From: an uncultured Bacilli bacterium
GTDB lineage: Bacteria; Bacillota_I; Bacilli_A; RF39; UBA660
Reading direction: 5' to 3'
Assembly: GCA_947626275.1 (NCBI GenBank)
Contig: CANQRL010000005.1
Coordinates: 1 to 64,000 of the forward strand
DNA: 64,000 bases
In this document: piece by piece, positions 1-64,000 of the stretch
How positions within the stretch are numbered: the first letter of the stretch is position 1
How the letters are laid out: every line of letters starts with the position of its first letter
Position numbers and translations under genes: made by a program
Notes under the pieces: generated by a model
What the model was told of the DNA's origin: nothing
The model's input: the letters and a program-made list of their open reading frames with translations, nothing else
Databases searched by the model: none

Positions 1-76
1 AATTGGTAGACGCACAGGACTTAAAATCCTGCGGGAGTCAAATCCCGTGCCGGTTCAAGTCCGGCCTTAGGCACCA
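1..76 (+). tRNA. tRNA-Leu (UAA), 5' end cut by window
   Basis: The anticodon arm has a CTTAAAA loop between 5-bp stems, giving anticodon TAA. A long variable arm, a T arm with GGTTCAAGTCC and an encoded CCA end at 76 fit a class II tRNA-Leu. Roughly the first dozen bases, including the 5' acceptor strand, lie outside the window. Confidence 0.93.
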
Positions 77-86
77 TTTGTAAAAT

Positions 87-110
87 AACTAGGGAAACCT
101 AGTTTTTTTC
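87..110 (+). terminator. Intrinsic terminator after tRNA-Leu
   Basis: A 7-bp stem AACTAGG/CCTAGTT with a GAAA tetraloop is followed directly by a T run. Confidence 0.85.
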
Positions 111-190
111 GTTTTTTAAAGGACTAGGTACATTGGTTGAAAAAAAGATGCTTTTATAATATAATGAATAATAGTCAATAGGGTGGTATT

Positions 191-1381
191 ATGAAGTTCG
201 ATTTTCGAAAAACGTTTGTTATATTAAGCATTTTTTTCTTGAGTGGGATGGTTTTGTTTTACGGGTACCGTCTTATTTATTTCTATCAAAAAGAAAACAC
301 TAACAAAGAGAGAGTTTATACTATGATAGAATATCTAACTCGGGAAGAATACTTACTAAAAAATAAACTTTTAAAGAAGGAAAATCGATATTATTTTGAT
401 AAAACCGCTTCTAATAACTATCTATATTTTAGTGGGATTCTTTATCGTATTTTGTATTTTGATGAGGAAAAGATATATGTAGTGGCAGATGATTGTGTGA
501 CCTATTTAAAATATGGAATTGCGGAAACGTATGATACATCAAGCATTCACGAGTGGTTGAACACCGTCTACCTACCTAATTTAAACCAACAGTATCTAGC
601 TACCAAAGAAGTCAACCTTTTGACCAAGGAAATGTTTTCCGAAATGGGCGCTAGTGAGAGCTTTTTAGTAGGGGAAGATTTTTGGCTTTTAGATGATAAT
701 CAAGGTTTGATTGTAACTCGGGAGGGAGAACTTTCGAAACCTACCAATTATGAAGTCTTTATCGGTATTAAACCAACAATCGTTCTCAATGGCAAGACAA
801 ACTATATTCGCGGTAGAGGAGTAAAGACAGACCCATATGTAATAGAAGATAAAGAGGCTAAGCAATTATCGGATGTATCAGTCGGAGAATATCTTACCTA
901 TCAAGATAAGACCTTTAGAGTAGTTGAAAAAAATGACGCTGGTGTTAGAGTCGTCGCAGTTCAGAAACTAGATCAAACTTATGCCTTTTCAGACTCTTCT
1001 AATCAATATGCGACGAGTGGATCTTCATTAGGAAATTACCTAAATCATGAGTATCTAGATACGCTAAAAAAAGAAGATTTGGTGGAAACGACTTGGAAAA
1101 CAGGCGAGTATCATTTTGATTATAAAGAAGTGTCAGAAGATACCGTATCCGCTTATGTAGGACTTTTAACAGTAGGTGACTATTTTATTACTGATAATGT
1201 AGATGGTTTCTTATTGACTAAGAGTGGAAATAACATTTATGCGATGAATGATGATAAATTTCTATATGAAGAGAAACCATCTTCCCCATTAAATGTTTAT
1301 CCATCCTTTACGTTGAAAGGTGACCTAGCCATTCAAAGAGGAATGGGATATCGTGATAATCCTTATGTAGTAGGTGAGTAG
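191..1381 (+). CDS. Membrane-anchored repeat protein of unknown function (DUF6273-like)
   Basis: 396 residues. An N-terminal hydrophobic segment (about residues 8-28) after a short basic stretch predicts a single-pass anchor with the rest outside. The outer part contains two diverged units, about residues 50-220 and 225-395. Each begins with a strand-rich 'YRILYF/FRVVEK' stretch and an 'EWLN/NYLN' helix, and each ends in a Gly-rich turn followed by (D/N)PYV. That organisation recalls DUF6273-type domains of gut Firmicute surface proteins, but the match is by eye. The ribosome-binding site is GGGTGG 7 bases before the ATG. The stop abuts the start of the next gene, so the two are probably co-transcribed and may act together at the cell surface. 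No catalytic motif is recognised. Confidence 0.8.
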   Translation: MKFDFRKTFVILSIFFLSGMVLFYGYRLIYFYQKENTNKERVYTMIEYLTREEYLLKNKLLKKENRYYFDKTASNNYLYFSGILYRILYFDEEKIYVVADDCVTYLKYGIAETYDTSSIHEWLNTVYLPNLNQQYLATKEVNLLTKEMFSEMGASESFLVGEDFWLLDDNQGLIVTREGELSKPTNYEVFIGIKPTIVLNGKTNYIRGRGVKTDPYVIEDKEAKQLSDVSVGEYLTYQDKTFRVVEKNDAGVRVVAVQKLDQTYAFSDSSNQYATSGSSLGNYLNHEYLDTLKKEDLVETTWKTGEYHFDYKEVSEDTVSAYVGLLTVGDYFITDNVDGFLLTKSGNNIYAMNDDKFLYEEKPSSPLNVYPSFTLKGDLAIQRGMGYRDNPYVVGE

Positions 1382-2515
1382 ATGGAAGAAAAAAAAGAAC
1401 CAACAAAAAATAGTATGGAAGAGAAATCTGAAGTAGTTGAAGAGAAAGCGGAAGAAAAGAAATCTTCTAAGATGAAGAAAAAAAGAAAGACAAAAAAGAG
1501 AACCAGGCTTCGTCTTTGGGTTATCCTTTTCTTCTTAGTATTAGATCTTGGAGCATCCTTTTGTTTAGTACTAGCTTATGGACCCAATAAAAACTTTCGA
1601 GATTGGCTAGTAACAACAGCGATGTCAACTATGAATCATAAATATCTAGCTCGCATGATTTATAATGAAGAAACGATTAATCAAGTGTTGAAAGAAAATA
1701 CGGTTATCGAAATTAACGAAGAAACAGATACCGATGCGATTGTCATTGGTAGTTACGAAACGGATCATTACGAGTCCGAATACGAAGAACAAATTCTCAA
1801 AAAGGATGAAGGAAATGACGTCTATAAAATTGTGACGTTTAAAGAAAATGGAAGTACCTATTATATTACGGTTATCTATGATCCTTCGAGAATTCATTTA
1901 GCGATAGCGTCCCGTCCTGGCGTGATTGGTGATAGAGTTAAAAAGTTAGCGACGGATAACGATGCGAAGATTGCCATTAACGCGAGTGGTTTTGAAGATG
2001 CCGGCGGTGGAGGAAATGGCGCCAATGCAGCTGGTGTAGTGATTCACGATGGCAAAATCGTTTGGCAGGCTCCCGCTAGTAAGTGGGGAAATGGATTAAT
2101 CGGTTTTAATCAAGAACATAAACTGGTTCTAACAAAAGAAAGTGCTAGTAAAGCCATTCAAAATGGTATGGTCGACGCGGTAACTTTCGGACCTTTTCTC
2201 ATCGTCAATGGAAAAAGTGCAGAAATTAAGGGATACGGTGGAGGCGTTCATCCTAGAACCATTATCGCTCAGCGAAAAGATGGAATTGTTCTCTTTGTCG
2301 TTATTGATGGAAATGGAAACAAAACGGGCTATCGCGGTGGGGTATCTTTAAAAGAGGCGATTGAAGTTCTTGAAAGATACAAAGTTTATAATGCCGCTAA
2401 CCTAGATGGTGGAGCCTCTTCTATTTTGGTAGAAAATGGAGAAATCGTGAACCATCCCGTTGGTTATTCCGAAACAGGAGAGAGATGGCATCCTAATGCT
2501 TGGATTGTACAATAG
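1382..2515 (+). CDS. Phosphodiester glycosidase family (NAGPA) membrane protein
   Basis: 377 residues. A very charged Lys/Glu-rich cytoplasmic N-terminus (1-42) precedes one transmembrane segment (about 44-66) and an extracellular catalytic domain. The C-terminal half carries the family's signatures: NASGF, 'GVVIHDGKI', 'FGPFLIVNG', 'HPRTIIAQ' and 'LDGGASS'. Family members cleave GlcNAc-phosphodiester or related sugar-phosphate links and occur with exopolysaccharide or teichoic-acid metabolism. The exact substrate cannot be read here. The ATG directly follows the TAG of the upstream gene with no gap, which implies translational coupling. A strong terminator follows. This is probably a surface-glycan processing unit together with its upstream neighbour. 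Confidence 0.88.
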   Translation: MEEKKEPTKNSMEEKSEVVEEKAEEKKSSKMKKKRKTKKRTRLRLWVILFFLVLDLGASFCLVLAYGPNKNFRDWLVTTAMSTMNHKYLARMIYNEETINQVLKENTVIEINEETDTDAIVIGSYETDHYESEYEEQILKKDEGNDVYKIVTFKENGSTYYITVIYDPSRIHLAIASRPGVIGDRVKKLATDNDAKIAINASGFEDAGGGGNGANAAGVVIHDGKIVWQAPASKWGNGLIGFNQEHKLVLTKESASKAIQNGMVDAVTFGPFLIVNGKSAEIKGYGGGVHPRTIIAQRKDGIVLFVVIDGNGNKTGYRGGVSLKEAIEVLERYKVYNAANLDGGASSILVENGEIVNHPVGYSETGERWHPNAWIVQ

Positions 2516-2545
2516 AGCAAACGAATAAAATCGTTTGCTTTTTTT
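2516..2545 (+). terminator. Intrinsic terminator
   Basis: A 9-bp stem AGCAAACGA/TCGTTTGCT closes directly into a T run, immediately after the glycosidase stop codon. Confidence 0.9.
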
Positions 2546-2592
2546 CTTGAATTCCTGTATAGTAGGAAAAGTCTTTTATGGGAGGAACAAGA

Positions 2593-3618
2593 ATGGAAAC
2601 AGAGGCATCATTAACAAGAATTTTTCTAACGCAAGTGTGTGGGATTGATGGATTAAGTGCTGTTCAAAAGGGCAAAGGAATGATTTTAATTCCACCTAAA
2701 GCTAAATATTTTTACATGCCTAAAATTCAAATTCAAGATAGAGATTGCTTGGAGGTTGCTTTAAGAGAGTATCTTCTTGCGGTTTCTAATACGCCTATTC
2801 GCTTTACCAAGATGGATGCGAAACATGATGTTTCCTATTATCTAGGCATTTTAACGAAAAACCTCACGAATGCCGATTATGAACATTTTGAAAGATATGT
2901 AGAGATATTTACCCAGTTTATTTTAGATGATACTTTCCAAGAGTATGATGAGAAAACATTAATAGGGGTAATGGATGGAGAATATTCCCTATTCGTTCGT
3001 AGGTATTCTGAATTCTACGGTTCTGAAACTCCGTACGCTTTCAAAATGTGGAAGAAAGATAATCACATGGAATATGAATTACCTCTCATTCGATACGGTA
3101 TTTATCAAAATAAAAGGGGAGAAAAAATTGCTCGCATTTTTATGGTACAAAGGAAGAAATTATATCGAGACAACGCCTTTGTAAGAAGAATGAATAAATC
3201 CTTTAGTCCAATTAATTCAGGTGTCAAAGAATATCGAGATATTACTCCGAGTATGGTTGCTTGTATGACGATATTTATTGGAATGCTTCACCAAGAAGGA
3301 ATTAGAAGGATAGAAGTTGCTGATTTTATACCACGAAGATATATGCATTTTAAGGGAGTGACAACAGAACAACAGCGGGATAATATCCAATTCCATGCAA
3401 CCGATAAATACTTAAGACTTTTCCTTCGCCTAAATAACCATTTAGAAGGATTGGATATTCTTGCTTATCCCAATGATATCAATTCTTTTATGCATATTCG
3501 TATGCAAGATAAAATCACCAGTAGAAGTAAAGGATTAAATCCTTATTTAGAGTTAGGACTTCATAGCAAGGAACTCGCCTGTGAGAAAAAATTGGTAAAA
3601 TCCTACAATTCTAACTAG
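2593..3618 (+). CDS. Hypothetical protein, 341 aa
   Basis: No family is recognised. The start is placed at the ATG at 2593 because GGAGGAA lies 5-6 bases before it. An in-frame ATG at 2578 lies upstream of that ribosome-binding site and is unlikely to be used. The protein is soluble, rich in Arg, Tyr and Phe, with no signal peptide or membrane segment. The 'KAKYFYMPKIQ' and 'RIEVADFIPRRY' stretches suggest an alpha/beta fold. The gene stands alone between two terminators, so context gives no role. Confidence 0.75.
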   Translation: METEASLTRIFLTQVCGIDGLSAVQKGKGMILIPPKAKYFYMPKIQIQDRDCLEVALREYLLAVSNTPIRFTKMDAKHDVSYYLGILTKNLTNADYEHFERYVEIFTQFILDDTFQEYDEKTLIGVMDGEYSLFVRRYSEFYGSETPYAFKMWKKDNHMEYELPLIRYGIYQNKRGEKIARIFMVQRKKLYRDNAFVRRMNKSFSPINSGVKEYRDITPSMVACMTIFIGMLHQEGIRRIEVADFIPRRYMHFKGVTTEQQRDNIQFHATDKYLRLFLRLNNHLEGLDILAYPNDINSFMHIRMQDKITSRSKGLNPYLELGLHSKELACEKKLVKSYNSN

Positions 3619-3621
3619 TAT

Positions 3622-3653
3622 ACACTCATAAAGAATTCTATGAGTGTTTTTTT
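3622..3653 (+). terminator. Intrinsic terminator
   Basis: Stem ACACTCATA/TATGAGTGT followed by seven T's, just after the stop at 3618. Confidence 0.88.
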
Positions 3654-3706
3654 AGGTTGTATTTTAGAACATTTTTGATAAAATGGTATTAGAAAGAAGG
3701 ATATGA

Positions 3707-4099
3707 ATGAAAGAAACTTATGAATTTTTAAAAGAATGTGGTATGTATTTTTTAGCCACTACAGATGGTGAACAACCTAGAGTTCGACCATTTGGAACGA
3801 TTGATTTGTTTGAGGATAAGCTTTATATTCAAACTGGCAAGTCAAAAAATGTTTCTAAGCAAATGCAACGAAATCCTAAAATTGAAATTTGTGCTTTTAA
3901 GTATGGTGAGTGGTTGCGAGTAGAAGCAGAAGTAGTAAGAGATGATCGCGTAGAAGCTAAGCGCCATATGCTCGATAATTATCCAGAACTACAAGAAATG
4001 TATTCTGCAGAGGATGACAATACAGAGGTACTCTACTTGAAAAATGTAAAAGCTACGATTTCTTCTTTTGAACATGAGCCACAAACCTATGAATTCTAA
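3707..4099 (+). CDS. Pyridoxamine 5'-phosphate oxidase-like flavin-binding protein
   Basis: 130 residues, the usual size for short PNPOx-like split-barrel proteins. The N-terminal part matches the family pattern: 'FLATTDGEQPRVRPFG', then 'LYIQTGKSKNVSKQM' and 'PKIEICAF'. These are the FMN-phosphate and isoalloxazine contacts of the barrel. Such stand-alone proteins bind FMN or F420-like cofactors, and their substrates are mostly unknown. It lacks the C-terminal segment needed for real PdxH activity, so vitamin B6 synthesis should not be inferred. It overlaps the start of the downstream acetyltransferase gene by about 11 bp, suggesting a two-gene unit. Confidence 0.85.
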   Translation: MKETYEFLKECGMYFLATTDGEQPRVRPFGTIDLFEDKLYIQTGKSKNVSKQMQRNPKIEICAFKYGEWLRVEAEVVRDDRVEAKRHMLDNYPELQEMYSAEDDNTEVLYLKNVKATISSFEHEPQTYEF

Positions 4100-4529
4100 A
4101 AACTGTAAGTATGAATTAATAAACGCTAAAAAGGAACATATTCCAAAAATCAAACAATATAAATTGTCTACTATCTTCGAATATGCAGTTGACATTTCAG
4201 AAGAGGAAAAACCACAAATTTATAACTATGTAGATAATAGTATTCCTAAATGGCAGAGCAAATACCAAATGATTGTTGTAAACAATTTGGTTGTCGGAAA
4301 TGTCTTAGTCACGCCCTATGAAGATGGTAGTTTGTTAGACGAGATTTACATAGAAGAAGGATATCGCAATCAGGGAATTGGAAGTTCCATATTAGAGAAT
4401 ATAGTGAATCAGTATAGCCCACTTTATTTATGGGTTTATAAAGAAAATAAAAAGGCAATTCGTCTCTATGAAAGATTTGGTTTTAAAATTTGGAAGGAAA
4501 CCGAAACGAGATTTTTAATGAAGAGATAA
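4089..4529 (+). CDS. GNAT-family N-acetyltransferase
   Basis: About 146 residues. The acetyl-CoA binding motif A is clear in 'IEEGYRNQGIGSSILE' (Q/R-x-x-G-x-G), followed by 'LYLWVYKENKKAIRLYERFGF', the usual motif B with the N-x-x-A-x-x-x-Y-x-x-x-G-F ending. The acceptor is unknown. The start is uncertain: ATG at 4089, ATG at 4074 and TTG at 4068 are all in frame, and none has a convincing Shine-Dalgarno sequence. Reinitiation from the overlapping upstream stop at 4097-4099 would favour 4089. No obvious terminator follows before the tRNA cluster. Confidence 0.85.
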   Translation: MNSKNCKYELINAKKEHIPKIKQYKLSTIFEYAVDISEEEKPQIYNYVDNSIPKWQSKYQMIVVNNLVVGNVLVTPYEDGSLLDEIYIEEGYRNQGIGSSILENIVNQYSPLYLWVYKENKKAIRLYERFGFKIWKETETRFLMKR

Positions 4530-4672
4530 ATGTGAACGTGAATGATTAAGCGGTCAAAATGGTGAAAAGAATGGATTATTCAAAAAATGGAATGTTAAGT
4601 TCCGTTTTTTATTGAAAAATTTATTGACTTTCATAAAATAATTGTGATATAATCAACTCGTATCTAAAAAAC

Positions 4673-4763
4673 GGAGAAATACCCAAGTCTGGTTGAAGGG
4701 ACCGGTCTTGAAAACCGGGAGGTCGGCGACGGCGCGGGGGTTCGAATCCCTCTTTCTCCGCCA
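4673..4763 (+). tRNA. tRNA-Ser (UGA)
   Basis: 91 nt, class II with a long variable arm. Acceptor stem GGAGAAA/TTTCTCC, anticodon loop CTTGAAA giving TGA, encoded CCA. First of four closely spaced tRNA genes on this strand. Confidence 0.96.
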
Positions 4764-4780
4764 TTTAGGTTGTTTTATAT

Positions 4781-4857
<77 letters not shown>

Positions 4858-4859
4858 AT

Positions 4860-4935
4860 GGTTCCGTGGTGTAGCGGTTATCACGTCTGCCTGTCACGCA
4901 GAAGATCGCGAGTTCAATTCTCGTCGGAACCGCCA
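4860..4935 (+). tRNA. tRNA-Asp (GUC)
   Basis: 76 nt with acceptor GGTTCCG/CGGAACC, anticodon loop CTGTCAC giving GTC, and encoded CCA. Confidence 0.96.
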
Positions 4936-4940
4936 TTCTT

Positions 4941-5016
<76 letters not shown>

Positions 5017-5049
5017 GTTTGATAGTAGACCCGGTAAGTCTGGGAAAAA

Positions 5050-5080
5050 TAGAAAACGGCTTGTAAAAAGGTCGTTTTTA
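5050..5080 (+). terminator. Weak terminator after tRNA cluster, overlapping an RNA promoter
   Basis: An imperfect stem AAACGGC...GTCGTTT is followed by a short T run. The -35 box of the downstream RNA gene (5061-5066) sits inside this hairpin. The same arrangement recurs next to tRNA-Ala at 57587-57611. Confidence 0.55.
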
Positions 5081-5207
5081 TGTTATGATGTATCTGTCAA
5101 GGAAGCTTGCATAAAATAAAAAAGGGAAGACTTAACTTTGCCAAGTTGAGTACTTACCTAAATTGGGTGAGCACTTAATCTATGCTAGATTGAGTGCTAT
5201 TTTTTTA
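5061..5207 (+). ncRNA. Structured small RNA gene, copy 1 (promoter plus ~112-nt RNA)
   Basis: Promoter TTGTAA (5061-5066), 17 bp, TATGAT (5084-5089) predicts a start at G5096. The RNA begins with a small CAAG/CTTG hairpin, then an A-rich stretch. Hairpin 1 follows (5124-5158, stem ACTTAACTT/AAGTTGAGT extended by GGGAAG/CTTACC with one mismatch). Next come a linker containing TTGG and a 13-bp terminator hairpin (5170-5198) with a T run. A homologous gene lies at 57456-57604 with the same 5' 28 bases (one difference) and the same element spacing but different stem sequences that still pair. On the other strand hairpin 1 plus its U run works as the terminator of the convergent peptide gene at 5197-5286. 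It is probably an antitoxin-type or regulatory RNA. No named family is recognised. Confidence 0.72.
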
Positions 5208-5286
5208 TACATAGAATCATTACGGAGACTATTAATAAAATGATAATTAGTATTAGAAATGAGATTAATAAATCTTTTTTCTTCAT
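5197..5286 (-). CDS. 29-aa hydrophobic peptide, candidate type I toxin
   Basis: A 29-residue peptide with four N-terminal charged residues after Met (KKKD), a continuous Leu/Ile/Val core of about 20 residues and a C-terminal KK. This is a single membrane helix of the kind made by type I toxins such as Fst, TxpA or Ibs, with no sequence match claimed. The start is supported by AAAGGAGG 9 bases upstream and by its own promoter: TTGTAT (5376-5381), 17 bp, TATAAT (5353-5358), with start near 5346. Its stop codon lies in the terminator hairpin of the convergent RNA gene, so the two transcripts overlap by up to about 90 nt. The mRNA leader repeats motifs of that RNA (GGGAA, CTTAA, TTGAGTGCTT). Toxicity is an inference. 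Confidence 0.6.
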   Translation of the reverse strand: MKKKDLLISFLILIIILLIVSVMILCIKK

Positions 5287-5352
5287 AATATCAAGCCTCC
5301 TTTCTAAAAAAGAAAGTTGGCAAGCACTCAACAATTAAGTTTCCCTATAAGA

Positions 5353-5381
5353 ATTATAGCAAACATTTGTTCTTAATACAA
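5353..5381 (-). promoter_or_regulatory. Promoter of the 29-aa hydrophobic peptide gene
   Basis: -35 TTGTAT (complement of 5376-5381), 17-bp spacer, -10 TATAAT (complement of 5353-5358). The predicted start is near 5346, giving a leader of about 60 nt with an AAAGGAGG ribosome-binding site. Confidence 0.7.
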
Positions 5382-5565
5382 TCTATTTTTATAAAAATTA
5401 TGACCAATTAAAAGAGAAAAAGCACTTGCTGCCGGCTATTGCTCGCACCTCGTTCTTTTTTTTGCCTATAAGGAGAGAATTTTTTCAAGAGGAGAGCAAA
5501 AATTCCCCTCTTTCGCATAGACTAAAATAGCGCTTTAAAGAATTTTTAAAAATTATTAAGAATAG
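5382..5565. other. Intergenic stretch without recognisable gene
   Basis: Between the peptide-gene promoter and the marR promoter. It holds T-rich and short GAGAG-rich tracts and no ORF with a ribosome-binding site. A TTAAAAATTATTAAG direct-repeat-like motif at about 5545-5560 resembles sites near the two-component system (see findings). Confidence 0.4.
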
Positions 5566-5593
5566 TTGACTTTCTATTTCAAGATAGTATAAT
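5566..5593 (+). promoter_or_regulatory. Promoter of marR-ABC exporter operon
   Basis: -35 TTGACT (5566-5571), 16-bp spacer, -10 TATAAT (5588-5593), 50 bp before the MarR start codon. Confidence 0.8.
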
Positions 5594-5605
5594 GGAAAAT
5601 GCTTG

Positions 5606-5625
5606 ATAGTTTCCATAGAAACTAT
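5606..5625. promoter_or_regulatory. Perfect inverted repeat, candidate MarR operator
   Basis: ATAGTTTC-CATA-GAAACTAT, with 8-bp arms and a 4-bp spacer, lies right at the expected transcription start. Its placement between the promoter and the marR start is typical of an autorepressor site. Confidence 0.7.
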
Positions 5626-5643
5626 TTATAAGAAGGTGAAGAT

Positions 5644-6081
5644 ATGGATATCAATGGTCTAAATGGTCTTCTTTATCTAGTCCATAAAGGGCGGGAAAAT
5701 TATGATCAGGCATTAAAAAAATGTGCGGCCGAAACTGGTCTTAGTAAACAAGAGGTAGAAGTTCTTTTTGTTTTTTATAATTCCAATAATTGTAAAAGAG
5801 CTTGTGATATTGTGTCTTGCCGTGGGTTATCAAAAGCTTACGTTTCAAAAGCTTTGGCGAATTTAACGAAAAAGGGGCTTGTGACCATGGAAATTGAAGA
5901 GGATAGGCGATATCAAAAAATTCTTCTGACAGATTCCGCTGATCAGATTGTCTTACAGATTCGTCAAGCCATTGAAGAATCTATTCAGTCTCTAACGGCA
6001 GGTATTTCTAAAGAGGATCTACAAATCTTTATGAAAGTCATTCAAAAAATGACGTTCAATGTGCAAGAGAAGGGAAGGTAA
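5644..6081 (+). CDS. MarR-family transcriptional regulator
   Basis: 145 residues, standard for the family. A winged helix-turn-helix occupies roughly residues 35-105, with 'SRGLSKAYVSKALANLTKKGLV' as the HTH and recognition helix and 'EEDRRYQKILLTD' as the wing. N- and C-terminal helices would form the dimer interface. It starts 2 bp upstream of the ABC exporter gene and its promoter carries a perfect palindrome. It therefore probably represses this operon and is relieved by an exported compound or drug, as MarR proteins next to BmrCD/LmrCD-type exporters do. Confidence 0.92.
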   Translation: MDINGLNGLLYLVHKGRENYDQALKKCAAETGLSKQEVEVLFVFYNSNNCKRACDIVSCRGLSKAYVSKALANLTKKGLVTMEIEEDRRYQKILLTDSADQIVLQIRQAIEESIQSLTAGISKEDLQIFMKVIQKMTFNVQEKGR

Positions 6082-6083
6082 AT

Positions 6084-7847
6084 ATGTTTAGACTTTTTAA
6101 AAAATTAGGGAAAAAAGATGTCTTTTATGCCCTTATATGTGTTTTGTTAATTGTGTTTCAAGTGTGGTTAGACTTAAAACTTCCAGACTACATGAGTACC
6201 ATTACAGCTCTCGTCCAAACATCAGGAAGCAAAATGGGAGATATTTTAACGCAAGGTGGGTACATGATGCTTTGTGCGTTAGGAAGTTTATTATCCGCAA
6301 TCGTGGTTGGATATTTTGCTTCCTATATCAGTGCCTCTTTTTCTAGAAAACTTCGCAAGGAAGTCTTTGAAAAAGTGGAATGTTTTGGTATGGAAGAAAT
6401 CAAAAAATTTTCTACTAGTAGTTTAATCACAAGAACTACGAACGATGTTACCCAAGTCGAAATGTTAATTGGTATGGGTCTACAAATGCTTATTAAAGCG
6501 CCTATTATGGCAGTATGGGCTGTTACCAAGATTATCAATAAAAGCATCGAGTGGAGTGCTCTTACCGGAGTAGGAGTCGTTATTCTCCTTGTGACCGTTT
6601 TTGGACTTATGCTAATTGTATTGCCAAGATTTAAAATTGTTCAAAAATTGATTGACCGTATTAATGGAGTAACTCGTGAAAACTTAACCGGTATTCGCGT
6701 TATTCATGCTTTCAATGCGGAAGAATATCAGAAGAATCGTTTTGAAAAAGTAAACAATACTTTAACAAATACGCAATTATTTAACCAAAGATGCTTTGCT
6801 ATCTTAAATCCTATTATGAATCTAGTAATGCACTTTTTAACACTCGGTATTTATTTTATTGGAGCTTACTTAATTTCAGAAGCTCATATGCTAGATAAGA
6901 TTACTTTATTTGGAAATATGGTTGTTTTTTCTAGTTATGGAATGCAGGTTATTATGTCTTTCTTGATGCTTGCGATGATCTTTATGATGTGGCCAAGAGC
7001 GCAAGTATCAGCAGCGAGAATTAATGAAGTTTTAGATCAGCAATCCACTATTCAAGACGGAACCAAAAAAGAAGGACTAAAAGGCATGAAAGGGGTAGTA
7101 GAATTTAAAAATGTATCTTTTAAATACCCAGATGCTGATGAATATTTACTAAAGAACATTTCATTCACGGTAAATAAAGGAGAAACTATTGCTTTTATAG
7201 GATCTACCGGTAGTGGAAAATCAACCCTTATCAATCTTGTTCCTCGTTTTTATGATGTTACCGATGGCGAAATCTTAATAGATGGTGTGAATGTCAAAGA
7301 CTATACGTTAGAGACTCTTCATAATAAGATTGGTTATGTTCCTCAAAAAGCATTCATGTTTACCGGTAGTGTGCGAGAAAATGTTGCTTATGGGGAAAAT
7401 GGTCAAGGAGAAATTACGGATAAGAAAATTGAAGAAGCTATAGAAATTGCCCAAGCAACAGATTTTGTCACAAAGATGGAAAATGGTTATGATGGACATA
7501 TAGCACGTGGAGGCACAAACGTATCTGGAGGTCAAAAACAGCGTCTTGCGATTGCTAGAGCGATAGCTAGAAACCCTGAAATTTATATTTTTGATGATTC
7601 TTTTAGTGCCTTAGACTATAAGACAGACGCCACTTTAAGAAAAGCGTTAAAAAATTATACACAAGATGCTACTAGTATGATTGTTGCACAAAGAATTGGA
7701 ACTATCATGAAAGCAGATAAAATTATAGTATTGGATAAGGGAGAATGCGTCGGTATAGGAACCCATAAGGAGCTTTTAAAGAATTGCCCTGTTTACCAGG
7801 AAATAGCCTTATCCCAATTGTCAAAGGAGGAATTAGAAAATGCCTAG
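6084..7847 (+). CDS. ABC exporter half-transporter, subunit 1 (TMD-NBD)
   Basis: 587 residues. A six-helix exporter domain covers about residues 1-320 and an ATPase domain about 335-585. Visible motifs are Walker A 'GSTGSGKST', Q-loop 'GYVPQKAF', signature 'VSGGQKQRL' and Walker B 'IYIFDDSFSALD'. The residue after the Walker B Asp is Asp instead of the catalytic Glu. The switch position reads 'MIVAQRIGT', with Gln instead of His. Such a degenerate site is typical of one partner in a heterodimeric multidrug exporter, with hydrolysis at the other composite site. It overlaps the next gene by 8 bp. Substrate unknown, possibly drugs or peptides. Confidence 0.92.
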   Translation: MFRLFKKLGKKDVFYALICVLLIVFQVWLDLKLPDYMSTITALVQTSGSKMGDILTQGGYMMLCALGSLLSAIVVGYFASYISASFSRKLRKEVFEKVECFGMEEIKKFSTSSLITRTTNDVTQVEMLIGMGLQMLIKAPIMAVWAVTKIINKSIEWSALTGVGVVILLVTVFGLMLIVLPRFKIVQKLIDRINGVTRENLTGIRVIHAFNAEEYQKNRFEKVNNTLTNTQLFNQRCFAILNPIMNLVMHFLTLGIYFIGAYLISEAHMLDKITLFGNMVVFSSYGMQVIMSFLMLAMIFMMWPRAQVSAARINEVLDQQSTIQDGTKKEGLKGMKGVVEFKNVSFKYPDADEYLLKNISFTVNKGETIAFIGSTGSGKSTLINLVPRFYDVTDGEILIDGVNVKDYTLETLHNKIGYVPQKAFMFTGSVRENVAYGENGQGEITDKKIEEAIEIAQATDFVTKMENGYDGHIARGGTNVSGGQKQRLAIARAIARNPEIYIFDDSFSALDYKTDATLRKALKNYTQDATSMIVAQRIGTIMKADKIIVLDKGECVGIGTHKELLKNCPVYQEIALSQLSKEELENA

Positions 7848-9792
7848 AGGTGGAAGAAATTTTGAAAAATCAAAAGACTTTAAAGGCTCTATGATTCGTC
7901 TTTTACAAAACTTAAAACCTTGGCGAGTTTTCTTAATACTTGCCTTAACCCTTGCTATGATTAGCGCTATTCTAGCCTTGATAGCACCCCATAAATTATC
8001 AGATTTAACCGATACCATTTCATCAGGTCTTACTCCTTCTATTACGGAAGAAACAGTAGGAGAAATCATGATGGATAATTCTATTTCTTTAGAGGATAAG
8101 AACAAATTTCAAGAGGTATTACAAACTGCTCAAAAGGATGAGAAAGAATTCCTTGTAAAAATGGATACTCTTCCTCAGACGATTTACGATAAGATTAAAC
8201 CAGTAATGGATTTAGAAAAAGTAAAAAGTATCGCACTCCTTCTTACTATTTTCTATATTGTCAGTGCGATTTTTAGCTATATCCAATCCTTTATTTTGAC
8301 GACGATATCCAATAAATTTGCAAAAAATTTACGAAGCCGTATTAGCAATAAGATTAATATTTTACCTCTTCGTTATTTCGATAACCATGAAATGGGAGAT
8401 GTTGTTTCAAGAATTACGAACGATGTTGATACTATTGCGCAACACTTAAATCAAAGTTTATCGGTATTAGTAACGAGTATTACTTTATTTGTCGGATCTA
8501 TTATTATGATGTTCATTACCAATTGGATTATGGCTTTAACAGCAATAGCTGCTAGTATTATTGGCTTTGGCCTTATGGGACTTATTTTAGGAAAATCTCA
8601 AAAATACTTTATCCAACGTCAAGCAGAGCTCGGAAATTTAAATGGTCATATCGAAGAAATTTATTCTGGACATAATGTCGTTAAAGCTTATAATGGGGAA
8701 ACAAAGGCATCAGAAGAATTTGATATGCTAAATGAAAAGTTATTTACTTGCAATCGTAAAAGTCAATTTTTATCTGGTCTTATGCAACCAATCATGGGAT
8801 TTGTAGGAAATTTTGGATATGTTGCTGTTTGCGTTGTCGGTGCGATGTTAACGATGAATGATATCATTTCTTTCGGCGTCATTGTAGCCTTCATGATTTA
8901 TGTTCGCTTGTTTACCAATCCGCTTTCCCAAATCGCTCAAGCCTTAACTTTCTTACAATCTACTGCTGCTGCTTCTGAACGCGTTTTCGAATTATTAGAT
9001 GAAGAAGAATTAGCAGACGAACGTAATATTCAAAAAACACTTCAAGCCAATCAGGTTAGAGGGGACATTGAATTTCAACATGTCAAATTTAGTTATGATG
9101 GTAAAAAGGAAATTATCAAAGATTTCAATGCGAAAGTTCATGCAGGAGAGAAAATTGCCATTGTTGGACCAACTGGGGCAGGAAAGACAACCATGGTTAA
9201 TTTGTTAATGAAATTTTATGATATCAAAGAGGGAGATATTCTTATCGACGGAGTATCTACAAAAGAGCTAACAAGGGATAATATTCATAATCTATTTGTT
9301 ATGGTTTTACAAGATACTTGGCTTTTTGATGGAACCATTCGTGAAAATTTAAAATTCAACAACGAAAGTGTTTCTGATGAAGAAATTTTAGAGGCATGCA
9401 AAGTAGTGGGAGTTGATCATTTTATCAAGACGTTGCCAGGCGGTTTTGATGCAACAGTAAGTGATAATGATACCATCAGTCAAGGACAAAAGCAATTACT
9501 AACGATTGCTCGTGGTATGCTTGAAAATGCACCTTTCCTAATTTTGGATGAAGCTACCTCTAATGTCGATACTAGAACAGAGGAATTGGTTCAAAAAGCG
9601 ATGGATAAATTAATGGTTGGCAAAACCTCTTTCATTATCGCACATAGACTCTCTACGATTAAGAATGCCGATTTGATACTAGTGATGAAAGACGGAAATA
9701 TTGTGGAGCAAGGAAACCATGAATCACTTCTTGCTAAAAAAGGTTTTTATGCGGAGCTATATAATTCGCAATTTGAAAGTTTTAGTGAATAA
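7840..9792 (+). CDS. ABC exporter half-transporter, subunit 2 (TMD-NBD)
   Basis: 650 residues. It is longer than subunit 1 because of an extracytoplasmic insertion of about 70 residues between the first two helices (about residues 60-125). The ATPase motifs are Walker A 'GPTGAGKTT', signature 'ISQGQKQLL' (Ser-Gln-Gly rather than Ser-Gly-Gly), Walker B 'FLILDEATSNVD' with the catalytic Glu intact, and switch His in 'IIAHRLST'. It is the partner of the upstream gene, 8 bp overlapping, and the pair matches the LmrCD/BmrCD heterodimer layout. A terminator follows directly. Confidence 0.92.
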   Translation: MPRGGRNFEKSKDFKGSMIRLLQNLKPWRVFLILALTLAMISAILALIAPHKLSDLTDTISSGLTPSITEETVGEIMMDNSISLEDKNKFQEVLQTAQKDEKEFLVKMDTLPQTIYDKIKPVMDLEKVKSIALLLTIFYIVSAIFSYIQSFILTTISNKFAKNLRSRISNKINILPLRYFDNHEMGDVVSRITNDVDTIAQHLNQSLSVLVTSITLFVGSIIMMFITNWIMALTAIAASIIGFGLMGLILGKSQKYFIQRQAELGNLNGHIEEIYSGHNVVKAYNGETKASEEFDMLNEKLFTCNRKSQFLSGLMQPIMGFVGNFGYVAVCVVGAMLTMNDIISFGVIVAFMIYVRLFTNPLSQIAQALTFLQSTAAASERVFELLDEEELADERNIQKTLQANQVRGDIEFQHVKFSYDGKKEIIKDFNAKVHAGEKIAIVGPTGAGKTTMVNLLMKFYDIKEGDILIDGVSTKELTRDNIHNLFVMVLQDTWLFDGTIRENLKFNNESVSDEEILEACKVVGVDHFIKTLPGGFDATVSDNDTISQGQKQLLTIARGMLENAPFLILDEATSNVDTRTEELVQKAMDKLMVGKTSFIIAHRLSTIKNADLILVMKDGNIVEQGNHESLLAKKGFYAELYNSQFESFSE

Positions 9793-9822
9793 AAAATATG
9801 CACAAATATGTGCATATTTTTG
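9793..9822 (+). terminator. Intrinsic terminator of exporter operon
   Basis: Stem AAAATATGCACA/TGTGCATATTTT with an AATA loop followed by T's. Confidence 0.88.
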
Positions 9823-9893
9823 TGTAAGGGTATACTAAAAAAGAAAAATTTATGGTATGATTATAAGTAGAATTATGATAGGAGGAATAAAAA

Positions 9894-10922
9894 GTGAATA
9901 ATTGTCCTAAATGCGGCACTCCCCTTATACCGGGAACTGTAACTTGTCCTAATTGTGGAGAGCCGGTAAATAATAATTCCCCTGAACCGATGATGGCTCC
10001 TATGGCCCCTGCTCCTACTGTAGCTCAATCTCCAAATCCTGCAATGGCAGTTCCTCCAACTGCTTTAAATCCATACAATGTAGGTGCAGATATGAATGCT
10101 CAGACGATGCCACAGGCAGCACAACCAATAGCGCCTACTGCTCCAATGCCTGCAGCAGCACCAAACGGAATGCCTGTGCAGCCAGGTATAGATACTACAC
10201 AAACAGCAGCAATGGAGATGCCAGGAACGTTACCAACAACACCAGAGGTGCCAACTCCAAGTACGGGAGAAGCCGTTCCTCCAATGTCTGAGGAAGAAAA
10301 AAAGGAAAAAAGAGATAAAGTTGCTAATAGAGTAATTTTTATAATTGTTTTGATTGTTTCATTGGTAGCATTAGCAGTTATGTATTTTTTCATGACGAAA
10401 ATGTTTTCCGGAAAAAATCAAATAGAGGATAAAAAAGAGTTAGAAAATGTCAAAGAGTACCATTATGAAGGCTTTTATTTATACGTCCCTGATGATTTGT
10501 ATGCTGAGGTATACGATGGTGATTTCTATATAGGGGATAAAGAAAATGCATGGTCAGCGATGATGACACTAGGTGTTGGAACTTACAATATTTTAGTAAG
10601 TAATAAATCTCAGTTAGTAAGTTACTTTGCTAATATGGGATATGAGTGTACTGACCCAGTTGAAAAAGAAATTAGTGGAACAGCTTTTGTTATGACGGAA
10701 GTAATGATGGGAACTAAAAATGTCTTAGTGGCCTATACAAAAGCCAATGGAACACATGTTTTTGGAATTGTACTAGAAAATGAAAGCGGCGAATATACAG
10801 ATGAATCTTTAAGACCAATTGGAACAATGATTGCATCTATGACTTTTGAAGGACCAAAATATAAATTGCCTGCAGGCTTTAGACTAGATGAATTTAAGAA
10901 CACATTTATAGTAGCAGAATAG
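9894..10922 (+). CDS. Zinc-ribbon membrane protein with Pro/Ala/Met-rich linker
   Basis: 342 residues starting at GTG, chosen because AGGAGGAATA lies just upstream. Order of parts: a zinc ribbon with CPKC (residues 4-7) and CPNC (18-21), a low-complexity Pro-, Ala-, Met- and Thr-rich linker (about 25-135), one transmembrane helix (about 145-168) and an exported domain (about 170-342) beginning with the 'YHYEGFYLYVPDDL' strand. This cytoplasmic zinc ribbon, linker, TM and exported domain layout is common in Firmicute proteins of unknown function. The gene is monocistronic. Confidence 0.8.
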   Translation: MNNCPKCGTPLIPGTVTCPNCGEPVNNNSPEPMMAPMAPAPTVAQSPNPAMAVPPTALNPYNVGADMNAQTMPQAAQPIAPTAPMPAAAPNGMPVQPGIDTTQTAAMEMPGTLPTTPEVPTPSTGEAVPPMSEEEKKEKRDKVANRVIFIIVLIVSLVALAVMYFFMTKMFSGKNQIEDKKELENVKEYHYEGFYLYVPDDLYAEVYDGDFYIGDKENAWSAMMTLGVGTYNILVSNKSQLVSYFANMGYECTDPVEKEISGTAFVMTEVMMGTKNVLVAYTKANGTHVFGIVLENESGEYTDESLRPIGTMIASMTFEGPKYKLPAGFRLDEFKNTFIVAE

Positions 10923-10945
10923 TGAGAATATCCTCACTATTTTTA
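10919..10945 (+). terminator. Intrinsic terminator
   Basis: Stem ATAGTGAG/CTCACTAT followed by TTTTTA, starting at the stop codon of the zinc-ribbon gene. Confidence 0.85.
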
Positions 10946-10959
10946 TATGTAGGTAAATG

Positions 10960-11060
10960 CGGTGGGCGTTTAACTCTTTTAGGCGCGCCACTTCATAAAT
11001 TTAGACTTTGATATTCTTCTTATGATTGGTTTGGGAGAGCAAGGGGTTGCGCAAAGTAAC
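10960..11060 (+). pseudogene. Decayed inverted copy of the tRNA-Arg/tRNA-Pro pair
   Basis: 10961-10993 resembles the 3' half of tRNA-Arg(ACG) (11183-11213 on the other strand), sharing GGCGCGCCACT and a T-arm-like GTTTAACTC. Then 11026-11056 resembles the anticodon region of tRNA-Pro(UGG), with TTGGTTTGGGA and AAGGGGTTGC identical. The order and spacing equal those of the intact pair, but the copy runs on the opposite strand. Neither folds into a full cloverleaf, so both look inactive. Confidence 0.6.
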
Positions 11061-11084
11061 AAAAAAAGACTTCATACGAAGCCT
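11061..11084 (-). terminator. Terminator of tRNA-Arg/tRNA-Pro transcript
   Basis: On the minus strand GGCTTC/GAAGTC with a GTAT loop runs into a seven-T tract, just after tRNA-Pro. Confidence 0.8.
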
Positions 11085-11096
11085 TCAATAACTAAA

Positions 11097-11173
11097 TGGT
11101 CGGGAAAACAGGATTTGAACCTGCAACCCCTTGGTCCCAAACCAAGTGCTCTACCAAATTGAGCCATTTCCCG
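11097..11173 (-). tRNA. tRNA-Pro (UGG)
   Basis: 77 nt. Acceptor CGGGAAA/TTTCCCG, anticodon loop TTTGGGA giving TGG, encoded ACCA end at 11097. Confidence 0.95.
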
Positions 11174-11182
11174 AATATAAAG

Positions 11183-11259
11183 TGGCGCGCCCAAGAGGAG
11201 TTGAACCCCTAACCTTTTGATCCGTAGTCAAACGCTCTATCCAATTGAGCTATGAGCGC
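11183..11259 (-). tRNA. tRNA-Arg (ACG)
   Basis: 77 nt. Acceptor GCGCTCA/TGGGCGC, anticodon loop CTACGGA giving ACG (read as ICG), encoded CCA. It lies 9 bp upstream of tRNA-Pro in the same transcript. Confidence 0.95.
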
Positions 11260-11426
11260 ATTTCCATGCATTTCTCTCAAATACGTAATTGATTATAACA
11301 TGTTTATCTAGAAAATACAATACTTTTTTTGTAAATTTCTATCATGCAAGAGCGTTTGACTATTTCATTGTATGCATTTTTTCTTACCATATTCTTTTTT
11401 TATTTAAACTATCAAAATTATTGAGA

Positions 11427-12167
11427 CTACGAGATAGTAGAGTACAATTTTTTTATATCTTTTTCATGAATAATGAATTCTGTTCCATGATCATGTAGCT
11501 GACCTATGCGTTCTCCTTTTTTAAATATGCCAATGGTGAAATTGATTTGGACGACTCCTTTTTCTATTAACTCAATAAAGACGTCGAAACTTTTTAAAGA
11601 AAAGAATTCGATGTTGTGGTATTGATAAAAGACTTTTCCACTTCTTTCTTTTTGATAAGCAGAAACAACCGCTAGGGTTTGCAATTTCCTTGTTAGCTTT
11701 TCCTCAATCATTTGGAAGGACCAAGACACCTCTTCTGATTCTTTTTCCAACTGTTGATTTACTACTAGTAATTGTAATTTTTCTTCCTTTCGATTAACAA
11801 CAATTTTAAATAAATAATGTGTTCCAATCGGAGTAAATTTTTGACTGTTTACTGTCCCTTTAAACACCTTATAATTAGGTAAATCTTTATCAGGATAGCC
11901 ATATTTTGCGACAATGCTTTGAATAGCGAATAAATAATCTCCATCTGGAGTGGCTGTAAAAAGTTTCATTTTTCCTCTACCAAAAGTAAGATGGGTTTTA
12001 ATCTCAATATCTTGATAATCTGGAAGTTCAAAATTTTCTTCTTCTTTCCCCAGTAAAGATTCAAAAGTATACCCAACGCCTGTTGTTCCTTGGCGTTTAC
12101 TTTCTATCCAATCCAAATTTTTTATTTTTTCGAATTCTTGTTTTAATTGTTTTATATATTTTTCCAT
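11427..12167 (-). CDS. MvaI/BcnI-family restriction endonuclease-like protein (orphan)
   Basis: 246 residues. The N-terminal half follows the MvaI/BcnI nuclease pattern: 'ESKRQGTTGVGYTFESLLG' then 'PDYQDIEIKTH', where D, E-x-K form the metal-binding catalytic core of the PD-(D/E)xK-type monomeric nickases. The C-terminal part, about residues 110-246, carries the usual beta-rich recognition subdomain. The real MvaI and BcnI act with cytosine methylases, but none is encoded within the window, so this may be a MutH-like nickase, a remnant of a restriction system or a defence nuclease with a protective modification elsewhere. It sits next to the duplicated tRNA pair. The start has AGGAGG shortly upstream. 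Confidence 0.75.
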   Translation of the reverse strand: MEKYIKQLKQEFEKIKNLDWIESKRQGTTGVGYTFESLLGKEEENFELPDYQDIEIKTHLTFGRGKMKLFTATPDGDYLFAIQSIVAKYGYPDKDLPNYKVFKGTVNSQKFTPIGTHYLFKIVVNRKEEKLQLLVVNQQLEKESEEVSWSFQMIEEKLTRKLQTLAVVSAYQKERSGKVFYQYHNIEFFSLKSFDVFIELIEKGVVQINFTIGIFKKGERIGQLHDHGTEFIIHEKDIKKLYSTIS

Positions 12168-12266
12168 TTTTTCCTCCTACTATAGTATTATTTTTTTATT
12201 GCAAATTTCCTTTTAATTTATTGGAAAAAGTAACTTTTTTTTGAAGCTGATTCCCTTTACAAAATA

Positions 12267-12295
12267 TTGATATTTGTCGCATTTTGTTGTATAAT
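12267..12295 (+). promoter_or_regulatory. Promoter of the giant adhesin
   Basis: -35 TTGATA (12267-12272), 17-bp spacer, -10 TATAAT (12290-12295). The leader to the TTG start is about 75 nt. Confidence 0.75.
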
Positions 12296-12378
12296 GATTG
12301 AGAATAGATTTAGAGTAGAAATGGATAGAAAAATAGAGGCTTTTTCCTTCCCATTTTGTAGTAAGAGGAGTGAATAAA

Positions 12379-15300
12379 TTGAAGAAATTGAAAACTAATC
12401 AAAAAGTAGCAGTTGTTAGTCTTTTAGTTGTTTTAATGGCAACTGTCCTCTTCGTTAAAAACGACTTTTTTACAAATTTATTAACTAGCATTGGAGCACC
12501 AATTGCAAATAATACATCTACTAGAGCAATTAATGCAAATCCTAATTTTACCATACAGCATTATTTTTATTTTGATGATATTGATGTAGTATCGCAATCA
12601 AAAGGAAACTCCTATGTTAAGGTCATCAATACTAACAATGGTGGCCATGGTACTGGAGGAAAATTGCCAAAAAACGGTAATGGAGATTCTGTTTCTTATA
12701 TAGAGCTGATAAAGAATGGAAGTTCTGATAGGTATGTTCCAAAGACAACGAGAAAGCTAACTCAATTATTTAAAGATGAAAAAACAGATTATAAGAGTAA
12801 TCCAACTATTAATTATATGAGTCGCCTTTATAATGATACAGATGATTACAATAAGAATTATACATTGACAGAGGTTTGGATACTAAAAGATGGAAAAGAA
12901 GCAACTAGTGTTGATGCGAACGACTTTTATGTATATAAAGTTCCTAAGACAAGTGATGGTAGACATAATCCAGAGGCTATTAATTTTACCAATAATCCAA
13001 ATCACCCAAAACTTACAAAATTGGAAAATGGAGCAGTACCAACTGCGGACAATTATACAATTTTAATATCAGAGAATACAGTAGTACGTCTTGTTTTTGA
13101 TACAATGACAACGACCGATTATAAAAAAACAGGTGTAGATTTTTATGATTATGATATATCAGATGGGTATATATATTCGTCTGCTTCTACGGCTAACAAA
13201 ACTAATACATCTCAGCAGTCTTCGAAATTAACGGGTCCATGGTATGCCAATATCTATCTTCAGGGGATAAATAGTAATGGTAATTACGGTAATACTGGAT
13301 CAAAATATGGCTTTGGAAACGGTTTAGATACTGGAAGAAAAGATGAAACATGGAACAATAATGGAAAGCAAAACAGGATTAATCGTGCCAATAATTCTGT
13401 AAATCCAAATACTATGGCGGTATTTGGATTGACCTCTAGCTATGCTTCAGACGGCTCTATTATATGGGCAACAGGTGTAAATGGTCCTAAAATTTTTGGA
13501 CCCGATGTGGCTACAGGAAAGACTAGTTATAGAAATAACGAGTTTTCACTAGATTTCACTAGAAAAGGTGGCACTTTTGTACTAAGTGGTGTAACTAGAA
13601 CTAGTGATAATAAAAAGGTTTTATCCAATTTAGATTCATTCATTATGAGAGATTTCTCTACAAAAACTACTACTAAGTGGATTTTTTCAAATGATTTTTG
13701 GCCAATGGATTATGCAAACTCCTGGGGTTCAAATAATCACGATTTAAAATTTGGACAAACTGGTGCCAAGTTATATTATCTTAATAGCACAGGCACTAAA
13801 CAAGGGGGAACTTTAGCAACTTCTGATGACAAACTTATGCATAATGCTTACTTTGGAATGTCTTATGAAGTAGAATTTACTCTTGATCCAGGATATGTAG
13901 CTCCTCTTGATTTCTTCTTCTTTGGTGATGATGACTTTTGGCTATTTTTAACAGAACCAAATGGAACGCAAAAATTAATCGCCGATATCGGTGGAATTCA
14001 CAGTGCACTTGGAGAGTATGTTAATCTATGGGATTACATTACACCAGTTGAATATGAAAAAGATGGACAGACACAAGCTGCTTCTGGAACTTATAAACTT
14101 AAATTCTTCTATACAGAACGTGGGGCTTCAGGTTCTACTAACTATATGCGTTTTACCGTTCCACTAGATTCTAAGGCACAGGCATCTCCTGAGACAAAGA
14201 ATTTAAAGATTGAAAAAGAAGTTGTAGGAACAGAAGAAAAAGAAAATGAAGATTATACATTCAAGGTAGATTTTAAAAACAATATTGAAGATATTTATGA
14301 TATTTATAATTACAAAGTATATGACCAAGATGGTACAGAGAAATCTTCTGAAAATATGATGAGTGGAGACACTTTAACTCTTAAAAAAGGAGAGTATTTA
14401 ATTATTGAAGGTGTACCAGATACAGTGACTTATACGATAACAGAACAAACGGACAACATGACAAAAACAGAATATCAAAAAGGTACTATTGGGGGCAGTT
14501 TAGCATCTCCTTCTAAAACTTCTTCAAAAACAATTACTGATTCAATAAAAACCAATAATTATGTTAAATTTATTAACTCTTATGCGGGCATTTCTATTAG
14601 CAAGGAAGTAAAAGGTCCACTAGGAGATAAGAATAAAGAGTTTACTTTCGCTGTTACATTGGGTGATACAAGTTTTAATGGTACTAGAAATGATGTAAAA
14701 TTCACAAATGGGGTTGGAACCTTTAAACTAAAGAACGGTGAAACTAAAATTATCTCTGGATTACCAGAAGGAACATACACAGTAACAGAAACCAATAATG
14801 ATGACTATACTGTTTATAAAACAGGAGATACAGGAACTATTACTGTTGATAAGATACAGGAAGTCAAATTCGTAAACTATAAAACGAAAGATTTAAGAAT
14901 CGAAAAAGATGTTAGTGGTGATGCATTAAGCGCCAATGAAGAATATACTTTCTCTTTAAAATTAGAAGGTATTAGTGATTCTATCTATCCTACTTCTTAT
15001 ACATATGAGAAATATGATAGTAGTAATCAAAAAGTCACTAATGGTAATGGCACTATTTCTTCTGCCTCACAAACCTTTTCTTTGAAAAAGGGCGAATATA
15101 TTGTAATCAAAGACCTTCCAGATGAAACCGAATATACCGTTACAGAACAATCAGAAGACGCTAGTAAAATTACTTATTATCAAGGAAATGTAGGTACAGG
15201 ATTAGAAAACGTTGATGAACAAGAAAGTAACGAAGTAAAAGGTAAGGTATCAGAATTTGATTATGTTAAATTTGTAAATTATTTTGATGATTTAGTAGTT

Positions 15301-18300
15301 AGAAAAACGGTATTAGGTTCTGGAGATAAAAACAAAGATTTCGCTTTTACAGTAACGTTGAGTGATACAAGTGTTACTGGAACTTATGGACAGATGGAAT
15401 TTACTAATGGTGTTGCTACTTTCACATTAAAACATAATCAAACCAAGAAGGCTATCGGTCTTCCTGGTGATATTACTTATACAGTTACTGAAAGTGGTAA
15501 TGAAGGATATAAAGTTTATTCTACTAATGCCACTGGCAAATTAGTAGATGGTAAAAACTCAACCGCAACGTTTACGAACTATATTACTAAGACATTAAAA
15601 ATCGAAAAAGAAGTCGTAAATGGCAAAGATAACGATACAGAATATGAATTTACTTTAACCTTAGTGAGACCAAATCCAACTATTGATAATGGAACATATA
15701 CTTATAAAATTTATGACAAAGATAAGCAAGAAGTTTCAAATGGAAATATCACTAGTGGTGGAACATTTAAATTAAAGAATGGTCAATATATCGAAATTCA
15801 GGAAATCCCAGATAATGTAACTTATACAGTAGAGGAAACACAACCAGATTATGGAGTGGTTAGTTATCGACAAGGAACAATGCAGTCTTTACCAGAGACC
15901 GCTACAAAGTCAAGACAAGTAACGGGAGTATTATCAAACTCTAATTATGTTAAATTCATTAATACTTATGCAAGCTTATCTGTTAGTAAACAAGTAGTAG
16001 GTGCTAACGGAGATAAGGAAAAACAATTTACTATTGGTATTGTTCTAGACGATAAGTCAGTAAATGGAAAATACGGAGATATTACTTTTGCAAATGGTAT
16101 TGCTAATGTTCAATTAAAACATGGCGATACGAAAACAGCGACTGGTCTTCCAGCAACCAAATACACTATCTCAGAGCAAGAACTTACTCCTTATGTAGCA
16201 AAAGAGGAAACTCAAACAGGAAATCTTGAAATTGGTAAGAAGAGCGAAGTAACCTTTGTTAACTTCTTAACCAAAGATTTAAAGATTGGTAAGAAAGTAG
16301 TATTAGAAGATTCTGCTCTTAAAGAAACATATACTTTCCAAGTTCAATTTGAATATCCTGATCATAATAGCTATAAAGAATCTTATACTTACGAAAAATA
16401 TGATAGTAAAAATGCAAAAGTAGGAGAAGCTTCTACTATTCAAAATAATGGTACTTTCACATTACAGAATGGAGAATATATCGTTATTAAGGGATTACCT
16501 GATACTACACAATATACCGTTACAGAAACTAGCAGTGGTTCAACTAGTAAAACGACTTATAAAACAGGAATTATCGATGCTTCTCTTGATTCTAATGAGA
16601 CAGAAGGAAAAACGGTCAAAGAATCTATTAAGGACAAAAACTATGTAGAATTTGAAAATGCTTATGCCGCTCTTTCTATTGAAAAAGAAGTATTAGGTCA
16701 TGGGGATAAACAAAAAGAATTTACATTCACAGTTACTTTAGGAGATAAAACGGTTAATGGAACCCGTGGTGGTGTAGGTTTCACGAATGGTGTTGGAACT
16801 TTCAAACTAAAGAACGGTGAAAAGAAAGAATTGCTTGGTTTACCTGCAACAACTTATACAGTAGAAGAAAGTGATAATGAGGGATATACTGTTTATAAGA
16901 AAAACAGTACAGGTACTCTTACAGCCGGCACTACAATCAATGTCAAATTTACAAATTATCAAACAAGAGAAATTAGAATTGAGAAAGAAGTTAGTGGAAC
17001 AGCCGTAACAGGTGTTGATGATTACCACTTTACATTAACTTTCAATAATCTTACTAATGAGGCTTATCCTAAAACATACTCTTATGATAAGTATAATAAA
17101 GATGGAATAATCCAAGACAGCTCTTCTACGATTAGTTCAGGGGGAACTATTGTCCTAAAAGATGGTGAATATGCTATCGTTAAAGGAATCCCTGATGAAA
17201 CAAACTATACAGTGGAAGAAATAGATAGTCGTGCTAGTAAAGTTACGCATTATCATGGTAAAGCATCAGAAGGATTAGATGAAGAAACGGAAATAGAAGG
17301 AACCAAGATAACCGAAGATGTTGATAATCATGATTATGTTAAGGTTATCAACTACTATGATGGATTATCCGTTAGAAAAGTTGTATTAGGTTCTGGAGAT
17401 AAACAAAAAGCATTTACGTTCACCGTTACGTTAAGCGATAAAACAGTAAATGGAACTTATGGACAGATGCAGTTTACAAACGGTGTTGCTACGTTTACTT
17501 TAAAACATAATGAGAGAAAAACAGCAACCGGACTCCCTGATGACGTAACTTATACAGTTACCGAAAGTGATAATGAGGGATACCAAGTATATAAGACAAA
17601 TGATACAGGATCGCTAAAAACAGGAGCTAATATCACATCAACGTTTATAAATTATAAGACCCAAAATCTTAAAATAGAAAAAGAGGTTATGGGAAAGCAA
17701 AACGATCAAACAGATTATACTTTTACACTTCACTTAACAAAAACAAATGCAGAAATTGATAACGGTGAATATGACTATAAAAAGTATGACAAAGATAAAA
17801 AGGTAACAACTGGAAAAATTAAAGATAAAGGAACCTTTACCTTAAAAGATGGCGAATATATTGTTGTTGAAAATGTTCCAGATGATACTAAATATACTGT
17901 TGAAGAAACGGTATCTAATAGACAGGTTGTTGGTTATTATCAAGGTATGGATGGTCAAGAGTCAGAAATCACGATGAAAGGTTCTATAGCAACTGGTACC
18001 ATCTACACAGCTAACTATGTAAAATTTGTCAACACGTACGCTAGTATCTCTATTAGTAAATCGGTAATAGGACTTACCGGTGATAAGAGTAAGCAATTTA
18101 ATTTTGTATTAACATTGGATGACGATACAATTAATGAAACTTATGATGGTGTGACTTTCAAGAATGGTGTTGCTGAATTTACTTTAAAACACGGTGATAC
18201 TAAGACGATTACCGGTTTACCAGAAGTAGGTTATACTGTTACTGAAAAAACATCTGATGGTTACATTATTAAAAGAAATAATGCTAAAGGAACTTTAAAG

Positions 18301-20526
18301 GCAAGAGAGACTGCTAATGTTCAATTTACGAACTATGTTAGTAAGGTTTTAAAAATAGAGAAGAAAGTAGAAGGAGAGGTACAAAATCCAGAAAAGAATT
18401 ATACCTTTGCTTTAAAATTAGAACTTCCAAATATTGGTCTTACCATCAATGACTTTACTTATCAAAAATATAATAGTAAAGGGGAAAAAGTAGGAACGGC
18501 TTCTACGATTTCATCGAATGATGAATTCACTTTAAAAGCTGGTGAATACATCATTATTGAAGATTTACCAGATGAAATTAAGTATACGATTGAAGAGAAA
18601 GATTCACGCGTTAGTAAAATTCGTTACGCATTAGGAACTATCGCAAAGGGTACAGATATCACAAGTGAGGGTAAGACAGTTACGGGAGAATTATATTCTA
18701 AAGACTACGTAATTTGTACAAACTCTTATGCAGGAATTGCCATTACAAAATCTGTAATTGGTGAAACTGGTGATAAAGAAAAAGCATTTAACTTTACGAT
18801 GAGTTTGAGCGATAAGAGTGTTACGGGAACTTATGGTGACTTAACTTTCACAAATGGTGTTTCAGAGTTTACCTTGAAACATGGACAAACTCTAAAAGCA
18901 TTAGAACTTCCTGATAATATTGATTATGAAATTGTTGAAACAGCTAATGACTATAGGGTAGTAAAAAGAAATACTACTGGAAAGACAGTAGCAGGAACAA
19001 CGATTCCAGCAAGTTTCATTAACTATATGACGAAGAATTTGATTATTGAAAAAGTAGTTAATGGAGAAGAACCAATTCATTCAACAGATTATTCTTTCCA
19101 CATTACATTTAAACATTTAGATAATGAAGCTTATGAGCATAGTTACAACTACAAGAAGTATCATACAAATAATGGAACCGAAGTCTTAGAATCTGGCATT
19201 CTAACAGAGGATTCTACTTTCACTTTAAAAGATGGAGAATATCTTGTAGTAGAAAATTTACCAGATGAAGTAACTTATAACGTTAAAGAAGAAACCTCTG
19301 CTAGTAGAACTACTTACTATAAAGATAGCATGGAAGAAGAAGTTACTGGAAACGAAGTATCAGGAGATATTGTTTCTGATAGCTATGTTCGCTTCACGAA
19401 TTACTATGCAGGTATTTCTATTAGCAAGGAAGTTATTGGTAAAACGGGAGATAGAAAACGTAACTTTGAATTTACGATGGTTCTATCTGATAAGACAGTC
19501 AATGGAACTTATGGAGATTTAACTTTCACGAATGGTGTTTCTACTTTTGCTTTAAAGCATGGAGAAACGAAAAAAGCTTTAGGACTTCCAGACGGTGTAG
19601 AATATGAAGTTACCGAAAGTGGTGTAGAAGGCTACTATGCAGAAGCCAATAACCAAATCGGTAAAGTCATCGCTGGAGCAACCGAAGAAGTAACATTTAC
19701 CAATTATGTCATTCGAAATCTTCGTGTTGAGAAGAGAGTTCATGGCGTTGAGCCAGAACCAAATAAAGACTATCGCTTCACGATTTTGTTCTCTAACATA
19801 GAGAATCCTATCTATCCTATTGTTTACACTTATCAAAAATATAATGAAGCTGGTGAAGCAATTGGTGAGATGGATGCCATCGAAAGTGGTGAAAGTTTCA
19901 CTTTAAAGGATGGAGAATATATCATTATCTATGATATTCCAGATGATATAAATTATCGCATTATCGAGGAAATACCAGAAAAATCTGGTAAGATAACTGT
20001 AAAGAAAACAACGAGTGGAATACTTACTGATCATGAAATCTTTGGAGAAGTTGCTTATGATAATACAGTATTATTTATCAATTCTTATGCAAGCATTACA
20101 GTAGAGAATCAAGTTACTGGAGATGCATCTGATCCAAATAAAGAATTTACTTTTACCGTTACTTTAGACGATGATACGATTAATGGTCAATATGGAGATA
20201 TGTTCTTTACCGATGGTGTATCAAGCTTTACTCTAAAAGATGGAGAAAGTAAGACAGCAACAGGACTTCCAGATGGAGTAGGATATACGGTAGAAGAAAC
20301 GGATAATGAAGGATATACGGTATCTAAAGAAAATGACAAATCCACAACGCAGGCAGGAGAAAATTCTCTTACGAAGTTCAGTAATAATCGTGGAAGGCGA
20401 CCAAATCCAACGCTTCCAAATACTGGAGATGATTCTCATCCTATTGCTTGGGCAATCATCAGTTTGCTTTCTGTGATTAGTTTATTCTTTGGAATTCGTT
20501 TATATCGAAAAAGTTCCGCAAAATAA
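12379..20526 (+). CDS. Giant LPxTG cell-wall adhesin with fibro-slime domain and nine a/b repeats
   Basis: About 2715 residues. TTG at 12379 is preferred because AGGAG ends 8 bases before it. A GTG at 12370 overlaps that site. Order: signal/anchor helix (about 10-28), a unique N-terminal region, a fibro-slime/PA14-like domain (about 370-600, with 'FFFGDDDFWLFL' and 'DIGGIHSA') and eighteen small beta-sandwich domains in nine alternating a/b pairs (about 607-2670). The a type starts like 'KNLKIEKEV' and the b type like 'AGISISKEV'. A sortase motif LPNTGD at about 2678, a hydrophobic helix and a basic tail follow. The repeats resemble pilin/Cna-B or DUF7601-type stalk domains, a long rod that displays the N-terminal head. 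It is exported by Sec and anchored to peptidoglycan by sortase, which is not in this window. Confidence 0.9.
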   Translation: MKKLKTNQKVAVVSLLVVLMATVLFVKNDFFTNLLTSIGAPIANNTSTRAINANPNFTIQHYFYFDDIDVVSQSKGNSYVKVINTNNGGHGTGGKLPKNGNGDSVSYIELIKNGSSDRYVPKTTRKLTQLFKDEKTDYKSNPTINYMSRLYNDTDDYNKNYTLTEVWILKDGKEATSVDANDFYVYKVPKTSDGRHNPEAINFTNNPNHPKLTKLENGAVPTADNYTILISENTVVRLVFDTMTTTDYKKTGVDFYDYDISDGYIYSSASTANKTNTSQQSSKLTGPWYANIYLQGINSNGNYGNTGSKYGFGNGLDTGRKDETWNNNGKQNRINRANNSVNPNTMAVFGLTSSYASDGSIIWATGVNGPKIFGPDVATGKTSYRNNEFSLDFTRKGGTFVLSGVTRTSDNKKVLSNLDSFIMRDFSTKTTTKWIFSNDFWPMDYANSWGSNNHDLKFGQTGAKLYYLNSTGTKQGGTLATSDDKLMHNAYFGMSYEVEFTLDPGYVAPLDFFFFGDDDFWLFLTEPNGTQKLIADIGGIHSALGEYVNLWDYITPVEYEKDGQTQAASGTYKLKFFYTERGASGSTNYMRFTVPLDSKAQASPETKNLKIEKEVVGTEEKENEDYTFKVDFKNNIEDIYDIYNYKVYDQDGTEKSSENMMSGDTLTLKKGEYLIIEGVPDTVTYTITEQTDNMTKTEYQKGTIGGSLASPSKTSSKTITDSIKTNNYVKFINSYAGISISKEVKGPLGDKNKEFTFAVTLGDTSFNGTRNDVKFTNGVGTFKLKNGETKIISGLPEGTYTVTETNNDDYTVYKTGDTGTITVDKIQEVKFVNYKTKDLRIEKDVSGDALSANEEYTFSLKLEGISDSIYPTSYTYEKYDSSNQKVTNGNGTISSASQTFSLKKGEYIVIKDLPDETEYTVTEQSEDASKITYYQGNVGTGLENVDEQESNEVKGKVSEFDYVKFVNYFDDLVVRKTVLGSGDKNKDFAFTVTLSDTSVTGTYGQMEFTNGVATFTLKHNQTKKAIGLPGDITYTVTESGNEGYKVYSTNATGKLVDGKNSTATFTNYITKTLKIEKEVVNGKDNDTEYEFTLTLVRPNPTIDNGTYTYKIYDKDKQEVSNGNITSGGTFKLKNGQYIEIQEIPDNVTYTVEETQPDYGVVSYRQGTMQSLPETATKSRQVTGVLSNSNYVKFINTYASLSVSKQVVGANGDKEKQFTIGIVLDDKSVNGKYGDITFANGIANVQLKHGDTKTATGLPATKYTISEQELTPYVAKEETQTGNLEIGKKSEVTFVNFLTKDLKIGKKVVLEDSALKETYTFQVQFEYPDHNSYKESYTYEKYDSKNAKVGEASTIQNNGTFTLQNGEYIVIKGLPDTTQYTVTETSSGSTSKTTYKTGIIDASLDSNETEGKTVKESIKDKNYVEFENAYAALSIEKEVLGHGDKQKEFTFTVTLGDKTVNGTRGGVGFTNGVGTFKLKNGEKKELLGLPATTYTVEESDNEGYTVYKKNSTGTLTAGTTINVKFTNYQTREIRIEKEVSGTAVTGVDDYHFTLTFNNLTNEAYPKTYSYDKYNKDGIIQDSSSTISSGGTIVLKDGEYAIVKGIPDETNYTVEEIDSRASKVTHYHGKASEGLDEETEIEGTKITEDVDNHDYVKVINYYDGLSVRKVVLGSGDKQKAFTFTVTLSDKTVNGTYGQMQFTNGVATFTLKHNERKTATGLPDDVTYTVTESDNEGYQVYKTNDTGSLKTGANITSTFINYKTQNLKIEKEVMGKQNDQTDYTFTLHLTKTNAEIDNGEYDYKKYDKDKKVTTGKIKDKGTFTLKDGEYIVVENVPDDTKYTVEETVSNRQVVGYYQGMDGQESEITMKGSIATGTIYTANYVKFVNTYASISISKSVIGLTGDKSKQFNFVLTLDDDTINETYDGVTFKNGVAEFTLKHGDTKTITGLPEVGYTVTEKTSDGYIIKRNNAKGTLKARETANVQFTNYVSKVLKIEKKVEGEVQNPEKNYTFALKLELPNIGLTINDFTYQKYNSKGEKVGTASTISSNDEFTLKAGEYIIIEDLPDEIKYTIEEKDSRVSKIRYALGTIAKGTDITSEGKTVTGELYSKDYVICTNSYAGIAITKSVIGETGDKEKAFNFTMSLSDKSVTGTYGDLTFTNGVSEFTLKHGQTLKALELPDNIDYEIVETANDYRVVKRNTTGKTVAGTTIPASFINYMTKNLIIEKVVNGEEPIHSTDYSFHITFKHLDNEAYEHSYNYKKYHTNNGTEVLESGILTEDSTFTLKDGEYLVVENLPDEVTYNVKEETSASRTTYYKDSMEEEVTGNEVSGDIVSDSYVRFTNYYAGISISKEVIGKTGDRKRNFEFTMVLSDKTVNGTYGDLTFTNGVSTFALKHGETKKALGLPDGVEYEVTESGVEGYYAEANNQIGKVIAGATEEVTFTNYVIRNLRVEKRVHGVEPEPNKDYRFTILFSNIENPIYPIVYTYQKYNEAGEAIGEMDAIESGESFTLKDGEYIIIYDIPDDINYRIIEEIPEKSGKITVKKTTSGILTDHEIFGEVAYDNTVLFINSYASITVENQVTGDASDPNKEFTFTVTLDDDTINGQYGDMFFTDGVSSFTLKDGESKTATGLPDGVGYTVEETDNEGYTVSKENDKSTTQAGENSLTKFSNNRGRRPNPTLPNTGDDSHPIAWAIISLLSVISLFFGIRLYRKSSAK
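14200..20390 (+). repeat. Nine tandem a/b stalk-domain pairs inside the adhesin
   Basis: About 229 codons per pair. b-type domains share 'GDK.K.F.F.V.L' and 'FTNGVA.F.LKHG', while a-type domains share '.F.LK.GEYI.I..(I/L)PD' and end in 'YVKF.N.YA'. DNA identity between pairs is only moderate, so these are old duplications rather than recent expansions. Confidence 0.85.
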
Positions 20527-20550
20527 AACCCTCTAAAAAGAGGGTTTTCC
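20525..20550 (+). terminator. Terminator of the adhesin gene
   Basis: Stem AAAACCCTCT/AGAGGGTTTT with an AAAA loop, beginning at the stop codon. Confidence 0.85.
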
Positions 20551-20555
20551 TTTGC

Positions 20556-20580
20556 AAAAAAAGAAGTACAAAGGTACTTC
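20556..20580 (-). terminator. Terminator of the cohesin-like protein gene
   Basis: Minus strand GAAGTAC/GTACTTC hairpin followed by a T run of seven. Confidence 0.82.
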
Positions 20581-21740
20581 TATAAATCATCAAGCATTTT
20601 ATTAATTTTTCGATCTTTTATTTTCCCAACGATAAAAAGGATGAGAAGAAGAAGGAGAAATCCACCAACCCCAATACCAATATAAAGGGGAATAGAAGAT
20701 TTCTTTTTTTCTTTGGGAACTTCTTTTTCTTCTTCTGGTACTGGGTTTATACTACTATTACTTTCTGCTTCTTTTCGTTTCGTTAGAATAACATAGGTAT
20801 TTTTTGTCCCCATTGGGGAAGTAACGATAATTTTTACTTGAAAATTATTGGCTTTTAAATCATCCGCTCCGATGATTTCATAAGTCGCTTTAGTATCTTC
20901 AGGAGTAGCTTTTATTTCGATACTATTTACCTCGTCGTCTAGATAAATGGTATATCTTTTCGTCTCTTTTTGAAAGTTAATCTCATAACCATCTATTTGT
21001 AGTTCTTTTAAATAGGCATTGCTTGAGACTGTAGTTTGATTCGAATTAGAATTAGACGTTTTATTAGAATTTTGGTTAGAATTAGAATTTGACTGTGAAT
21101 TGGAATTTGACTGGGTATTGCTATTGGAATTGGTATTCGTATTGGAATTGGTATTACTAGAAGGATTAGGGGTAGTTTCTTTTGGCTTGATTGTTATCGA
21201 ATAACTTTTGTTAACGGCAAATTCTATTTCATCTCCTACTTTTTCTAAAGTAGAGAAAAGTTCTTCGATTGGTTGATCTAGTGATATCTTTCCTTTGATA
21301 TCAGCATTATTTACCGCTAAAGCAGCCGCTTCTTCTACTTTTAAGGTAGTAGATGTCTTCGTAGTATCATTAATCGTAAATTCGGCATCTAAATAGTAAT
21401 CCTTACAAGCTGCTCCTTCTAGCTTGTCTAAATCTAGCGAAAAAACTAAATTAGAACCATCCACTGCAAATTCATAAGTACTAAAAGAAGAATAATTTGA
21501 TTTAGGATTTTTAAGTTTTAAAACATTTTTATCATAGTCTAGTGAAAAACCGATTAGAAAAATATCTGCTTTATTCGTCGCAGTACAATCTAAATCAATA
21601 GAAAACCGAAGCGAAATCGTATCGCCAACTTTCCCTTCTTTAGCTCCTTCTATGGACATGCTTTTAATCCCTATCGCATGTGCATTAAAAGGAAAAAAGA
21701 ATAATATCCCTAGCAATATAGGAATCCAAACCTTCTTCAT
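20580..21740 (-). CDS. Cohesin-like surface protein with Asn/Ser/Thr linker and membrane anchor
   Basis: 386 residues. A Sec signal peptide (residues 1-22, ending AHA) is followed by a cohesin/type-III dockerin-partner-like beta-sandwich (about 25-150, with 'GDTISLRFSIDL' and 'FSLDYDKNVLKLK'). Then come an extreme Asn/Ser/Thr-rich linker (about 192-238), a cadherin-like beta-sandwich of the PF12733 kind (about 240-325, with 'LKELQIDGYEINF' and 'TSPMGTKNTYVI'), a charged spacer and a C-terminal transmembrane helix with a basic tail. It is exposed outside the membrane, probably binding another surface protein. It is convergent with the LPNTG adhesin, so both belong to a surface-protein locus. 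There is no dockerin partner in view. Confidence 0.82.
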   Translation of the reverse strand: MKKVWIPILLGILFFFPFNAHAIGIKSMSIEGAKEGKVGDTISLRFSIDLDCTATNKADIFLIGFSLDYDKNVLKLKNPKSNYSSFSTYEFAVDGSNLVFSLDLDKLEGAACKDYYLDAEFTINDTTKTSTTLKVEEAAALAVNNADIKGKISLDQPIEELFSTLEKVGDEIEFAVNKSYSITIKPKETTPNPSSNTNSNTNTNSNSNTQSNSNSQSNSNSNQNSNKTSNSNSNQTTVSSNAYLKELQIDGYEINFQKETKRYTIYLDDEVNSIEIKATPEDTKATYEIIGADDLKANNFQVKIIVTSPMGTKNTYVILTKRKEAESNSSINPVPEEEKEVPKEKKKSSIPLYIGIGVGGFLLLLLILFIVGKIKDRKINKMLDDL

Positions 21741-21834
21741 ATTTCACAACCTTCTACTATTTAAACTATATCATATTTATTCTATAAAAGAAATAAAAAG
21801 TAGAAAGATATGCTATAATAAATAAGGCGATGTT

Positions 21835-22875
21835 ATGAAAGAAATAGTAGAACCACTTCTCAGGTGGTATCAAGAAAATAAACGGATTCTTCCTTGGCGG
21901 TTGGATAAGGATCCTTATCATGTGTGGATTTCTGAAATTATGCTTCAACAGACAAGAATTGAGGCTGTAAAAGAGTACTATAAGCGCTTTATGGAAAGAA
22001 TCCCAACGATTCAGGATTTGAGTGAGATAGAGGAGGAAGAACTATTGAAACTTTGGGAAGGATTGGGATATTATAGTCGAGCTAGAAACCTAAAAAAGGC
22101 AGCTGTTCGCATCGTTCAAGAATATCATGGAATCTTCCCATCGAAATATGAAGATATTTTAACGCTTCCTGGTATTGGCGAATATACGGCAGGAGCGATT
22201 AGTTCCATCTGTTTTCAAAAAAAAGAAGTAGCGGTCGATGGAAATGTCATGCGCGTATATACTAGAGTGACCAATCAAGATATCGATGTTACCGATAATA
22301 AGAAGAAAAAAGAAGTAGGGGATGCTATCCGTAAAATATTGCCAGATACCCCCGGAGACTTCAATGAAGGTATCATGGAATTAGGGGAAACGATTTGTTT
22401 ACCTAATGCAACTCCAAAATGTGATATTTGTCCACTTTCTTCTCTTTGCAAAGCCTATCTTCATCATCGAGAAAAAGAAATCCCAAGAAAAATAGTAAAG
22501 AAAGAAAAGAAGACGGAAGACTTAACGGTTTTTCTAATCGTGTGTCAACATAAAATTGCTTTAAATAAGCGCTCTACAGGCCTTTTAAAGAATTTATGGG
22601 AATTTCCTAATGCACCACATCTTTTGTCCTCTAAAGAGGCTTTAAATTGGTTAGGAGAGGGGATTTCTGTTATTCGTATCCAAAAAGGAATTTCTAATAC
22701 CCATATCTTTACTCATAAAAAGTGGAATATGCAAAGTTATCTTGTAGAAATTGATTTTCCATTAGAAAATTATGTTTGGGTATCCTTAGAAGATATACAA
22801 AAAAATTACGCTCTTCCAACTGCTTTTAAGCCATTTCTTGAATCTCTAATCGAAGAATTTAAAAAAAGCAATTAA
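21835..22875 (+). CDS. mutY: A/G-specific adenine glycosylase
   Basis: 346 residues. MutY removes adenine mispaired with 8-oxoguanine. The catalytic domain shows 'EIMLQQTRIEAV' (catalytic Glu), the helix-hairpin-helix 'LPGIGEYTAGAI', the catalytic Asp region 'VDGNVMRVYTR', and 'FNEGIMELG'. A 4Fe-4S cluster of four Cys follows. Its first spacing is C-x7-C, one residue longer than the usual C-x6-C, then x2 and x5. The C-terminal NUDIX-like domain (about 225-346) checks the 8-oxoG strand. It starts at ATG after AAGGCGATG and is followed by a hairpin shared with the convergent gene. Confidence 0.93.
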   Translation: MKEIVEPLLRWYQENKRILPWRLDKDPYHVWISEIMLQQTRIEAVKEYYKRFMERIPTIQDLSEIEEEELLKLWEGLGYYSRARNLKKAAVRIVQEYHGIFPSKYEDILTLPGIGEYTAGAISSICFQKKEVAVDGNVMRVYTRVTNQDIDVTDNKKKKEVGDAIRKILPDTPGDFNEGIMELGETICLPNATPKCDICPLSSLCKAYLHHREKEIPRKIVKKEKKTEDLTVFLIVCQHKIALNKRSTGLLKNLWEFPNAPHLLSSKEALNWLGEGISVIRIQKGISNTHIFTHKKWNMQSYLVEIDFPLENYVWVSLEDIQKNYALPTAFKPFLESLIEEFKKSN

Positions 22876-22900
22876 AACTATTTTAATTGCTTTTCTTTTT
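22863..22900. terminator. Bidirectional terminator between mutY and tam41-like gene
   Basis: Stem AAAAGCAATTAAAA/TTTTAATTGCTTTT with T runs on both strands. It serves both convergent genes. Confidence 0.85.
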
Positions 22901-23780
22901 TCAACATTTTTTCCCGAACATATTTGATAGAAGTAACAGGGCCTGTAGTTAAAAGTCCCAGTAATGGTTGTGTAAAACTTTCTATCTTATTTTTTTCTTC
23001 AATAGAATGTAACAAAGTGGATTCAGAACTCCTTTTTATTTCTTGTCGTAGATGAGAAGGTAACATGTCTTTTAAACTTTGACATACTCTATCATAAAAA
23101 ATACAAATACTGCCATCTTCTTTTGTTTGAAAATAGCTTGTATTTCTTCCATAAATCTTTTCAAACAGTGGAAATTCGGCCTCTACAATATTAGAAATTT
23201 TATTGGGATTTTCAACAAACAACATTCGAATATCTCCTCGATAGGATAGAGAACAAAGATGGCTATATAACCCCTTTAATGTTTGCTTTTCGGGTGGAAG
23301 AGTATAAAGGGCTACTAGGAGCGCTAATTTCCGATTCCAAAAAATCGCCTCATTGATTTCATTGGTAGTTCGAAAAGGTCGAATTGGTTTTTGAAATCTG
23401 CCTGGTAGAAAAAAGCTAGACCATGTCTTCATTTGATTTAGAAAAGTGGCTTCACTTGTTACCCCATATTTGAAAAGATATCCTTCAAAAGGAATATGGG
23501 TTAAATAAGATACCCCATTTAAGAAAGAAATTCTCTCAATATTAATATTCCCCAATAGAAGTTTTGCGTTGAGAGAATAGTCTTGGGGATTTTTCTTTTT
23601 ATTTTCTTGGTGCCACTTCTGAGAGGATTGAACGACGAAGATAAGATCAATCATTGACTTCTTCTGAAGAGAATACCCTTTTTGATGAAAGATGCCAGAA
23701 CCATATCCAAAAGCCCCAATAATAGGGATACTATTTTCACGACTAGCAATGAAATCTTCTACTATTTTTGCTTTCATCAT
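22878..23780 (-). CDS. Tam41-type phosphatidate cytidylyltransferase (CDP-DAG synthase)
   Basis: 300 residues, start ATG with AGGAGG upstream. It matches the Tam41/Mmp37 family known from mitochondria: 'FGYGSGIFHQKGY' nucleotidyl-transferase G-x-G-S with 'MIDLIFVV' (metal Asp), 'WHQENKKKNPQDYS', 'KYGVTSEATFLNQMKTW', 'GRFQKPIRPF', 'SYRGDIRM' and 'ENPNKISNIV'. The enzyme uses CTP and phosphatidic acid to form CDP-diacylglycerol at the membrane surface, without the many membrane helices of CdsA. Bacterial members are uncommon. If no cdsA exists in this genome, it would be the sole entry to phospholipid synthesis. It is followed by a shared terminator. Confidence 0.88.
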   Translation of the reverse strand: MMKAKIVEDFIASRENSIPIIGAFGYGSGIFHQKGYSLQKKSMIDLIFVVQSSQKWHQENKKKNPQDYSLNAKLLLGNINIERISFLNGVSYLTHIPFEGYLFKYGVTSEATFLNQMKTWSSFFLPGRFQKPIRPFRTTNEINEAIFWNRKLALLVALYTLPPEKQTLKGLYSHLCSLSYRGDIRMLFVENPNKISNIVEAEFPLFEKIYGRNTSYFQTKEDGSICIFYDRVCQSLKDMLPSHLRQEIKRSSESTLLHSIEEKNKIESFTQPLLGLLTTGPVTSIKYVREKMLKKEKQLK

Positions 23781-23873
23781 TTAATCCTCCTGACAAAAAG
23801 TATATTATAATCGAACTTTTTAAAATATACAAGGTTCTTTCTATGGAAAAAGTGTGATACAATGGTATTAGAT

Positions 23874-23950
23874 GTTCACGTAGCTCAGTTGGATAGAGTG
23901 TTGCCCTCCGAAGGCAAAGGTCGCGAGTTCGACTCTCGCCGTGGACACCA
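23874..23950 (+). tRNA. tRNA-Arg (CCG)
   Basis: 77 nt. Acceptor GTTCACG/CGTGGAC, anticodon loop CTCCGAA giving CCG, encoded CCA. Confidence 0.95.
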
Positions 23951-24008
23951 GTTGAAAGAAACACACGAAAGTGTGAGAATATAAATTTAGAAAGAGTCAA
24001 AATAAAGG

Positions 24009-24032
24009 AAGTATTCTTAGAATACTTTTTTT
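24009..24032 (+). terminator. Terminator after tRNA-Arg(CCG)
   Basis: Stem AAGTATTC/GAATACTT with a TTA loop and T tract. A second small hairpin CACAC-GAAA-GTGTG lies between it and the tRNA. Confidence 0.85.
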
Positions 24033-24061
24033 GTGGTATAATAGACCATCTAGGAGGAACT

Positions 24062-24901
24062 ATGATTAAAGAACACCCTGTCGAACACTATATACATTCT
24101 GTAAAGATTAACGAATCGTTTTTTCAAAAATATTATTTTCATGCTGTACTCGATTTAAATTTAATCAAAGTCGATTCCATTTTAAAAAATGGTATTTTAA
24201 CGAAAAACGAAATAGAACAACAAAAATTACCATCTATTTATACCCACGATGCGAGAGACTTTGATTCTAAAAATGGAACTCAGTTTGTTTCTTTAACACG
24301 GTATCCTGATGAAATTGCCTTTTCTGCTCTTTTTGAATCCTTTACCCTTCATACGCTTTCTAGTCTCTCTTTTATGGTCGATAAAGAGATTCCTATCAGT
24401 AAAGTAGGGGAAAGAGAGACATTCTTTGATGATGAGGTTTTTCATAAAGGGGGGATTGCCTCAACAGAACTGAGAGGCATTCTATTACCGGAACATTTAA
24501 CTTGTAAACCTATTCGTCAAGTTCCATTTCTAGCAAACGATTTATCCTGCTATACTAAGACTTATCTATTAAATCTTATAGATTGTTTAGAAAGATATTT
24601 TGGTAAGAAAATCGCAAAAGAAACACTTTTAGAAAGTTATCGACAATTATGGGATATCCTAGAAGAATATGAAAATCCTGATAGATGGATAAGTTCTATT
24701 TTAGAAAGTCAACAAAAGAAATATGGAAAGGATATACGAGATATTCTATCCCTTCTTTTAGAAGATTTATGGGCCAATCATATTGGAAAAGCTAATCCTA
24801 CCTATTTTGATGTTTTAGAAAGTCTTCATCCTAATATCCCTGTTTATGAATTACAAAAAGAGGGAATACAACCAATTCTTGTTAAAAGAAACCATGAATG
24901 A
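24062..24901 (+). CDS. Hypothetical protein, possible ADP-ribosyltransferase/DarT-like fold
   Basis: 279 residues, RBS AGGAGGAACT. It is soluble with no signal peptide. The N-terminal third reads 'YYFHAVLDLNLIKVDSILKNGIL' followed by 'QFVSLTRYP' and 'SLSFMVDKE'. The order H-(x)n-SIL-x-x-GI-L then a V/S strand is the pattern of ART-superfamily proteins (DarT, RNA 2'-phosphotransferase, or Rifampin ADP-ribosyltransferase). The C-terminal half is helical. No matching antitoxin or macrodomain gene lies beside it. The fold assignment is an inference from a short motif. Confidence 0.7.
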   Translation: MIKEHPVEHYIHSVKINESFFQKYYFHAVLDLNLIKVDSILKNGILTKNEIEQQKLPSIYTHDARDFDSKNGTQFVSLTRYPDEIAFSALFESFTLHTLSSLSFMVDKEIPISKVGERETFFDDEVFHKGGIASTELRGILLPEHLTCKPIRQVPFLANDLSCYTKTYLLNLIDCLERYFGKKIAKETLLESYRQLWDILEEYENPDRWISSILESQQKKYGKDIRDILSLLLEDLWANHIGKANPTYFDVLESLHPNIPVYELQKEGIQPILVKRNHE

Positions 24902-24908
24902 AATAAGA

Positions 24909-24937
24909 AAAGCCCCTAGAAAAAATCTAGGGGTTTA
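24909..24937. terminator. Bidirectional terminator
   Basis: Stem AAGCCCCTAGA/TCTAGGGGTTT with an A-rich loop, between the convergent genes ending at 24901 and 24935. It has a T run on the minus side. Confidence 0.8.
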
Positions 24938-25591
24938 CCAGCTTTTGCCAGAATAATATTCGTAGTTATTGAGATTTTCCCAAGTCTGAATATTTTCGTT
25001 TCTCGCTTGATTATTTTGAATAATTTCTTCTTTTAATTGTTCTTCAATACTTTTCTCATTAGGAACCTCTGGATCCTCTTCTTCCGGTTTTCCATTTGGA
25101 TCTGGATTTTCTGGGTTTTCTGTTCCAACTTGAGACTCTAATTCTTTAATTTCTTGTTCCAATTTTTCTGCTTCTTTAGAAGAACCATTCTCATCTTCTT
25201 CATGGGCACAATCGTCCTGATAAAGAATCTCTCTTGCTTTTTTTAGATAACTCATATCCTCTTTGACATCCGCTAATTGAAGCGTTGCTAAAGAAAGATT
25301 GATACGAATATCACAGACTCTTTTTTTAGGGGGATTTTTAGTAAGCGCTATTTCATATCGATTTATTGCCTTTTCATATTCCTCTTTTTGATAATAGATA
25401 TTTCCGTGGTTGTAATAGTCGATGTAAGATTGTTGAAAATTTAGAACATATAGAAGGTCAATATAGAAGGAAGAGTCATTTCCTTTTTCGTATTCTGCAA
25501 TCATTTTTTCATTTAGGAAATAAACACTAAAAAATCGTAAAAAGAGAAGGGAAAAAAGAATTATGAGTCCAATACATACTTTTTTTCTCAT
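24935..25591 (-). CDS. batC: BatC-like membrane TPR protein
   Basis: 218 residues, last gene of the moxR-bat operon, starting 4 bp inside the upstream stop. One N-terminal transmembrane helix (about 5-24) is followed by a helical TPR-type region ('NHGNIYYQKEEYEKAINRYE' is a canonical TPR helix pair) and a Pro/Glu/Asn-rich disordered stretch with a short C-terminal region. Bat proteins form a membrane-associated complex driven by the MoxR ATPase. The symbol is by operon position and domain, and the function in Firmicutes is not established. Confidence 0.75.
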   Translation of the reverse strand: MRKKVCIGLIILFSLLFLRFFSVYFLNEKMIAEYEKGNDSSFYIDLLYVLNFQQSYIDYYNHGNIYYQKEEYEKAINRYEIALTKNPPKKRVCDIRINLSLATLQLADVKEDMSYLKKAREILYQDDCAHEEDENGSSKEAEKLEQEIKELESQVGTENPENPDPNGKPEEEDPEVPNEKSIEEQLKEEIIQNNQARNENIQTWENLNNYEYYSGKSW

Positions 25592-26523
25592 ACACTTTTC
25601 CTCATTTCTAGTAATAATAAGATGAATAGAGGAAGAACAAATAGATAGTAAAGGTCCTCATATCCTTCCTCGCTATCTCCTTCTTCTATTTTCGTTAAAC
25701 GCTTAATTTGTTCTACTTTCTTTTTGAGATCCTTTGTATCGGTAAGATGGAAATACTCTATTTTCATTTCCTCAGAAATTGCTTTTAAATTCTTTTCTTC
25801 GTATTTGGAAATAGCGATATAGTCATCATATCCTTCCCCATAGTAAGGAAGATATTCTTCACCCTCACCGGAATATTTAGCTACTTTCATTTTCGCTCCC
25901 TTTTCTGTTCCATATCCAAAAACAGCTCCGTTATCGATATAAGACGCTAAAGAAGAGAAGGATTCCCTCTTTTCTTCATTAGTGATTTCTCCATCACTAA
26001 AGTAAAATAAAACTTGGATTCGATCTTTTTCTTTATTTGCGGATTCTAAAGATTTCTGAATGGCTTCTAGAGAAACACTGATATTAGATCCTCTTGCATA
26101 AGATCGATCGAGTACTTTTAAACTTTGCGTAGTATCAAAAATCATTTGAGCATCGCGAACATAGGGAATGAGAATCCGTGATTTATTATCAAACGTAACT
26201 AATGAAAATCTTGCTCCGTTTAGTTCATCGATGATATATTCTACATCTTCTTTGACGGAATCTAATCTTGTTTTAGCATCTCTTCCATCCAATGCATTCA
26301 TACTAATGGTTGTGTCAATCGCAAGAAGAACATCTAGGTTATTGGAAGTGGTAGGAATATCATCCGTTCGAATCTGGAATCGCAAGTTTATGAGAAATAA
26401 GAAAAGGATAAGAAGAGTTTCTATTATTGGCTTTTTTCTTCCTTTTTTCAACCATAAATAAAGAAGAATGAAAAGAGAAAAAGGAATGATTAACCAAAGA
26501 GAAATCATCGGATTTATTCTCAT
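25588..26523 (-). CDS. batB: Bat-type von Willebrand factor A membrane protein (BatB-like)
   Basis: 311 residues. Two N-terminal transmembrane helices (about 5-22 and 34-48), a VWA domain (about 62-255) and a C-terminal helix. The metal site reads 'AIDTTISM' (D-x-T-x-S, a slight variant of MIDAS D-x-S-x-S), with 'FYFSDGE' supplying the later Asp. It starts 4 bp inside the upstream gene. It is the second of two consecutive VWA genes, as in bat operons, and probably interacts with the other VWA protein and the TPR protein. Confidence 0.85.
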   Translation of the reverse strand: MRINPMISLWLIIPFSLFILLYLWLKKGRKKPIIETLLILFLFLINLRFQIRTDDIPTTSNNLDVLLAIDTTISMNALDGRDAKTRLDSVKEDVEYIIDELNGARFSLVTFDNKSRILIPYVRDAQMIFDTTQSLKVLDRSYARGSNISVSLEAIQKSLESANKEKDRIQVLFYFSDGEITNEEKRESFSSLASYIDNGAVFGYGTEKGAKMKVAKYSGEGEEYLPYYGEGYDDYIAISKYEEKNLKAISEEMKIEYFHLTDTKDLKKKVEQIKRLTKIEEGDSEEGYEDLYYLFVLPLFILLLLEMRKSV

Positions 26524-27536
26524 GCCATCACCTTCTTTCTTATAAGAATAAGAAGAAAAAGAGAGATGCTCAATATAAGAAAGGGAATGATAGGAATATC
26601 CTTTTTCACAATTTGTGGTTTTGTTTTTATCAAGGATTTACTCGTTTTCTCAATTTCTGAAACAATCTTTTCCGTTGAATCTTTTTCAGAACTATAGAGT
26701 TTTCCACCTGTTATGTTCATAGCAGATGCGAATCCTTCATGATCTTTCGAATTAATGTTCTTCGTTTCAATGCCATATACGATGACTTGATTTTTTTTGG
26801 CTAAAAGAGCAGCTTCCTCTAATGTTAAAAGGGGAGTACCAGCAAGGGAATTATCAGTTGAAAATAAAATGATTTTGGTACGGTCTTCTTCTAAGTTCGG
26901 GAAATGATACATGCAAGATGCAAGACCTTCACCGATAAGAGAACTTCCTCTCGACATATCTCCTTCTACTGTTCCACCTATTAAAAGGGCATTGTAGTCA
27001 TAATAATTGCCATAGTCGTCTTGATAATCATAGTCTCTTTTATTCGTCAAATCTAAGGCTATCTTTAACCGGTCTAGCATTGTTAAAACGTATTCGTAAT
27101 CGTCTGTTAGAGGTACTAAGGTACTAGTAGAAGAGTTAAAAGCAGCTATTCCAAATCGCTCTCCTTTTAGAGAAGAAACAGTATTCTTAATAGTATCTAC
27201 AATCTTATAATTTAATTCATTTACAGAGGCAGAAACATCCATACAGAGAATGATATCACGGTTGTATTGTTCTGGATTATTTTCAGTAATTTTCGTTGGC
27301 CTTGTTAGAAGGAAAAGCGCACTTCCTAGAGAAATAAGCGTGAAAAGTTTGATTAATCTTATCATCCATTGGTATTTTTTCCATTGCTTTTGAAAATAAG
27401 TAGTCTCTTTGATAAACTCAGTATTCGCAATTTTAATTCCTTGTTCATACTTTTCTTTTTTTCTTTTTGGAAGGAAGAAAGCTCCTAGAATGAGAAAGAT
27501 ACCGATGATGAGAATAATTGGATATTTTAATTCCAT
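26520..27536 (-). CDS. batA: Bat-type von Willebrand factor A membrane protein (BatA-like)
   Basis: 338 residues. N-terminal TM helix (about 5-24), a second near 60-82, a VWA domain (about 93-290) with MIDAS 'CMDVSASVNE' (D-x-S-x-S) and 'LFSTDNSLAGT', then a C-terminal TM helix and basic tail. VWA domains flanked by TM helices are the BatA/BatB arrangement. The ATG overlaps the upstream gene, and the downstream gene starts 4 bp before its stop, so it is tightly coupled in the operon. Confidence 0.85.
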   Translation of the reverse strand: MELKYPIILIIGIFLILGAFFLPKRKKEKYEQGIKIANTEFIKETTYFQKQWKKYQWMIRLIKLFTLISLGSALFLLTRPTKITENNPEQYNRDIILCMDVSASVNELNYKIVDTIKNTVSSLKGERFGIAAFNSSTSTLVPLTDDYEYVLTMLDRLKIALDLTNKRDYDYQDDYGNYYDYNALLIGGTVEGDMSRGSSLIGEGLASCMYHFPNLEEDRTKIILFSTDNSLAGTPLLTLEEAALLAKKNQVIVYGIETKNINSKDHEGFASAMNITGGKLYSSEKDSTEKIVSEIEKTSKSLIKTKPQIVKKDIPIIPFLILSISLFLLILIRKKVMA

Positions 27537-27979
27537 TTTTGGATTACCTCACTCGCTTTTTTGATTTCCTCTATGATATTTCCTTCCGACTTTTGCGCAA
27601 ATTCTGGCCGATAATATCCTTTTACTAATTCATAGAGAATTGGCATATTTAATTGTTTGATTTCCTCTAGTGAATAGTTTTGCACTTTGATATCCGTTAA
27701 TTCAAAGATGAAATGGCGAATACAAAGACTTAGTTCTTGATATCCTTTACGACTAGAGATTTGTTTGTTTTGTAAAAGAATGGTTAGCTGCTCTAACTTT
27801 CGTAAATATTTTTGTTTAATAGCATTTTGATCTTTGATTATAGGAGAAGAAATCTTTTTATTTTTTTTGGAAAGAGAAATAACTAAAAAGACAAGAATGA
27901 CAATAAGAAGAACGAAAAAGATGACTATCGGATAGATAGAATAGGAAAACATATCTCTTAATTTAACGGTTATTTGCAT
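27527..27979 (-). CDS. Small membrane protein of bat operon (DUF4381-like)
   Basis: 150 residues, with a transmembrane helix at about 14-36 followed by a soluble helical domain (60-150, 'LRKLEQLTILLQ', 'ELSLCIRHFIFELT'). Position between the DUF58 and VWA genes and overall layout fit DUF4381, a recurrent partner in moxR-DUF58-VWA operons. This is assigned by context and size, not motif. It overlaps both neighbours by 10-17 bp. Confidence 0.65.
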   Translation of the reverse strand: MQITVKLRDMFSYSIYPIVIFFVLLIVILVFLVISLSKKNKKISSPIIKDQNAIKQKYLRKLEQLTILLQNKQISSRKGYQELSLCIRHFIFELTDIKVQNYSLEEIKQLNMPILYELVKGYYRPEFAQKSEGNIIEEIKKASEVIQKWN

Positions 27980-28838
27980 ACTGCTGCCTTTCTAGTAATT
28001 CTATCATCTTGAAGGGAATTTCTTTGACACTATCCATCAAGATAACATTTCCTCCATACTTTTGAATTCTTTTTTGATGCTTCTCAAATAGGTTTTTTTT
28101 CATCACTTTTTCCATTTCCTCTAACTTCTTATCATTCGAAAAGAAATTAGGAATATAAGTATTTTCCCCAACGTCATAGGCGTTTTTCTCTTTGATAGAA
28201 GCATCTGAAATGGTAACGACTAATAAGTCATGAAGCGTACTAATCTCTTGAATCATTCTATCTTCTAATTTATCTAGTCCTTTTAAATCAGTAATGATAA
28301 AAACAATCATTCTTTTTTTGATATTTCGACATAGATAGTGAATCGCTTTCTCTAATCCCGTCTGATTGGTCATTCCTGCTTCTTTTTCATATTCTGTTAA
28401 ATATTGCTCTAAATGGTAGTAATCATATTGAAATGGTTTATAGTGTATTTGTTCTTGACAGTTGTAAATCATTCCAACGTAATCCCCGTTTTTCATAGCG
28501 AGATAGCCAATGGTACCCGCACTAAAAAGAGCAACCTCTTTCTTAGGCACTTTTTCCTTAGTATCCGCTTCCATTTTACTACCAGTATCCATCACTAATA
28601 GGATATTGTGCTTTTTTTCCGCAATAAATTGTTTTACTAGTAAACTCCCACTTCGTGAAGAAGCTTTCCAGTCAATATCTTTAACATCATCATTGATGGT
28701 ATATTCCCTTAGATTTTCAAAATTCATACTTTTTCCCTTATAGACGGATTTATAAGTTCCATCTAGGAGGTTATTTGTTTTTTTGTTAGAGGAAATGGTC
28801 AGATTAGCTTTAATCTGATTGACATATTTTAACTTCAT
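27963..28838 (-). CDS. DUF58 domain protein of moxR-bat operon
   Basis: 291 residues. The diagnostic DUF58 signature 'YTINDDVKDIDWKASSRSGSLLVKQF' is present around residues 46-71, including D-x-R/K-x-I-D-W and S-R. A VWA-like C-terminal fold begins at 'LLVMDTGSKM' (about residues 77-100). DUF58 proteins are typical direct partners of MoxR ATPases and sit beneath or next to the membrane. No TM helix is seen. It starts 4 bp inside the moxR stop. Confidence 0.88.
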   Translation of the reverse strand: MKLKYVNQIKANLTISSNKKTNNLLDGTYKSVYKGKSMNFENLREYTINDDVKDIDWKASSRSGSLLVKQFIAEKKHNILLVMDTGSKMEADTKEKVPKKEVALFSAGTIGYLAMKNGDYVGMIYNCQEQIHYKPFQYDYYHLEQYLTEYEKEAGMTNQTGLEKAIHYLCRNIKKRMIVFIITDLKGLDKLEDRMIQEISTLHDLLVVTISDASIKEKNAYDVGENTYIPNFFSNDKKLEEMEKVMKKNLFEKHQKRIQKYGGNVILMDSVKEIPFKMIELLERQQYANNR

Positions 28839-29830
28839 GGAGTGGGAATTGCTCCTACAATGGCATCGATAATTTGCTCGACAGAAACATTATCTGCTAG
28901 GGCAGAAAAATGAAGGGAAATACGGTGACGTAAAATGTTGTATCTTAGATATTTGATATCATCTGGCGTTACATGTGTTCGTCCGTTTATGAGAGCCATC
29001 GCTTTAGAACATTCCATAAAAGCAATCGTCGCTCTCGTACTAGCTCCTAAACTGATATAACTTGCTAACTCTTTTCCAATAAATTGTTCTGGATATCTTG
29101 TCGCATAAACGATATTAGCAATATACTTTTTAATAGAATCATCAATGTATACTTTTTTCGTCAATTCTTGTAAGAAAGTGATATCTTCTACTTGGAGAAT
29201 AGAATCTGTTTTCGAAAAAATATCATTCTCGATTCTCTTTAGAATTTCCATCTCTTCTTCTACGGTTGGATAATCCACTTTTTCTTTCATTAAAAAGCGG
29301 TCTAACTGAGCTTCTGCTAAAACGTAAGTTCCTTCTTGTTCGATGGGGTTTTGAGTGGCAATGACGATGAAAACTTCAGGAAGTTTGAAATTTTCTCCTC
29401 CGATAGTAATCTGTCTTTCTTGCATAGCCTCTAACATGGCACTTTGTGTTTTCGCACTAGAACGGTTAATCTCATCTAACAATAAAAAGTTAGCGTATAC
29501 AGGCCCAATTTTCGTTTCAAAGGTATTATTACTATAGTTAAATATTTGGGTACCAATAATATCACTAGGTAATAAATCTGGCGTACACTGAATTCTTGAA
29601 AAAGTTCCTGCTAAAGCATCGGTCATGACTTTTGCTGCGGTTGTCTTGGCTAGGCCGGGAACGGATTCTAGTAAAATATGTCCATTAGCCATGAGACAAG
29701 TAAGAAGAGAAATTCCAAGTCTTTGTTGACCAACGATTCTTTCTCCATAATAGTTCCGTAAACGATTGACAATGTCTACTGCCCGTTGAAGTTCCTTTGG
29801 TTGAATATTTTGCTTTTCTTCTTGATTCAT
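28835..29830 (-). CDS. moxR: MoxR-family AAA+ ATPase
   Basis: 331 residues, first gene of the operon, RBS AGAGGT. Walker A 'SVPGLAKTT', Walker B 'LLLDEINR', sensor-1 'VIATQNPIEQEGTY' (MoxR hallmark), arginine-finger/sensor-2 region 'GASTRATIAF' and 'HRISLHF'. MoxR ATPases remodel or load VWA-containing partners, here DUF58, BatA and BatB. Five genes follow with 4-17 bp overlaps, so this is one co-regulated unit. Confidence 0.92.
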   Translation of the reverse strand: MNQEEKQNIQPKELQRAVDIVNRLRNYYGERIVGQQRLGISLLTCLMANGHILLESVPGLAKTTAAKVMTDALAGTFSRIQCTPDLLPSDIIGTQIFNYSNNTFETKIGPVYANFLLLDEINRSSAKTQSAMLEAMQERQITIGGENFKLPEVFIVIATQNPIEQEGTYVLAEAQLDRFLMKEKVDYPTVEEEMEILKRIENDIFSKTDSILQVEDITFLQELTKKVYIDDSIKKYIANIVYATRYPEQFIGKELASYISLGASTRATIAFMECSKAMALINGRTHVTPDDIKYLRYNILRHRISLHFSALADNVSVEQIIDAIVGAIPTP

Positions 29831-29894
29831 ACATACCTCTCTATTCTTATCATCTTTATTATATCGAAATTTTATTAAAAGAACAATGAATGTG

Positions 29895-29900
29895 GTATAA
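29895..29900 (+). promoter_or_regulatory. -10 box of phosphodiesterase gene
   Basis: TATAAT 26 bp before the ATG at 29926. An upstream in-frame ATG at 29890 overlaps this box and is therefore not the start. Confidence 0.65.
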
Positions 29901-29925
29901 TAAAGTTACTTTGATAGGAGGAAAT

Positions 29926-30444
29926 ATGAAATTATTAATTGCATCCGATATTCATGGTTCTGGCTACTATATGGAAAAGTTAGAACAAGCCATTCTAAGA
30001 GAAAATCCTGATAAAATTGTTCTGCTAGGAGATTTTCTCTATCAAGGTCCACGAAATCCTTTTTCAGAACAGTATAATCCCATGAAAGTGGTAGAAATTT
30101 TAAAAAAATATCGAGATAAAATTATAGCTGTAAGGGGAAATTGTGATTCAGAAGTAGATGAAAAAGTATTAGAATTTCCTATTATGGAGGATTATCAAGT
30201 ATTGGAAGTGGATGGTCATAAATTCTATTTCACACATGGGCATGTCCTAGAAAAAGTTCCTTATCAGGATGGAATCTTGATTCATGGGCATACGCATGTT
30301 TATCATTTGGGAAAAGATTATATCAATCCTGGGTCTATTTCTCTTCCTAAAGTCCATGAAGAACATACTTATCTTATCTATCAAAACCATGTTTTTACCC
30401 TTTATGATGACGATGGAAATAAATTAGAAGAAATAAGTCTATAA
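29926..30444 (+). CDS. YfcE/MJ0936-type metallophosphoesterase
   Basis: 172 residues, start after GGAGGAAAT. All calcineurin-like metal motifs are present in order: 'SDIHG', 'LLGDFLYQGP', 'VRGNCD', 'FTHGH' and 'IHGHTHVY'. These small proteins hydrolyse simple phosphodiesters in vitro and the physiological substrate is often unknown. It is divergent from the moxR-bat operon with a short shared intergenic region, so a functional link is possible but unproven. Confidence 0.9.
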   Translation: MKLLIASDIHGSGYYMEKLEQAILRENPDKIVLLGDFLYQGPRNPFSEQYNPMKVVEILKKYRDKIIAVRGNCDSEVDEKVLEFPIMEDYQVLEVDGHKFYFTHGHVLEKVPYQDGILIHGHTHVYHLGKDYINPGSISLPKVHEEHTYLIYQNHVFTLYDDDGNKLEEISL

Positions 30445-30519
30445 AAATTTTCCCCTTTATTTGACTTTTTTCGTATTTTATGGCATCATAGATACCACGA
30501 AAAAAGGGGGAGTTTTTTT

Positions 30520-31416
30520 ATGCAGTACAAAATTCATTTAAATATGCGTAAAATCTCAAAACTGGAAAATCCATTTAAAATGCATCGAGAAAATGTTTTA
30601 ACCTATGTGGATATGGATCCTGAGCTACTGAAAGAAAAAGATTCTTGGTATTATATTGATGGACGGGTAATGTTTTTTAAGCCAAGAGACGATGTAAGAG
30701 TTGCGGGAGAATGTATTTCTCAGGCCTATGCGGAAGCTTTAGGAGAAAAGGCAGCGAAATATTCGGTTGTGAAATTAAACGAAAGATTAGGCCTTATTAG
30801 CGAAAATTTTCAAGATTGTGGTCGATATCAATACTATGATTTTTGCCAGCTTTACCAGTTGTTTTCATCTTTCCCTAGACGTTATAACTGCTTTACCTTG
30901 AAAGAATTATTAAAAACGGTAGAGTATTATGAACCAGAGGGGGGACTCGATTTACAGCAGGCATTGATTAATCGCTTTATTTTTGATTGGTTTACGCATC
31001 AATTAGATAGTAATCCAAGAAATACCAATTTAAGAAGACATAAAAAGACTAGAAAACTAGAGCTAGATCATGTGTTTGACAAGGAACAATCGTTTGGCGT
31101 GAATTCCGCTGGAATGTTTGATGAGGAAATGTTAGAGATGTGGATTCCGTCTATTCCTTATGATGAAATTGATTTTAAAGAACATCCTTATCAAGTGGAT
31201 GGGTTAGATGCGAATGTCTTCGCACTTCTCATTGATTATCCTGATATGACAGCTAAAGCCTTAGAACATGTCTTTTCTATCTCGTACAAAGAAATTTTAG
31301 ATTCTTTTGTAAGCGGAGAAAATTCTTTCAGTTTACCAGAAGGAACTCTAGCCTATCTAAAAGGAATTGGCGAGAAAAAGGAGCACGAAAAAGAAAAATT
31401 ATATCAACTAGTATAG
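30520..31416 (+). CDS. HipA-fold kinase-like protein, paralogue 1
   Basis: 298 residues. It follows the HipA/CtkA-like order of atypical kinases: 'VMFFKPRDD' with a candidate ATP Lys (about K54), 'GECIS' Glu, 'DWFTHQLDSNPRN' as the catalytic D-x-x-x-x-N loop (D163, N168), and 'LELDHVFDKEQSF' as the metal-binding Asp region. There is no DNA-binding HipB gene nearby and no N-terminal HipA domain, so it is not a classic persistence toxin. Weak similarity only, but the same pattern occurs in the adjacent paralogue. The two genes lie 13 bp apart and are probably one transcript. Substrate unknown. Confidence 0.7.
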   Translation: MQYKIHLNMRKISKLENPFKMHRENVLTYVDMDPELLKEKDSWYYIDGRVMFFKPRDDVRVAGECISQAYAEALGEKAAKYSVVKLNERLGLISENFQDCGRYQYYDFCQLYQLFSSFPRRYNCFTLKELLKTVEYYEPEGGLDLQQALINRFIFDWFTHQLDSNPRNTNLRRHKKTRKLELDHVFDKEQSFGVNSAGMFDEEMLEMWIPSIPYDEIDFKEHPYQVDGLDANVFALLIDYPDMTAKALEHVFSISYKEILDSFVSGENSFSLPEGTLAYLKGIGEKKEHEKEKLYQLV

Positions 31417-31429
31417 AAGAGGTGAAAGA

Positions 31430-32335
31430 ATGACATTTAAATTACAGGTCATGAAAGATAACATTCAAATCGTCGAAAGGGCGAAGAAAATGGACAAGCG
31501 AGATGTTTTAAGAAATGTCCAAATTGAACCGGAACATTTAAAAGAAAAAAATAACTGGTATCGTATTTTAAATACCGTTCAATATTTTAAAAAAAGAGAT
31601 GATTGCCGAGTAATCGGGGAACTTTTATCCTGCGCTATTGCCAATCAATTCTCATTAGAAACAGCTAGTTATGAGATTGCTTTTCTAAAAGGAAGATTAA
31701 CGCTTCCTGCGTTAGGATTATTATCTCCCAATGTTCAAAGTAAAGAGTTTACTTATTACGATGTAACGACACTGCATCGATTATTTCCAGAACTTCCTAG
31801 AAAATATAGTGAATATAGCTTAAAAGAACTTTTAGATTCTTTTCGCTATAATCAAGTTCCTGGATGTGAACAACTTATTAAAGATATTATTACCGTCTAT
31901 GTCCTAGATTGGTTTACTCATCAGTTAGATAGAAATCCCAAAAACTTGCTTTTTAAAAGGGATCAACAGCAGGTAATCAGCCTTTCTCCATTAATCGATA
32001 GTGAAAGTTCTTTTGCTGTCAATCATGAAGGAAATTTTGATGAAGAATATAACCCAATATGGGTTCCAGCCATCCCTTATGACGATTTAGACTTTCGAGA
32101 TAATCCGTATCAAATAGAGGATTTGGATGCCAATATTGTGTCTCTTATTATGGACTATCCAGAAATTGTTATTCCTGTCTTGAAGCAGTTATCTGATACC
32201 AATTTTGATGCTTTAATTACGGAATATCAAAAGACGATGAATAGTAAAGTTTATATTGAAAAGGAAGGAATCGATTTCTTAAAACAATTTGTTTACCGAA
32301 AACAAGAGACGAGCCAACGGATGTTGCAATTTTAA
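31430..32335 (+). CDS. HipA-fold kinase-like protein, paralogue 2
   Basis: 301 residues, clearly related to the preceding gene along the whole length: 'LKEKNNWYRI', 'YFKKRDDCRVIGE', 'LFPELPRKYSEYSLKELL', 'DWFTHQLDRNPKN', 'IDSESSFAVN', 'WVPAIPYDDLDF', 'YQIEDLDANI'. Conserved Lys, Glu, catalytic Asp and Asn are kept, and the late Asp is in 'PLIDSESSF'. RBS GAAGAGGTG. Tandem duplication of such a kinase-like gene suggests a two-subunit or two-substrate role, but no known family function is assigned. Confidence 0.7.
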   Translation: MTFKLQVMKDNIQIVERAKKMDKRDVLRNVQIEPEHLKEKNNWYRILNTVQYFKKRDDCRVIGELLSCAIANQFSLETASYEIAFLKGRLTLPALGLLSPNVQSKEFTYYDVTTLHRLFPELPRKYSEYSLKELLDSFRYNQVPGCEQLIKDIITVYVLDWFTHQLDRNPKNLLFKRDQQQVISLSPLIDSESSFAVNHEGNFDEEYNPIWVPAIPYDDLDFRDNPYQIEDLDANIVSLIMDYPEIVIPVLKQLSDTNFDALITEYQKTMNSKVYIEKEGIDFLKQFVYRKQETSQRMLQF

Positions 32336-32362
32336 AAATCTTAATGTTATTAAGATTTTTTT
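32334..32362 (+). terminator. Terminator of the HipA-like gene pair
   Basis: Stem AAAAATCTTAA/TTAAGATTTTT with a TGTTA loop, followed by further T's. Confidence 0.85.
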
Positions 32363-32376
32363 ATTGGAAAGTATGC

Positions 32377-32382
32377 TATAAT
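32377..32382 (+). promoter_or_regulatory. -10 box overlapping a false upstream ATG
   Basis: TATAAT at 32377-32382 overlaps an ATG at 32381, showing that translation of the next gene must begin further downstream, at 32420. Confidence 0.55.
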
Positions 32383-32419
32383 GAAGATACTTAAGAGAAT
32401 AGTTAGTAAGGAAGTTTTT

Positions 32420-33058
32420 ATGGTTTTAGTAATTATTGGTCTTGTAGTTTTGTTTGTTTTAGCTATTTTAATTTGGACAGGGAGTGTTTCCTTTACCCAA
32501 TTTTTATTAGTTGCTTTTTTGTTCTTATTAGTGGGAGCAATCATACAGATTGTACAGGACTGTCGACAATTTGGTATTCGCAAAGTTTTCCGACTTTCTC
32601 CTAAAGAAGCGAAGGAAGCTAATAGAATAGATATTTTGAAAAAAAGTTTAGAATCCCAAAAGGATAGTGTTGTTTTAGAAACAACCAAGTTTCCCAATAC
32701 CTTGTTTGTTTTGAATGAAACGGGTATCTATTTCCTCTATTTATATCCTGTTGAGGGAGTGGTTAGAGTTTGCCCTAACAACTGGTATTTAAAACAAAAG
32801 AATGGTGAAATTCAAACGATTAATGGTTTTCAAGAGATAAAACAAATAGAAGAAATTGTAAAACAAAAAATTACTATTCCTGTGCAAGGACTTCTAGTTT
32901 CTAATTTTCACACAGTATTTGATAAAATCAGTGGGGAGTATCCCGTTTTAAATGATGCGAGTATTCCTTTCTATATTCGCAGAACGGATTTAGATAAAAT
33001 GTTGGGACCTGAAGAAATTACTTCTTTTGCCCAAATAATAAAAGAGAATTGGTGTTAA
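32420..33058 (+). CDS. Membrane protein with two TM helices and soluble C-domain (NERD-like, uncertain)
   Basis: 212 residues. ATG at 32420 has AAGGA 8 bases upstream. Two hydrophobic helices occupy about residues 2-20 and 26-46. A cytoplasmic domain follows: 'SQKDSVVLETTKFPNTLFVLNETGIYFLYL' and 'NWYLKQKNGEIQTINGF...IPVQGLLVSN'. This order of strands and the 'GIYFLYL' strand are reminiscent of NERD-type nuclease-related domains, but the catalytic motif is not clear. Monocistronic between terminators. Confidence 0.65.
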   Translation: MVLVIIGLVVLFVLAILIWTGSVSFTQFLLVAFLFLLVGAIIQIVQDCRQFGIRKVFRLSPKEAKEANRIDILKKSLESQKDSVVLETTKFPNTLFVLNETGIYFLYLYPVEGVVRVCPNNWYLKQKNGEIQTINGFQEIKQIEEIVKQKITIPVQGLLVSNFHTVFDKISGEYPVLNDASIPFYIRRTDLDKMLGPEEITSFAQIIKENWC

Positions 33059-33081
33059 TGTTCTATTTTTCAACAAGAACC

Positions 33082-33113
33082 AAAAAGAGAACTATTCAAC
33101 AGTTCTCTTTTTT
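33082..33113. terminator. Bidirectional terminator
   Basis: Stem AAAAGAGAACT/AGTTCTCTTTT with T run on the plus side and A run giving T's on the minus strand. It lies between convergent genes. Confidence 0.82.
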
Positions 33114-33559
33114 AAGCGATTTTCTAATTTTCGAAGACTTCTTCTTTGTCCAGATAAGATGATTTCTTTCGCCTCTTCTAATGGAACCCATCGATAGGAA
33201 TCCATTTCTGGAAATTCTTGAAAATTGCCACTTCCTTTTGGAAATTCCTTTTGAAAAGTATTACTAAAACAATTTTCAGGATTAATTTCTGTCTCCGCAC
33301 AAAAGAAGGTGACTAGCTTTCTACTTTTTTGTTTTTCTGTGTGGAGATATTCAAGGTTTTGAAAAGTAACCTTTTGTCCACATTCTTCTTCAAATTCTCT
33401 AATAGCGGCATTTTCCGCTTTTTCGCCTTTTTTTAACTCTCCCTTTAGAATGGACCACTTATTGGTTCCTTGCCAATAAGGACCACCCATATGAGCTAAA
33501 AAGATAAAGATTTCGTTTTTTTCTATTTTATACGCAACAATACCCGCACTTCTTTTCAT
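33092..33559 (-). CDS. NUDIX hydrolase
   Basis: 155 residues. A complete Nudix box, G-x5-E-x7-R-E-U-x-E-E-x-G-U, reads 'GELKKGEKAENAAIREFEEE' followed by CG. Upstream 'SAGIVAYKI' and 'GPYWQGTNKWSILKG' are like bacterial diadenosine polyphosphate or RNA-cap NUDIX proteins (the W-x-x-L/P-K-G motif). It hydrolyses a nucleoside-diphosphate-linked substrate, identity unknown. Monocistronic. Confidence 0.9.
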   Translation of the reverse strand: MKRSAGIVAYKIEKNEIFIFLAHMGGPYWQGTNKWSILKGELKKGEKAENAAIREFEEECGQKVTFQNLEYLHTEKQKSRKLVTFFCAETEINPENCFSNTFQKEFPKGSGNFQEFPEMDSYRWVPLEEAKEIILSGQRRSLRKLENRLKKRTVE

Positions 33560-33711
33560 AACTCACGTCCTTATTATCAATATAATGAGAAAATGAAAAA
33601 AAGTAAAGAGATTTTTTTCTTTTGATAGAGAATACAGTTATTGAAAAGTTTTAGATGACTTGGTAGAGGAGAATTTGCTATAATAAGAATATATGGAAAG
33701 AAGGTAATAGT

Positions 33712-34239
33712 ATTCGAATTCACGGGTATAAAGCATTTTATGAGGACATGACAAATCGTGCGGGAATGTATTTTGAAGCGGGAAAAACCTATTTTTGTCC
33801 AGGTAAGATCTCTTTTGGACCGAATGGTAATGGTTATCATTTTGCAGCACGGTTAGAAGATACCTTACGATACTATCCCACTATTTCTCTTCAAGAAGCT
33901 TTACCATCTATTAAAATAGCGGAAGTGATAGGATTTGGAGAAATAGTAGAGGGAAGCGATGAATATAATGGATATTATGATCTATATGCTTCCTCTTATC
34001 TATCGGTTCTCCATGTTTTATCGAGAGAAGAAATTCTTGCTTACGCGGCTTCTTTAAGAGATATCCGACTTGTACGGTTTCTTTCTACTTTTCAATTAGA
34101 GAAGGAAGAAATTCCTATTTTTCAGGGAAAATCCTTGGAAGCAGATTTGGCAATCGATTATTATCAGCGAGGAGAAGAGGACACCTATGAGAAGTTTTAT
34201 CAAGGCAAAAAAGTATATCAGATTGGTCGTAAGGGTTAG
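33712..34239 (+). CDS. DUF7666-like protein, probable non-canonical ATT start
   Basis: 175 residues if it begins at the ATT at 33712, or 163 from the first ATG at 33748. The extra 12 residues read 'IRIHGYKAFYED', which continue the family pattern 'GYKAF..DMT.R...Y..GKTY' seen in DUF7666-type proteins, and AAAGAAGG ends 7 bases before the ATT. The ATG has no ribosome-binding site. The -10 box TATAAT (33679-33684) puts the transcript start near 33691. Middle part 'GYHFAARLEDTLRYYP' and 'IAEVIGFGEIVEG' match the rest of the family. Function unknown. Confidence 0.7.
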   Translation: MRIHGYKAFYEDMTNRAGMYFEAGKTYFCPGKISFGPNGNGYHFAARLEDTLRYYPTISLQEALPSIKIAEVIGFGEIVEGSDEYNGYYDLYASSYLSVLHVLSREEILAYAASLRDIRLVRFLSTFQLEKEEIPIFQGKSLEADLAIDYYQRGEEDTYEKFYQGKKVYQIGRKG

Positions 34240-34273
34240 AAAATAGTTATTATAAAGAATACTAGGAGGAATT

Positions 34274-35308
34274 ATGTATAGGAATACATATGTTAAAATT
34301 AAAGAGAAAAATATTGAGCAAAATGCTCGTCTATTAATAGAGAAAAATCCGGGCTATCAGTACTATTTTGGGGTAGTTAAAGCAGATTGTTATGGACATG
34401 GAATGGCTGCTGTTTCGGCTTTACTTCGAGCAGGTATCAATTATCTAGCCGTAGCGACGCTATCAGAGGCTTTAGAAATTCGGGATAAACACCCTAATAT
34501 ACCAGTTTTGATATTAGGATATGTCCCTACTGAATATTTAACTTTGTGTGCGGATAAAAACATAACGATTACTGTTCCTTCTTTGGAATATGCGAGAAAA
34601 ATAGAGGAGAAAAATTTGAAATGTCATATCAAAATCAATACGGGAATGAATCGTTTAGGAATCTCTTCCAAAGAGGAGTATGAAGAAATCTATCAACTAC
34701 TAGATAAGCAAGTAGAGGGCGTTTATACTCATATTTATAAAGCCAGTGATGAAGCGCTAACGAATCGGCAACTAGATCTTTTTGAACAAATCGTAACCAA
34801 TCCAAAAGAAATTCCTATTATTCATGTACGGGCTAGCGAAGCGACTATCCGTTACCCTAAAAGAGATTTTGAAAATGGTTGCCGTTTTGGAATTATTCTT
34901 TACAATCTGATAGAAAATTCCTATCCCCTAAAAGATACGTTTTCGCTAGTAAGTGAAATTATTCAAATTCAGGAATTAGAAGAGGGAGAAACAATAGGAT
35001 ATGATGGAGTCTATCAAGCTCATGGTAAGGAAAGAATCGCTATTATTCCGATTGGTTATGCCGATGGAATTATTCGCAAAAATGAGGGAAGAAATGTCTA
35101 TATTCATCAGAAACCTTATCCAATCGTTGGACGTATTTGTATGGATATGCTATTTGTGAAAATTGATGAGGAAGTTTCTCTCCATGACGAAGTAGAAGTC
35201 ATTAGAGATAGTCGTCATATTTGTGAGATTGCAAAACATTTAGAAACCATTTCTTATGAAGTGATTTGTAGTGTTGGAAAACGAGTCCCTCGTATCGTAG
35301 AAGAGTGA
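34274..35308 (+). CDS. alr: Alanine racemase
   Basis: 344 residues. Fold type III PLP racemase: 'GVVKADCYGHG' with the PLP Lys, 'KINTGMNRLGI', 'RASEATIRY', 'GYADGIIR' and 'GRICMDMLFVKID'. The usual catalytic Tyr on the second face is in 'GYDGVYQA'. D-alanine supply implies a D-Ala peptidoglycan and agrees with a walled cell. RBS AGGAGG. The dGTPase gene follows after 21 bp, so they may be co-transcribed. Confidence 0.92.
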   Translation: MYRNTYVKIKEKNIEQNARLLIEKNPGYQYYFGVVKADCYGHGMAAVSALLRAGINYLAVATLSEALEIRDKHPNIPVLILGYVPTEYLTLCADKNITITVPSLEYARKIEEKNLKCHIKINTGMNRLGISSKEEYEEIYQLLDKQVEGVYTHIYKASDEALTNRQLDLFEQIVTNPKEIPIIHVRASEATIRYPKRDFENGCRFGIILYNLIENSYPLKDTFSLVSEIIQIQELEEGETIGYDGVYQAHGKERIAIIPIGYADGIIRKNEGRNVYIHQKPYPIVGRICMDMLFVKIDEEVSLHDEVEVIRDSRHICEIAKHLETISYEVICSVGKRVPRIVEE

Positions 35309-35329
35309 TATAATAGAAGTGGTGATGAT

Positions 35330-36445
35330 ATGAATGAAGTATTTGAAAATATGAATCGACATGATCTTTATTTAGGAACTTATGCTACCCACAATAAAGA
35401 TGCTATCCGTTTAGTTGATGAAACACCAGATATGCGACCTAGTTTCTTTCGCGATATTGATCGGATTATCTATTGTTTATCTTATACTCGATATATCGAT
35501 AAGACTCAGGTTTTTAGCAATAGTGAAAATGATAATATTAGTAAACGAATGACCCATGTTCAAATGGTCAGCAAAATAGCGCGGACTTTAGCACGTGCCC
35601 TTAACTTAAATGAAGATTTAACAGAAGCGATTGCGTTAGGTCATGATTTAGGTCATGTTCCTTTTGGACACCCAGGAGAAGCAATTTTAAATCGTATTAG
35701 TTTAGAAAAGACCGGAAGAATGTTTAATCACAATGTTCATAGTGTCCGGGTTTTAAAAGATATTGAGGAGCATGGCAAAGGAAGTAACATTACCATTCAA
35801 GTACTAGATGGTATATTGTGTCATAATGGTGAATTCGTAAGTGATGCGTATTATCCTGAGCCAAAGACAACGGAACAGTTTTTACAGTTATATGAAAGCT
35901 GCTACACCGATGCCTCTGTTTTAAAAACATTACATCCGATGACGTTAGAGGGATGTCTCGTTAGAATTAGTGACATCATCGCTTACATTGGAAGAGATAT
36001 TGAAGATGCGATTCGCCTAGGAGCGCTTTCTATCTCTGAAGTTCCTAAAAATATTATTGAAGTACTAGGTTCTACCAATCGGGAAATTATCAATACGGTC
36101 ATTCTCGATATTATTGGTAATAGTTTAAATCAACCTTATATTAAAATGAGTGATAAGGTTTATCATGCTATCAAAGATTTAAAGGCTTTTAATTATGAAC
36201 ACATCTATACGAAAGCAAATACGGAAGAAACATTAGGGCAATATGAAAAAATGTTCCGTTTCCTTTTTGATATCTATTTAGAGGATATTCATGAGAAACG
36301 AAACGAAGAGGATATCTATCAAGTTTTTTTAGGAAATATGAGCGACCGCTACTTAATTAATACCAGTGATGAGCAAAAGGTTATCGATTTTATCGCTGGT
36401 ATGACCGATGATTATTTTCAAGCTCAATACGATAAGAGAAAATAA
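35330..36445 (+). CDS. dgt: dNTP triphosphohydrolase (dGTPase-like HD protein)
   Basis: 371 residues. The HD metal site is visible as 'R-T-H..M-V-S' variant 'MTHVQMV' then 'ALGHDLGHVPFGHPGE', with the distal Asp in 'LVRISDIIAYIGRDIEDA'. This is the pattern of dgt/SAMHD1-like proteins that cut dNTPs to nucleoside and triphosphate, controlling dNTP pools and possibly phage growth. It is shorter than E. coli Dgt, like the Enterococcus/Bacteroides type. Linked to alr by a short gap. Confidence 0.88.
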   Translation: MNEVFENMNRHDLYLGTYATHNKDAIRLVDETPDMRPSFFRDIDRIIYCLSYTRYIDKTQVFSNSENDNISKRMTHVQMVSKIARTLARALNLNEDLTEAIALGHDLGHVPFGHPGEAILNRISLEKTGRMFNHNVHSVRVLKDIEEHGKGSNITIQVLDGILCHNGEFVSDAYYPEPKTTEQFLQLYESCYTDASVLKTLHPMTLEGCLVRISDIIAYIGRDIEDAIRLGALSISEVPKNIIEVLGSTNREIINTVILDIIGNSLNQPYIKMSDKVYHAIKDLKAFNYEHIYTKANTEETLGQYEKMFRFLFDIYLEDIHEKRNEEDIYQVFLGNMSDRYLINTSDEQKVIDFIAGMTDDYFQAQYDKRK

Positions 36446-36446
36446 A

Positions 36447-36472
36447 AAGTTATCATTGATGACTTTTTTTGT
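36447..36472. terminator. Terminator after dgt
   Basis: Stem AAAGTTATCA/TGATGACTTT with long T run. Opposed gene end at 36472. Confidence 0.75.
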
Positions 36473-36981
36473 TAGAAGACACCTTTTAAATGAAAAAAGC
36501 TGAAACCACAGTCTACTATAAAAATAAGAATGATAAGAATGGTTATGAAGGAAGGAATATTCTGAATAAAGGGATCAATCCAAGGTTTCACAATATAGAT
36601 TAAAAAAATGGATAAAAATCCCCATAGAAAAGAGATTTCTAGTGAAATATAGTGTCCTATGTGAAAAGGAAGCTGACTATAGTCCCAAAAGACAATGCCA
36701 AAAATCTTTTCAATGAGTACTCCTCCTAACCATTCTAATAGAGTTAAAACCGCTACTAAAATAAAAAAGACAATGACCGTTTCTCGCCATCTTGGTAAAT
36801 GTAAATTCATAAAAAAGTAGTGTGAGATGGTAATGATGAGAATCACCCCAATCCCATAAACAGGGGTAATCGGTCCATATAAAATGCCACTATTAAATTT
36901 TTGATGAGTGATTACTGCTAGTAGCGTTTCAAAGAGAAAACCGATACAAGAATAGATAAAAAAGCAGTTGATATAATACAT
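36472..36981 (-). CDS. ABC-transporter-permease-like integral membrane protein (PF06541, CmpB-like)
   Basis: 169 residues with about five transmembrane helices. N-terminus 'FFIYSCIGFLFET' and 'GILYGPITPVYGIG' match the PF06541 'putative ABC transporter permease' family (G-x-L-Y-G-P-x-x-P-x-Y-G). Most members lack adjacent ATPase genes, so transport is unproven. Isolated gene, convergent with dgt. Confidence 0.85.
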   Translation of the reverse strand: MYYINCFFIYSCIGFLFETLLAVITHQKFNSGILYGPITPVYGIGVILIITISHYFFMNLHLPRWRETVIVFFILVAVLTLLEWLGGVLIEKIFGIVFWDYSQLPFHIGHYISLEISFLWGFLSIFLIYIVKPWIDPFIQNIPSFITILIILIFIVDCGFSFFHLKGVF

Positions 36982-37053
36982 AGTATCACCAGTTTTAATA
37001 TGGAGATAATTCGTCTATTTATGCAAACATCGTGTAACGAATGGTATTTTCCC

Positions 37054-37082
37054 TTGAAAAATAACATTTTTTTGTGTATAAT
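37054..37082 (+). promoter_or_regulatory. Promoter of the pyrophosphatase-like gene with long leader
   Basis: -35 TTGAAA (37054-37059), 17 bp, -10 TATAAT (37077-37082). It gives a leader of about 225 nt before the ATG at 37314. Confidence 0.7.
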
Positions 37083-37100
37083 GACTTTAGAGTAGAGGTG

Positions 37101-37208
37101 ATGTATTTTAGAGGGTGTATATCTAAGATTGACAAAAAGAGCAATAAACTTGTTCTAGGACATTATTGCTATAATGTAATAGACCAATATTATTGCCATG
37201 AAAGCTAA
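37101..37208 (+). other. Possible 35-codon leader ORF inside the long 5' UTR
   Basis: An ATG at 37101 opens 35 codons of Tyr/Cys-rich peptide ending in TAA. The preceding AGAGGTG lies too close for a standard start, so translation is doubtful. The rest of the leader contains an AGCAATAA/TTATTGCT stem and a CCATG/CATGG stem. No known riboswitch class is recognised. Confidence 0.3.
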
Positions 37209-37313
37209 TAAAAGGCATGGAGTGAAAAACAAATCGCCATGATTAGATATTAACCTAAAAGAAAGAATGTTAAAAATAGGGGTAATCATATTTTAAATTA
37301 AGGAGGATGTATT

Positions 37314-37775
37314 ATGGTAGATGTTGTTATTGAAGTACCATTAAATTCAAAATTATCTTATGATGTAGTAAATAATGTACCTTATGTAAAAGAAGTGAGA
37401 TATTTTCCTCTTCCTTATCCGATAGAAAGAGGATACATTAGTAATACTATTTCAGAAGATGGAAGTCGATTAAGAGCACTTTTATTAAATTCTGAGGAGA
37501 CCATTGCTGGAGGCGTTGTACCAGCACGTGTAATTGGATATCTAGAAATGACGATTGATGGTATACCTGAAAATATGGTATTTACGGTATCTGATATTAA
37601 TCCAAAGTATAAAGGTATTGAGAATTTATCTGATGTTTCTCATTTTACTTTAAAAGAAATTACAGATTATTATTCAAACTATGGACGGATACATGATAAA
37701 AAGGTAGAAATTTTTAGATATCACTCTAAAGACGAAGCTTTAGAATTGATTAAGCAATGGGAAGATAACATGTAA
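37314..37775 (+). CDS. Inorganic pyrophosphatase-like pseudoenzyme
   Basis: 153 residues with the soluble family-I pyrophosphatase fold, closest to the real enzyme at 38263-38748. Shared: 'MVD..IE.P', 'VVPARVIGYLEM', 'LSD.S.FTL.EI..Y..NY'. Catalytic positions are lost. The metal motif DGDPLD of the paralogue is DGSRLR, the NKYEV Lys is LSYDV, YGYI is RGYI and VDVDP is SDINP. It should not hydrolyse PPi and is probably a binding or regulatory protein. RBS AGGAGG. A 225-nt leader suggests regulated expression. It ends in a bidirectional terminator. Confidence 0.85.
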   Translation: MVDVVIEVPLNSKLSYDVVNNVPYVKEVRYFPLPYPIERGYISNTISEDGSRLRALLLNSEETIAGGVVPARVIGYLEMTIDGIPENMVFTVSDINPKYKGIENLSDVSHFTLKEITDYYSNYGRIHDKKVEIFRYHSKDEALELIKQWEDNM

Positions 37776-37806
37776 AAAAAGAAGTTCATCTAGGACTTCT
37801 TTTTTA
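37774..37806. terminator. Bidirectional terminator
   Basis: Stem AAAAAAGAAGT/ACTTCTTTTTT, between convergent genes ending at 37775 and 37790. Confidence 0.82.
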
Positions 37807-38176
37807 GTTCCAATAATAATAATTGATATTCTCCTTGTAACCGTTGATAACGGTTTAATAACTCATTAGATATTCCAATCGTGCGCATATCTTTTTCCAT
37901 TAGTAAAAGTTGAACGAGAGTAGATAAAATGGTATGTCCATTCGATGCATGAATCAATTTATCATAGTCAGCAAACAATTCTTTTTCTTGATATTTTTTA
38001 TCTTGCATGTATTCCCATAAAGCACTGGTATATCCATCCGCTTCCATAAAAGCATCTAGGGGCGTTAAAGTAGTTGCTAAAAAAGCAAAATATTCTAACC
38101 GTGAAAGAGGAAGAAGATGGGTATTTTCTTCTTTTTTGGTTTCACTAATAGGAATCAATTCAATTTCAAAATTCAT
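37790..38176 (-). CDS. Hypothetical protein, 128 aa
   Basis: Small soluble, mostly helical protein with 'LPLSRLEYFAFLATTLTPLDAFMEADGY' in the first half and a helical C-terminus ending in Lys residues. No motif recognised. It is flanked by the pyrophosphatase paralogues and divergent from the active one. RBS GGTGAT. Confidence 0.65.
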   Translation of the reverse strand: MNFEIELIPISETKKEENTHLLPLSRLEYFAFLATTLTPLDAFMEADGYTSALWEYMQDKKYQEKELFADYDKLIHASNGHTILSTLVQLLLMEKDMRTIGISNELLNRYQRLQGEYQLLLLELKKKS

Positions 38177-38262
38177 ACTATCACCAATTTAATGATAACA
38201 CAAAATAGATGGAAAAACCATGCATTTTAGTGTATAATGAAAGTAATATTAGGAGGTAAAAC

Positions 38263-38748
38263 ATGGTAGATGCAATTATTGAGATACCAGTAGGTACTAG
38301 AAATAAATATGAGGTAGATAAAAAAAGAGGAGTGGTTAGACTAGATAGGGTATTATACTCAGCGATGACCTATCCAGCCGAATATGGGTATATTGGAGAC
38401 ACTTTAGCAGGAGATGGGGATCCTTTAGATATCCTAGTTATCAGTACTGAACCATCTTTTCCTGGTTGTGTAGTGCCAGCTAGGGTTATTGGCTATTTAG
38501 AGATGTATGATAACGGTAAGGAAGACTATAAAATTATTTCTGTAGTCGATGTTGATCCTCGATATAAGGAAGTAGAATCGTTAAGTGATTTATCCAATTT
38601 TACACTACAAGAAATTCAAAACTTTTTTGAAAATTATAAAGTATTACAAGGAATTGATGTTACCGTAAAAGGATATCACGGAAAAGAAGATGCTCTCGCA
38701 GTCATTGAGGAGAGTAAAAGAAACTACCAAGAAAAAAGCCAACACTAA
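38263..38748 (+). CDS. ppa: Inorganic pyrophosphatase (family I)
   Basis: 161 residues. Motifs of active soluble PPases are intact: 'VGTRNKYEV' (Lys and Glu contacts), 'LDRVLYSAMTYPAEYGYIGDTL' and 'DGDPLDILV' with the three metal-binding Asp residues, then 'VVDVDPRYK' and the C-terminal 'YHGKEDA' contact. The enzyme removes PPi from biosynthesis. RBS AGGAGG. Nearest relative in the window is the degenerate copy at 37314, roughly 40% identical by eye. Confidence 0.93.
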   Translation: MVDAIIEIPVGTRNKYEVDKKRGVVRLDRVLYSAMTYPAEYGYIGDTLAGDGDPLDILVISTEPSFPGCVVPARVIGYLEMYDNGKEDYKIISVVDVDPRYKEVESLSDLSNFTLQEIQNFFENYKVLQGIDVTVKGYHGKEDALAVIEESKRNYQEKSQH

Positions 38749-38762
38749 GTTGGTTTTTATTT
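38738..38762. terminator. Terminator after ppa
   Basis: Stem GCCAAC/GTTGGT followed by TTTTAT, overlapping the ppa stop and adjacent to the LD-carboxypeptidase stop. Confidence 0.75.
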
Positions 38763-39767
38763 GTATAAAAATTGGATACTGCCACCATTTTCCTGAAAAG
38801 AAAGAATTCCATATCCTCCGTTAATAATTGTCATTCTAGGAGGAATATGACCAAAATCCATATCATAGATGACAGGTACTCCTAAGTCCTTTAGACTATC
38901 TTCTAACGTTTCGTGAAAACTAATGTCATAGAAACTAGAATCCGTCGCACTTCTTCCTAACAGAATGGCTTTGGTATGACGGAACCATCCACAAACCTTA
39001 AACTTCCAAAAAACACGGACTAAATCTTCGTTTGTTAGATCACAGTTATCAAAGAACCAAATAATCCCTTCGTCTTTGTATTTTTCAATAAAGTTAGCGG
39101 TATAGTCAAAAGGTGTACCAGCAAGTTCTGCTAGAAGGTCAATACATCCTCCGATAAATCTTCCTTCTATTGTTGCCTTTTTAGTACCTAAGCTTTTCCA
39201 TTCTACTGGGGTATCTAAGTGATAACCCTCTAGTCCAGTAACCGTTTCTAATTCTTCTTTTTCATATTGCGAAAAGGAATTTTGAACAATTTCTTTTCCC
39301 TTTAAAATATCAATATTATCTTGAATAGAAGAATGCCATGGTTCCATTCCAAAGGCAGCTACGTTATGACTATAAATGGTCGCGATATCTAATTTCGTCG
39401 TTATGACAAATAGGATTCCAGTAGGATCAGAATACCCTTGAATCCATTTCGGATGTTTTGCTATTTTCGAAAAATCGATGTAGGGAAGCGTTTCCAAAAG
39501 AAAATCTCCTCCAGCGGCGATGATGATGGCATCTATCTTTTCATCTTCTACTAGCTGATGAAATTCTTCGGCTCTTCTTTTCGCATGACTACTTCTTCCT
39601 TTTTGACCCGTACGAACATTTTCTGTCTCTACTAAAGAAAATCCCACTTCTTCTAATTTTTTATGAGCATTATCTAATCTGTTTTGTTTATAGGAATCGA
39701 TAATTCCATCGGATAGAGCAGTTGTTCCAATGGTATTGGTTTCTTTTAAAAATTTTGGATATTTCAC
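38757..39767 (-). CDS. S66-family LD-carboxypeptidase / MccF-like peptidase
   Basis: 336 residues. The serine nucleophile elbow 'GYSDPTGILF' (G-x-S-D) and preceding 'AIIIAAGGD' are the S66 signatures, with the later Glu/His region in 'FFDNCDLTNEDLVRVF' and 'MDFGHIPPRMTI'. No signal peptide, so it acts in the cytoplasm. Members cut L,D-bonds of recycled muropeptides (LdcA) or inactivate microcin C-type peptide-nucleotides (MccF), with length and 'HIPP' favouring the MccF branch. Divergent from the two-component operon. Confidence 0.88.
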   Translation of the reverse strand: MKYPKFLKETNTIGTTALSDGIIDSYKQNRLDNAHKKLEEVGFSLVETENVRTGQKGRSSHAKRRAEEFHQLVEDEKIDAIIIAAGGDFLLETLPYIDFSKIAKHPKWIQGYSDPTGILFVITTKLDIATIYSHNVAAFGMEPWHSSIQDNIDILKGKEIVQNSFSQYEKEELETVTGLEGYHLDTPVEWKSLGTKKATIEGRFIGGCIDLLAELAGTPFDYTANFIEKYKDEGIIWFFDNCDLTNEDLVRVFWKFKVCGWFRHTKAILLGRSATDSSFYDISFHETLEDSLKDLGVPVIYDMDFGHIPPRMTIINGGYGILSFQENGGSIQFLYK

Positions 39768-39792
39768 ATTCTCACCATGCTCATTATATCAC

Positions 39793-39820
39793 ACAAAAAG
39801 AAAAGGACAAAGTCCTTTTC
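39793..39820 (-). terminator. Terminator-like hairpin
   Basis: Perfect stem AAAAGGAC/GTCCTTTT with an AAA loop, just upstream of the peptidase gene on its strand. It probably ends transcripts from the two-component/redox operon. Confidence 0.65.
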
Positions 39821-39978
39821 AAGAGTAGTTAAGTGTTGTAGAATAAGTAAGGTTTATTTATCATTTATCTTTTCATAAATGATATAAGTGATAAAGAGGA
39901 GTATACTTAATCACTTACACCTTCATTATATAGGTTAAATATAAAATATTTTTGTAAAAATTATTAAAAATTATTAAA

Positions 39979-40221
39979 TTAGGCAACAGAAATTTCATTG
40001 GCTAATCTTGAAATTTCTCTTACAGTTAAAACTTTTCCTTCACTTACTAATTGGTCGTTAATTAAAAGGCCAGGAATATTCTTAATTTGGTAAGCATCAA
40101 TATCTTTTTTATCATCTAATACTTTTATATCAATATCAGCGAAATCGTCGGCAAACCGCGCTACCATCTTTTTAAGTTTTATACCATTGCTACAATTAGA
40201 ACCAATTATTTTTATAACCAT
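39979..40221 (-). CDS. Small thioredoxin-like protein with single Cys (TM0996/MTH895 type)
   Basis: 80 residues from the ATG at 40221, supported by GAGAGGTGAT. 'MVIKIIGSNCSNGIKLKKMV' is the N-terminal strand and redox site of thioredoxin_3-like proteins (usual C-x-x-C), but the second Cys is Gly, so a dithiol reaction is impossible. The rest, 'KVLDDKKDIDAYQIKNIPGLLIND' with the cis-Pro, fits. It lies downstream of the histidine kinase gene with only 83 bp between them, probably in the same transcript. Confidence 0.78.
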   Translation of the reverse strand: MVIKIIGSNCSNGIKLKKMVARFADDFADIDIKVLDDKKDIDAYQIKNIPGLLINDQLVSEGKVLTVREISRLANEISVA

Positions 40222-40303
40222 CCCATCACCTCTCTTTCTAGTTTCCATTATAGGGAACAAATATTAAAAGATGATGTAAAAAATATTAAAAATAATTAAA
40301 AGT

Positions 40304-41569
40304 CTATTTGCGAATGGTAAAGATAACATCTAATCCTTTCTCTTTGTTGTTTCTAGCGTAGATATATCCTCCATGCGTTTCAACGATTTCCTTGCAAATG
40401 GAAAGTCCTAAACCCGATATTTTGCGTGATGGATCAGATGTGAATAATGGCTCAAAAATTTTATTTAAATCTTTTTCTGGTACCCCTTTTCCATTATCAC
40501 TAATCGTAAATTCAAAATATTTGTCGATTTGTTTAACATGAATCACAATTTTTCCCTTTTTATCGAGAAAACGAACACTATTAGAGATAATATTACTAAA
40601 CACTCTTTTTAGTTTTAAAATGTCTACTTCCATGATTTCGTCTTTGACTTCATTTTCAAAAACGAGCTTAATATTCTTTTCTCCTAATTCTTCTTTGTAG
40701 TCCTTACTTATTTGATTTAAAAATTCCCCAATTTCGATTTTTTCTCGTTTTAACGTGTCTTTGAGATTACAACTTAAGTAGTCATCAAATTCTTCTGTCA
40801 ATTCTTTTAAGACGAGTGACTTATTATTAATCTTTTCGATGTAATCTTGCTTTTTCTCCTCGCTAATATTGGCTTTCAACAGTCTATCGGAATATCCCAT
40901 AATCGCCGTAAGAGGAGTTTTAATGTTATGAGAAATAGAAGCAATAATTCGATTCTGTTTTTCCTTTTCTTCTTCTAGGGCATCTACTAAGTCCACAAAG
41001 TTATTTTGAATGACATCGATTTCTGTCTTCCCATTTGTCCTACTCGGTTTAATTCCAAATTTGTAGTTTTTAATAGAACGTTGAACTTTTTCAATCGGAG
41101 AAATAATCCGTTGATTGGTCGATTCAAAAACAATTAAGATAATGATTAGGATAACAATAATCTCAAAGAGAATAAAGTTATTTAAAGCCGGAATATCGGC
41201 GGTATCGGTGTCTCGAAAAATCTTGACGAGATAGATCTGATTATCCCGTTGTAAGAAGGTCGTGACATAATAAATAGACTTATATTTCCAAATATCAGGA
41301 TTATTGTTAAAGATAACCTCCCCATTTGTATTTTCTAAGTAGATGGATAGATTTCTTTCTTTGGCAAATTGTTCAGAAGTTTGATACAAGTCTTTTTGAC
41401 GATAGTTTTGAATTAACTCATCCATGTCCTTATTGAGTCTTTCATTATTATTTTCAATAGCGCTAGAAAGTTGTGGGATCAAGAAATAACGAAAGTATCC
41501 ACCAATTAAGATAAAATTTAAAAAGAATACAAAAATGACGAGTAGGAGAGTGGCGTTTTTCATTTTCAT
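40304..41569 (-). CDS. Sensor histidine kinase
   Basis: 421 residues. TM1 about 6-28, extracytoplasmic sensor domain about 29-130, TM2 about 131-153, a HAMP-like linker, HisKA with the phospho-His in 'SISHNIKTPLTAIMGYS' (about residue 215), N box 'NIISNSVRF', G1 'TISDNGKGVP' and G2 'GLGLSICKEIVETHGG'. It transfers phosphate to the response regulator one codon upstream. Signal unknown. Confidence 0.93.
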   Translation of the reverse strand: MKMKNATLLLVIFVFFLNFILIGGYFRYFLIPQLSSAIENNNERLNKDMDELIQNYRQKDLYQTSEQFAKERNLSIYLENTNGEVIFNNNPDIWKYKSIYYVTTFLQRDNQIYLVKIFRDTDTADIPALNNFILFEIIVILIIILIVFESTNQRIISPIEKVQRSIKNYKFGIKPSRTNGKTEIDVIQNNFVDLVDALEEEKEKQNRIIASISHNIKTPLTAIMGYSDRLLKANISEEKKQDYIEKINNKSLVLKELTEEFDDYLSCNLKDTLKREKIEIGEFLNQISKDYKEELGEKNIKLVFENEVKDEIMEVDILKLKRVFSNIISNSVRFLDKKGKIVIHVKQIDKYFEFTISDNGKGVPEKDLNKIFEPLFTSDPSRKISGLGLSICKEIVETHGGYIYARNNKEKGLDVIFTIRK

Positions 41570-41570
41570 G

Positions 41571-42248
41571 TTATTCGACCACCTTGATAAATTTATAGCC
41601 TAATCCCCAAATCGTTTTAATATATTTTTCTTCAGGGTCTATTTTTTTTCGAATGCTTTTAATGTGAACAGCAACAGTTCCTATTTCTCCATAATTACTT
41701 CCCCAAACGGCATCAAAAATTTGATCTTTGGATAAAGCAATACCCGCGTTGCTCATGAGGTAGGAGAGAAGTTCAAATTCTCTAGTTGAAAGTTCAACTC
41801 TCGTATCATTTTTAAAAACCTCAAAACTTTCTTTATTAATTTTAATTTCGCCAATACAAATGATATTTTTGTCGTTAGTACCAATTCTATTTTCTCTTCG
41901 AATGTGGGCTTTTACTCGCGCTACCAATTCTTCAATCGTAAATGGTTTCGTAATATAGTCGTCCGCCCCAATTTCAAATCCTAATAATTTATCAAGCAAC
42001 TGATTTTTCGCTGTGACAAAGATGATGGGACAAGAAACTTTATCGCGAATTTGATTGCATACTTCTGTTCCATTCATCTCTGGCATCATGATATCTAAAA
42101 TGATGAGATCAAAGGAATCTCGCAAAGCAATTTCGACAGCTTCTTTGCCATTACTCTTGATAACGGTTTCCATTCCTTCATCCGTTAAGACATCTGAGAT
42201 GAGTTCGGCAATATCTTTTTCATCATCAACAATTAATATTTTTGGCAT
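41571..42248 (-). CDS. OmpR-family response regulator
   Basis: 225 residues. Receiver domain (1-120) with acidic DDE, phospho-Asp in 'LIILDIMMPEMNG', Thr in 'FVTAKN', and Lys in 'ITKPFT'. Winged-helix DNA-binding domain (130-225) with 'ELSTREFELLSYLM' and 'VWGSNYGEIGTVAVHI'. Partner of the kinase encoded just downstream. AT-rich 10-bp direct repeats near its own promoter are candidate binding sites (see findings). Confidence 0.94.
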   Translation of the reverse strand: MPKILIVDDEKDIAELISDVLTDEGMETVIKSNGKEAVEIALRDSFDLIILDIMMPEMNGTEVCNQIRDKVSCPIIFVTAKNQLLDKLLGFEIGADDYITKPFTIEELVARVKAHIRRENRIGTNDKNIICIGEIKINKESFEVFKNDTRVELSTREFELLSYLMSNAGIALSKDQIFDAVWGSNYGEIGTVAVHIKSIRKKIDPEEKYIKTIWGLGYKFIKVVE

Positions 42249-42344
42249 AGTATCCCTTCCTTAATTCTATTTTACCAAATCTGAATACGAGACTCAATCA
42301 ACACTTTCTTATGCCTTTATTATTTCACAGTTTTTTTAAAGATG

Positions 42345-42372
42345 TATATAAAAAATATTAAAAATTATTAAA
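42345..42372. promoter_or_regulatory. AT-rich direct repeats upstream of the response-regulator gene
   Basis: TTAAAAATTA repeated with 10-bp period (TTAAAAATTATTAAAAA). The same element occurs at 39963-39977 and 40287-40301, close to other genes of this cluster. Candidate site for the OmpR-type regulator, but AT-rich DNA makes chance matches likely. Confidence 0.35.
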
Positions 42373-42403
42373 AAAGAAAGAAACCAGTTTTTCCTTCTTT
42401 AAT
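42373..42403 (-). terminator. Terminator of the PP2C gene
   Basis: Minus strand AAGAAGG/CTTTCTT-type imperfect stem followed by TTTTTT, downstream of the PP2C stop at 42456. Confidence 0.5.
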
Positions 42404-42455
42404 AATCTATTTAAGTAATAAATTTAAAAAATAATCAATAGAATGTCAAGCCTTT

Positions 42456-43253
42456 TTAAGCAATAAAACGGAGGTAACTTCGGTCGTCAAAAGAGAGTAG
42501 CCCTTCTTGTAGACCCTTCATGGTTTTAAATGTTTTGTAGCAAAGGGGGTCTTCCTTTAAAACTTGTTTTAGGGCTGCTTCTGATTCTTCTAGAGTTTCC
42601 TTTAAAAAAGGGTAGCCATCTGATGCAAGGACGACTTCGTCTCCTTCTTGGATGGGAATTTCTTTGATTCTAGAAAAGTCTATATTACCGCCATTTAATA
42701 GGATATATCCGTAAGGAGATGTGTAATTATTATCTAAGACGTTTTGCCATCTCAAAAGGATATTAATATACTCTCTAGAATAGTCTTTTTTTAAGAGATC
42801 TTCTTCTGTAAACCCTTTTTCTTTCAATAGTTCAATAAAAAGAGCACGGGTTTCAGAGACGACTTGATCGACTTTTTTGGAATTGTCGTAGTAGATGCCA
42901 TTCACCATACAAGCACAATCCCCACAGACCCACAGTTGATGATAGTGATTACTATAAAGGAGAATAGAAGCTCCTGGAATATCTTCTTTTTTACTACCTT
43001 CCTCTATCTGTTCTCGAATTGCTTTGTTTAATATGGTAAAGCATTCTTCTTTCGTCATTGTAGGCTTTAAAGTCGGTAGTGCCTCTAATAGGATATCTCT
43101 TGCGACTCTTCCCGTTTTTCTTCCATTATAAAGCTTAGTCCCTTTAGCGGTTACCCCATCTATGACAGCGATGAAATGGTCATTATAAAAAATGGCATCT
43201 TCATTGGTTTCTTCGCTCTGTTTTCCCTGACAAAATTCTTCTATGATTTTCAT
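42456..43253 (-). CDS. PP2C-like protein phosphatase
   Basis: 265 residues. PP2C metal motifs are visible: 'NEDAIFYNDHFIAVIDGVT' (E-D and D-G), 'VCGDC', 'VLASDGYPFL' (Asp) and C-terminal 'FDDRSYLRF' (D-D). The shape is the short bacterial Ser/Thr phosphatase type without extra domains. Targets unknown. No kinase gene is adjacent. A small gap separates it from the membrane protein upstream. Confidence 0.82.
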   Translation of the reverse strand: MKIIEEFCQGKQSEETNEDAIFYNDHFIAVIDGVTAKGTKLYNGRKTGRVARDILLEALPTLKPTMTKEECFTILNKAIREQIEEGSKKEDIPGASILLYSNHYHQLWVCGDCACMVNGIYYDNSKKVDQVVSETRALFIELLKEKGFTEEDLLKKDYSREYINILLRWQNVLDNNYTSPYGYILLNGGNIDFSRIKEIPIQEGDEVVLASDGYPFLKETLEESEAALKQVLKEDPLCYKTFKTMKGLQEGLLSFDDRSYLRFIA

Positions 43254-43276
43254 AACTTCACCGTATCTATTATACC

Positions 43277-43305
43277 AAAGAAAAAAAGCTACTGCTAGCT
43301 TTTTT
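43277..43305 (-). terminator. Terminator of membrane-protein gene
   Basis: Minus strand AAGCTA/TAGCTT hairpin followed by T's, at the stop of the 43295 gene. Confidence 0.75.
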
Positions 43306-44059
43306 GTTTTCGTTTTGGAATGAAATATTTGACACTGGAGTCTTTTCCCAAGGAATAGAAGTATCCAAACAAGGAGAAAAAGAATGCCCCAATAAAGTTG
43401 ACGAATAAGTCTTCCATGGTATCATTAAGACCAATATCAATATATCCACCATATAGCTTTTTCCAGTCTTGCCCATTTACCGTTAAGGATTCAATTGGCA
43501 CGGAGACAACCTCATTTTTTCCCTTCTCGTTTAAAGTTACGCTATGGATTTCTTGAATGATGGTATCTTTCTGCATATCTTTTCCAAGAAGCCTGTCGGC
43601 GCCGTATTCAAAGAATTCCCAAAATACGCCAATGGTCATAGAAAAGCATAGAGAAACAATCGCGATGTAAAGAGGAGAAAGGGACACTTTAGTACTGTTT
43701 CGATTTAAAATTTCAACGAGGGAAAATCCAATCCCTGCCATAATAAACCCATTAGTGGTATGAAGAATGAGATCCCAATCTTTAAAGTGGATATAGAATT
43801 CGTTAATCTCTCCTAAAATTTCGGCTGCAAAAACGAAGAGAAGAATCACAATTTCTAAAGGATCGGGTAATTCAATATTTAATTTATCTTCAATGAAAGC
43901 TGGAATCGTAAATAAAATTAAGGTGAGTACGCAGAGGATGGCATTCGATAGATTGCCTTGCTCTACTTGTCGCATCATACAAAGAATAACGAGAATTCGT
44001 AGGATAATGTAAACCCAAGCCTTAAAACTAACTTTTCTTTTTAAATTTTTCCATTTCAT
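43295..44059 (-). CDS. Integral membrane protein (YjdF/DUF2238-like)
   Basis: 254 residues with about six helices. 'FVFAAEILGEINEFY' and 'WDLILHTTNGFIMAGIGFSLVEILN' are the core motif of this membrane family, and 'GVFWEFFEYGADRLLGKDMQKDT' and 'DTMEDLFVNFIGAFF' continue it. Function unknown. Divergent from the next gene by about 120 bp. Confidence 0.8.
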   Translation of the reverse strand: MKWKNLKRKVSFKAWVYIILRILVILCMMRQVEQGNLSNAILCVLTLILFTIPAFIEDKLNIELPDPLEIVILLFVFAAEILGEINEFYIHFKDWDLILHTTNGFIMAGIGFSLVEILNRNSTKVSLSPLYIAIVSLCFSMTIGVFWEFFEYGADRLLGKDMQKDTIIQEIHSVTLNEKGKNEVVSVPIESLTVNGQDWKKLYGGYIDIGLNDTMEDLFVNFIGAFFFSLFGYFYSLGKDSSVKYFIPKRKQKS

Positions 44060-44176
44060 ATATTTACTCCTATCGACATTATATCACAGAAGAAGTGTAA
44101 ACTCCTAGTTTTTTCTGGCGTAGATTGAAGTGAATGGAAAAAAAGCATGGTATAATGATGCTAGAAAGGGGTATTC

Positions 44177-45595
44177 ATGAATACGGAAAAATTAGAGGAA
44201 CTAGCGATGGCCAAAACGTATAATCCAGAAACACCTGATGAATTAGTAGAAGAAAAAAAAGAAGAGAATCCTACAATCAATCCTTTAGAAGGGGTTTCGG
44301 AAATTTTATCTCGTCATAAAAGAGATAAAAAATGGGAAAATATCTGTGAAAACGATTTCTCTTATTTGAAGGTAAAAGATGATTCTTGGTCATGGCATCT
44401 CATTAAATTATTTAATGGTGCCTATGGAATGGTACTAGATTCAGAGTACATTTTAGAATATTCTTCCTCATTAGAAAATACAATCTTGTCTGGACAAGTT
44501 TCATTCCGCAAGGAAAAAGATTTTTTGCTAGAATATCGTTTCGCATCTTTCGAAGAATTTCAAAATCAAATGCGTGATTTAGATGTTGTCTTTCATTTGG
44601 TAGAGCAATTCGAAACAGAACGGGGACAGTTATTTTATGAATATGAGGAAGATGCTATTTACTGCTATCAAGAAGGATATATCTTTCGGCTTAGTGGCTA
44701 CTCCCGAAATATCATAACGGAATATTTTCAAATGTATAGTCTCTTAATGAGTTTTACCAAACTTGTTCATTTCGAATATCAAGACAATAGTGTACTGAAA
44801 TATGTTTATCTTCTTCAAAAACATGGGTTAGAATATCTCTATAAAGGCATTGACTTACGAAAAGAAGCTATTTTGTCATTGACGGAGAAGTACAAAGATT
44901 TTTTAGATGTCGTTATCTTTTCTCTCGATAGTGGTCGTTATTTTGAAATATTGGATGCGGATTATTATATTGCTAAACGTAAAAAGACTTATCAAAAAGA
45001 AGAATATTCACCGCTTTCTATTGAACATTCATCCAACTGGTGTTTTAAAGGAATGTTTCATTTAGGGTTACTGGGAATATATCAAGAAGGGGAACTAGAA
45101 CAATATAATGAAATCTTTGAAAGTGAAGAATTAAGTGAGGTGGAAAAAAGAGAACTCTTGTTAAAAATAGTGGAGGAAAAAGAGCAAGAATGCTTAGAAA
45201 AGAAAGACTATTTGACGAATCAATTTCTCATTTTTTACTTTCAAGAAACACTTTTAAATCCTATGGAAAGTTTTTATCGTGATCGGTGGATGGATTTCTT
45301 AAAAGTAGAGAAATTACCTTTACAAGAGTTATCGATGGCATCTTTAGAACATTGGATACAAGAAAAAGCTTCCCAACTCACTCTCATTCCGAAAGAAAAT
45401 TGGTTAGATAGTGAGGAATGGCACGAATTTTTTGAATATATTGATGTTCTTGCTTTACAGAGTAAAATCCATTCGGAATATCTGACGATTACTCCTTCTT
45501 TCCTTCTGTTAGAGCTTTGCTTCTTTGAAAAGGAAAAGACATATATCATTACGGAAGACTATAGTATGATGGAGTGGATTTCCGTAAATTTTTAG
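44177..45595 (+). CDS. Hypothetical protein, 472 aa
   Basis: No family is recognised. Soluble, rich in Glu, Tyr, Phe and Leu, no signal peptide or TM helix. A low-complexity acidic segment occupies about residues 20-35. 'SLENTILSGQVSFRKEKDF' and 'YKGIDLRKEAILSL' give no catalytic motif. RBS AAAGGGG. A terminator follows. Confidence 0.7.
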   Translation: MNTEKLEELAMAKTYNPETPDELVEEKKEENPTINPLEGVSEILSRHKRDKKWENICENDFSYLKVKDDSWSWHLIKLFNGAYGMVLDSEYILEYSSSLENTILSGQVSFRKEKDFLLEYRFASFEEFQNQMRDLDVVFHLVEQFETERGQLFYEYEEDAIYCYQEGYIFRLSGYSRNIITEYFQMYSLLMSFTKLVHFEYQDNSVLKYVYLLQKHGLEYLYKGIDLRKEAILSLTEKYKDFLDVVIFSLDSGRYFEILDADYYIAKRKKTYQKEEYSPLSIEHSSNWCFKGMFHLGLLGIYQEGELEQYNEIFESEELSEVEKRELLLKIVEEKEQECLEKKDYLTNQFLIFYFQETLLNPMESFYRDRWMDFLKVEKLPLQELSMASLEHWIQEKASQLTLIPKENWLDSEEWHEFFEYIDVLALQSKIHSEYLTITPSFLLLELCFFEKEKTYIITEDYSMMEWISVNF

Positions 45596-45597
45596 AC

Positions 45598-45628
45598 TAA
45601 AGTCCGTTTTTTGACGGATTTTTTTCTT
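45598..45628 (+). terminator. Terminator of the 472-aa protein gene
   Basis: TCCGT/ACGGA stem with a T-rich loop and seven T's. Its left arm is also part of a repeated GTCCGTTTTTT motif of the IS region. Confidence 0.7.
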
Positions 45629-45849
45629 TGCTAGATTTAATGCCGTTTTTAGAAGATAAAACGGAAATAAGGTTGATAAAAGTAAGAGAAAAGATAAGCA
45701 AATTGTTAAATTTTTCCACGGCGAAAATAACAGACCAATGTCCGTTTTTTAAACTTATTGCCGTTTTTTTGTTTCTATGCGGAATTTTATTTTTTTAGTA
45801 ACAAATAAAGATGAACTTTATTTGTTTAACTATTATAAAATAGTATTAT

Positions 45850-45895
45850 GTTGTCAATGATTAAAATGAACTCACTTACGTTCGTCATTGACAAC
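45850..45895 (-). terminator. Hairpin spanning the transposase stop codon
   Basis: 11-bp arms GTTGTCAATGA/TCATTGACAAC with a 24-nt loop. No long T run follows, so it may stabilise or shorten the mRNA rather than terminate it. Confidence 0.5.
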
Positions 45896-47026
45896 ATCAA
45901 ATATTTTGAAGAATAAATCTTCACCATAAACAGTCTTAAAAGCTTCTTTAGGAGTAAAACCATCTAAAGATTTAATTGGTGTATTAAGTAAAGTTATATT
46001 TTTATTTAAAACATCTTGTTTGGACAAATAATCAACTGATTTCCCTTTTGGAAAAAATTTTCTTATTTGTTTATTGATATTTTCCACATTTGGTTTTTGA
46101 TTAGATACATAAGGATCACAAAAGAATAATTTACATCTTTCTTCTCCTGTAATTTTAGAAAAACAAATGCCCTCAATATCAGTAAAACAAGGATCTCTAT
46201 CTATTAATATAATCGGTATTAATTCCATAAAATTTTCAGTTCCAATTTTTTTCTCTAATTCATCAAAAAACTCAGCAACTTTATGAGAATTAGGGTTTGT
46301 TATTATATCTAATAGGGTGAAGTGGACTTCTGGTAAGATAAATGATAAAATATTTTTACTATCTGTTTTGATGGCTCCTAGGAAATCTAGTTGCCACACG
46401 TTTACATTGGGATTTTTATGAACGTATGACAGATAGTCTAGATAGGTATGACCAGTTCTATCAATTTCATTGTTAGAATAGTCATACTTTTTATTATGTT
46501 TTCTCTTCTTGTATTTAACTGCATAAGGTAAATCAATTCTTTTAGTAGTAAGATATCCCTTATTGATATATCTATAAAGAGTAGTAATAGATTTATCAAT
46601 TTTATCGTTATTTTCAATTTTTATTTGATAGATAGATTTTTTATAATCCATTCCCTTTTTAATAATAGAATCTAGTTGATTAAACTCTTCAGAATCAATA
46701 TCAATTCCTTTTCTAGAATTAATCAAATTAGCATCAGCTTTATTTTGCGCTTGTTGGGCATCATATTTAAACTTAATATAATGGCAATTATTAGAATATC
46801 GTAATTTACATTTGGTACAAACTAAGGGCCATCTATCAAGTTTAGGACACTCAGGTTTAGTATCTAAAGAATAATCAACTGGTATTCTATTTCTCCTAAC
46901 TTCTCTTGATATACTTCTAGGATCAAGAGAAAGTCTTTCACTAATTTCAATTAATTTGTCATTATGAGCAATACCTGATGAAATAACTTTCCTTTGCTCT
47001 AAATTTATATGTTTCCATGTTTTCAT
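45872..47026 (-). CDS. IS30-family transposase
   Basis: 384 residues. N-terminal HTH 'MKTWKHINLEQRKVISSGI' with the 'ISERLSLDPRSISREVRRN' recognition helix, a Cys-rich middle ('CTKCKLRYSNNC'), and an RNase-H-like DDE core: D in 'VWQLDFLGAI', D in 'LIDRDPCF', E in 'NVENINKQIRKFFPKG'. RBS GGAGGG. A long hairpin GTTGTCAATGA/TCATTGACAAC spans the stop. Full-length and apparently intact. Confidence 0.9.
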   Translation of the reverse strand: MKTWKHINLEQRKVISSGIAHNDKLIEISERLSLDPRSISREVRRNRIPVDYSLDTKPECPKLDRWPLVCTKCKLRYSNNCHYIKFKYDAQQAQNKADANLINSRKGIDIDSEEFNQLDSIIKKGMDYKKSIYQIKIENNDKIDKSITTLYRYINKGYLTTKRIDLPYAVKYKKRKHNKKYDYSNNEIDRTGHTYLDYLSYVHKNPNVNVWQLDFLGAIKTDSKNILSFILPEVHFTLLDIITNPNSHKVAEFFDELEKKIGTENFMELIPIILIDRDPCFTDIEGICFSKITGEERCKLFFCDPYVSNQKPNVENINKQIRKFFPKGKSVDYLSKQDVLNKNITLLNTPIKSLDGFTPKEAFKTVYGEDLFFKIFDVVNDERK

Positions 47027-47156
47027 TTAAAATCCCTCCTACACCTGCATAGAAACATAATATATTATACTATAATCAGACTTAATGCCGTTATTTTATT
47101 AAAAACGGACTTCCAAATGAAAATTAGCAGATAATCACAGATTTCCTAAACGATTA

Positions 47157-47185
47157 TTGTCAATTTTAGTCGTATATGATATAAT
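47157..47185 (+). promoter_or_regulatory. Promoter of rubrerythrin gene
   Basis: -35 TTGTCA (47157-47162), 17 bp, -10 TATAAT (47180-47185). Confidence 0.8.
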
Positions 47186-47192
47186 GAATGTG

Positions 47193-47207
47193 TAGTAGTA
47201 ACTACTA
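47193..47207. promoter_or_regulatory. 7-1-7 palindrome, candidate Fur/PerR-type operator
   Basis: TAGTAGT-A-ACTACTA, perfect arms of seven with one central base, 8 bp after the -10 box. This is the geometry of Fur-family (PerR) boxes, though not the consensus bases. Confidence 0.6.
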
Positions 47208-47232
47208 TTTTTGATAGAATGGGAGGACAATT

Positions 47233-47772
47233 ATGGAATTAAAAGGATCAAAAACAGAACAAAATTTAATGACTGCTTTTGCAGGGGAAAGTCAAGCTAG
47301 AAATAAATATACTTACTATGCTTCTAAGGCCAAAAAAGAAGGATATGAGCAAATAGCAGCTATTTTTGAAGAGACCGCTAATAATGAAAAAGAACATGCT
47401 AAAATGTGGTTTAAACTATTACATGATGGAGATGTTCCTACTACGGCTGAAAATTTAGAGGATGCGGCTAATGGGGAAAACTATGAGTGGACAGATATGT
47501 ATGCTGAATTTGCCAAAGTAGCTCGTGAAGAAGGATTCGAAAGAATTGCGTTCTTATTTGAAGGAGTAGCTGCCATTGAAAAACAACATGAAGAAAGATA
47601 TCGCAAGCTCCTTAATAATGTAGAACAAAAAATTGTATTCTCAAGTGATGGGGATGCTATTTGGGTATGTCGCAACTGTGGACATGTACATGTTGGAAAA
47701 GAAGCTCCAAAGGTATGTCCAATTTGTGGTCATCCACAATCTTATTTTGAAAGAAAAAGTGAAAACTATTAA
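47233..47772 (+). CDS. rbr: Rubrerythrin
   Basis: 179 residues. Ferritin-like di-iron domain (1-140) with Glu ligands in '[14 protein letters not shown]', '[11 protein letters not shown]' and '[15 protein letters not shown]', and a C-terminal rubredoxin-like domain: 'CRNCG' and '[11 protein letters not shown]'. It reduces hydrogen peroxide in anaerobes. The 7-1-7 palindrome in its promoter suggests peroxide-dependent control. RBS GGGAGG. Confidence 0.95.
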
Positions 47773-47790
47773 GAGTTTTCACTTTTTTTG
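47758..47790 (+). terminator. Terminator of rubrerythrin gene
   Basis: Stem AGTGAAAACT/AGTTTTCACT followed by seven T's. It overlaps the end of the opposed gene. Confidence 0.85.
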
Positions 47791-48591
47791 AGGAAAAGGA
47801 GTCATGTTTTTGGCTTCTTTTTCTTTTACTTTAGCGGTTACTTTATGAACTGTTGCTTCATAGTTGATTCCTTGATCTTCGATGGATACTTTTTTAACAG
47901 ATTGTTCTTCAATCTCTAATTCTTCTCGGAAGAAGACCAATTCTTGCTGAAAGTTTTTATTTCTTCTTGCTATTTTAAAAGTTGTCTTAGGAATGTGATT
48001 TAATAAGCATTCTAGAGGACTTTGATCCTTATCATAAGTCATTAAAAGGGAATAGGGAGTAACCAGTACACTTGCTCCTTTTTCTACCTGAATTTCATAG
48101 ATATGGGAGTATTTATTCCAAAAGAGGAAAAATTCCGTATCTTCAATTTGTAGACCAGTTGATAGATACTTTCCAAAAGCAATATCAGAAAGTTCGTCTT
48201 GTTCAACGCTTATCCCTCGATATACCGTTAACGTATCAGGAAGTGTAATTTTCCCACGCGCTTGATCTAATAAGATGGATATTTTTTTGAGACTACGGAG
48301 ACAAGTATAGATGTCGGTAAAGTCAATAGAGGAAAAAACACTGTAATAGATACTGTAATTTTTAGGCATTTTGACGATTCTTTTTAAGTTTTGAAACTCT
48401 TTTAGAAGTTTTTCTTTGGGAAGGCGTTCTAGAAGCTCTTCTTCGCTCATTTCTAAGTAGTTTGGAATCCTGGTCATGGGATTTAAAAATAGATACAACT
48501 GCGATTTATAGATAAGAATTGCATTTTTCTCTTCTAATGAGAGTTTTTCATATTGAAGAAGTAAATCTGCATAAATTTCTTCGGATGTCAT
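47779..48591 (-). CDS. ADP-ribosyltransferase-fold protein
   Basis: 270 residues, no signal peptide. 'LTVYRGISVEQDEL' (Arg of the R-S-E triad), 'FGKYLSTGLQIED' (S-T strand) and 'YEIQVEKGASVLVTPYSLL' then 'SPLECLLNHIPKTTFKIARR' follow the order of ART-exoenzyme folds. The usual E-x-E near the end is not clear ('LEC' is the nearest), so activity is uncertain. The C-terminus is highly charged. It could be an intracellular effector or an inactive relative. Confidence 0.65.
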   Translation of the reverse strand: MTSEEIYADLLLQYEKLSLEEKNAILIYKSQLYLFLNPMTRIPNYLEMSEEELLERLPKEKLLKEFQNLKRIVKMPKNYSIYYSVFSSIDFTDIYTCLRSLKKISILLDQARGKITLPDTLTVYRGISVEQDELSDIAFGKYLSTGLQIEDTEFFLFWNKYSHIYEIQVEKGASVLVTPYSLLMTYDKDQSPLECLLNHIPKTTFKIARRNKNFQQELVFFREELEIEEQSVKKVSIEDQGINYEATVHKVTAKVKEKEAKNMTPFPQKK

Positions 48592-48614
48592 AATATCACC
48601 ATCCTCATTATATC

Positions 48615-48640
48615 AAAAAAAGAGGCATTTGCCTCTTATT
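48615..48640 (-). terminator. Terminator of hsp20
   Basis: Minus strand AAGAGGCA/TGCCTCTT with a AAT loop and T's, at the hsp20 stop. Confidence 0.8.
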
Positions 48641-49028
48641 TAATGTCAATAATTTTTTTGTGTTCTTTTTCTGGAAGTTTTGGTATACATAGTTTTAAAA
48701 TTCCATCGGTAAATTCAGCTTCGACATTGTCGTCATCTAAGTTTCCGATATAAAATTTACGTTGTAATGTCTTAGAAGTTCTTTCCCTTCTAAGATAATT
48801 TACATCGTTATTTTCCTCCTCTTGATTTTTGCTAGCAGTAATGGTTAGGTATCCGTCTTCCACTTCTACTGAAATTTCATTTTTTGAAAAGCCTGGGATA
48901 TCAGCCTCTACATAACAGTTACCATCTTTTTCATAGATGTCACATTGCATACCACTATTTACTCCTTCTCCAAAGAAATCTTCTAAATCACTTCCAAAAG
49001 GAAATCTTCTTGGCATCAAACTCATCAT
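48636..49028 (-). CDS. hsp20: Small heat-shock protein Hsp20
   Basis: 130 residues. Alpha-crystallin domain about 32-125 ('CDIYEKDGNCYVEADIPGF', 'YLTITA', 'LRRERT', 'EFTDGILKLCIPK' with the G-x-L motif), C-terminal 'KKIIDIK'. It is an ATP-independent holdase chaperone. RBS AGGAGG. A CIRCE-like site overlaps its promoter, which implies HrcA control. Confidence 0.93.
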   Translation of the reverse strand: MMSLMPRRFPFGSDLEDFFGEGVNSGMQCDIYEKDGNCYVEADIPGFSKNEISVEVEDGYLTITASKNQEEENNDVNYLRRERTSKTLQRKFYIGNLDDDNVEAEFTDGILKLCIPKLPEKEHKKIIDIK

Positions 49029-49052
49029 ATTACATTCCTCCTAACATTATCC

Positions 49053-49081
49053 ATATTACCACTATTTTTGGCACTTGTCAA
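49053..49081 (-). promoter_or_regulatory. Promoter of hsp20
   Basis: -35 TTGACA (complement of 49076-49081), 17 bp, -10 TAATAT (complement of 49053-49058). The -35 lies inside the CIRCE element. Confidence 0.75.
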
Positions 49082-49094
49082 TAATGAGTGCTAA
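49068..49094. promoter_or_regulatory. CIRCE element (HrcA operator) upstream of hsp20
   Basis: Minus strand TTAGCACTC-N9-AAGTGCCAA. The first arm is a perfect CIRCE half and the second differs from GAGTGCTAA at two positions. The spacer length is correct. Confidence 0.8.
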
Positions 49095-49115
49095 AAAATG
49101 ACAAAAAAAGAAAAA

Positions 49116-49138
49116 AGAAGACAAATTTCTTCTTTTCT
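49116..49138 (-). terminator. Terminator of thioredoxin gene
   Basis: Minus strand AGAAG/CTTCT stem with a T tract, next to the trx stop at 49140. Confidence 0.6.
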
Positions 49139-49139
49139 A

Positions 49140-49445
49140 TTACTTCATCATATCAGATAGCTCTTCTTTAGAGCATAAACCAACTTTTTTATGGAGCTCT
49201 TTTCCCTCTCGAAAGACGATAATAGTAGGAATACTCATGATTCCAAACTTTGCCGCTAGGCTAGGCGAATCATCTACATTCACTTTTAAAATTTTTCCTT
49301 CTCCTCGATCATTATCTAGTTCTTCTAAAATAGGAGCCATTGCTCGACAAGGACCACACCAATCTGCATAAAAATCGACTAAAACCGTCTCACTACTTTG
49401 TACTTCTTTTTGAAATGTTTCATCATTTACATGAATAATTGCCAT
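49140..49445 (-). CDS. trxA: Thioredoxin
   Basis: 101 residues, the classical length. 'VDFYADWCGPCRAMAP' has the W-C-G-P-C active site, cis-Pro in 'IMSIPTIIVF'. General dithiol reductant of the cytoplasm. RBS AGGAGG and -10 TATAAT upstream. It neighbours hsp20, in agreement with a stress cluster. Confidence 0.95.
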   Translation of the reverse strand: MAIIHVNDETFQKEVQSSETVLVDFYADWCGPCRAMAPILEELDNDRGEGKILKVNVDDSPSLAAKFGIMSIPTIIVFREGKELHKKVGLCSKEELSDMMK

Positions 49446-49544
49446 ATGATTCCTCCTAGGTTCATTATATAGGGAATAGGGAAAAAATGCAATGGATAGG
49501 GGAGTAAGACCTCATTTTTTTCATATACTATAAGTGGTGATAAA

Positions 49545-50078
49545 ATGGATATGGATTCTTTCTCTTTAAAATATGATTATCCAACAACAGGAAACAAAAA
49601 GATGGATCAAGAAATCAAAATGGAAATCGATGACGATATCGAGGCCTTCTTGCAGGAGATGCTTTTTCAAGAGGGAAATATCTATCGATTAGAAATATCT
49701 TATGACAAGAAAGAGTGGAAGCAAAATCTTAGTTATATTCTTTTTAAAACGTTGGATTTGGGAGGTGCTCATCCTAGTACAACTATCGAAACAATAAACT
49801 TTCAAGGGGAAAGACGTGTCTACATTGAAGATTTCCTTTCTTTGGAAAAGCTAAAAGAAGTCTCTCAATATGTACGAGGTATCCTATTAAAAAGAAAGGG
49901 AGCAATACCAGAAATGATTGAAGCGGGAACAACCGCTGAATATACCAACTTCCGCAATTTTTATTGGACGAAAGAGGGGATTGTTTTTCTATTTGAGGCT
50001 TATCAGGTAGCTCCTTATAGTGCGGGGATAGTAGAAGTAACTGTTCCTTATTCATTATTAGGACTTACTGAGTCATAA
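49545..50078 (+). CDS. DUF3298 domain protein without signal peptide
   Basis: 177 residues. The C-terminal half carries the DUF3298/RsiV-type pattern: '[16 protein letters not shown]' and '[19 protein letters not shown]'. Most family members are exported or membrane-anchored, but this one begins at ATG with no signal or TM helix and no in-frame upstream extension was evident. The gene is convergent with metK and its end overlaps it by 14 bp. Function unknown, perhaps a lost signal peptide or truncation. Confidence 0.75.
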
Positions 50079-51201
50079 GCTCTTTTATTTTGTCAACTTT
50101 ATCTAACTTTTCCCAAGGTAAGTCTTTTCCAAAATGACCATAACAGGTTGTCTTTTGAAAAATAGGTTGACATAACGATAGTTCATCCATCATATTTTGG
50201 GGAGAAAAATCAAATAGTTGATGGATGATTTTTAAAATTTTTTCTTCCGGAATGGTATTGGTTTGATGGGTATCGATAAAGATAGAAAGTGGTTTTTCAT
50301 AGCCGATAGCATAGGATACTTGAATTTCTATCTGTTTGGCTAGATGGGCTGCGACAATATTTTTAGCGACATATCTTGCATAATATGCGCCGCTTCTATC
50401 AACTTTGGTCGCATCTTTTCCAGAAAAGGCTCCACCACCATGTCTACTATAACTTCCATAAGTATCTACCATGATTTTCCTTCCCGTCAATCCCGTATCA
50501 GAACTAGGTCCACCAAGAATAAATCGACCTGTCTGATTGATATAGTAATGAGTCTTCTCATCGAGTAGATGGGAAGGAATAATTGGCTTGATTACTTTCT
50601 CTTTAATATCTTTTTGAAGCGTGGCAAGGTCAATCTCTGGTTCGTGTTGCGCCGCAATCACGATAGAATCGATTCGTTTTGGAAGGTGATTTTCATATTC
50701 TACGGTGACCTGGGTCTTTCCGTCTGGTCTTAAGTAAGAGAGAACTTTTGTTTTCCGTACGGTTTCTAGTTGTCTTGCTAATTTGTGAGCATAGTCAATA
50801 GCAGTAGGCATATAACTTTCTGTTTCGTCTGTTGCATACCCAAAAACCATTCCTTGATCTCCTGCCCCTAGAACCTTTCTATTGACTCCTAAAGCAATAT
50901 CTTCCGATTGCTTTTGAAGATCGATTCTAATGGGAATAGTATTTCCATTAAATTGTAATTCCTCTCGGTCATAACCAATATCGATAATCGTTTTTCTAGC
51001 AATTTTCTCAATATCTACGGTAGCCTTGCTAGTAATTTCACCCATAATTACTACTTCCTTTTGATTGGCGCATACTTCACAAGCTACGCGGGCATCCTTA
51101 TCTTTTGCAAGATAAGCATCTAATATGGCATCACTAATTTGATCACATATTTTGTCTGGGTGACCTGAGGTCACTGATTCTGATGTAAATAAAATTTTCA
51201 T
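50065..51201 (-). CDS. metK: S-adenosylmethionine synthetase
   Basis: 378 residues. Motifs '[20 protein letters not shown]', '[12 protein letters not shown]', '[13 protein letters not shown]', '[19 protein letters not shown]' and 'DTHQTN' identify it. It makes SAM from Met and ATP. A SAM-I riboswitch with its terminator lies directly upstream and the TTGACA/TACAAT promoter further up, so it is controlled by SAM. Confidence 0.97.
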
Positions 51202-51225
51202 ATTATTCCTCCTTACCCCTTAGAA

Positions 51226-51354
51226 GAAAAAAAGTAGAGAATACTCTCTACTTAAGACTATTCCTCATCTTCCGACAACGTCGCAGGATTTAGCACCTAA
51301 CTAAATAGGTTGCTGGACTTCATAGGGCCTGTCCCTCCGTCTCTCTTCATAAGG
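51226..51354 (-). promoter_or_regulatory. SAM-I riboswitch with terminator, controlling metK
   Basis: Aptamer 51263-51354 on the minus strand: P1 CCTTAT/ATGAGG, 'AGAGAGACGGAGGGA', 'GGCCCTATGAAGTCCAGCAACC' core, 'GGTGCTAAATCCTGC' with the kink-turn. These match the S-box consensus. The expression platform 51226-51252 is a terminator stem AGTAGAGA/TCTCTACT with T run. High SAM would switch metK off. Confidence 0.95.
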
Positions 51355-51372
51355 TTTTTTATTTACATGTTC

Positions 51373-51401
51373 ATTGTATCGATTTTTATCTCATTTGTCA
51401 A
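51373..51401 (-). promoter_or_regulatory. Promoter of metK transcript
   Basis: TTGACA (complement of 51396-51401), 17 bp, TACAAT (complement of 51373-51378). Its start falls just before the riboswitch. Confidence 0.85.
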
Positions 51402-51526
51402 TGAAATTTGACAAATAATAGAAAGCAGCTTATTACGAAGCCTAAAAGTAACAAATTTATAAGATAATATCAAGAGATTGTAAAAGAGAATCGTGTGATT
51501 CTCTTTATGAACAAGTGTGTGTATAA

Positions 51527-52015
51527 CTATTTTTGGATTTTTTTCATAACTTCAATATAGCGGTCTTTGTAGCCACTGCTGTGGTAAAAGTCTTTAGCGT
51601 GTTCATTGTACCCAAAGACCCCTAAAAGAACTGCTTTACAACCAATACTTTGAAAGTATTCTTCCATATGAGCAAGTAGTTTTTTGCCAATTCCTTTACG
51701 CCTAGCTTCCCTTGTTACTACCAATTCTGTTACTCGTCCACGTTTAGGAGATTGAAAATCTAGCGTCTTTTCTTCTTCGTTGTTAATTACTCCAGCGATT
51801 AAACCAACAATCTTATTAGAATCCTTTGCTAAAAAAATTTTTCCATGATATTTCTTGACTTCTTGCATGGTCTTGGCAAAGTATTTTTCGCGGTATTTAT
51901 CGGTTAGAATGTTGTAGTGATCTTTATCAATAGAAACGATATATTCCTGCAATTCCACTAGCAAATCTTTAACATTCTCTTCATATTTTTTATCATAGTT
52001 TATAATTTCTATCAT
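51527..52015 (-). CDS. GNAT-family N-acetyltransferase
   Basis: 162 residues. The ATG at 52015 has GAAGAGGG 6-7 bases upstream. A longer frame starting further up has no RBS and overlaps a TATAAT. Motif A 'ELVVTREARRKGIGKKLLAHM', and 'FYHSSGY' motif B. Substrate unknown. Monocistronic. Confidence 0.88.
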   Translation of the reverse strand: MIEIINYDKKYEENVKDLLVELQEYIVSIDKDHYNILTDKYREKYFAKTMQEVKKYHGKIFLAKDSNKIVGLIAGVINNEEEKTLDFQSPKRGRVTELVVTREARRKGIGKKLLAHMEEYFQSIGCKAVLLGVFGYNEHAKDFYHSSGYKDRYIEVMKKIQK

Positions 52016-52188
52016 TTTTCCCTCTTCTTTTTCAAGTAGTTTACTTTCCATCATTATAGCATAAGTTTTTCTGGAAAAAAAGAGAGGCGTATGAAGAAAC
52101 GTCAAGTATCCATTTCTTTTTTATTGGTTTCTTGACTTATAGGAGACAAGATGATAACATGTAATAGAGAATAAGTAGGTGGTAATAA

Positions 52189-53112
52189 GTGATATTGGAT
52201 GTAAGTTACGGAGATGGAAGCGCCGAAGGATTGTTGGCATCGATGAGTCTTATAATGGGAATTGCAGGTGTGATTTCCCTCATTTCGATTGTCGCACAGT
52301 GGAAATTATTTAAAAAAGCTGGAAAGTCTGGTTGGCTATCTATTATCCCTATTGTAAATATATTTGTGTTGATGGATATTGCGAAAATTCCAAAATGGAA
52401 GTTTATTCTTTTATTTGTTCCTATCGCCCAAATTTATATTATGTTTAAACTTTATATTGAACTTGCACATCAATTTGGAAAGTCAACGGGCTTTGGGGTA
52501 GGAATGGTTTTCTTACCAATTATTTTCCTTCCAATGTTAGCCTTCGGAAGTGCCACTTATCTTGGATCGGTTGCGGATGCTCCTATGATGAACTATACGT
52601 ATAGTGTATCTTCTACTCCAAACCCTTCCTCTATGGGAGGTATGCAACCAATGAATAATGGAATGGCTCCTATGATGGCTCAACAACCGATGAATCAAGG
52701 TATGCAGCCAATGAATAATGGAATGGCCCCAATGATGGGACAACAACCGATGAATCAAGGTATGCAGCCAATGAATAACGGAATGGCCCCAATGATGGCT
52801 CAACAACCGATGAATCAGGGTATGCAGCCAATGAATAATGGAATGGCCCCAATGATGGCTCAACAACCGATGAATCAGGGTATGCAGCCAATGAATAATG
52901 GAATGGCTCCTATGATGGGACAACAACCGATGAATCAGGGTATGCAGCCAATGGGATATGGCCAAGTGCCACAACAAAATTATGCACCAGTTGCTCCTCC
53001 AGGAAAGAAAATATGTCCTGCTTGTGGAAATCAAGTAGCGCAAGATGCCCCAACGTGCTTCTTATGTGGACATAAATTTTCCTCTTTGGAAACCAATAAT
53101 TCTAGTATTTAA
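52189..53112 (+). CDS. DUF5684-type membrane protein with Met/Gln/Asn repeats and zinc ribbon
   Basis: 307 residues starting at GTG with AGGTGG upstream. N-terminal helices (about 12-110, 'LFKKAGKSGWLSIIPIVNIF' and 'FLPIIFLPMLAFG') match DUF5684. It continues with five 20-residue Met/Pro/Gln/Asn-rich repeats (152-251) and a C-terminal zinc ribbon 'CPACG...CFLCGHKF'. The same zinc-ribbon/linker theme as the gene at 9894. Function unknown. Confidence 0.78.
   Translation: MILDVSYGDGSAEGLLASMSLIMGIAGVISLISIVAQWKLFKKAGKSGWLSIIPIVNIFVLMDIAKIPKWKFILLFVPIAQIYIMFKLYIELAHQFGKSTGFGVGMVFLPIIFLPMLAFGSATYLGSVADAPMMNYTYSVSSTPNPSSMGGMQPMNNGMAPMMAQQPMNQGMQPMNNGMAPMMGQQPMNQGMQPMNNGMAPMMAQQPMNQGMQPMNNGMAPMMAQQPMNQGMQPMNNGMAPMMGQQPMNQGMQPMGYGQVPQQNYAPVAPPGKKICPACGNQVAQDAPTCFLCGHKFSSLETNNSSI
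52642..52941 (+). repeat. Five perfect-length 60-bp tandem repeats
   Basis: Each unit encodes MQPMNNGMAPMM(A/G)QQPMNQG. Units differ by a few synonymous changes and Ala/Gly at one codon. Recent copy-number change is likely. Confidence 0.95.
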
Positions 53113-53142
53113 AAAAGTTCATATTGATATGAACTTTTTATT
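53112..53142. terminator. Bidirectional terminator
   Basis: Stem AAAAAGTTCATA/TATGAACTTTTT with TTGA loop, between opposed genes ending at 53112 and 53138. Confidence 0.85.
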
Positions 53143-53653
53143 TTAGCTTTCTTAAAAAATCTAAACTTTTAATCTTTGGAAAATCCTCTTCGCGTTCCTC
53201 TTCACAAAATAGGATTGATTTTCCTCCGGCTTCTTGCCATTCCATTACATTTTTTAAGCGATCGTCTACTAATACGACATTTCCGTGATAAAAAGATGGG
53301 GGAACAATATCTGATTTTTTCAAGGTAGGGGGAACAGAAATGATAGGAATAAGAATTCCTTTTTTTCTTAGAAAGTGAATTTTAGCAGTTTCTTCTATTT
53401 CATTATTATTTTGGGTTAGCAAATGGATTCTTTTTAAGTGAGTTTGTACTTCTTTTAAAATGTCAATACTACCATTTACTTGCTCAGAAGAAAAGATATG
53501 TTTTTCCCAGTCTATTGTTTGAAGCGCTTTTTTCCAACCAATTTCTGCCGCAATTTTGGCAATTCTTTGTTCCGTATTAATAATAACCCCATCTATGTCA
53601 ATCATAAAAACGGTTTCGTCGTCGATGAGTGCTTGAATATCTAATGCATCCAT
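53138..53653 (-). CDS. HAD-superfamily phosphatase
   Basis: 171 residues. HAD motifs: 'FMIDIDGVIIN' (D-x-D), 'HLLTQNNNE' (motif II T), Lys at 'LKKSDIV' and 'VVLVDDRLKN' (D-D). Small cap. Probably a 5'-nucleotidase or sugar phosphatase, substrate unknown. It starts 3 bp after the stop of the zinc-ribbon gene upstream, so it is co-transcribed. Confidence 0.85.
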   Translation of the reverse strand: MDALDIQALIDDETVFMIDIDGVIINTEQRIAKIAAEIGWKKALQTIDWEKHIFSSEQVNGSIDILKEVQTHLKRIHLLTQNNNEIEETAKIHFLRKKGILIPIISVPPTLKKSDIVPPSFYHGNVVLVDDRLKNVMEWQEAGGKSILFCEEEREEDFPKIKSLDFLRKLK

Positions 53654-53656
53654 GTT

Positions 53657-53845
53657 CTATCTCTTATTATCTTTAGAAATGTCAATTGCTTCATAGCCAC
53701 AGTGAGGACATTTTTGTAGGTGTGTAAGTAGTTGATCGTTACTTTCTTTTGTACCTAAGGAATAATTAACGCTAAAGACAAGAAGTTGACTACTTTCTTT
53801 CCCACATTTTGCACATTTTAAGGTTTGTTTTAATACTTTTGTCAT
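53657..53845 (-). CDS. Small zinc-ribbon protein, 62 aa
   Basis: Two zinc-knuckle pairs, 'CAKCG' (about 11-15) and 'CPHCG' (about 46-50), about 30 residues apart. No further family is recognised. RBS AAGGAAGGG. Translationally coupled with the HAD gene (3 bp apart). Confidence 0.75.
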   Translation of the reverse strand: MTKVLKQTLKCAKCGKESSQLLVFSVNYSLGTKESNDQLLTHLQKCPHCGYEAIDISKDNKR

Positions 53846-53961
53846 TCTTTTTCCCTTCCTTTTTCGCCCTTATTATATTCAATTCTCTAGGAAAAGAAAA
53901 GAGAACAAATGTATTTAAAACCTTTATAAACTTAGTATTTTCTATTTTTTGGAAGAAAATA

Positions 53962-54014
53962 AAAAAGACTTTTTAAGGTGGACACAAATCGTTCACATCA
54001 AAGAAGTCTTTTTT
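53962..54014. terminator. Bidirectional terminator
   Basis: Long stem AAAAAAGACTT/AAGTCTTTTTT with a 30-nt loop that holds a small inner stem, T runs on both strands, 10 bp before the pstS-like stop. Confidence 0.8.
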
Positions 54015-54024
54015 TACACTCTAA

Positions 54025-54927
54025 TTATTGAATAGGTACGTATCCCGCTTCCGTTGCTACTTTTTGACCACGACTTGATAACATCGCCTCTTTCAATTTC
54101 ATAACATTTTCATTTGTTTCATCCTTACGAGTTACGATATAGTAAGCTGTTAAAATCGGATAGGTTCCATTTTGAATGGTGTCGTATTCTGGCTTAATAC
54201 CGTTAATTGCTAGATATTTCAAATGGTCATTTTTATACATAGAGTTCGCATAATAGTAGTAAGAATATCCGATAGAATCAATACCATTATCATAATCTGC
54301 TACGACATCAATGATTCCAATCATTGTCTCAACTTGTTCGGTTGTTGTAGGAACTTTTACTGGTTTTCCCTTCATGACAAGACTGAGTAATCCTGTTTGA
54401 CTACCGGAATTGGTAGGTCGTTGAAAAGCAATAATATTCGCATCTTTTCCACCTAACTCTTTCCAATTGGTAATCTCTCCGGTATAGATTTTTTGTGCTT
54501 CTTCAAACGTAATACTATCAACGGGATTTTCTTTATTGACAAAGAAGATGAATCCTTCGTTTACTACTTTAGTAACTTCTAATTCTACTCCCTTTTCTTT
54601 TGCGAGGGCTAGTTCTTCTTCGCTTGGTTCTGTTACCACGATTAAGTCAGTTTCATGATTGATTAGTTTTACATAGCCAGGGTGAGTATTCGTGTATTCT
54701 ATACCTATTTCTTTCGTTGTTTTGCCAGTAAAATTTTCAATAAAGGCATCGACTAGAGGTTGGGTTGCTAAAGAGGCATCTATTCTTGGTAGTGTCTCTT
54801 TCGTAAATAGGATAGATCCTTCTTTTTGCCCATTTCGAATGAAGATATAAAAACTAATACAACTAGCAATCATCAAAATTACTACTCCTCCATAGAGAAG
54901 AAATTTTTTTCTATTTTTATTTTTCAT
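54025..54927 (-). CDS. PstS-like phosphate-binding protein
   Basis: 300 residues. N-terminal TM/signal anchor (about 9-30, no lipobox Cys is evident), then the PBP type-II fold: 'RIDASLATQPLVDAF' (S/T-ligand loop), 'DLIVVTEPSE', 'EGFIFFVNKENP', 'AQKIYTGEITNWKELGG' and 'NSGSQTGLL' (phosphate clamp). No pstCAB genes are next to it. Paired with the DUF3298-like gene upstream (10-bp gap). Possibly a phosphate sensor. Confidence 0.82.
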   Translation of the reverse strand: MKNKNRKKFLLYGGVVILMIASCISFYIFIRNGQKEGSILFTKETLPRIDASLATQPLVDAFIENFTGKTTKEIGIEYTNTHPGYVKLINHETDLIVVTEPSEEELALAKEKGVELEVTKVVNEGFIFFVNKENPVDSITFEEAQKIYTGEITNWKELGGKDANIIAFQRPTNSGSQTGLLSLVMKGKPVKVPTTTEQVETMIGIIDVVADYDNGIDSIGYSYYYYANSMYKNDHLKYLAINGIKPEYDTIQNGTYPILTAYYIVTRKDETNENVMKLKEAMLSSRGQKVATEAGYVPIQ

Positions 54928-54936
54928 TTTTTCCTC

Positions 54937-56427
54937 CTAAAAGCTTAAATTTTCTTTGCCAAAATTCTCAAAAGAAACGAATGTTGAATAGTCACCAGAT
55001 ATGGCCCGTATGCCTGTCTCGTTAAACTCGTATGTTACGTTTTTCATCAGTTCTTTTGCTAATTCAACGTTTCCTTCTGTTTCTCTATAGAAACTATTTA
55101 AAATAACCGTTTCATAATCATATCCTTTTTGAAAGATGTCTTCTACTTGATCGATTCTTCGACCATCTGTGGTTATTAAGATTCCTTTTTCCTCTTTTTT
55201 GGTACAACGGATATTTTTATCCTCGTCGTAATAGGTTAGGAAGTTTAGGCCATCAACGTTATCAAGATTTTGCTGGTAGCGAACTTTTTTTGCTTCCTTT
55301 TCAAAATATTGTTTGTCCATACTACAAATTTGCGTATTCAAGTAACCTAAGTAATATGTAGAAAAATCTGTGTTCTTTGAGACTTCTCCCGTCACATTAA
55401 AGTATTGAAATTGGTTAGTATCTACTTGCTTTAAGAATTCCTTCTGAATGTCTTCAAATTGAAAAAGTTGATTTATTTTTTGTTTCTCTTCCCATTCCAT
55501 TTCACTTCCATCTGTTGTAAAAATAGTGTCGACGAAGAGATTATCGTTTTGATATCCTACTTGATAGTATAGAAGAGGATTTGCCTGTGTTACATACGAA
55601 ATATTCTTAAAGCCAATGTCTTCTATATAAAGGGAATCTTTTGAACGATATTTAGTAGGATAGGCAAAATATTCTCCATATTTGTCGATGGGCAAGTGCA
55701 CATCATAACTGCCAATCTCTAACAAAATTCCTTTTGTATCGAAGAAGAATGAAATATTTTTTTTATCTAGATTTTGAATAAGTTTCCAAACCTCGTCTTC
55801 GATATTCACTTTTTCTTTTTCATCACTGTGTTGTTGATTTCCTTCCTCATCATAGTAAATGGAATTCTCTTCTTCTTGAAGGGAAATGGTATAGGTAAGA
55901 GCCTGTGTTAATAGACTGTTAATTACTGTTTTGTCGGTGAATAAATCTTCAAAGGAAATCTCTTTTCCGTCTTTTAGAGAGATATTAAAATAGCGATAAT
56001 GGTCAAAAATGGGTTCTCCATATTCGTCGTAGCAGGAACCATAGGATTGAATGGATAAAACATCGTTAAAATTTGCTTCTTCCCGTGAGAATAGGAAACA
56101 CTCTTCTGGATTTTTTTGCTTTTCTACGAGTGCTTTAGTTTCTTCATAGAAAGCTTTGAGTTGGGCATTGATATTATTTTCTATTTCCTTATTTTTTAAC
56201 CCTGAAATTTGTAAGTAGTTCATGTTTTCGTTTATTTCTATTTTTTGAATTCTTAAACCGTTTTGATTGTAGGTATCATACATCGTAACTCCCGTTCCCA
56301 TTTTCTCTAAAGGGGGGTCTTTTTCCTTTTGAGAGGTCATTGGACGAGTTGCGAAAAAGTATGTGATAGTGAGCGCTAAAACCCAAATAAAAGCAATGCA
56401 AATGCCAATAATAACTCTTTTTTTCAT
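54937..56427 (-). CDS. Membrane-anchored DUF3298/DUF4163-like protein
   Basis: 496 residues. TM helix about 5-27, exported region with 'RYFNISLKDGKEISFEDLF' (typical of DUF3298/PdaC-like domains), and a second half resembling the same fold. A region with 'NIRCTKKEEKGILITTDGRR' is unlike. Exact role unknown. It lies 9 bp upstream of the PstS-like gene, so they are likely co-transcribed. Confidence 0.72.
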   Translation of the reverse strand: MKKRVIIGICIAFIWVLALTITYFFATRPMTSQKEKDPPLEKMGTGVTMYDTYNQNGLRIQKIEINENMNYLQISGLKNKEIENNINAQLKAFYEETKALVEKQKNPEECFLFSREEANFNDVLSIQSYGSCYDEYGEPIFDHYRYFNISLKDGKEISFEDLFTDKTVINSLLTQALTYTISLQEEENSIYYDEEGNQQHSDEKEKVNIEDEVWKLIQNLDKKNISFFFDTKGILLEIGSYDVHLPIDKYGEYFAYPTKYRSKDSLYIEDIGFKNISYVTQANPLLYYQVGYQNDNLFVDTIFTTDGSEMEWEEKQKINQLFQFEDIQKEFLKQVDTNQFQYFNVTGEVSKNTDFSTYYLGYLNTQICSMDKQYFEKEAKKVRYQQNLDNVDGLNFLTYYDEDKNIRCTKKEEKGILITTDGRRIDQVEDIFQKGYDYETVILNSFYRETEGNVELAKELMKNVTYEFNETGIRAISGDYSTFVSFENFGKENLSF

Positions 56428-56476
56428 TTTCTACCAACTCCTATTTTATATTGTATCACAAAGAACTTTTAAACCA

Positions 56477-56517
56477 CAAAAAAACAATCTTATCTAAATT
56501 TTTTCTCATCCAAGATT
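56477..56517 (-). terminator. Terminator of 94-aa protein gene
   Basis: Minus strand AAACAATCTT/AAGATTGTTT with 19-nt loop and T run, at the 56506 stop. Confidence 0.7.
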
Positions 56518-56790
56518 GTTTGTAAGCATATTTAAAAAGTCCTTAACAGATACGAGTTCTTTATCTATTTTTTTATATAGATCAACAATTCTTTTTTTAT
56601 ATTCTTGAATTTCTAGGTTTTGTTGTTCCTTTTTTTTAGGTAAGAGGGGAGCATCTTCTTTTAAAAATTTTAAATGTTCTTCATAGGAATGAATCATAAT
56701 GCTATACATCCGAATAAAAAATCGTGCATCTTGGATAGCTTGGGATATTTCTAATACTAAAGATAATGCAGCTTCTCTTTCATCCCTCAT
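56506..56790 (-). CDS. Hypothetical coiled protein, 94 aa
   Basis: From the ATG at 56790, chosen because GGAAGAGG lies 5-6 bases upstream and the longer frame adds a hydrophobic stretch with no RBS. Helical, charged, 'ARFFIRMYSIMIHSYEEHL' and 'IQEYKKRIVDLYKKIDKEL' suggest helix pairs. No family recognised. Divergent from the XRE gene. Confidence 0.6.
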   Translation of the reverse strand: MRDEREAALSLVLEISQAIQDARFFIRMYSIMIHSYEEHLKFLKEDAPLLPKKKEQQNLEIQEYKKRIVDLYKKIDKELVSVKDFLNMLTNNLG

Positions 56791-56908
56791 AGAACCTCTT
56801 CCTTTCATCAAAAAAATTATAACATAGAATAGCAAAAAATATAACTTATAATAGCAATTTAACAACCATTCTTTCAATTAATGGGAAAATGAAATAAAAG
56901 GTGGTAGT

Positions 56909-57364
56909 ATGTTAAATTTCTCTAGGTTAAAGGACATAAGGGAAGATAACGATATGACACAGGAAGAAATGGCAAAAGTTTTAAAAGTTAATCGCTCTAC
57001 ATATTCTTTATGGGAACTATCAATCAATATTATTCCGCTTCCAAAATTATGTGAATTTGCGGATTATTTTTTAGTATCTATTGACTATGTTTTAGGATTG
57101 ACAAATGAACGTCGAAGAAAAGCGGCAAAAGGAAAGTTTAATGTTCAAAAACTAGGAAATCATATGCAAAAGATTCGCAAAGAAAAACAGTTATCACAAG
57201 AAGATGTAGCGCGGATGTTAGGAGTAACACAGGCATGTATTAGTAAGTGTGAGAAGGGTAAATCCTGTATCTCAACTTTAAATCTATACACCTTCTGTAA
57301 AGAGTTTCAAATATCGATGGATAGTCTTTGCTATGAAGAGAAAGAGATTTATAGTTATTCTTAA
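56909..57364 (+). CDS. Tandem XRE-type helix-turn-helix regulator
   Basis: 151 residues, two complete HTH_3 domains: residues about 7-65 ('MTQEEMAKVLKVNRSTYSLWE') and about 88-145 ('LSQEDVARMLGVTQACISKCE'). Two lambda-repressor-like domains in one chain are unusual, the second resembling the first only in pattern. No ligand domain. RBS AAGGTGG. A structured RNA is convergent downstream. Confidence 0.85.
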   Translation: MLNFSRLKDIREDNDMTQEEMAKVLKVNRSTYSLWELSINIIPLPKLCEFADYFLVSIDYVLGLTNERRRKAAKGKFNVQKLGNHMQKIRKEKQLSQEDVARMLGVTQACISKCEKGKSCISTLNLYTFCKEFQISMDSLCYEEKEIYSYS

Positions 57365-57368
57365 GAAC

Positions 57369-57404
57369 GAAAAAGCAACTTCATTTTAAAAGTTGCTCTT
57401 TTCT
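57369..57404 (+). terminator. Terminator of the XRE gene
   Basis: Stem AAGCAACTT/AAGTTGCTT followed by a T-rich tail. Confidence 0.8.
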
Positions 57405-57455
57405 TTATTTGATACTTACTATTATTCTTTATAGTAATCACCTTACTATTTAGAT

Positions 57456-57604
57456 AATAAAAACATCTGAAAACAACAATTGTTGATTTCAGATGCAATC
57501 CAACAAGGGATAACATCTGATTCACACAATCAAATGTATCCTTTTTTATTTTATGCAAGTTTCCTTGACACATTCATCATAACATAAAAACGACTCTTCT
57601 GCAA
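57456..57604 (-). ncRNA. Structured small RNA gene, copy 2 (promoter plus ~113-nt RNA)
   Basis: Promoter TTGCAG (complement of 57599-57604), 17 bp, TATGAT (57576-57581), predicted start at 57569. The first 28 nt repeat copy 1 (5096) with one base change. Hairpin 1 (57508-57541, GGATA-CATTTGATT/AATCAGATG-TATCC), a linker containing TTGG, and terminator hairpin 57464-57495 keep the same distances. The stems differ in sequence but still pair. No convergent peptide gene is seen here. A 70-codon reading frame running through the RNA is not conserved with copy 1 and is not taken as a gene. Confidence 0.7.
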
Positions 57605-57611
57605 GTCGTCT
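57587..57611 (-). terminator. tRNA-Ala terminator overlapping the RNA-gene promoter
   Basis: Minus strand ACGACT/AGTCGT hairpin and T run. The -35 of the structured RNA lies in it, as at 5050-5080. Confidence 0.7.
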
Positions 57612-57648
57612 TTTGTTATACTCGAAAAGTTCGAGTTAATTATCAATC

Positions 57649-57725
57649 TGGTGGAGGATAAGGGATTCGAACCCTTGACCCCCTGCGTGCAGGGCAGGTG
57701 CTCTAGCCAGCTGAGCTAATCCCCC
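57649..57725 (-). tRNA. tRNA-Ala (UGC)
   Basis: 77 nt. Acceptor GGGGGAT/ATCCTCC with the G3-U70 identity pair, anticodon loop CTGCACG giving TGC, encoded CCA. Confidence 0.96.
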
Positions 57726-57800
57726 AAAATGGGTCATAAACGTGACTACTGCTTCATTATATCGGAAAAAGGGTTTGTTGTCAATAGATAATTGTTAAAA

Positions 57801-58826
57801 TTACACGCTTTTGACCTTCTGATAAGGTTTTAAAGTTTGAAGAAGGTAGTTAACTACCCGATCAATACTTTTTGTACTAACTTTTCTCGTTCCAATTTGA
57901 TAACTAGTAATAAATAAATTTGCTTCTCTAGGTTCACAATGCATATAAATATCTAGGCTTGCAATAAAGGAAAGAACGTATCCCATCTCTTTATCTAGAG
58001 ACTTTTCTAATAGTTCGTAGAGATATTCCGTATCAAAAAGGGCAGAAAAGTTTTCAAAATGATTGGTCGCTCCTCGTAAATATCCTGATTGCTGTTTGAG
58101 CTGCATTAGGAGTAGGAGGGCGTGATACAGTCTAATTGCTCGAACTAGATAGTGATTTAAAGATAAAACTCTTTGCTTTTCTACCTCTTCTATGGAATCG
58201 TAATTGCGGAATATATCAAAGCCATAATGCTCTCTTGTCATTGGTGTTAATTCGGCGTAATAGATAGATGGGTTAAACCCGTACTTGAGATAATTTTCTA
58301 CATGACTAGCTTCGTGTAAAAGAGTAATGGCATCTTGGACAGTATTGATACAATTAATCAAAATATAATACTCATCCCTATGCAAAAAGTAATTTTTTCC
58401 TAAAAAAATAGATGGATTCGCAAGATAGCGAAATTGGATTCTTTCTCCTTTTCCAGTAATTTTTCGAAAATAGTTATAATCGTTTGGTTCTTTTCTTCGC
58501 ATATAAGTTTTTGCTAAATCTACTGCTGCAGCTTCTCCATAGGAAGAAAGGTTGGGAATAGGAAGTTCGAGCTCTAATTGATGGAGTTGTGCTCCAAAGT
58601 AGAGAATGGCATCAATTTCTTCTTTGCGAGTGGCTGGCTGAAAATGATTAATTGCTTTTTTGAATTGATAGGAGTTAATAGCAGGGGTATCTTCTTGTAA
58701 GATATCACTTACATCAGCTAACATCTCATCATAGACAAAAACGGCAGCTTGACTTTCTGCACTTCGTGAATTGATACAAAAGTTTCTTTTTTCTTCTATG
58801 TCTTCTAATTGCCAACCGTACCGCAT
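57801..58826 (-). CDS. Putative zinc metallopeptidase (HExxH)
   Basis: 341 residues from the ATG at 58826, after GGAGGAAG. A single HExxH in 'ITLLHEASHVENYLKYG' (about residues 170-185) with a downstream Glu candidate in 'YYAELTPMTREHYGF', as in M3-like/oligoendopeptidase relatives but much shorter than the usual 550-600 residues. Cytoplasmic. Substrate unknown. Confidence 0.68.
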   Translation of the reverse strand: MRYGWQLEDIEEKRNFCINSRSAESQAAVFVYDEMLADVSDILQEDTPAINSYQFKKAINHFQPATRKEEIDAILYFGAQLHQLELELPIPNLSSYGEAAAVDLAKTYMRRKEPNDYNYFRKITGKGERIQFRYLANPSIFLGKNYFLHRDEYYILINCINTVQDAITLLHEASHVENYLKYGFNPSIYYAELTPMTREHYGFDIFRNYDSIEEVEKQRVLSLNHYLVRAIRLYHALLLLMQLKQQSGYLRGATNHFENFSALFDTEYLYELLEKSLDKEMGYVLSFIASLDIYMHCEPREANLFITSYQIGTRKVSTKSIDRVVNYLLQTLKPYQKVKSV

Positions 58827-58873
58827 AACTTCCTCCAAGTGCTTATTTTATCATCAACAATAGGGAAAGTCAA

Positions 58874-59296
58874 TTAATGAATAGTATTACAAATTCCTTC
58901 AATAGGCTCGTAAAAACAATGGCTTTTGTACTGCCCTGCTAGAGGTTGATCATACCATTTTGGTAAGCAAGCATTCGTTCCTGGAGCATAAAACCATAAA
59001 GCATTGGTAGCAGGGTGGTAATATTCGCCTTTTATGACTCTATCTGCAAGGTTTCTTTCTTTCGTCGTAGGGGACCCATAAAAGAGAGTACTAGAAGTAC
59101 TACTGTATCCTCCTGGATTTTGGTTGATGACTTGCGTAAGCGTTGTTAGGTTCTTAAAGGTATAACAGTCGGCAAGAACTCTATTGACGGTAACATTTCC
59201 AACCATAAGCATTCCAAGGGCACCCTCCCCAAGCGCTTCTGCTCTCATGAGTCTAGCTAAAAGATCTCTTTCTGCATTTGTATATTTAATAACCAT
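58874..59296 (-). CDS. CwlJ/SleB-type cell-wall hydrolase
   Basis: 140 residues, only the Hydrolase_2 catalytic domain: 'ERDLLARLMRAEALGEGALGMLMVGNVTVNRV' with the catalytic Glu in 'RAEA', and 'NPGGYS', 'HPATNALWFYAPG', 'KSHCFYEP'. It is the size of Bacillus CwlJ (about 142) and, like it, lacks a signal peptide. The family cuts cortex peptidoglycan at germination, yet no other spore gene is visible here. Promoter TATAAT about 25 bp upstream. Confidence 0.85.
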   Translation of the reverse strand: MVIKYTNAERDLLARLMRAEALGEGALGMLMVGNVTVNRVLADCYTFKNLTTLTQVINQNPGGYSSTSSTLFYGSPTTKERNLADRVIKGEYYHPATNALWFYAPGTNACLPKWYDQPLAGQYKSHCFYEPIEGICNTIH

Positions 59297-59383
59297 CTTA
59301 TCACCAGTATATTATATGTTTTTATGCTTGAATAATTTAGGTGATTATGCTATAATGGACATTGTCAACCGGGAAAAATTCTT

Positions 59384-59457
59384 AGGGGTGTAGTTAAATG
59401 GTATAATAACGGTCTCCAAAACCGCTGTTGGGAGTTCGATTCTCTCCACCCCTGCCA
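59384..59457 (+). tRNA. tRNA-Trp (CCA)
   Basis: 74 nt. Acceptor AGGGGTG/CACCCCT, anticodon loop CTCCAAA giving CCA, encoded CCA. Confidence 0.95.
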
Positions 59458-59469
59458 TTTAAGAAGAAT

Positions 59470-59500
59470 AAGTAGTAGTAATGCTACTTTTTTTATTTAA
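59470..59500 (+). terminator. Terminator after tRNA-Trp
   Basis: AAGTAG/CTACTT stem and T run. Confidence 0.75.
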
Positions 59501-59684
59501 TTTATTACTATAAAATTGTTTCAGGGTATTCTTATCAACGTTTTTATTTTTTTATTGCTATTCTCCAAGACCCTTCAAAATGTGTCAAAGTTTCTAAATA
59601 ATAACCTGTTTTATCATCCTATTCATCTAATACTTTTTAATTTTATGAGTACTTAATTTGCTAGAACATCTATAAAAAATCGAA
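59501..59684. other. Intergenic, nothing recognised
   Basis: AT-rich, no ORF with RBS, no tRNA or repeat seen. Confidence 0.4.
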
Positions 59685-59712
59685 CAAAAAAGCGAGAATA
59701 TTTCTCGCTTTT
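59685..59712 (-). terminator. Terminator of DUF262 gene
   Basis: Minus strand GCGAGAA/TTCTCGC with ATA loop and T run. Confidence 0.78.
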
Positions 59713-59781
59713 AACATTTCTGTTCGAAATTAATGATACAAAAATATGTCTCATGTATTTCTTCCCTAAGTAATGTAGTAA

Positions 59782-61587
59782 TTACAATGATTCGTAATAG
59801 TTCTTTATATAAGCAGCCATTAATTTACGTCTCTGCTTCAAAAATTTATTATAATTTGTATATGTATAATTCAATATACTTTCTGGAATACAATTAGAAG
59901 ATAGATTTTCATCAAATTCTTTTTTGTTTTTAACCAAACCCAACTTATTATCTTTAGTGCATTTATTTAATACATCATTAAAATAAACTTTTGGGGCTGT
60001 ATCCGATATACCGATGTTGTCTGTTGTATCTATCCATGCATAATTACATACTTGATTATATTTTTCTTTATCGGTAATTCCATTTTCAATTAGATAATTT
60101 TTTGGAAAAATATGGTGAATATTACCTGTAATCTTTATTAATGCTTCAATTTCTTTGGATGATGCAAATAAAGAGTGTGCTTTATTCTTAATTTGAGCAG
60201 CACAATATATTAAATATGCTGGTGATAAACTATTGCTTGTTTCTAAATCATGAATTAATATAGAATTCCAAAAATCATTATTCAATTGTGTTGATTCAAT
60301 TTCATTAAAATAATTAACAAAGCCTTTTTCTTTTATTCTTTTTAAATCTTGATCAATTATTGTTTCACTCGAACCAGAATATCTTCTTAATAATAATGAC
60401 ATAATATACCATCTTTGAATATAATTACTAATTTGAGTTTTGGGCATTATGTTTTCTTGTTTTAATAATAAATACATTGTATAGGCGCTATTAATGGTAG
60501 ATTGAGAATTAACGAGTTTTTTATACTTTATACCAGTTCCCTCGATGTAAACATTAAACTCTTTGAAGTTATAAGCATTAACAAAATTAAGGATACCTTG
60601 TTTTAATGTCTTAAAAGTTTCATCTGCAACTTCTGGATCAAAAGATTTCGTTTTAAAATTTCTTCCTGATAATAATTCAGATAATCTTTTTAATAAGCCA
60701 TCGTTAAATATATGTGCATAACTAACTCTTAAAACATCATTATATGTGGGAGCATAAATAATCTTGTCCGTAACTTTTCCTAACCATTTAATTGCTTCAT
60801 AGTACTCTGTTTTGGCAAACTCTGGATCTTTTGATGGAATATCTAAAATATGTCTATTATCTTGTATTCCTCTACAAAAATAATCAATCGTCTTCCATAA
60901 ATATTGACCTTCATGTGTTTCGTCTGTATTTATTTTGGCCATTATGTAATCCTCTTGTCCAAGTTTTGTCCCTTTACTGTTCATCAAATTAAAAATGTTT
61001 GATGCTTCACTCATAGTTAATGTTGAGTGAAGATTTATTCTGCCTATTTCTCTCGAAACTATATTTTCAACTTTCTGTATTCTGGCTAATAAATCGTTTT
61101 TTGTCATGTCCGGATTCTTTTCAACATACTCATCAATAAAATTAATTAATTCAATTCTTGGATCTTTAAAGAAAATTGATATATCTTTAATCCATTTTGA
61201 ATTTTTATCATGAGTTGGATTATAAGTTTCAAATTTTTCGGTAAATGGATTATACGAAACGATAAACCTTCTATAACTATAATCTTTATAAATAACTTCT
61301 TCTCCAAGAAGGGCTGTTCTTAATGCCGTTATTCTTTGCTGCCCATCTATTATTATTTTTCTCCCAGCACTAGGTCTGCCATCTTTTATTCTTGCATTAT
61401 CATTTGTCCAAATAACAATAAAACCTGTTGGCAAACCATTATATAAGGAGTCAATTAAATCAGTTATTTTTTTGGGTTCCCATACAAACGGTCTTTGCAA
61501 TTCAGGAATAGCAACATCTCCACTAGAAATGTATCCTAGAATGTTTTTGACTGTATCAGATGTAACATTATACTTTTCAAAATTCAT
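59782..61587 (-). CDS. DUF262/HNH protein (GmrSD-like, candidate type IV restriction or phage defence)
   Basis: 601 residues. N-terminal DUF262 domain: 'IPELQRPFVWEPKKITDLIDSLYNG' then 'IIDGQQRITALRTAL' (D-G-Q-Q-R-x-T, a ParB/Srx-like NTPase motif) and 'MNSKGTKLGQEDYI'. A C-terminal HNH nuclease-type domain (DUF1524-like) is seen in 'GNIHHIFPKNYLIENG'. This pairing is that of GmrSD/BrxU-type nucleases acting on modified DNA. It shares 1 bp with a 53-residue gene upstream. It sits in an accessory-looking stretch with a pseudogene. Confidence 0.85.
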   Translation of the reverse strand: MNFEKYNVTSDTVKNILGYISSGDVAIPELQRPFVWEPKKITDLIDSLYNGLPTGFIVIWTNDNARIKDGRPSAGRKIIIDGQQRITALRTALLGEEVIYKDYSYRRFIVSYNPFTEKFETYNPTHDKNSKWIKDISIFFKDPRIELINFIDEYVEKNPDMTKNDLLARIQKVENIVSREIGRINLHSTLTMSEASNIFNLMNSKGTKLGQEDYIMAKINTDETHEGQYLWKTIDYFCRGIQDNRHILDIPSKDPEFAKTEYYEAIKWLGKVTDKIIYAPTYNDVLRVSYAHIFNDGLLKRLSELLSGRNFKTKSFDPEVADETFKTLKQGILNFVNAYNFKEFNVYIEGTGIKYKKLVNSQSTINSAYTMYLLLKQENIMPKTQISNYIQRWYIMSLLLRRYSGSSETIIDQDLKRIKEKGFVNYFNEIESTQLNNDFWNSILIHDLETSNSLSPAYLIYCAAQIKNKAHSLFASSKEIEALIKITGNIHHIFPKNYLIENGITDKEKYNQVCNYAWIDTTDNIGISDTAPKVYFNDVLNKCTKDNKLGLVKNKKEFDENLSSNCIPESILNYTYTNYNKFLKQRRKLMAAYIKNYYESL

Positions 61588-61748
61588 TATTGAGCCTCCT
61601 TATTATTAGAAATCCAATCATATGAATTAATTGCCATGTCGATGAAGGGCATTAATGACATAATAATATTTTCAAATAGCGGCTTATCATAGCTTTCTAG
61701 CAAATTTTGATCTGAAGATCCTGCAATTGCATGTTTAATTTTCAACAT
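61587..61748 (-). CDS. 53-aa protein coupled to the DUF262 gene
   Basis: ATG at 61748 follows GGGAGGTAG. The 53-codon frame ends TAATG, its stop overlapping the DUF262 start by one base, so translation is coupled. The peptide begins MLKIKHAIAGSSDQNLLESY and has a short hydrophobic 'IIMSLMPFIDMAI' centre. It is not recognised. Possibly an inhibitor, folding partner or sensor of the nuclease. Confidence 0.65.
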   Translation of the reverse strand: MLKIKHAIAGSSDQNLLESYDKPLFENIIMSLMPFIDMAINSYDWISNNKEAQ

Positions 61749-61876
61749 CTTACTACCTCCCCTAGTAACTATATTATAGCATAATATAAGATTAATAATT
61801 TAACTATTTTATGATGTATAATTTCGGCCTAGATGCCATGTATTTATCTACTAATTGGTGTAAATATTTCACATAA

Positions 61877-62116
61877 TTCATTTGTGTAGGATTTGATAGA
61901 GGAAAGGACTCTGTTAATGTAGGTAGACGTGCTGATATAAAAAGTATTGAAATGACTGCACCTGATGCCAGAAAAGGTTATAAGTTTGTAGGATAGAAAC
62001 CTATTGAACCTACGGTTTATAGCTATGGTGATGATATAAAAATTACGGTTCCAGCATTTGAAACTTTATATGAATCAAATATAGATTCAAAAATAGAAAA
62101 AAGAAACACAAAATAG
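61877..62116 (+). pseudogene. Gene fragment with in-frame stop (surface or phage-tail-like)
   Basis: A reading frame 'GFDRGKDSVNVGRRADIKSI...GYKFVG' runs from 61877, is interrupted by TAG at 61994-61996 where a Trp is likely (GYKFVG-W-KPIEP), and continues to TAG at 62114. There is no start codon or RBS, and the frame is closed by TAA at 61874. It is a remnant of a larger protein. Confidence 0.55.
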
Positions 62117-62127
62117 TGTTTTTTTTA
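62104..62127 (+). terminator. Terminator at end of fragment
   Basis: AAACAC/GTGTTT stem and T run. Confidence 0.7.
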
Positions 62128-62192
62128 AAATCTACTTTTAAGGGGTGTCAATATGCTAGTAAAAGGTTTAATATATAAGAAGAGGTGGTAAT

Positions 62193-62615
62193 ATGGATAA
62201 TTTAGATAGATTCATAACGGCTCAAAGACTGGATTATGATAAAGCTTTTAATGAAATTAAAAATGGTAAAAAGTTGACTCATTGGTCATGGTATATATTT
62301 CCACAATTGAAAGGGTTAGGCTCCAGTGCAATGGCCGAATATTATGGAATTGAAGATTTAAAAGAAGCTAAATTATATTTGACTAATGAATATTTAAAAA
62401 ATAATTTAATTCAGATATCCCAAGCACTGTTACATTTAAGGACGAATAATCCAACAGAAGTGTTGGGATATCCTGATGATTTAAAAGTGAAATCCTGTAT
62501 GACGCTATTTTATTGTGCTGATTCTAGTATTACCGTCTTTAAAAAAGTGATAGATAAATTTTATGGTGGAGAATTGGACAATAAAACTATTTTATTGTTA
62601 GATCAACGAAAATAA
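62193..62615 (+). CDS. DUF1810 family protein
   Basis: 140 residues, the usual length. 'NLDRFITAQRLDYDKAFNEI', 'KKLTHWSWYIFPQLKGLGSS', 'YYGI...EA..YL' and 'KVKSCMTLFYCAD' match the family. DUF1810 proteins are found with NADAR and ADP-ribose-related proteins, but their biochemistry is not settled. RBS AGAGGTGG. Separated by 14 bp from the next gene, likely one transcript. Confidence 0.85.
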   Translation: MDNLDRFITAQRLDYDKAFNEIKNGKKLTHWSWYIFPQLKGLGSSAMAEYYGIEDLKEAKLYLTNEYLKNNLIQISQALLHLRTNNPTEVLGYPDDLKVKSCMTLFYCADSSITVFKKVIDKFYGGELDNKTILLLDQRK

Positions 62616-62629
62616 CGAGGTGAGGGGAT

Positions 62630-63670
62630 ATGATGTATAAAGAATTAAATGAGGGAGCAAAAAAATACCTTGGTAAAGAACTAAAAATAAAGTTTTTTAA
62701 AAAATTTGACTCTGAAGAATTATTTAAAAGATGTGAAAAAGAAATGGACATCCTTTGTGAGAGAGATTTACTTTTTGTTATTGAACATTTATATCGATTT
62801 AAAAAAGAAAATAAAAATGTTAAGTATCATTTTAGAGGTACTATCAATAATTTGTTACTTTTATATATACTAGATATAAGTTATGTTAATCCCTTAGAAT
62901 ATAACTTACCCTATGAGTTATTTAGTGATAAAACGATTAATGTTGATATAATTAATGAGCCTAGTATTCTTTTTATCAATTATTTAAATAGACAAGCAGA
63001 GAATTTTAAAATAGTTCATGGTTTTTTTGTAAAAGAAGATATAAGAGAAGTTAATAAACTTTTAGAAAACCATTATTTATTATTGCCATGTGGTTACCTA
63101 GATAATCATATGTTATTAAGATTTAATGATTTAGATACATTAGAAACGATTAATGACTATAGAGATTATAAAGATCAATATGTAACTATCAGAATCGATG
63201 AAAAAGATGTTATAAGAAATGACAAGATATGTCTTGATAATATATTTACGAATGATTTCGAAAGAGAAATAGCTAAAATTTTAAAACCTAAAACTGTAAA
63301 TGATTATATAAAAATTAAAAGTATTGCTCATGGTACGGATGTATGGTTAAATAATCAAAATCAATTAGTGAAAGAAAAAAAGATAAATTTAAAGAATTTA
63401 ATCGCAACACGAGAAGATATATTTGAATACCTATTAGACCATAAATTAGAATGGGATATGGCTTTAGAAATTACAAATTTTATTCGAAAAGGTAGAGCCT
63501 TAAGGTCACCTAATAAATGGGATGAATATGTTAAAGCAATGAAAGAATACCATTGTGAAGATATGGTTATAGATATATTTTCAAAGATATTATTTATTTT
63601 TGGAAGAGGCCAAGCAGTAAGTGAATGCTTATATGCTTTAGATAAAAATAATTATGTAGATATGGATTAG
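62630..63670 (+). CDS. Stand-alone, shrunken PolC palm-like protein
   Basis: 346 residues. It resembles the palm/fingers of the PolC replicative polymerase: 'HFRGTINNLLLLYILDISYVNPL' (PolC 'SRGSVGSSF...EVNPL'), 'INVDIINEPS' ('PDIDLNFSG'), 'ICLDNI' ('LKLDILG') and 'IKSIAHGTDVWLNNQNQL' plus 'EITNFIRKGRAL' ('SGLSHGTDVW...VRKGKGL'). PHP, exonuclease, OB and the later parts are absent. The first catalytic Asp of D-I-D is Val/Asn. It cannot be the replicase. Perhaps it is inactive or a repair/defence protein. RBS GAGGTGAGG. Confidence 0.7.
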   Translation: MMYKELNEGAKKYLGKELKIKFFKKFDSEELFKRCEKEMDILCERDLLFVIEHLYRFKKENKNVKYHFRGTINNLLLLYILDISYVNPLEYNLPYELFSDKTINVDIINEPSILFINYLNRQAENFKIVHGFFVKEDIREVNKLLENHYLLLPCGYLDNHMLLRFNDLDTLETINDYRDYKDQYVTIRIDEKDVIRNDKICLDNIFTNDFEREIAKILKPKTVNDYIKIKSIAHGTDVWLNNQNQLVKEKKINLKNLIATREDIFEYLLDHKLEWDMALEITNFIRKGRALRSPNKWDEYVKAMKEYHCEDMVIDIFSKILFIFGRGQAVSECLYALDKNNYVDMD

Positions 63671-63827
63671 GGAAATTAAAATGTTTTTATGTTCCAAATA
63701 AACTGCAACAATTATTTTGTTGAGCTGACCATTATAGAAGCCTTCGATTTATTATACGCGATGTAAAAATATGATATAATGAGGGGGATATAATGTTTAG
63801 TAATTTTTAGGCATAAGGGTGAAAGAA
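63671..63827 (+). other. Intergenic with promoter for next gene
   Basis: Contains a -10 box TATAAT at about 63775-63780 before the next gene. No other feature seen. Confidence 0.45.
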
Positions 63828-64000
63828 ATGAAAATAAATACTAGTGAACAATTAAAGAAATTAAAGGATAACTATTTTTATGGGGAACTTCCTACCATGA
63901 AAGATTCCACAATAGAATTCAATGGCAAGAACAATATATTCGTTTGTGAAGAAGGCGTTGTTCTTGAAAATTCTAGAATAGCTTTTAATAGTGATAACTC
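63828..64000 (+). CDS. Partial gene, acyltransferase-like left-handed beta-helix protein
   Basis: Runs off the window. ATG at 63828 follows AAGGGTGAAAG. First 57 residues: 'KINTSEQLKKLKDNYFYGEL' then 'IEFNGKNNIFVCEEGVVLEN', a hexapeptide-like pattern (N-x-I-x-V) as at the start of LbH acyltransferases. Tentative. Confidence 0.5.
   Translation, partial: MKINTSEQLKKLKDNYFYGELPTMKDSTIEFNGKNNIFVCEEGVVLENSRIAFNSDN

Follow-up and report, generated by a model that had tools for sequence, protein, structure and literature searches.

A structured small RNA of an uncultured gut Bacilli family as the probable antitoxin of a multi-copy convergent type I module

Results

A probable antitoxin RNA facing a small peptide gene

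The structured small RNA described here very probably acts as the antitoxin in a convergent type I toxin-antitoxin module that occurs in multiple copies and is specific to one family. Two copies lie in the window, that is, the whole stretch of 64,000 nucleotides that was analysed, from an uncultured Bacilli bacterium. A first-pass annotation had taken them for an independent structured RNA that can adopt an alternative fold. The RNA is indeed structured, conserved, unnamed and adjacent to tRNA genes; the stand-alone picture was incomplete, as the RNA would be the antitoxin half of a locus whose convergent peptide gene (5286-5197) had been overlooked. The features of the two RNA copies are as follows.

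5055-5076: terminator-like hairpin of copy 1, with the -35 box of the antitoxin RNA in its loop
5061..5089, + strand: promoter of the antitoxin RNA, copy 1, TTGTAA-17-TATGAT (from sequence)
5096..5205, + strand: antitoxin small RNA, copy 1, subtype A2, predicted ends (model R1, 100.5 bits, E 7e-15 in its own genome)
5098..5109, + strand: hp0 of copy 1, the conserved 5′ hairpin CAAG-GAAG-CUUG (alignment, pair counts)
5111..5123, + strand: A-rich linker of copy 1 (near-invariant columns; opposite strand read)
5123..5159, + strand: hp1 of copy 1, the hairpin of variable sequence and, inversely, the putative terminator of the toxin mRNA (covariation, fold)
5170..5206, + strand: hpT of copy 1, the antitoxin terminator hairpin with its U-run (fold)
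57456..57569, - strand: antitoxin small RNA, copy 2, subtype B, orphan (R1, 85.9 bits, E 3.4e-12)
57463..57496, - strand: hpT of copy 2 (fold)
57508..57541, - strand: hp1 of copy 2 (fold)
57576..57604, - strand: promoter of copy 2, TTGCAG-17-TATGAT (from sequence)

Checked against the sequence, both copies lie where the first-pass annotation had placed them, with the promoters and hairpins that it described. A single base distinguishes their first ~28 transcribed nucleotides (CAAGGAAG / CAAGGAAA), in line with the near-identity claimed for this region. Folding gave z-scores of -4.1 for copy 1 and -4.6 for copy 2, with 0 of 200 dinucleotide shuffles equally good. The alternative pairing of the 3′ arm of hp1 with the 5′ arm of hpT also exists, because the same subtype-specific arms occur in both hairpins. 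The hairpin around the -35 box is present in most copies of the RNA (mean -6.3 kcal/mol as compared to -2.2 after shuffling).

The first-pass annotation had recognised no known RNA class, and Rfam gave no match at gathering or permissive thresholds, the best E value for copy 1 being 0.95. Nine complete tRNA genes were identified in the window, whereas neither copy coincides with an Rfam RNA. Elsewhere in the window, a SAM riboswitch was found at 51262-51355 on the - strand (RF00162, 74.7 bits). A function as attenuator or leader was considered and rejected: no same-strand gene follows the RNA within the unit, the convergent ORF fills the space, and the next gene downstream of copy 1 starts at 5644.

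Distribution and covariation of the RNA family

BLAST searches with copy 1 returned seven copies in its own genome and further copies in 21 of the 57 genomes searched, all of them family members. A 25-base pattern of the 5′ region was present in at least 116 stretches of GTDB genomes, from assemblies of uncultured gut 'Bacilli', 'Tenericutes', 'Firmicutes' and Candidatus Ventrenecus. The conserved 25-mer of this region had no match in IMG/VR, and a plasmid collection gave none either. A stretch of 28 nt matched a streptococcal satellite phage, but no such module was present there and the match was judged to be due to chance.

The first-pass annotation had suggested building a covariance model and searching related genomes for copies with covariation next to tRNAs. 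This is what was found. With the model, R1, the own genome gave exactly seven strong hits. Of the 193 genomes of the order that were sampled, 140 contained the RNA, and these lie almost wholly in one uncultured gut Bacilli family; covariation is strong, and adjacency to tRNA genes recurs. Each of these genomes carried 1 to 19 copies, and all of the genomes listed belong to the same family. A class-wide sample yielded 13 family members and one genome of another family. The strong copy in an other-family genome (G377:C32:11748-11858, L260) may reflect transfer or a misbinned contig.

Covariation was measured on 46 diverse copies and 22 pairs, in an alignment built from sequence alone and not shaped by structure, the structure itself being derived from that alignment. 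In this set, 92.5% of cells were paired (82.3% after shuffling), a value that dropped to 32-42% when partners were slid by 1-3 columns. Double-change cells numbered 146 where 46 were expected, and the covariation score was 0.458 as compared to 0.260 for shuffled data. Compensatory change, which had been claimed from the two copies of the window, therefore holds across these diverse copies; the two alone were weak evidence, because they represent distinct subtypes with entirely different stems.

Six subtypes (A, A2, B, C, C2 and E; the labels are our own and a few rows are possibly misassigned) were distinguished by the hp1 sequence. All have in common hp0, the A-rich linker, hp1 and hpT. The subtypes diversified jointly with the 5′ end of the toxin mRNA, and this is the source of the combination of a preserved fold with different stems. 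The own genome has a 12.5-kb cluster of four modules (subtypes A, C and E; G000:C1:194374-206912, in L037), of which three fall within 2 kb; in this cluster, the toxin of subtype C has lost the usual mRNA leader.

A convergent ORF with the traits of a small membrane toxin

The following features of copy 1 lie on the opposite strand.

5111..5346, - strand: predicted toxin mRNA, 236 nt, whose own 5′ 28 nt pair with its 3′ tail (fold)
5197..5286, - strand: putative toxin ORF, 29 aa, MKKKDLLISFLILIIILLIVSVMILCIKK (conserved position and coding)
5296..5303, - strand: Shine-Dalgarno sequence AAAGGAGG of the toxin ORF, beside a small hairpin (from sequence)
5353..5381, - strand: toxin promoter TTGTAT-17-TATAAT (from sequence)
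5361..5372, - strand: LexA-type (SOS) box GAACAAATGTTT within the spacer of the toxin promoter (motif comparison)

The ORF lies just past the antitoxin terminator, which its stop codon abuts or overlaps; in copy 1, the ORF coordinates place the stop codon at the 3′ base of hpT. We searched for ORFs starting with ATG, 20-40 aa long, with a good Shine-Dalgarno sequence and a stop 60-150 nt from the RNA start. Such an ORF was found at 132 of the 199 copies with enough flank, as compared to 198 of 20000 random places (1.0%) and 0 of 3980 shuffles. The dN/dS ratio was 0.30 in the ORF frame, and 0.58 and 1.55 in the other frames, over 894 pairs that are not independent. The peptides are 24-34 aa long, with about 60-80% hydrophobic residues and a charged N-terminus, in keeping with the small hydrophobic product (under 60 aa, with a transmembrane stretch) expected of a type I system. 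No match to them was found in Pfam, NCBIfam, PHROGs or PDB sequences. The arrangement is that of a convergent type I toxin-antitoxin locus. The tiny membrane peptide is probably a toxin.

An intact toxin is missing at about a third of the antitoxin copies. Copy 2 is such an orphan antitoxin, which has kept its own promoter and fold. Beside it lies only a remnant, devoid of start codon, Shine-Dalgarno sequence and promoter.

57413..57457, + strand: toxin remnant of subtype B, last 14 codons (YLLLFFIVITLLFR-stop) (translation, compared with subtype B toxins)

Antitoxin-only loci are known from orz of E. coli (PMC11264685). Orphan copies may still protect the cell if a toxin of their subtype enters it.

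Two putative terminators and a predicted mRNA lock

Read on the toxin strand, hp1 precedes CCUUUUUUAUUUUAU, which is complementary to the conserved A-rich linker. This U-tract designates hp1 as the likely intrinsic terminator of the toxin mRNA, which it would end as hpT ends the antitoxin. Conservation of the linker would then follow from the need of that terminator for a U-tract, which the complement of the linker provides. With the terminator of each transcript inside the other, the two RNAs would be perfectly complementary over ~95 nt at their 3′ ends; as expected of an antisense RNA, the convergent RNA overlaps the 3′ end of the predicted toxin mRNA over this length.

The toxin mRNA, predicted to start ~6 nt after TATAAT, opens with a same-sense near-copy of hp1. 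In subtype A, for example, the mRNA start GGAACATTTAATAGTTGGGTGATTGCC can be compared to hp1, GGAACATTCAATA-loop-TGTTGAGTGTTGCC. Since the 3′ tail of the mRNA is the antisense of hp1, its two ends can pair. Folding of the predicted toxin mRNA of copy 1 gave -68.7 kcal/mol, with a z-score of -6.9. Counting as locked any mRNA with at least 15 of its first 28 nt paired with its last 62 nt, a 5′-3′ lock was predicted in 101 of 108 mRNAs, and in 9 of 108 when the 5′ end was shuffled. The energy of the lock duplex was -33.3 kcal/mol with the mRNA's own tail as compared to -18.0 with the tails of other subtypes, and the own subtype was the best lock partner in all six subtypes (6/6).

A similar preference was observed between hpT and the toxin 5′ end (-17.5 with its own toxin, -12.0 with others). 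For duplexes of hp1 with the toxin 5′ region, cognate and non-cognate pairs were not well separated in energy. A role of the hp1-toxin leader duplex as specificity determinant is therefore unsupported and was set aside, and specificity must sit in the 3′ overlap and hpT, if anywhere.

A LexA-type box in the toxin promoter

The motif GAAC-N4-GTTY was found, between the -35 and -10 boxes, in perfect form in 40 of 140 toxin promoters (0.14% of shuffles) and with at most one mismatch in 72 of 140 (4.8% of shuffles). A recognisable LexA box is thus absent from about half of these 140 promoters. The 1.4 Mb own genome contains only ten sites within one mismatch of GAACAAATGTTYG: three lie in toxin promoters (that of copy 1 among them), two before lexA, one before recA and one at 50 bp from the start of a rarA-like gene, on its upstream side; the other three lie elsewhere. 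Of the lexA promoters that could be read, in the own genome and its relatives, all 26 are within one mismatch of the motif and 14 are perfect, where shuffles gave 0.3% perfect and 10.5% with one mismatch. As half of the toxin promoters share the motif of the lexA and recA promoters, SOS control of the toxin through this box is likely.

The box before the rarA-like gene (G000:C1:84536-84548) likely marks a further SOS gene. Many toxin promoters devoid of the box (for example L058, L060 and L149) carry GTTCGMTTGTTT near the -35 box, possibly another operator.

Position behind tRNA genes

The first-pass annotation had placed both copies immediately downstream of a tRNA terminator. Adjacency to tRNA genes is real and general, but the 'tRNA terminator' is a terminator-like hairpin that holds the -35 box of the small RNA. 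A tRNA gene precedes 60 of 166 copies, on the same strand in all 60. Most of these tRNA-linked copies begin 79-84 nt, and some 51-58 nt, past the CCA end. The modules lie behind many different tRNAs and isoacceptors (loci L001-L211), and in the window at 4941-5096 and 57725-57569. Their position looks as if they had settled in the tRNA terminator. The unit's own UUUUU-ending hairpin comes after a hairpin that is similar to the terminator stem of the tRNA itself. The same tRNA-Phe is followed, in six relatives, by a plain terminator only, showing that the module was gained or lost there. Around tRNA-linked copies, no flanking direct repeats or phage-type att repeats were found except at L205. 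At that locus, the module stands between tRNA-Arg and a 29-nt duplicate of the 3′ end of that tRNA, resembling an integration footprint.

Discussion

A model for the module

We propose the following model, derived from sequence and folding. An antitoxin RNA of ~110 nt, with a constitutive-looking promoter, and a peptide mRNA of ~220-250 nt would be transcribed towards each other. Each transcript would end inside the other, with hpT stopping the antitoxin and hp1 the toxin mRNA. Pairing of the mRNA ends, together with a Shine-Dalgarno sequence in or beside a local hairpin, is predicted to give a locked, inert mRNA, which would need 3′ trimming or opening. The antitoxin would bind the 3′ end of the mRNA and could also pair with its 5′ hairpin. 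By analogy with known systems, this binding would lead to a block or to double-strand cleavage. Upon DNA damage, toxin transcription would rise through the LexA box and the antitoxin be out-titrated, as in tisB/istR-1. The peptide would then insert into the membrane, causing depolarisation or slowed growth. The subtype-specific arms of hp1, hpT and the mRNA 5′ end would limit cross-talk among copies in one cell. Weighing against this model are the lack of resemblance of the peptides to any known toxin in the databases searched, the toxin promoters devoid of a LexA box, the antitoxin copies with no intact toxin and the poor discrimination by hp1 duplexes.

Other readings of the locus

The alternative that has most to be weighed, though we consider it improbable, is that the peptide is a small membrane regulator and not a toxin, the convergent RNA being an antisense regulator with no role in killing or stasis. 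Many short hydrophobic ORFs are harmless regulators, and many chromosomal copies of the module persist. Against this, spread in many copies and many subtypes fits type I toxins (TisB, DinQ, Hok, AapA; PMC8309996, PMC6733600). The frequent loss of the toxin while the RNA is kept is likewise type I toxin-like, and the 5′-3′ lock, antisense RNA and LexA boxes match what is found with TisB, DinQ, Hok and AapA. A stand-alone regulatory or structural RNA with other targets, facing an ORF that is incidental, is very unlikely: although orphans such as copy 2 retain promoter and fold with no toxin, the ORF has a fixed position, a Shine-Dalgarno sequence, its own promoter and the mark of purifying selection, and the hairpin arms co-vary with the 5′ end of the toxin mRNA.

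The first-pass annotation had itself raised the concern that a larger repeated element, for instance a mobile terminator, might contain the shared 5′ region. This is partly borne out: the RNA does sit in a repeated unit larger than itself, although one that consists of a module of two genes. Dispersed copies at fixed spacing after many different tRNA genes, and presence or absence between genomes at the tRNA-Phe site, would suit a mobile terminator or a small non-autonomous repeat whose hairpins act at the DNA level. Two promoters, a conserved coding sequence and the general lack of flanking direct repeats make this reading scarcely tenable, and the spread of the unit is compatible with a toxin-antitoxin function. 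We give equally little credence to membership of the Fst/par family, in spite of a common plan of convergent small RNA, small hydrophobic peptide, shared repeats and Shine-Dalgarno hairpin (PMC7472228). No Fst match was found in Pfam or NCBIfam at E up to 10, and the main toxin forms, inspected as listed per subtype, lack the Trp and the charged C-terminal tail that are conserved after the helix, as well as the PXXXG-type motif (PMC7472228); prototype Fst also lacks this Trp. Moreover, the repeats are inverted here, not direct, and there are two terminators as compared to one shared.

Significance

Under the type I toxin-antitoxin reading, an abundant, previously unlabelled RNA of uncultured gut bacteria gains a name and a testable function. 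Up to 19 modules per genome persist despite genome reduction (genomes of ~1-1.5 Mb). As predicted here, one duplicated hairpin can act simultaneously as terminator, antisense site and mRNA lock, and the subtypes show how parallel sets of modules may stay mutually insulated. In the literature searched, LexA control of type I toxins is described for tisB and dinQ, both of E. coli (PMC8309996). Should the LexA boxes prove functional, SOS-controlled peptide toxins, which this literature places only in E. coli, would extend to a Bacilli lineage.

Comparison with known systems

By sequence and architecture, the putative module is a new type I toxin-antitoxin family, outside Fst. The class is known and, as far as the literature searched goes, the combination of parts is undescribed. 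More tentatively, the module may represent an undescribed SOS-controlled type I family of a reduced-genome gut lineage, in which a par-like layout is combined with a hok-like lock made from a duplicated terminator hairpin; it would comprise six specificities or more and owe its spread to lodging in the terminators of tRNA genes.

The par/Fst systems (RNA I / RNA II of pAD1 and chromosomal relatives) likewise have a convergent toxin mRNA and antisense RNA in a Firmicutes host, with repeats in both RNAs, a small hydrophobic peptide and a Shine-Dalgarno sequence in a hairpin (PMC7472228). In contrast to these, the peptides here lack the Fst signature and many toxin promoters carry a LexA box. The repeats common to both RNAs are inverted, and through them the two ends of the toxin mRNA would pair with each other; the bidirectional shared terminator is replaced by two terminators, each within the other transcript.

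Antitoxins overlapping the 3′ end, or convergent overlapping genes, are also found in Gram-positive bacteria with bsrG/SR4, yonT/SR6 and the C. difficile modules (PMC5848175, PMC6563280). Toxins are longer there, with 58 aa for yonT and 50-53 aa in C. difficile, and bear no similarity to those described here. In the literature searched, we found no report that the mRNA 5′ end nearly repeats the antitoxin hairpin. In tisB/istR-1 and dinQ/agrB of E. coli, a membrane peptide of 27-29 aa under LexA is associated with an RNA antitoxin (PMC8309996). Gene layout, small RNA and peptide sequence differ from those of the present module, whose RNA overlaps the 3′ end.

With hok/Sok and aapA/IsoA, the module shares the existence of several copies with their own antitoxins and, as predicted here, long-distance 5′-3′ pairing of the mRNA that leads to an inert form (PMC6733600). 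Such a 5′-3′ lock is used by the hok and aapA mRNAs, which become active once their 3′ end has been trimmed (PMC6733600). The peptides are unrelated and the lineage is different, and the overlap of the antitoxin described here is with the 3′ end, and not the leader, of the toxin mRNA.

Follow-up and report, generated by a model that had tools for sequence, protein, structure and literature searches.

Pyrophosphatases are treated as housekeeping enzymes, and their homologues are all taken to be enzymes. The quaternary structure of family I is a homohexamer made up of two trimers. In another enzyme family, deoxyhypusine synthase, a catalytically dead paralogue reportedly activates its partner. 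The consulted parts of PMC5201418 and PMC10211241 describe dead paralogues which regulate live ones in other families, and the former presents the trypanosome AdoMetDC prozyme as a dead paralogue activating its partner. As regards assembly, PMC6770254 cites a work (its reference 41) whose title says that replacement of His-136 or His-140 by Gln splits the hexamer of the E. coli enzyme into trimers. Pseudoenzymes are a known kind of protein; within family I pyrophosphatases, no earlier report of one was recognised by a word search of the full text of open-access papers, and neither “inactive” nor “paralog” occurs in the body of a 2024 review on microbial pyrophosphatases (PMC11210485).

The window analysed here is a stretch of 64,000 nucleotides from an uncultured member of the Bacilli (contig CANQRL010000005.1), whose 1.4-Mb, 92.6% complete assembly is referred to as G000. 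Two PF00719 genes were found in this assembly. The first is an open reading frame of 153 amino acids on the forward strand (37314–37775), labelled PSI, which begins with ATG and is described below, on the basis of homology, residue alignment, selection, phylogeny and modelling, as a catalytically dead family I pyrophosphatase paralogue. The second is ppa (38263–38748, forward strand), an intact family I inorganic pyrophosphatase of 161 amino acids (PF00719 E 7.7e-55) with all 14 active-site residues. As an earlier note on this DNA had stated, the PSI frame is unbroken, the motifs quoted from it, LSDVSHFTL included, are present, and an intact ppa lies about 0.5 kb downstream. The gap measures 487 bp (37776–38262) and contains, on the opposite strand, a gene of 128 amino acids which that note had passed over.

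Homology of PSI to family I pyrophosphatases extends over the whole domain. The PF00719 match (E 2.6e-23) covers profile positions 1–150 of 153 and scores 83 bits against a cut-off of 23.5; at 3.5 times Pfam's cut-off, a Pfam-based annotation would label PSI an enzyme. PSI is 40% identical to the product of ppa over 154 columns (E 4e-40). A search of PDB sequences gave 37 distinct sequences at E ≤ 0.001, which are pyrophosphatases by name or, for 3i4q (labelled APC40078), by title. The AlphaFold2 (AF2) model of PSI has a pLDDT of 69.4, with residues 1–35 poorly predicted. The ppa product modelled likewise reaches 69.0 with a nearly identical weak region, so the weakness of the PSI model is attributable to a shallow alignment. 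Compared with solved family I structures, as the earlier note had proposed, the model gives Z scores of 16–18 and rmsd values mostly of 2.3–3.2 over about 135 residues, and the barrel fold of the family is predicted to be kept. Homology and modelled structure make PSI a genuine member of the family I pyrophosphatases in both ancestry and fold.

The residues of the active site were compared in an alignment of three PSI proteins, five ppa products of the genus, 29 from other genera of the family and E. coli Ppa, leaving out one short homologue (L010) and excluding L011–L013 as duplicates of other loci. Thirty-four paralogues served as the active enzymes for comparison. Fourteen active-site positions were listed in the numbering of E. 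coli Ppa, and all of them are kept in 34/34 active enzymes. The consulted part of PMC6770254, which deals with the A. baumannii pyrophosphatase, names 11 of the 14, numbered one higher. Eight of these 11 metal or pyrophosphate residues are replaced in all three PSIs, namely, K29, R43, Y55, D67, D70, D97, K104, and K142. With the species given in the order G000, G008, G009, the metal ligands of the active enzyme (D65, D67, D70, D97, and D102) appear in PSI as a conserved D65, S/S/Q, R/R/K, I/V/M, and E/E/D. Its phosphate ligands (K29, R43, Y55, K104, Y141, and K142) appear as S/S/T, E, R, M/M/R, a conserved Y141, and G, while E31 reads D/D/K. E20, Y51, D65, and Y141 are unchanged in the three copies. 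More generally, 34 columns are invariant across the active enzymes; all three PSIs depart from 15 of these and retain 12. Two of the replaced residues are lysines whose mutation kills the Acinetobacter enzyme; indeed, according to the same part of PMC6770254, K30R and K143R (E. coli K29 and K142) nearly abolish its activity.

Both sides of the active site are, as read from the alignment, dismantled, with metal ligands turned neutral or basic and phosphate ligands mostly neutral or acidic. PSI is thus an enzyme homologue that lacks almost every residue required for catalysis, and it is very probably incapable of hydrolysing PPi. The earlier note had claimed that the Asp triad, the active-site Lys and the Tyr are all replaced. 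This applies to the lysines (K29, K104, and K142), to D67 and D70 and to Y55; since D65 is retained in 3/3 copies together with Y51 and Y141, “all” is too strong. The retained E20, Y51, D65, and Y141, with an acidic residue at 102, would fit a weak or changed hydrolase which attacks another substrate through D65, E/D102, E20, and new basic residues. This is very unlikely, as the metal ligands D67, D70, and D97 and every lysine named in the consulted part of PMC6770254 are replaced, and a basic residue at position 70 opposes a metal there.

All three species in which PSI was found carry it intact (3/3). The dN/dS values (NG86) are 0.19 for G000-G008, 0.27 for G000-G009, and 0.33 for G008-G009, which indicates purifying selection, with the caveat that synonymous sites are near saturation. 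In a likelihood comparison under the GY codon model, whose branch lengths are saturated, fixing dN/dS to 1 lowers lnL from −1210.5 to −1300.5, 90 log units worse. Differences at codon positions 1/2/3 between G008 and G009 (0.29/0.16/0.43) follow a coding pattern. Neutral evolution was simulated 5000 times with third-position divergence set to its observed level; no run stayed free of stops, and protein identity reached 40% at most, the observed value being 64.5%. Divergence is uneven along the gene: nucleotides 1–120 (37314–37433) are 92–93% identical between G000 and G008, and later segments 63–92%, most of them 63–82%, which suggests recombination or uneven constraint.

A decaying pseudogene which happens to be still unbroken would be consistent with the lack of PSI in 9/12 genomes of the genus, a distribution that the earlier note would have read as decay. 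No broken copy, however, was seen at the site in the PSI-less genomes or elsewhere in the searched genomes of the genus, and the dN/dS values, the likelihood gain of 90 units over neutrality, the failure of all neutral simulations to stay stop-free, and the conservation of promoter and ribosome site in three species make decay extremely improbable. The step from “unbroken” to “under selection” did not follow from a single sequence; it is the comparison of relatives, proposed in the same note, that bears it out. PSI is preserved by purifying selection in three sister species, as far as codon comparison can tell, and the pseudoenzyme proposed there is upheld by the loss of ligands, the retained fold, selection in the three species, and a history of duplication followed by neofunctionalisation.

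That history emerges from the distribution of the gene. PF00719 genes occur in 5 of the 12 genomes of the genus, and PSI in three of them (G000, G008, and G009), where the gene order is the same: an HD phosphohydrolase gene, a CmpB-like gene (reverse strand), PSI, the small orphan gene (reverse strand), and ppa. PSI was found solely beside ppa (3/3). In G002 and G003, ppa and the small orphan gene are present without PSI, and the locus leaves no room for it; in the remaining seven genomes the HD gene is present and ppa was not found. The lack of room in G002 and G003 and of any broken copy points to a lineage-specific gain of PSI. As these metagenome-assembled genomes are 79–95% complete, gene absences are not proof. 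In G009, an unrelated ORF of 991 amino acids (L080, 7684–10659) separates the CmpB-like gene from PSI. A third, short PF00719 protein of about 108–114 amino acids occurs away from the ppa locus in G008 (L009, C8:63546–63791) and G009 (L010, C6:41423–41659) and was not found in G000. L009 matches the middle of the profile only; R43, Y51, Y55, D65, D70, D102, and K104 align as kept in it, and D67 is E.

Outside the genus, no PSI was recognised by score among 193 genomes of the family, 385 of the order, and 395 of the class, sets which overlap, and none was found in viral contigs. The order and class searches were judged by score alone (PSI itself 314 bits; the next best, 148, was the ppa product of the same genome), so that an independently dead paralogue among further matches might be missed, and G008 and G009 are not among their matched genomes, which leaves these searches with no second true positive. 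In a tree of 38 proteins, PSI is monophyletic (100/100) and groups with the ppa products of the genus (89/89). The PSI stem measures 2.05 changes per column, and the tips 0.07–0.4. Most simply, going by tree and synteny, PSI is a tandem duplicate of ppa born within the genus. A single clade with a long stem and slow change thereafter is the pattern of duplication, rapid change, and settling, that is, of neofunctionalisation.

G000 encodes, by domain search, a family II pyrophosphatase with CBS, DRTGG, DHH, and DHHA2 domains. DHHA2 was detected in 11/12 genomes of the genus, the one miss being G009, which is 79% complete, and a membrane pyrophosphatase in 0/12. The main, housekeeping removal of PPi in the genus is therefore probably, as gene content indicates, the task of the CBS-type family II enzyme encoded elsewhere. 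Since ppa was not found in 7/12 genomes, Ppa would be an accessory enzyme, and its duplicate may for this reason be free to change. The orphan gene between PSI and ppa (37790–38176, reverse strand) is not part of PSI and adjoins ppa in 5/5 genomes of the genus that have it. It gave no confident family match, and no counterpart was seen at 29 ppa loci of other genera or at the HD loci of the seven genomes of the genus in which ppa was not found. A functional partnership between this gene and ppa is possible.

Where constraint lies in PSI gives some hint of its job. The uninterrupted invariant runs of at least six residues are 29–36 (RYFPLPYP), 69–79 (VPARVIGYLEM), and 107–120 (DVSHFTLKEITDYY). 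The last is the longest (14/14; column-shuffle P 0.012) and overlaps the start of a helix placed by the model at residues 110–126, which carries E. coli position 136. On this interface helix, PSI differs from the ppa products of the genus by the fixed changes N136D, F137Y, and F138Y. The latter have Asn, not His, at 136 and 140, so the interface chemistry of the E. coli enzyme need not apply. Invariant columns make up 7/14 of the active site and 79/138 of the rest; the active site is no more conserved than the remainder.

These data bear on a role in the old pocket. PSI could be a sensor or storage protein, independent of Ppa, which binds an anion or a nucleotide in a remodelled, metal-free pocket. 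All PSIs share R29, Y30, F31, P32, L33, P34, Y35, P36, E38, R39, and G40, and the pocket wall is conserved in its new state, with D70 turned into R/R/K and Y55 into R. On the other hand, active-site columns show no excess of conservation, and R43E puts an acid at a phosphate position. The basic ligands K29, R43, K104, and K142 are lost, except that K104 is R in the G009 copy, so PPi is an unlikely ligand and the binding of PPi entertained in the earlier note is weakened. Taken together, a ligand-binding role of this kind is unlikely. As active-site columns are not specially conserved and the 107–120 run sits at the helix, constraint moderately favours a role of the oligomer surface over one of the old pocket.

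An oligomer surface may also serve other ends. PSI could be a purely structural or scaffolding homo-oligomer, or bind a protein other than Ppa, and leave both Ppa and PPi unaffected. Such a role would fit the position of the two longest invariant runs (strand 69–79 and helix 107–120) outside the listed active-site residues, and the divergence of the interface helix from ppa at fixed positions. It is nonetheless rather unlikely, because adjacency to ppa and the shared interface residues point to Ppa as the partner and no other partner gene is linked to PSI in all three species beyond neighbours which relatives share.

The putative signals around the two genes concern their expression. Upstream of PSI lies a predicted sigma-A-like promoter (TTGAAA-17-TATAAT, 37054–37082, forward strand) with 11/12 consensus bases and with −35 and −10 elements alike in the three species; the promoter scan as a whole gave five sites against a shuffle mean of 8.8, with no excess over shuffles. 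By alignment and folding, the leader is about 230 nt long (37083–37313, forward strand), ends with the ribosome site AAGGAGG (37300–37306), and contains a near-palindromic hairpin (approximately 37141–37196) whose sequence is common to the three species. Downstream of PSI, between convergent genes, lies an A/T-rich perfect hairpin (37775–37805, no strand assigned) with a 13-bp stem and −13.3 kcal/mol. A similar one is present in G009, and the 25-nt stretch of G008 that was folded has none. A terminator scan which requires G-C pairs listed nothing there. On its sequence and position, the hairpin may be a two-way terminator, and PSI would then probably be transcribed as a single gene. The predicted promoter of ppa (TGGAAA-17-TATAAT, 38210–38238, forward strand) has 10/12 consensus bases and a −10 element alike in three species. 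With separate promoters and a hairpin between them, PSI and ppa seem to be separately controlled.

A riboswitch was considered for the leader, and no Rfam family reached the gathering score; the best weak match, to a family of animal microRNAs on the opposite strand (E 0.003), reflects the hairpin alone. A regulon sharing the hairpin was also considered. In five genomes, exact matches to the left-arm pattern are confined to the PSI upstream regions of G000 and G008. Allowing one mismatch recovers the PSI upstream region of G009 as well, plus a single additional locus in G008; the totals equal those of the reversed control, and the regulon was discarded. In G008, the hairpin stretch resembles part of a ttcA-type gene (GHHFDDVIET motif), and the match contains a stop. 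As good a resemblance was obtained in 0/300 shuffles for G008, 22/300 for G000, and 58/300 for G009, the palindrome making both strands resemble ttcA. The hairpin may be a regulatory RNA, a protein site, or a ttcA-like gene remnant, support for the remnant being confined to G008. As for PF01171, only a longer, TilS-size gene is present in G000, while G002, G003, G008, and G009 also have one of ttcA size; its lack in G000 may reflect loss or an assembly gap.

PSI probably does a different, non-catalytic job. The reading put forward here is that PSI is a non-catalytic subunit which works with Ppa and changes its activity, assembly, or stability; on present sequence evidence this is a real possibility, though one that falls short of probable. 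PSI would be a neofunctionalised, non-catalytic duplicate of ppa whose function resides in the protein itself and its oligomer surface rather than in catalysis. It would enter or cap Ppa trimers or hexamers, and its entry would alter the activity, assembly, or stability of a secondary pyrophosphatase in a prozyme-like manner. As PSI has a promoter of its own, the cell could adjust the PSI:Ppa ratio. Ppa is the most obvious partner because PSI adjoins ppa and shares interface residues with it, and the invariant run at the helix with position 136 gives a hint of an interface. Several observations count against a partnership with Ppa. The fixed N136D, F137Y, and F138Y might signify that PSI forms a homo-oligomer apart from Ppa; PSI is preceded by its own promoter and seemingly is not co-transcribed with ppa; tandem duplication would by itself account for its being found only beside ppa; and ppa without PSI in G002 and G003 implies that Ppa does not generally need it. 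Three species are too few for an analysis of co-evolution.

If a selected dead paralogue of this kind is confirmed, it would mean either a new control over pyrophosphate or the reuse of the fold for another job. The narrow distribution in three known species restricts its reach. The live and dead genes lie 0.5 kb from each other and arose recently, so direct biochemistry could retrace how an enzyme became a pseudoenzyme. In its full form, the proposal makes PSI a dedicated, separately expressed regulatory subunit, and Ppa the first case in bacteria of a pyrophosphatase whose control relies on hexamers that combine dead with live paralogues. The arrangement would have evolved in a single genus of gut Bacilli already equipped with a CBS-type family II enzyme; this form is somewhat doubtful and is offered tentatively.

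Compared with the known systems, PSI shares homology, the predicted fold, its strands and helices, and the residues E20, Y51, D65, and Y141 with family I pyrophosphatases (PF00719) such as E. coli Ppa, A. baumannii AbPPase, and H. pylori Ppa (1ygz). It differs from them in the replacement of most of the named residues, and binding of Mg-PPi and hydrolysis are, from its sequence, not expected. The CBS-DRTGG family II pyrophosphatase (DHH-DHHA2) present in G000 catalyses the same reaction as family I enzymes, but it has an unrelated fold, is not homologous to PSI, and any regulation would occur within one chain. Parallels in mode of action are the AdoMetDC prozyme and the deoxyhypusine synthase paralogue. 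Like PSI, they are selected duplicates without catalytic residues alongside an active oligomeric paralogue; they belong to other families, and the partner binding shown for them is proposed for PSI.
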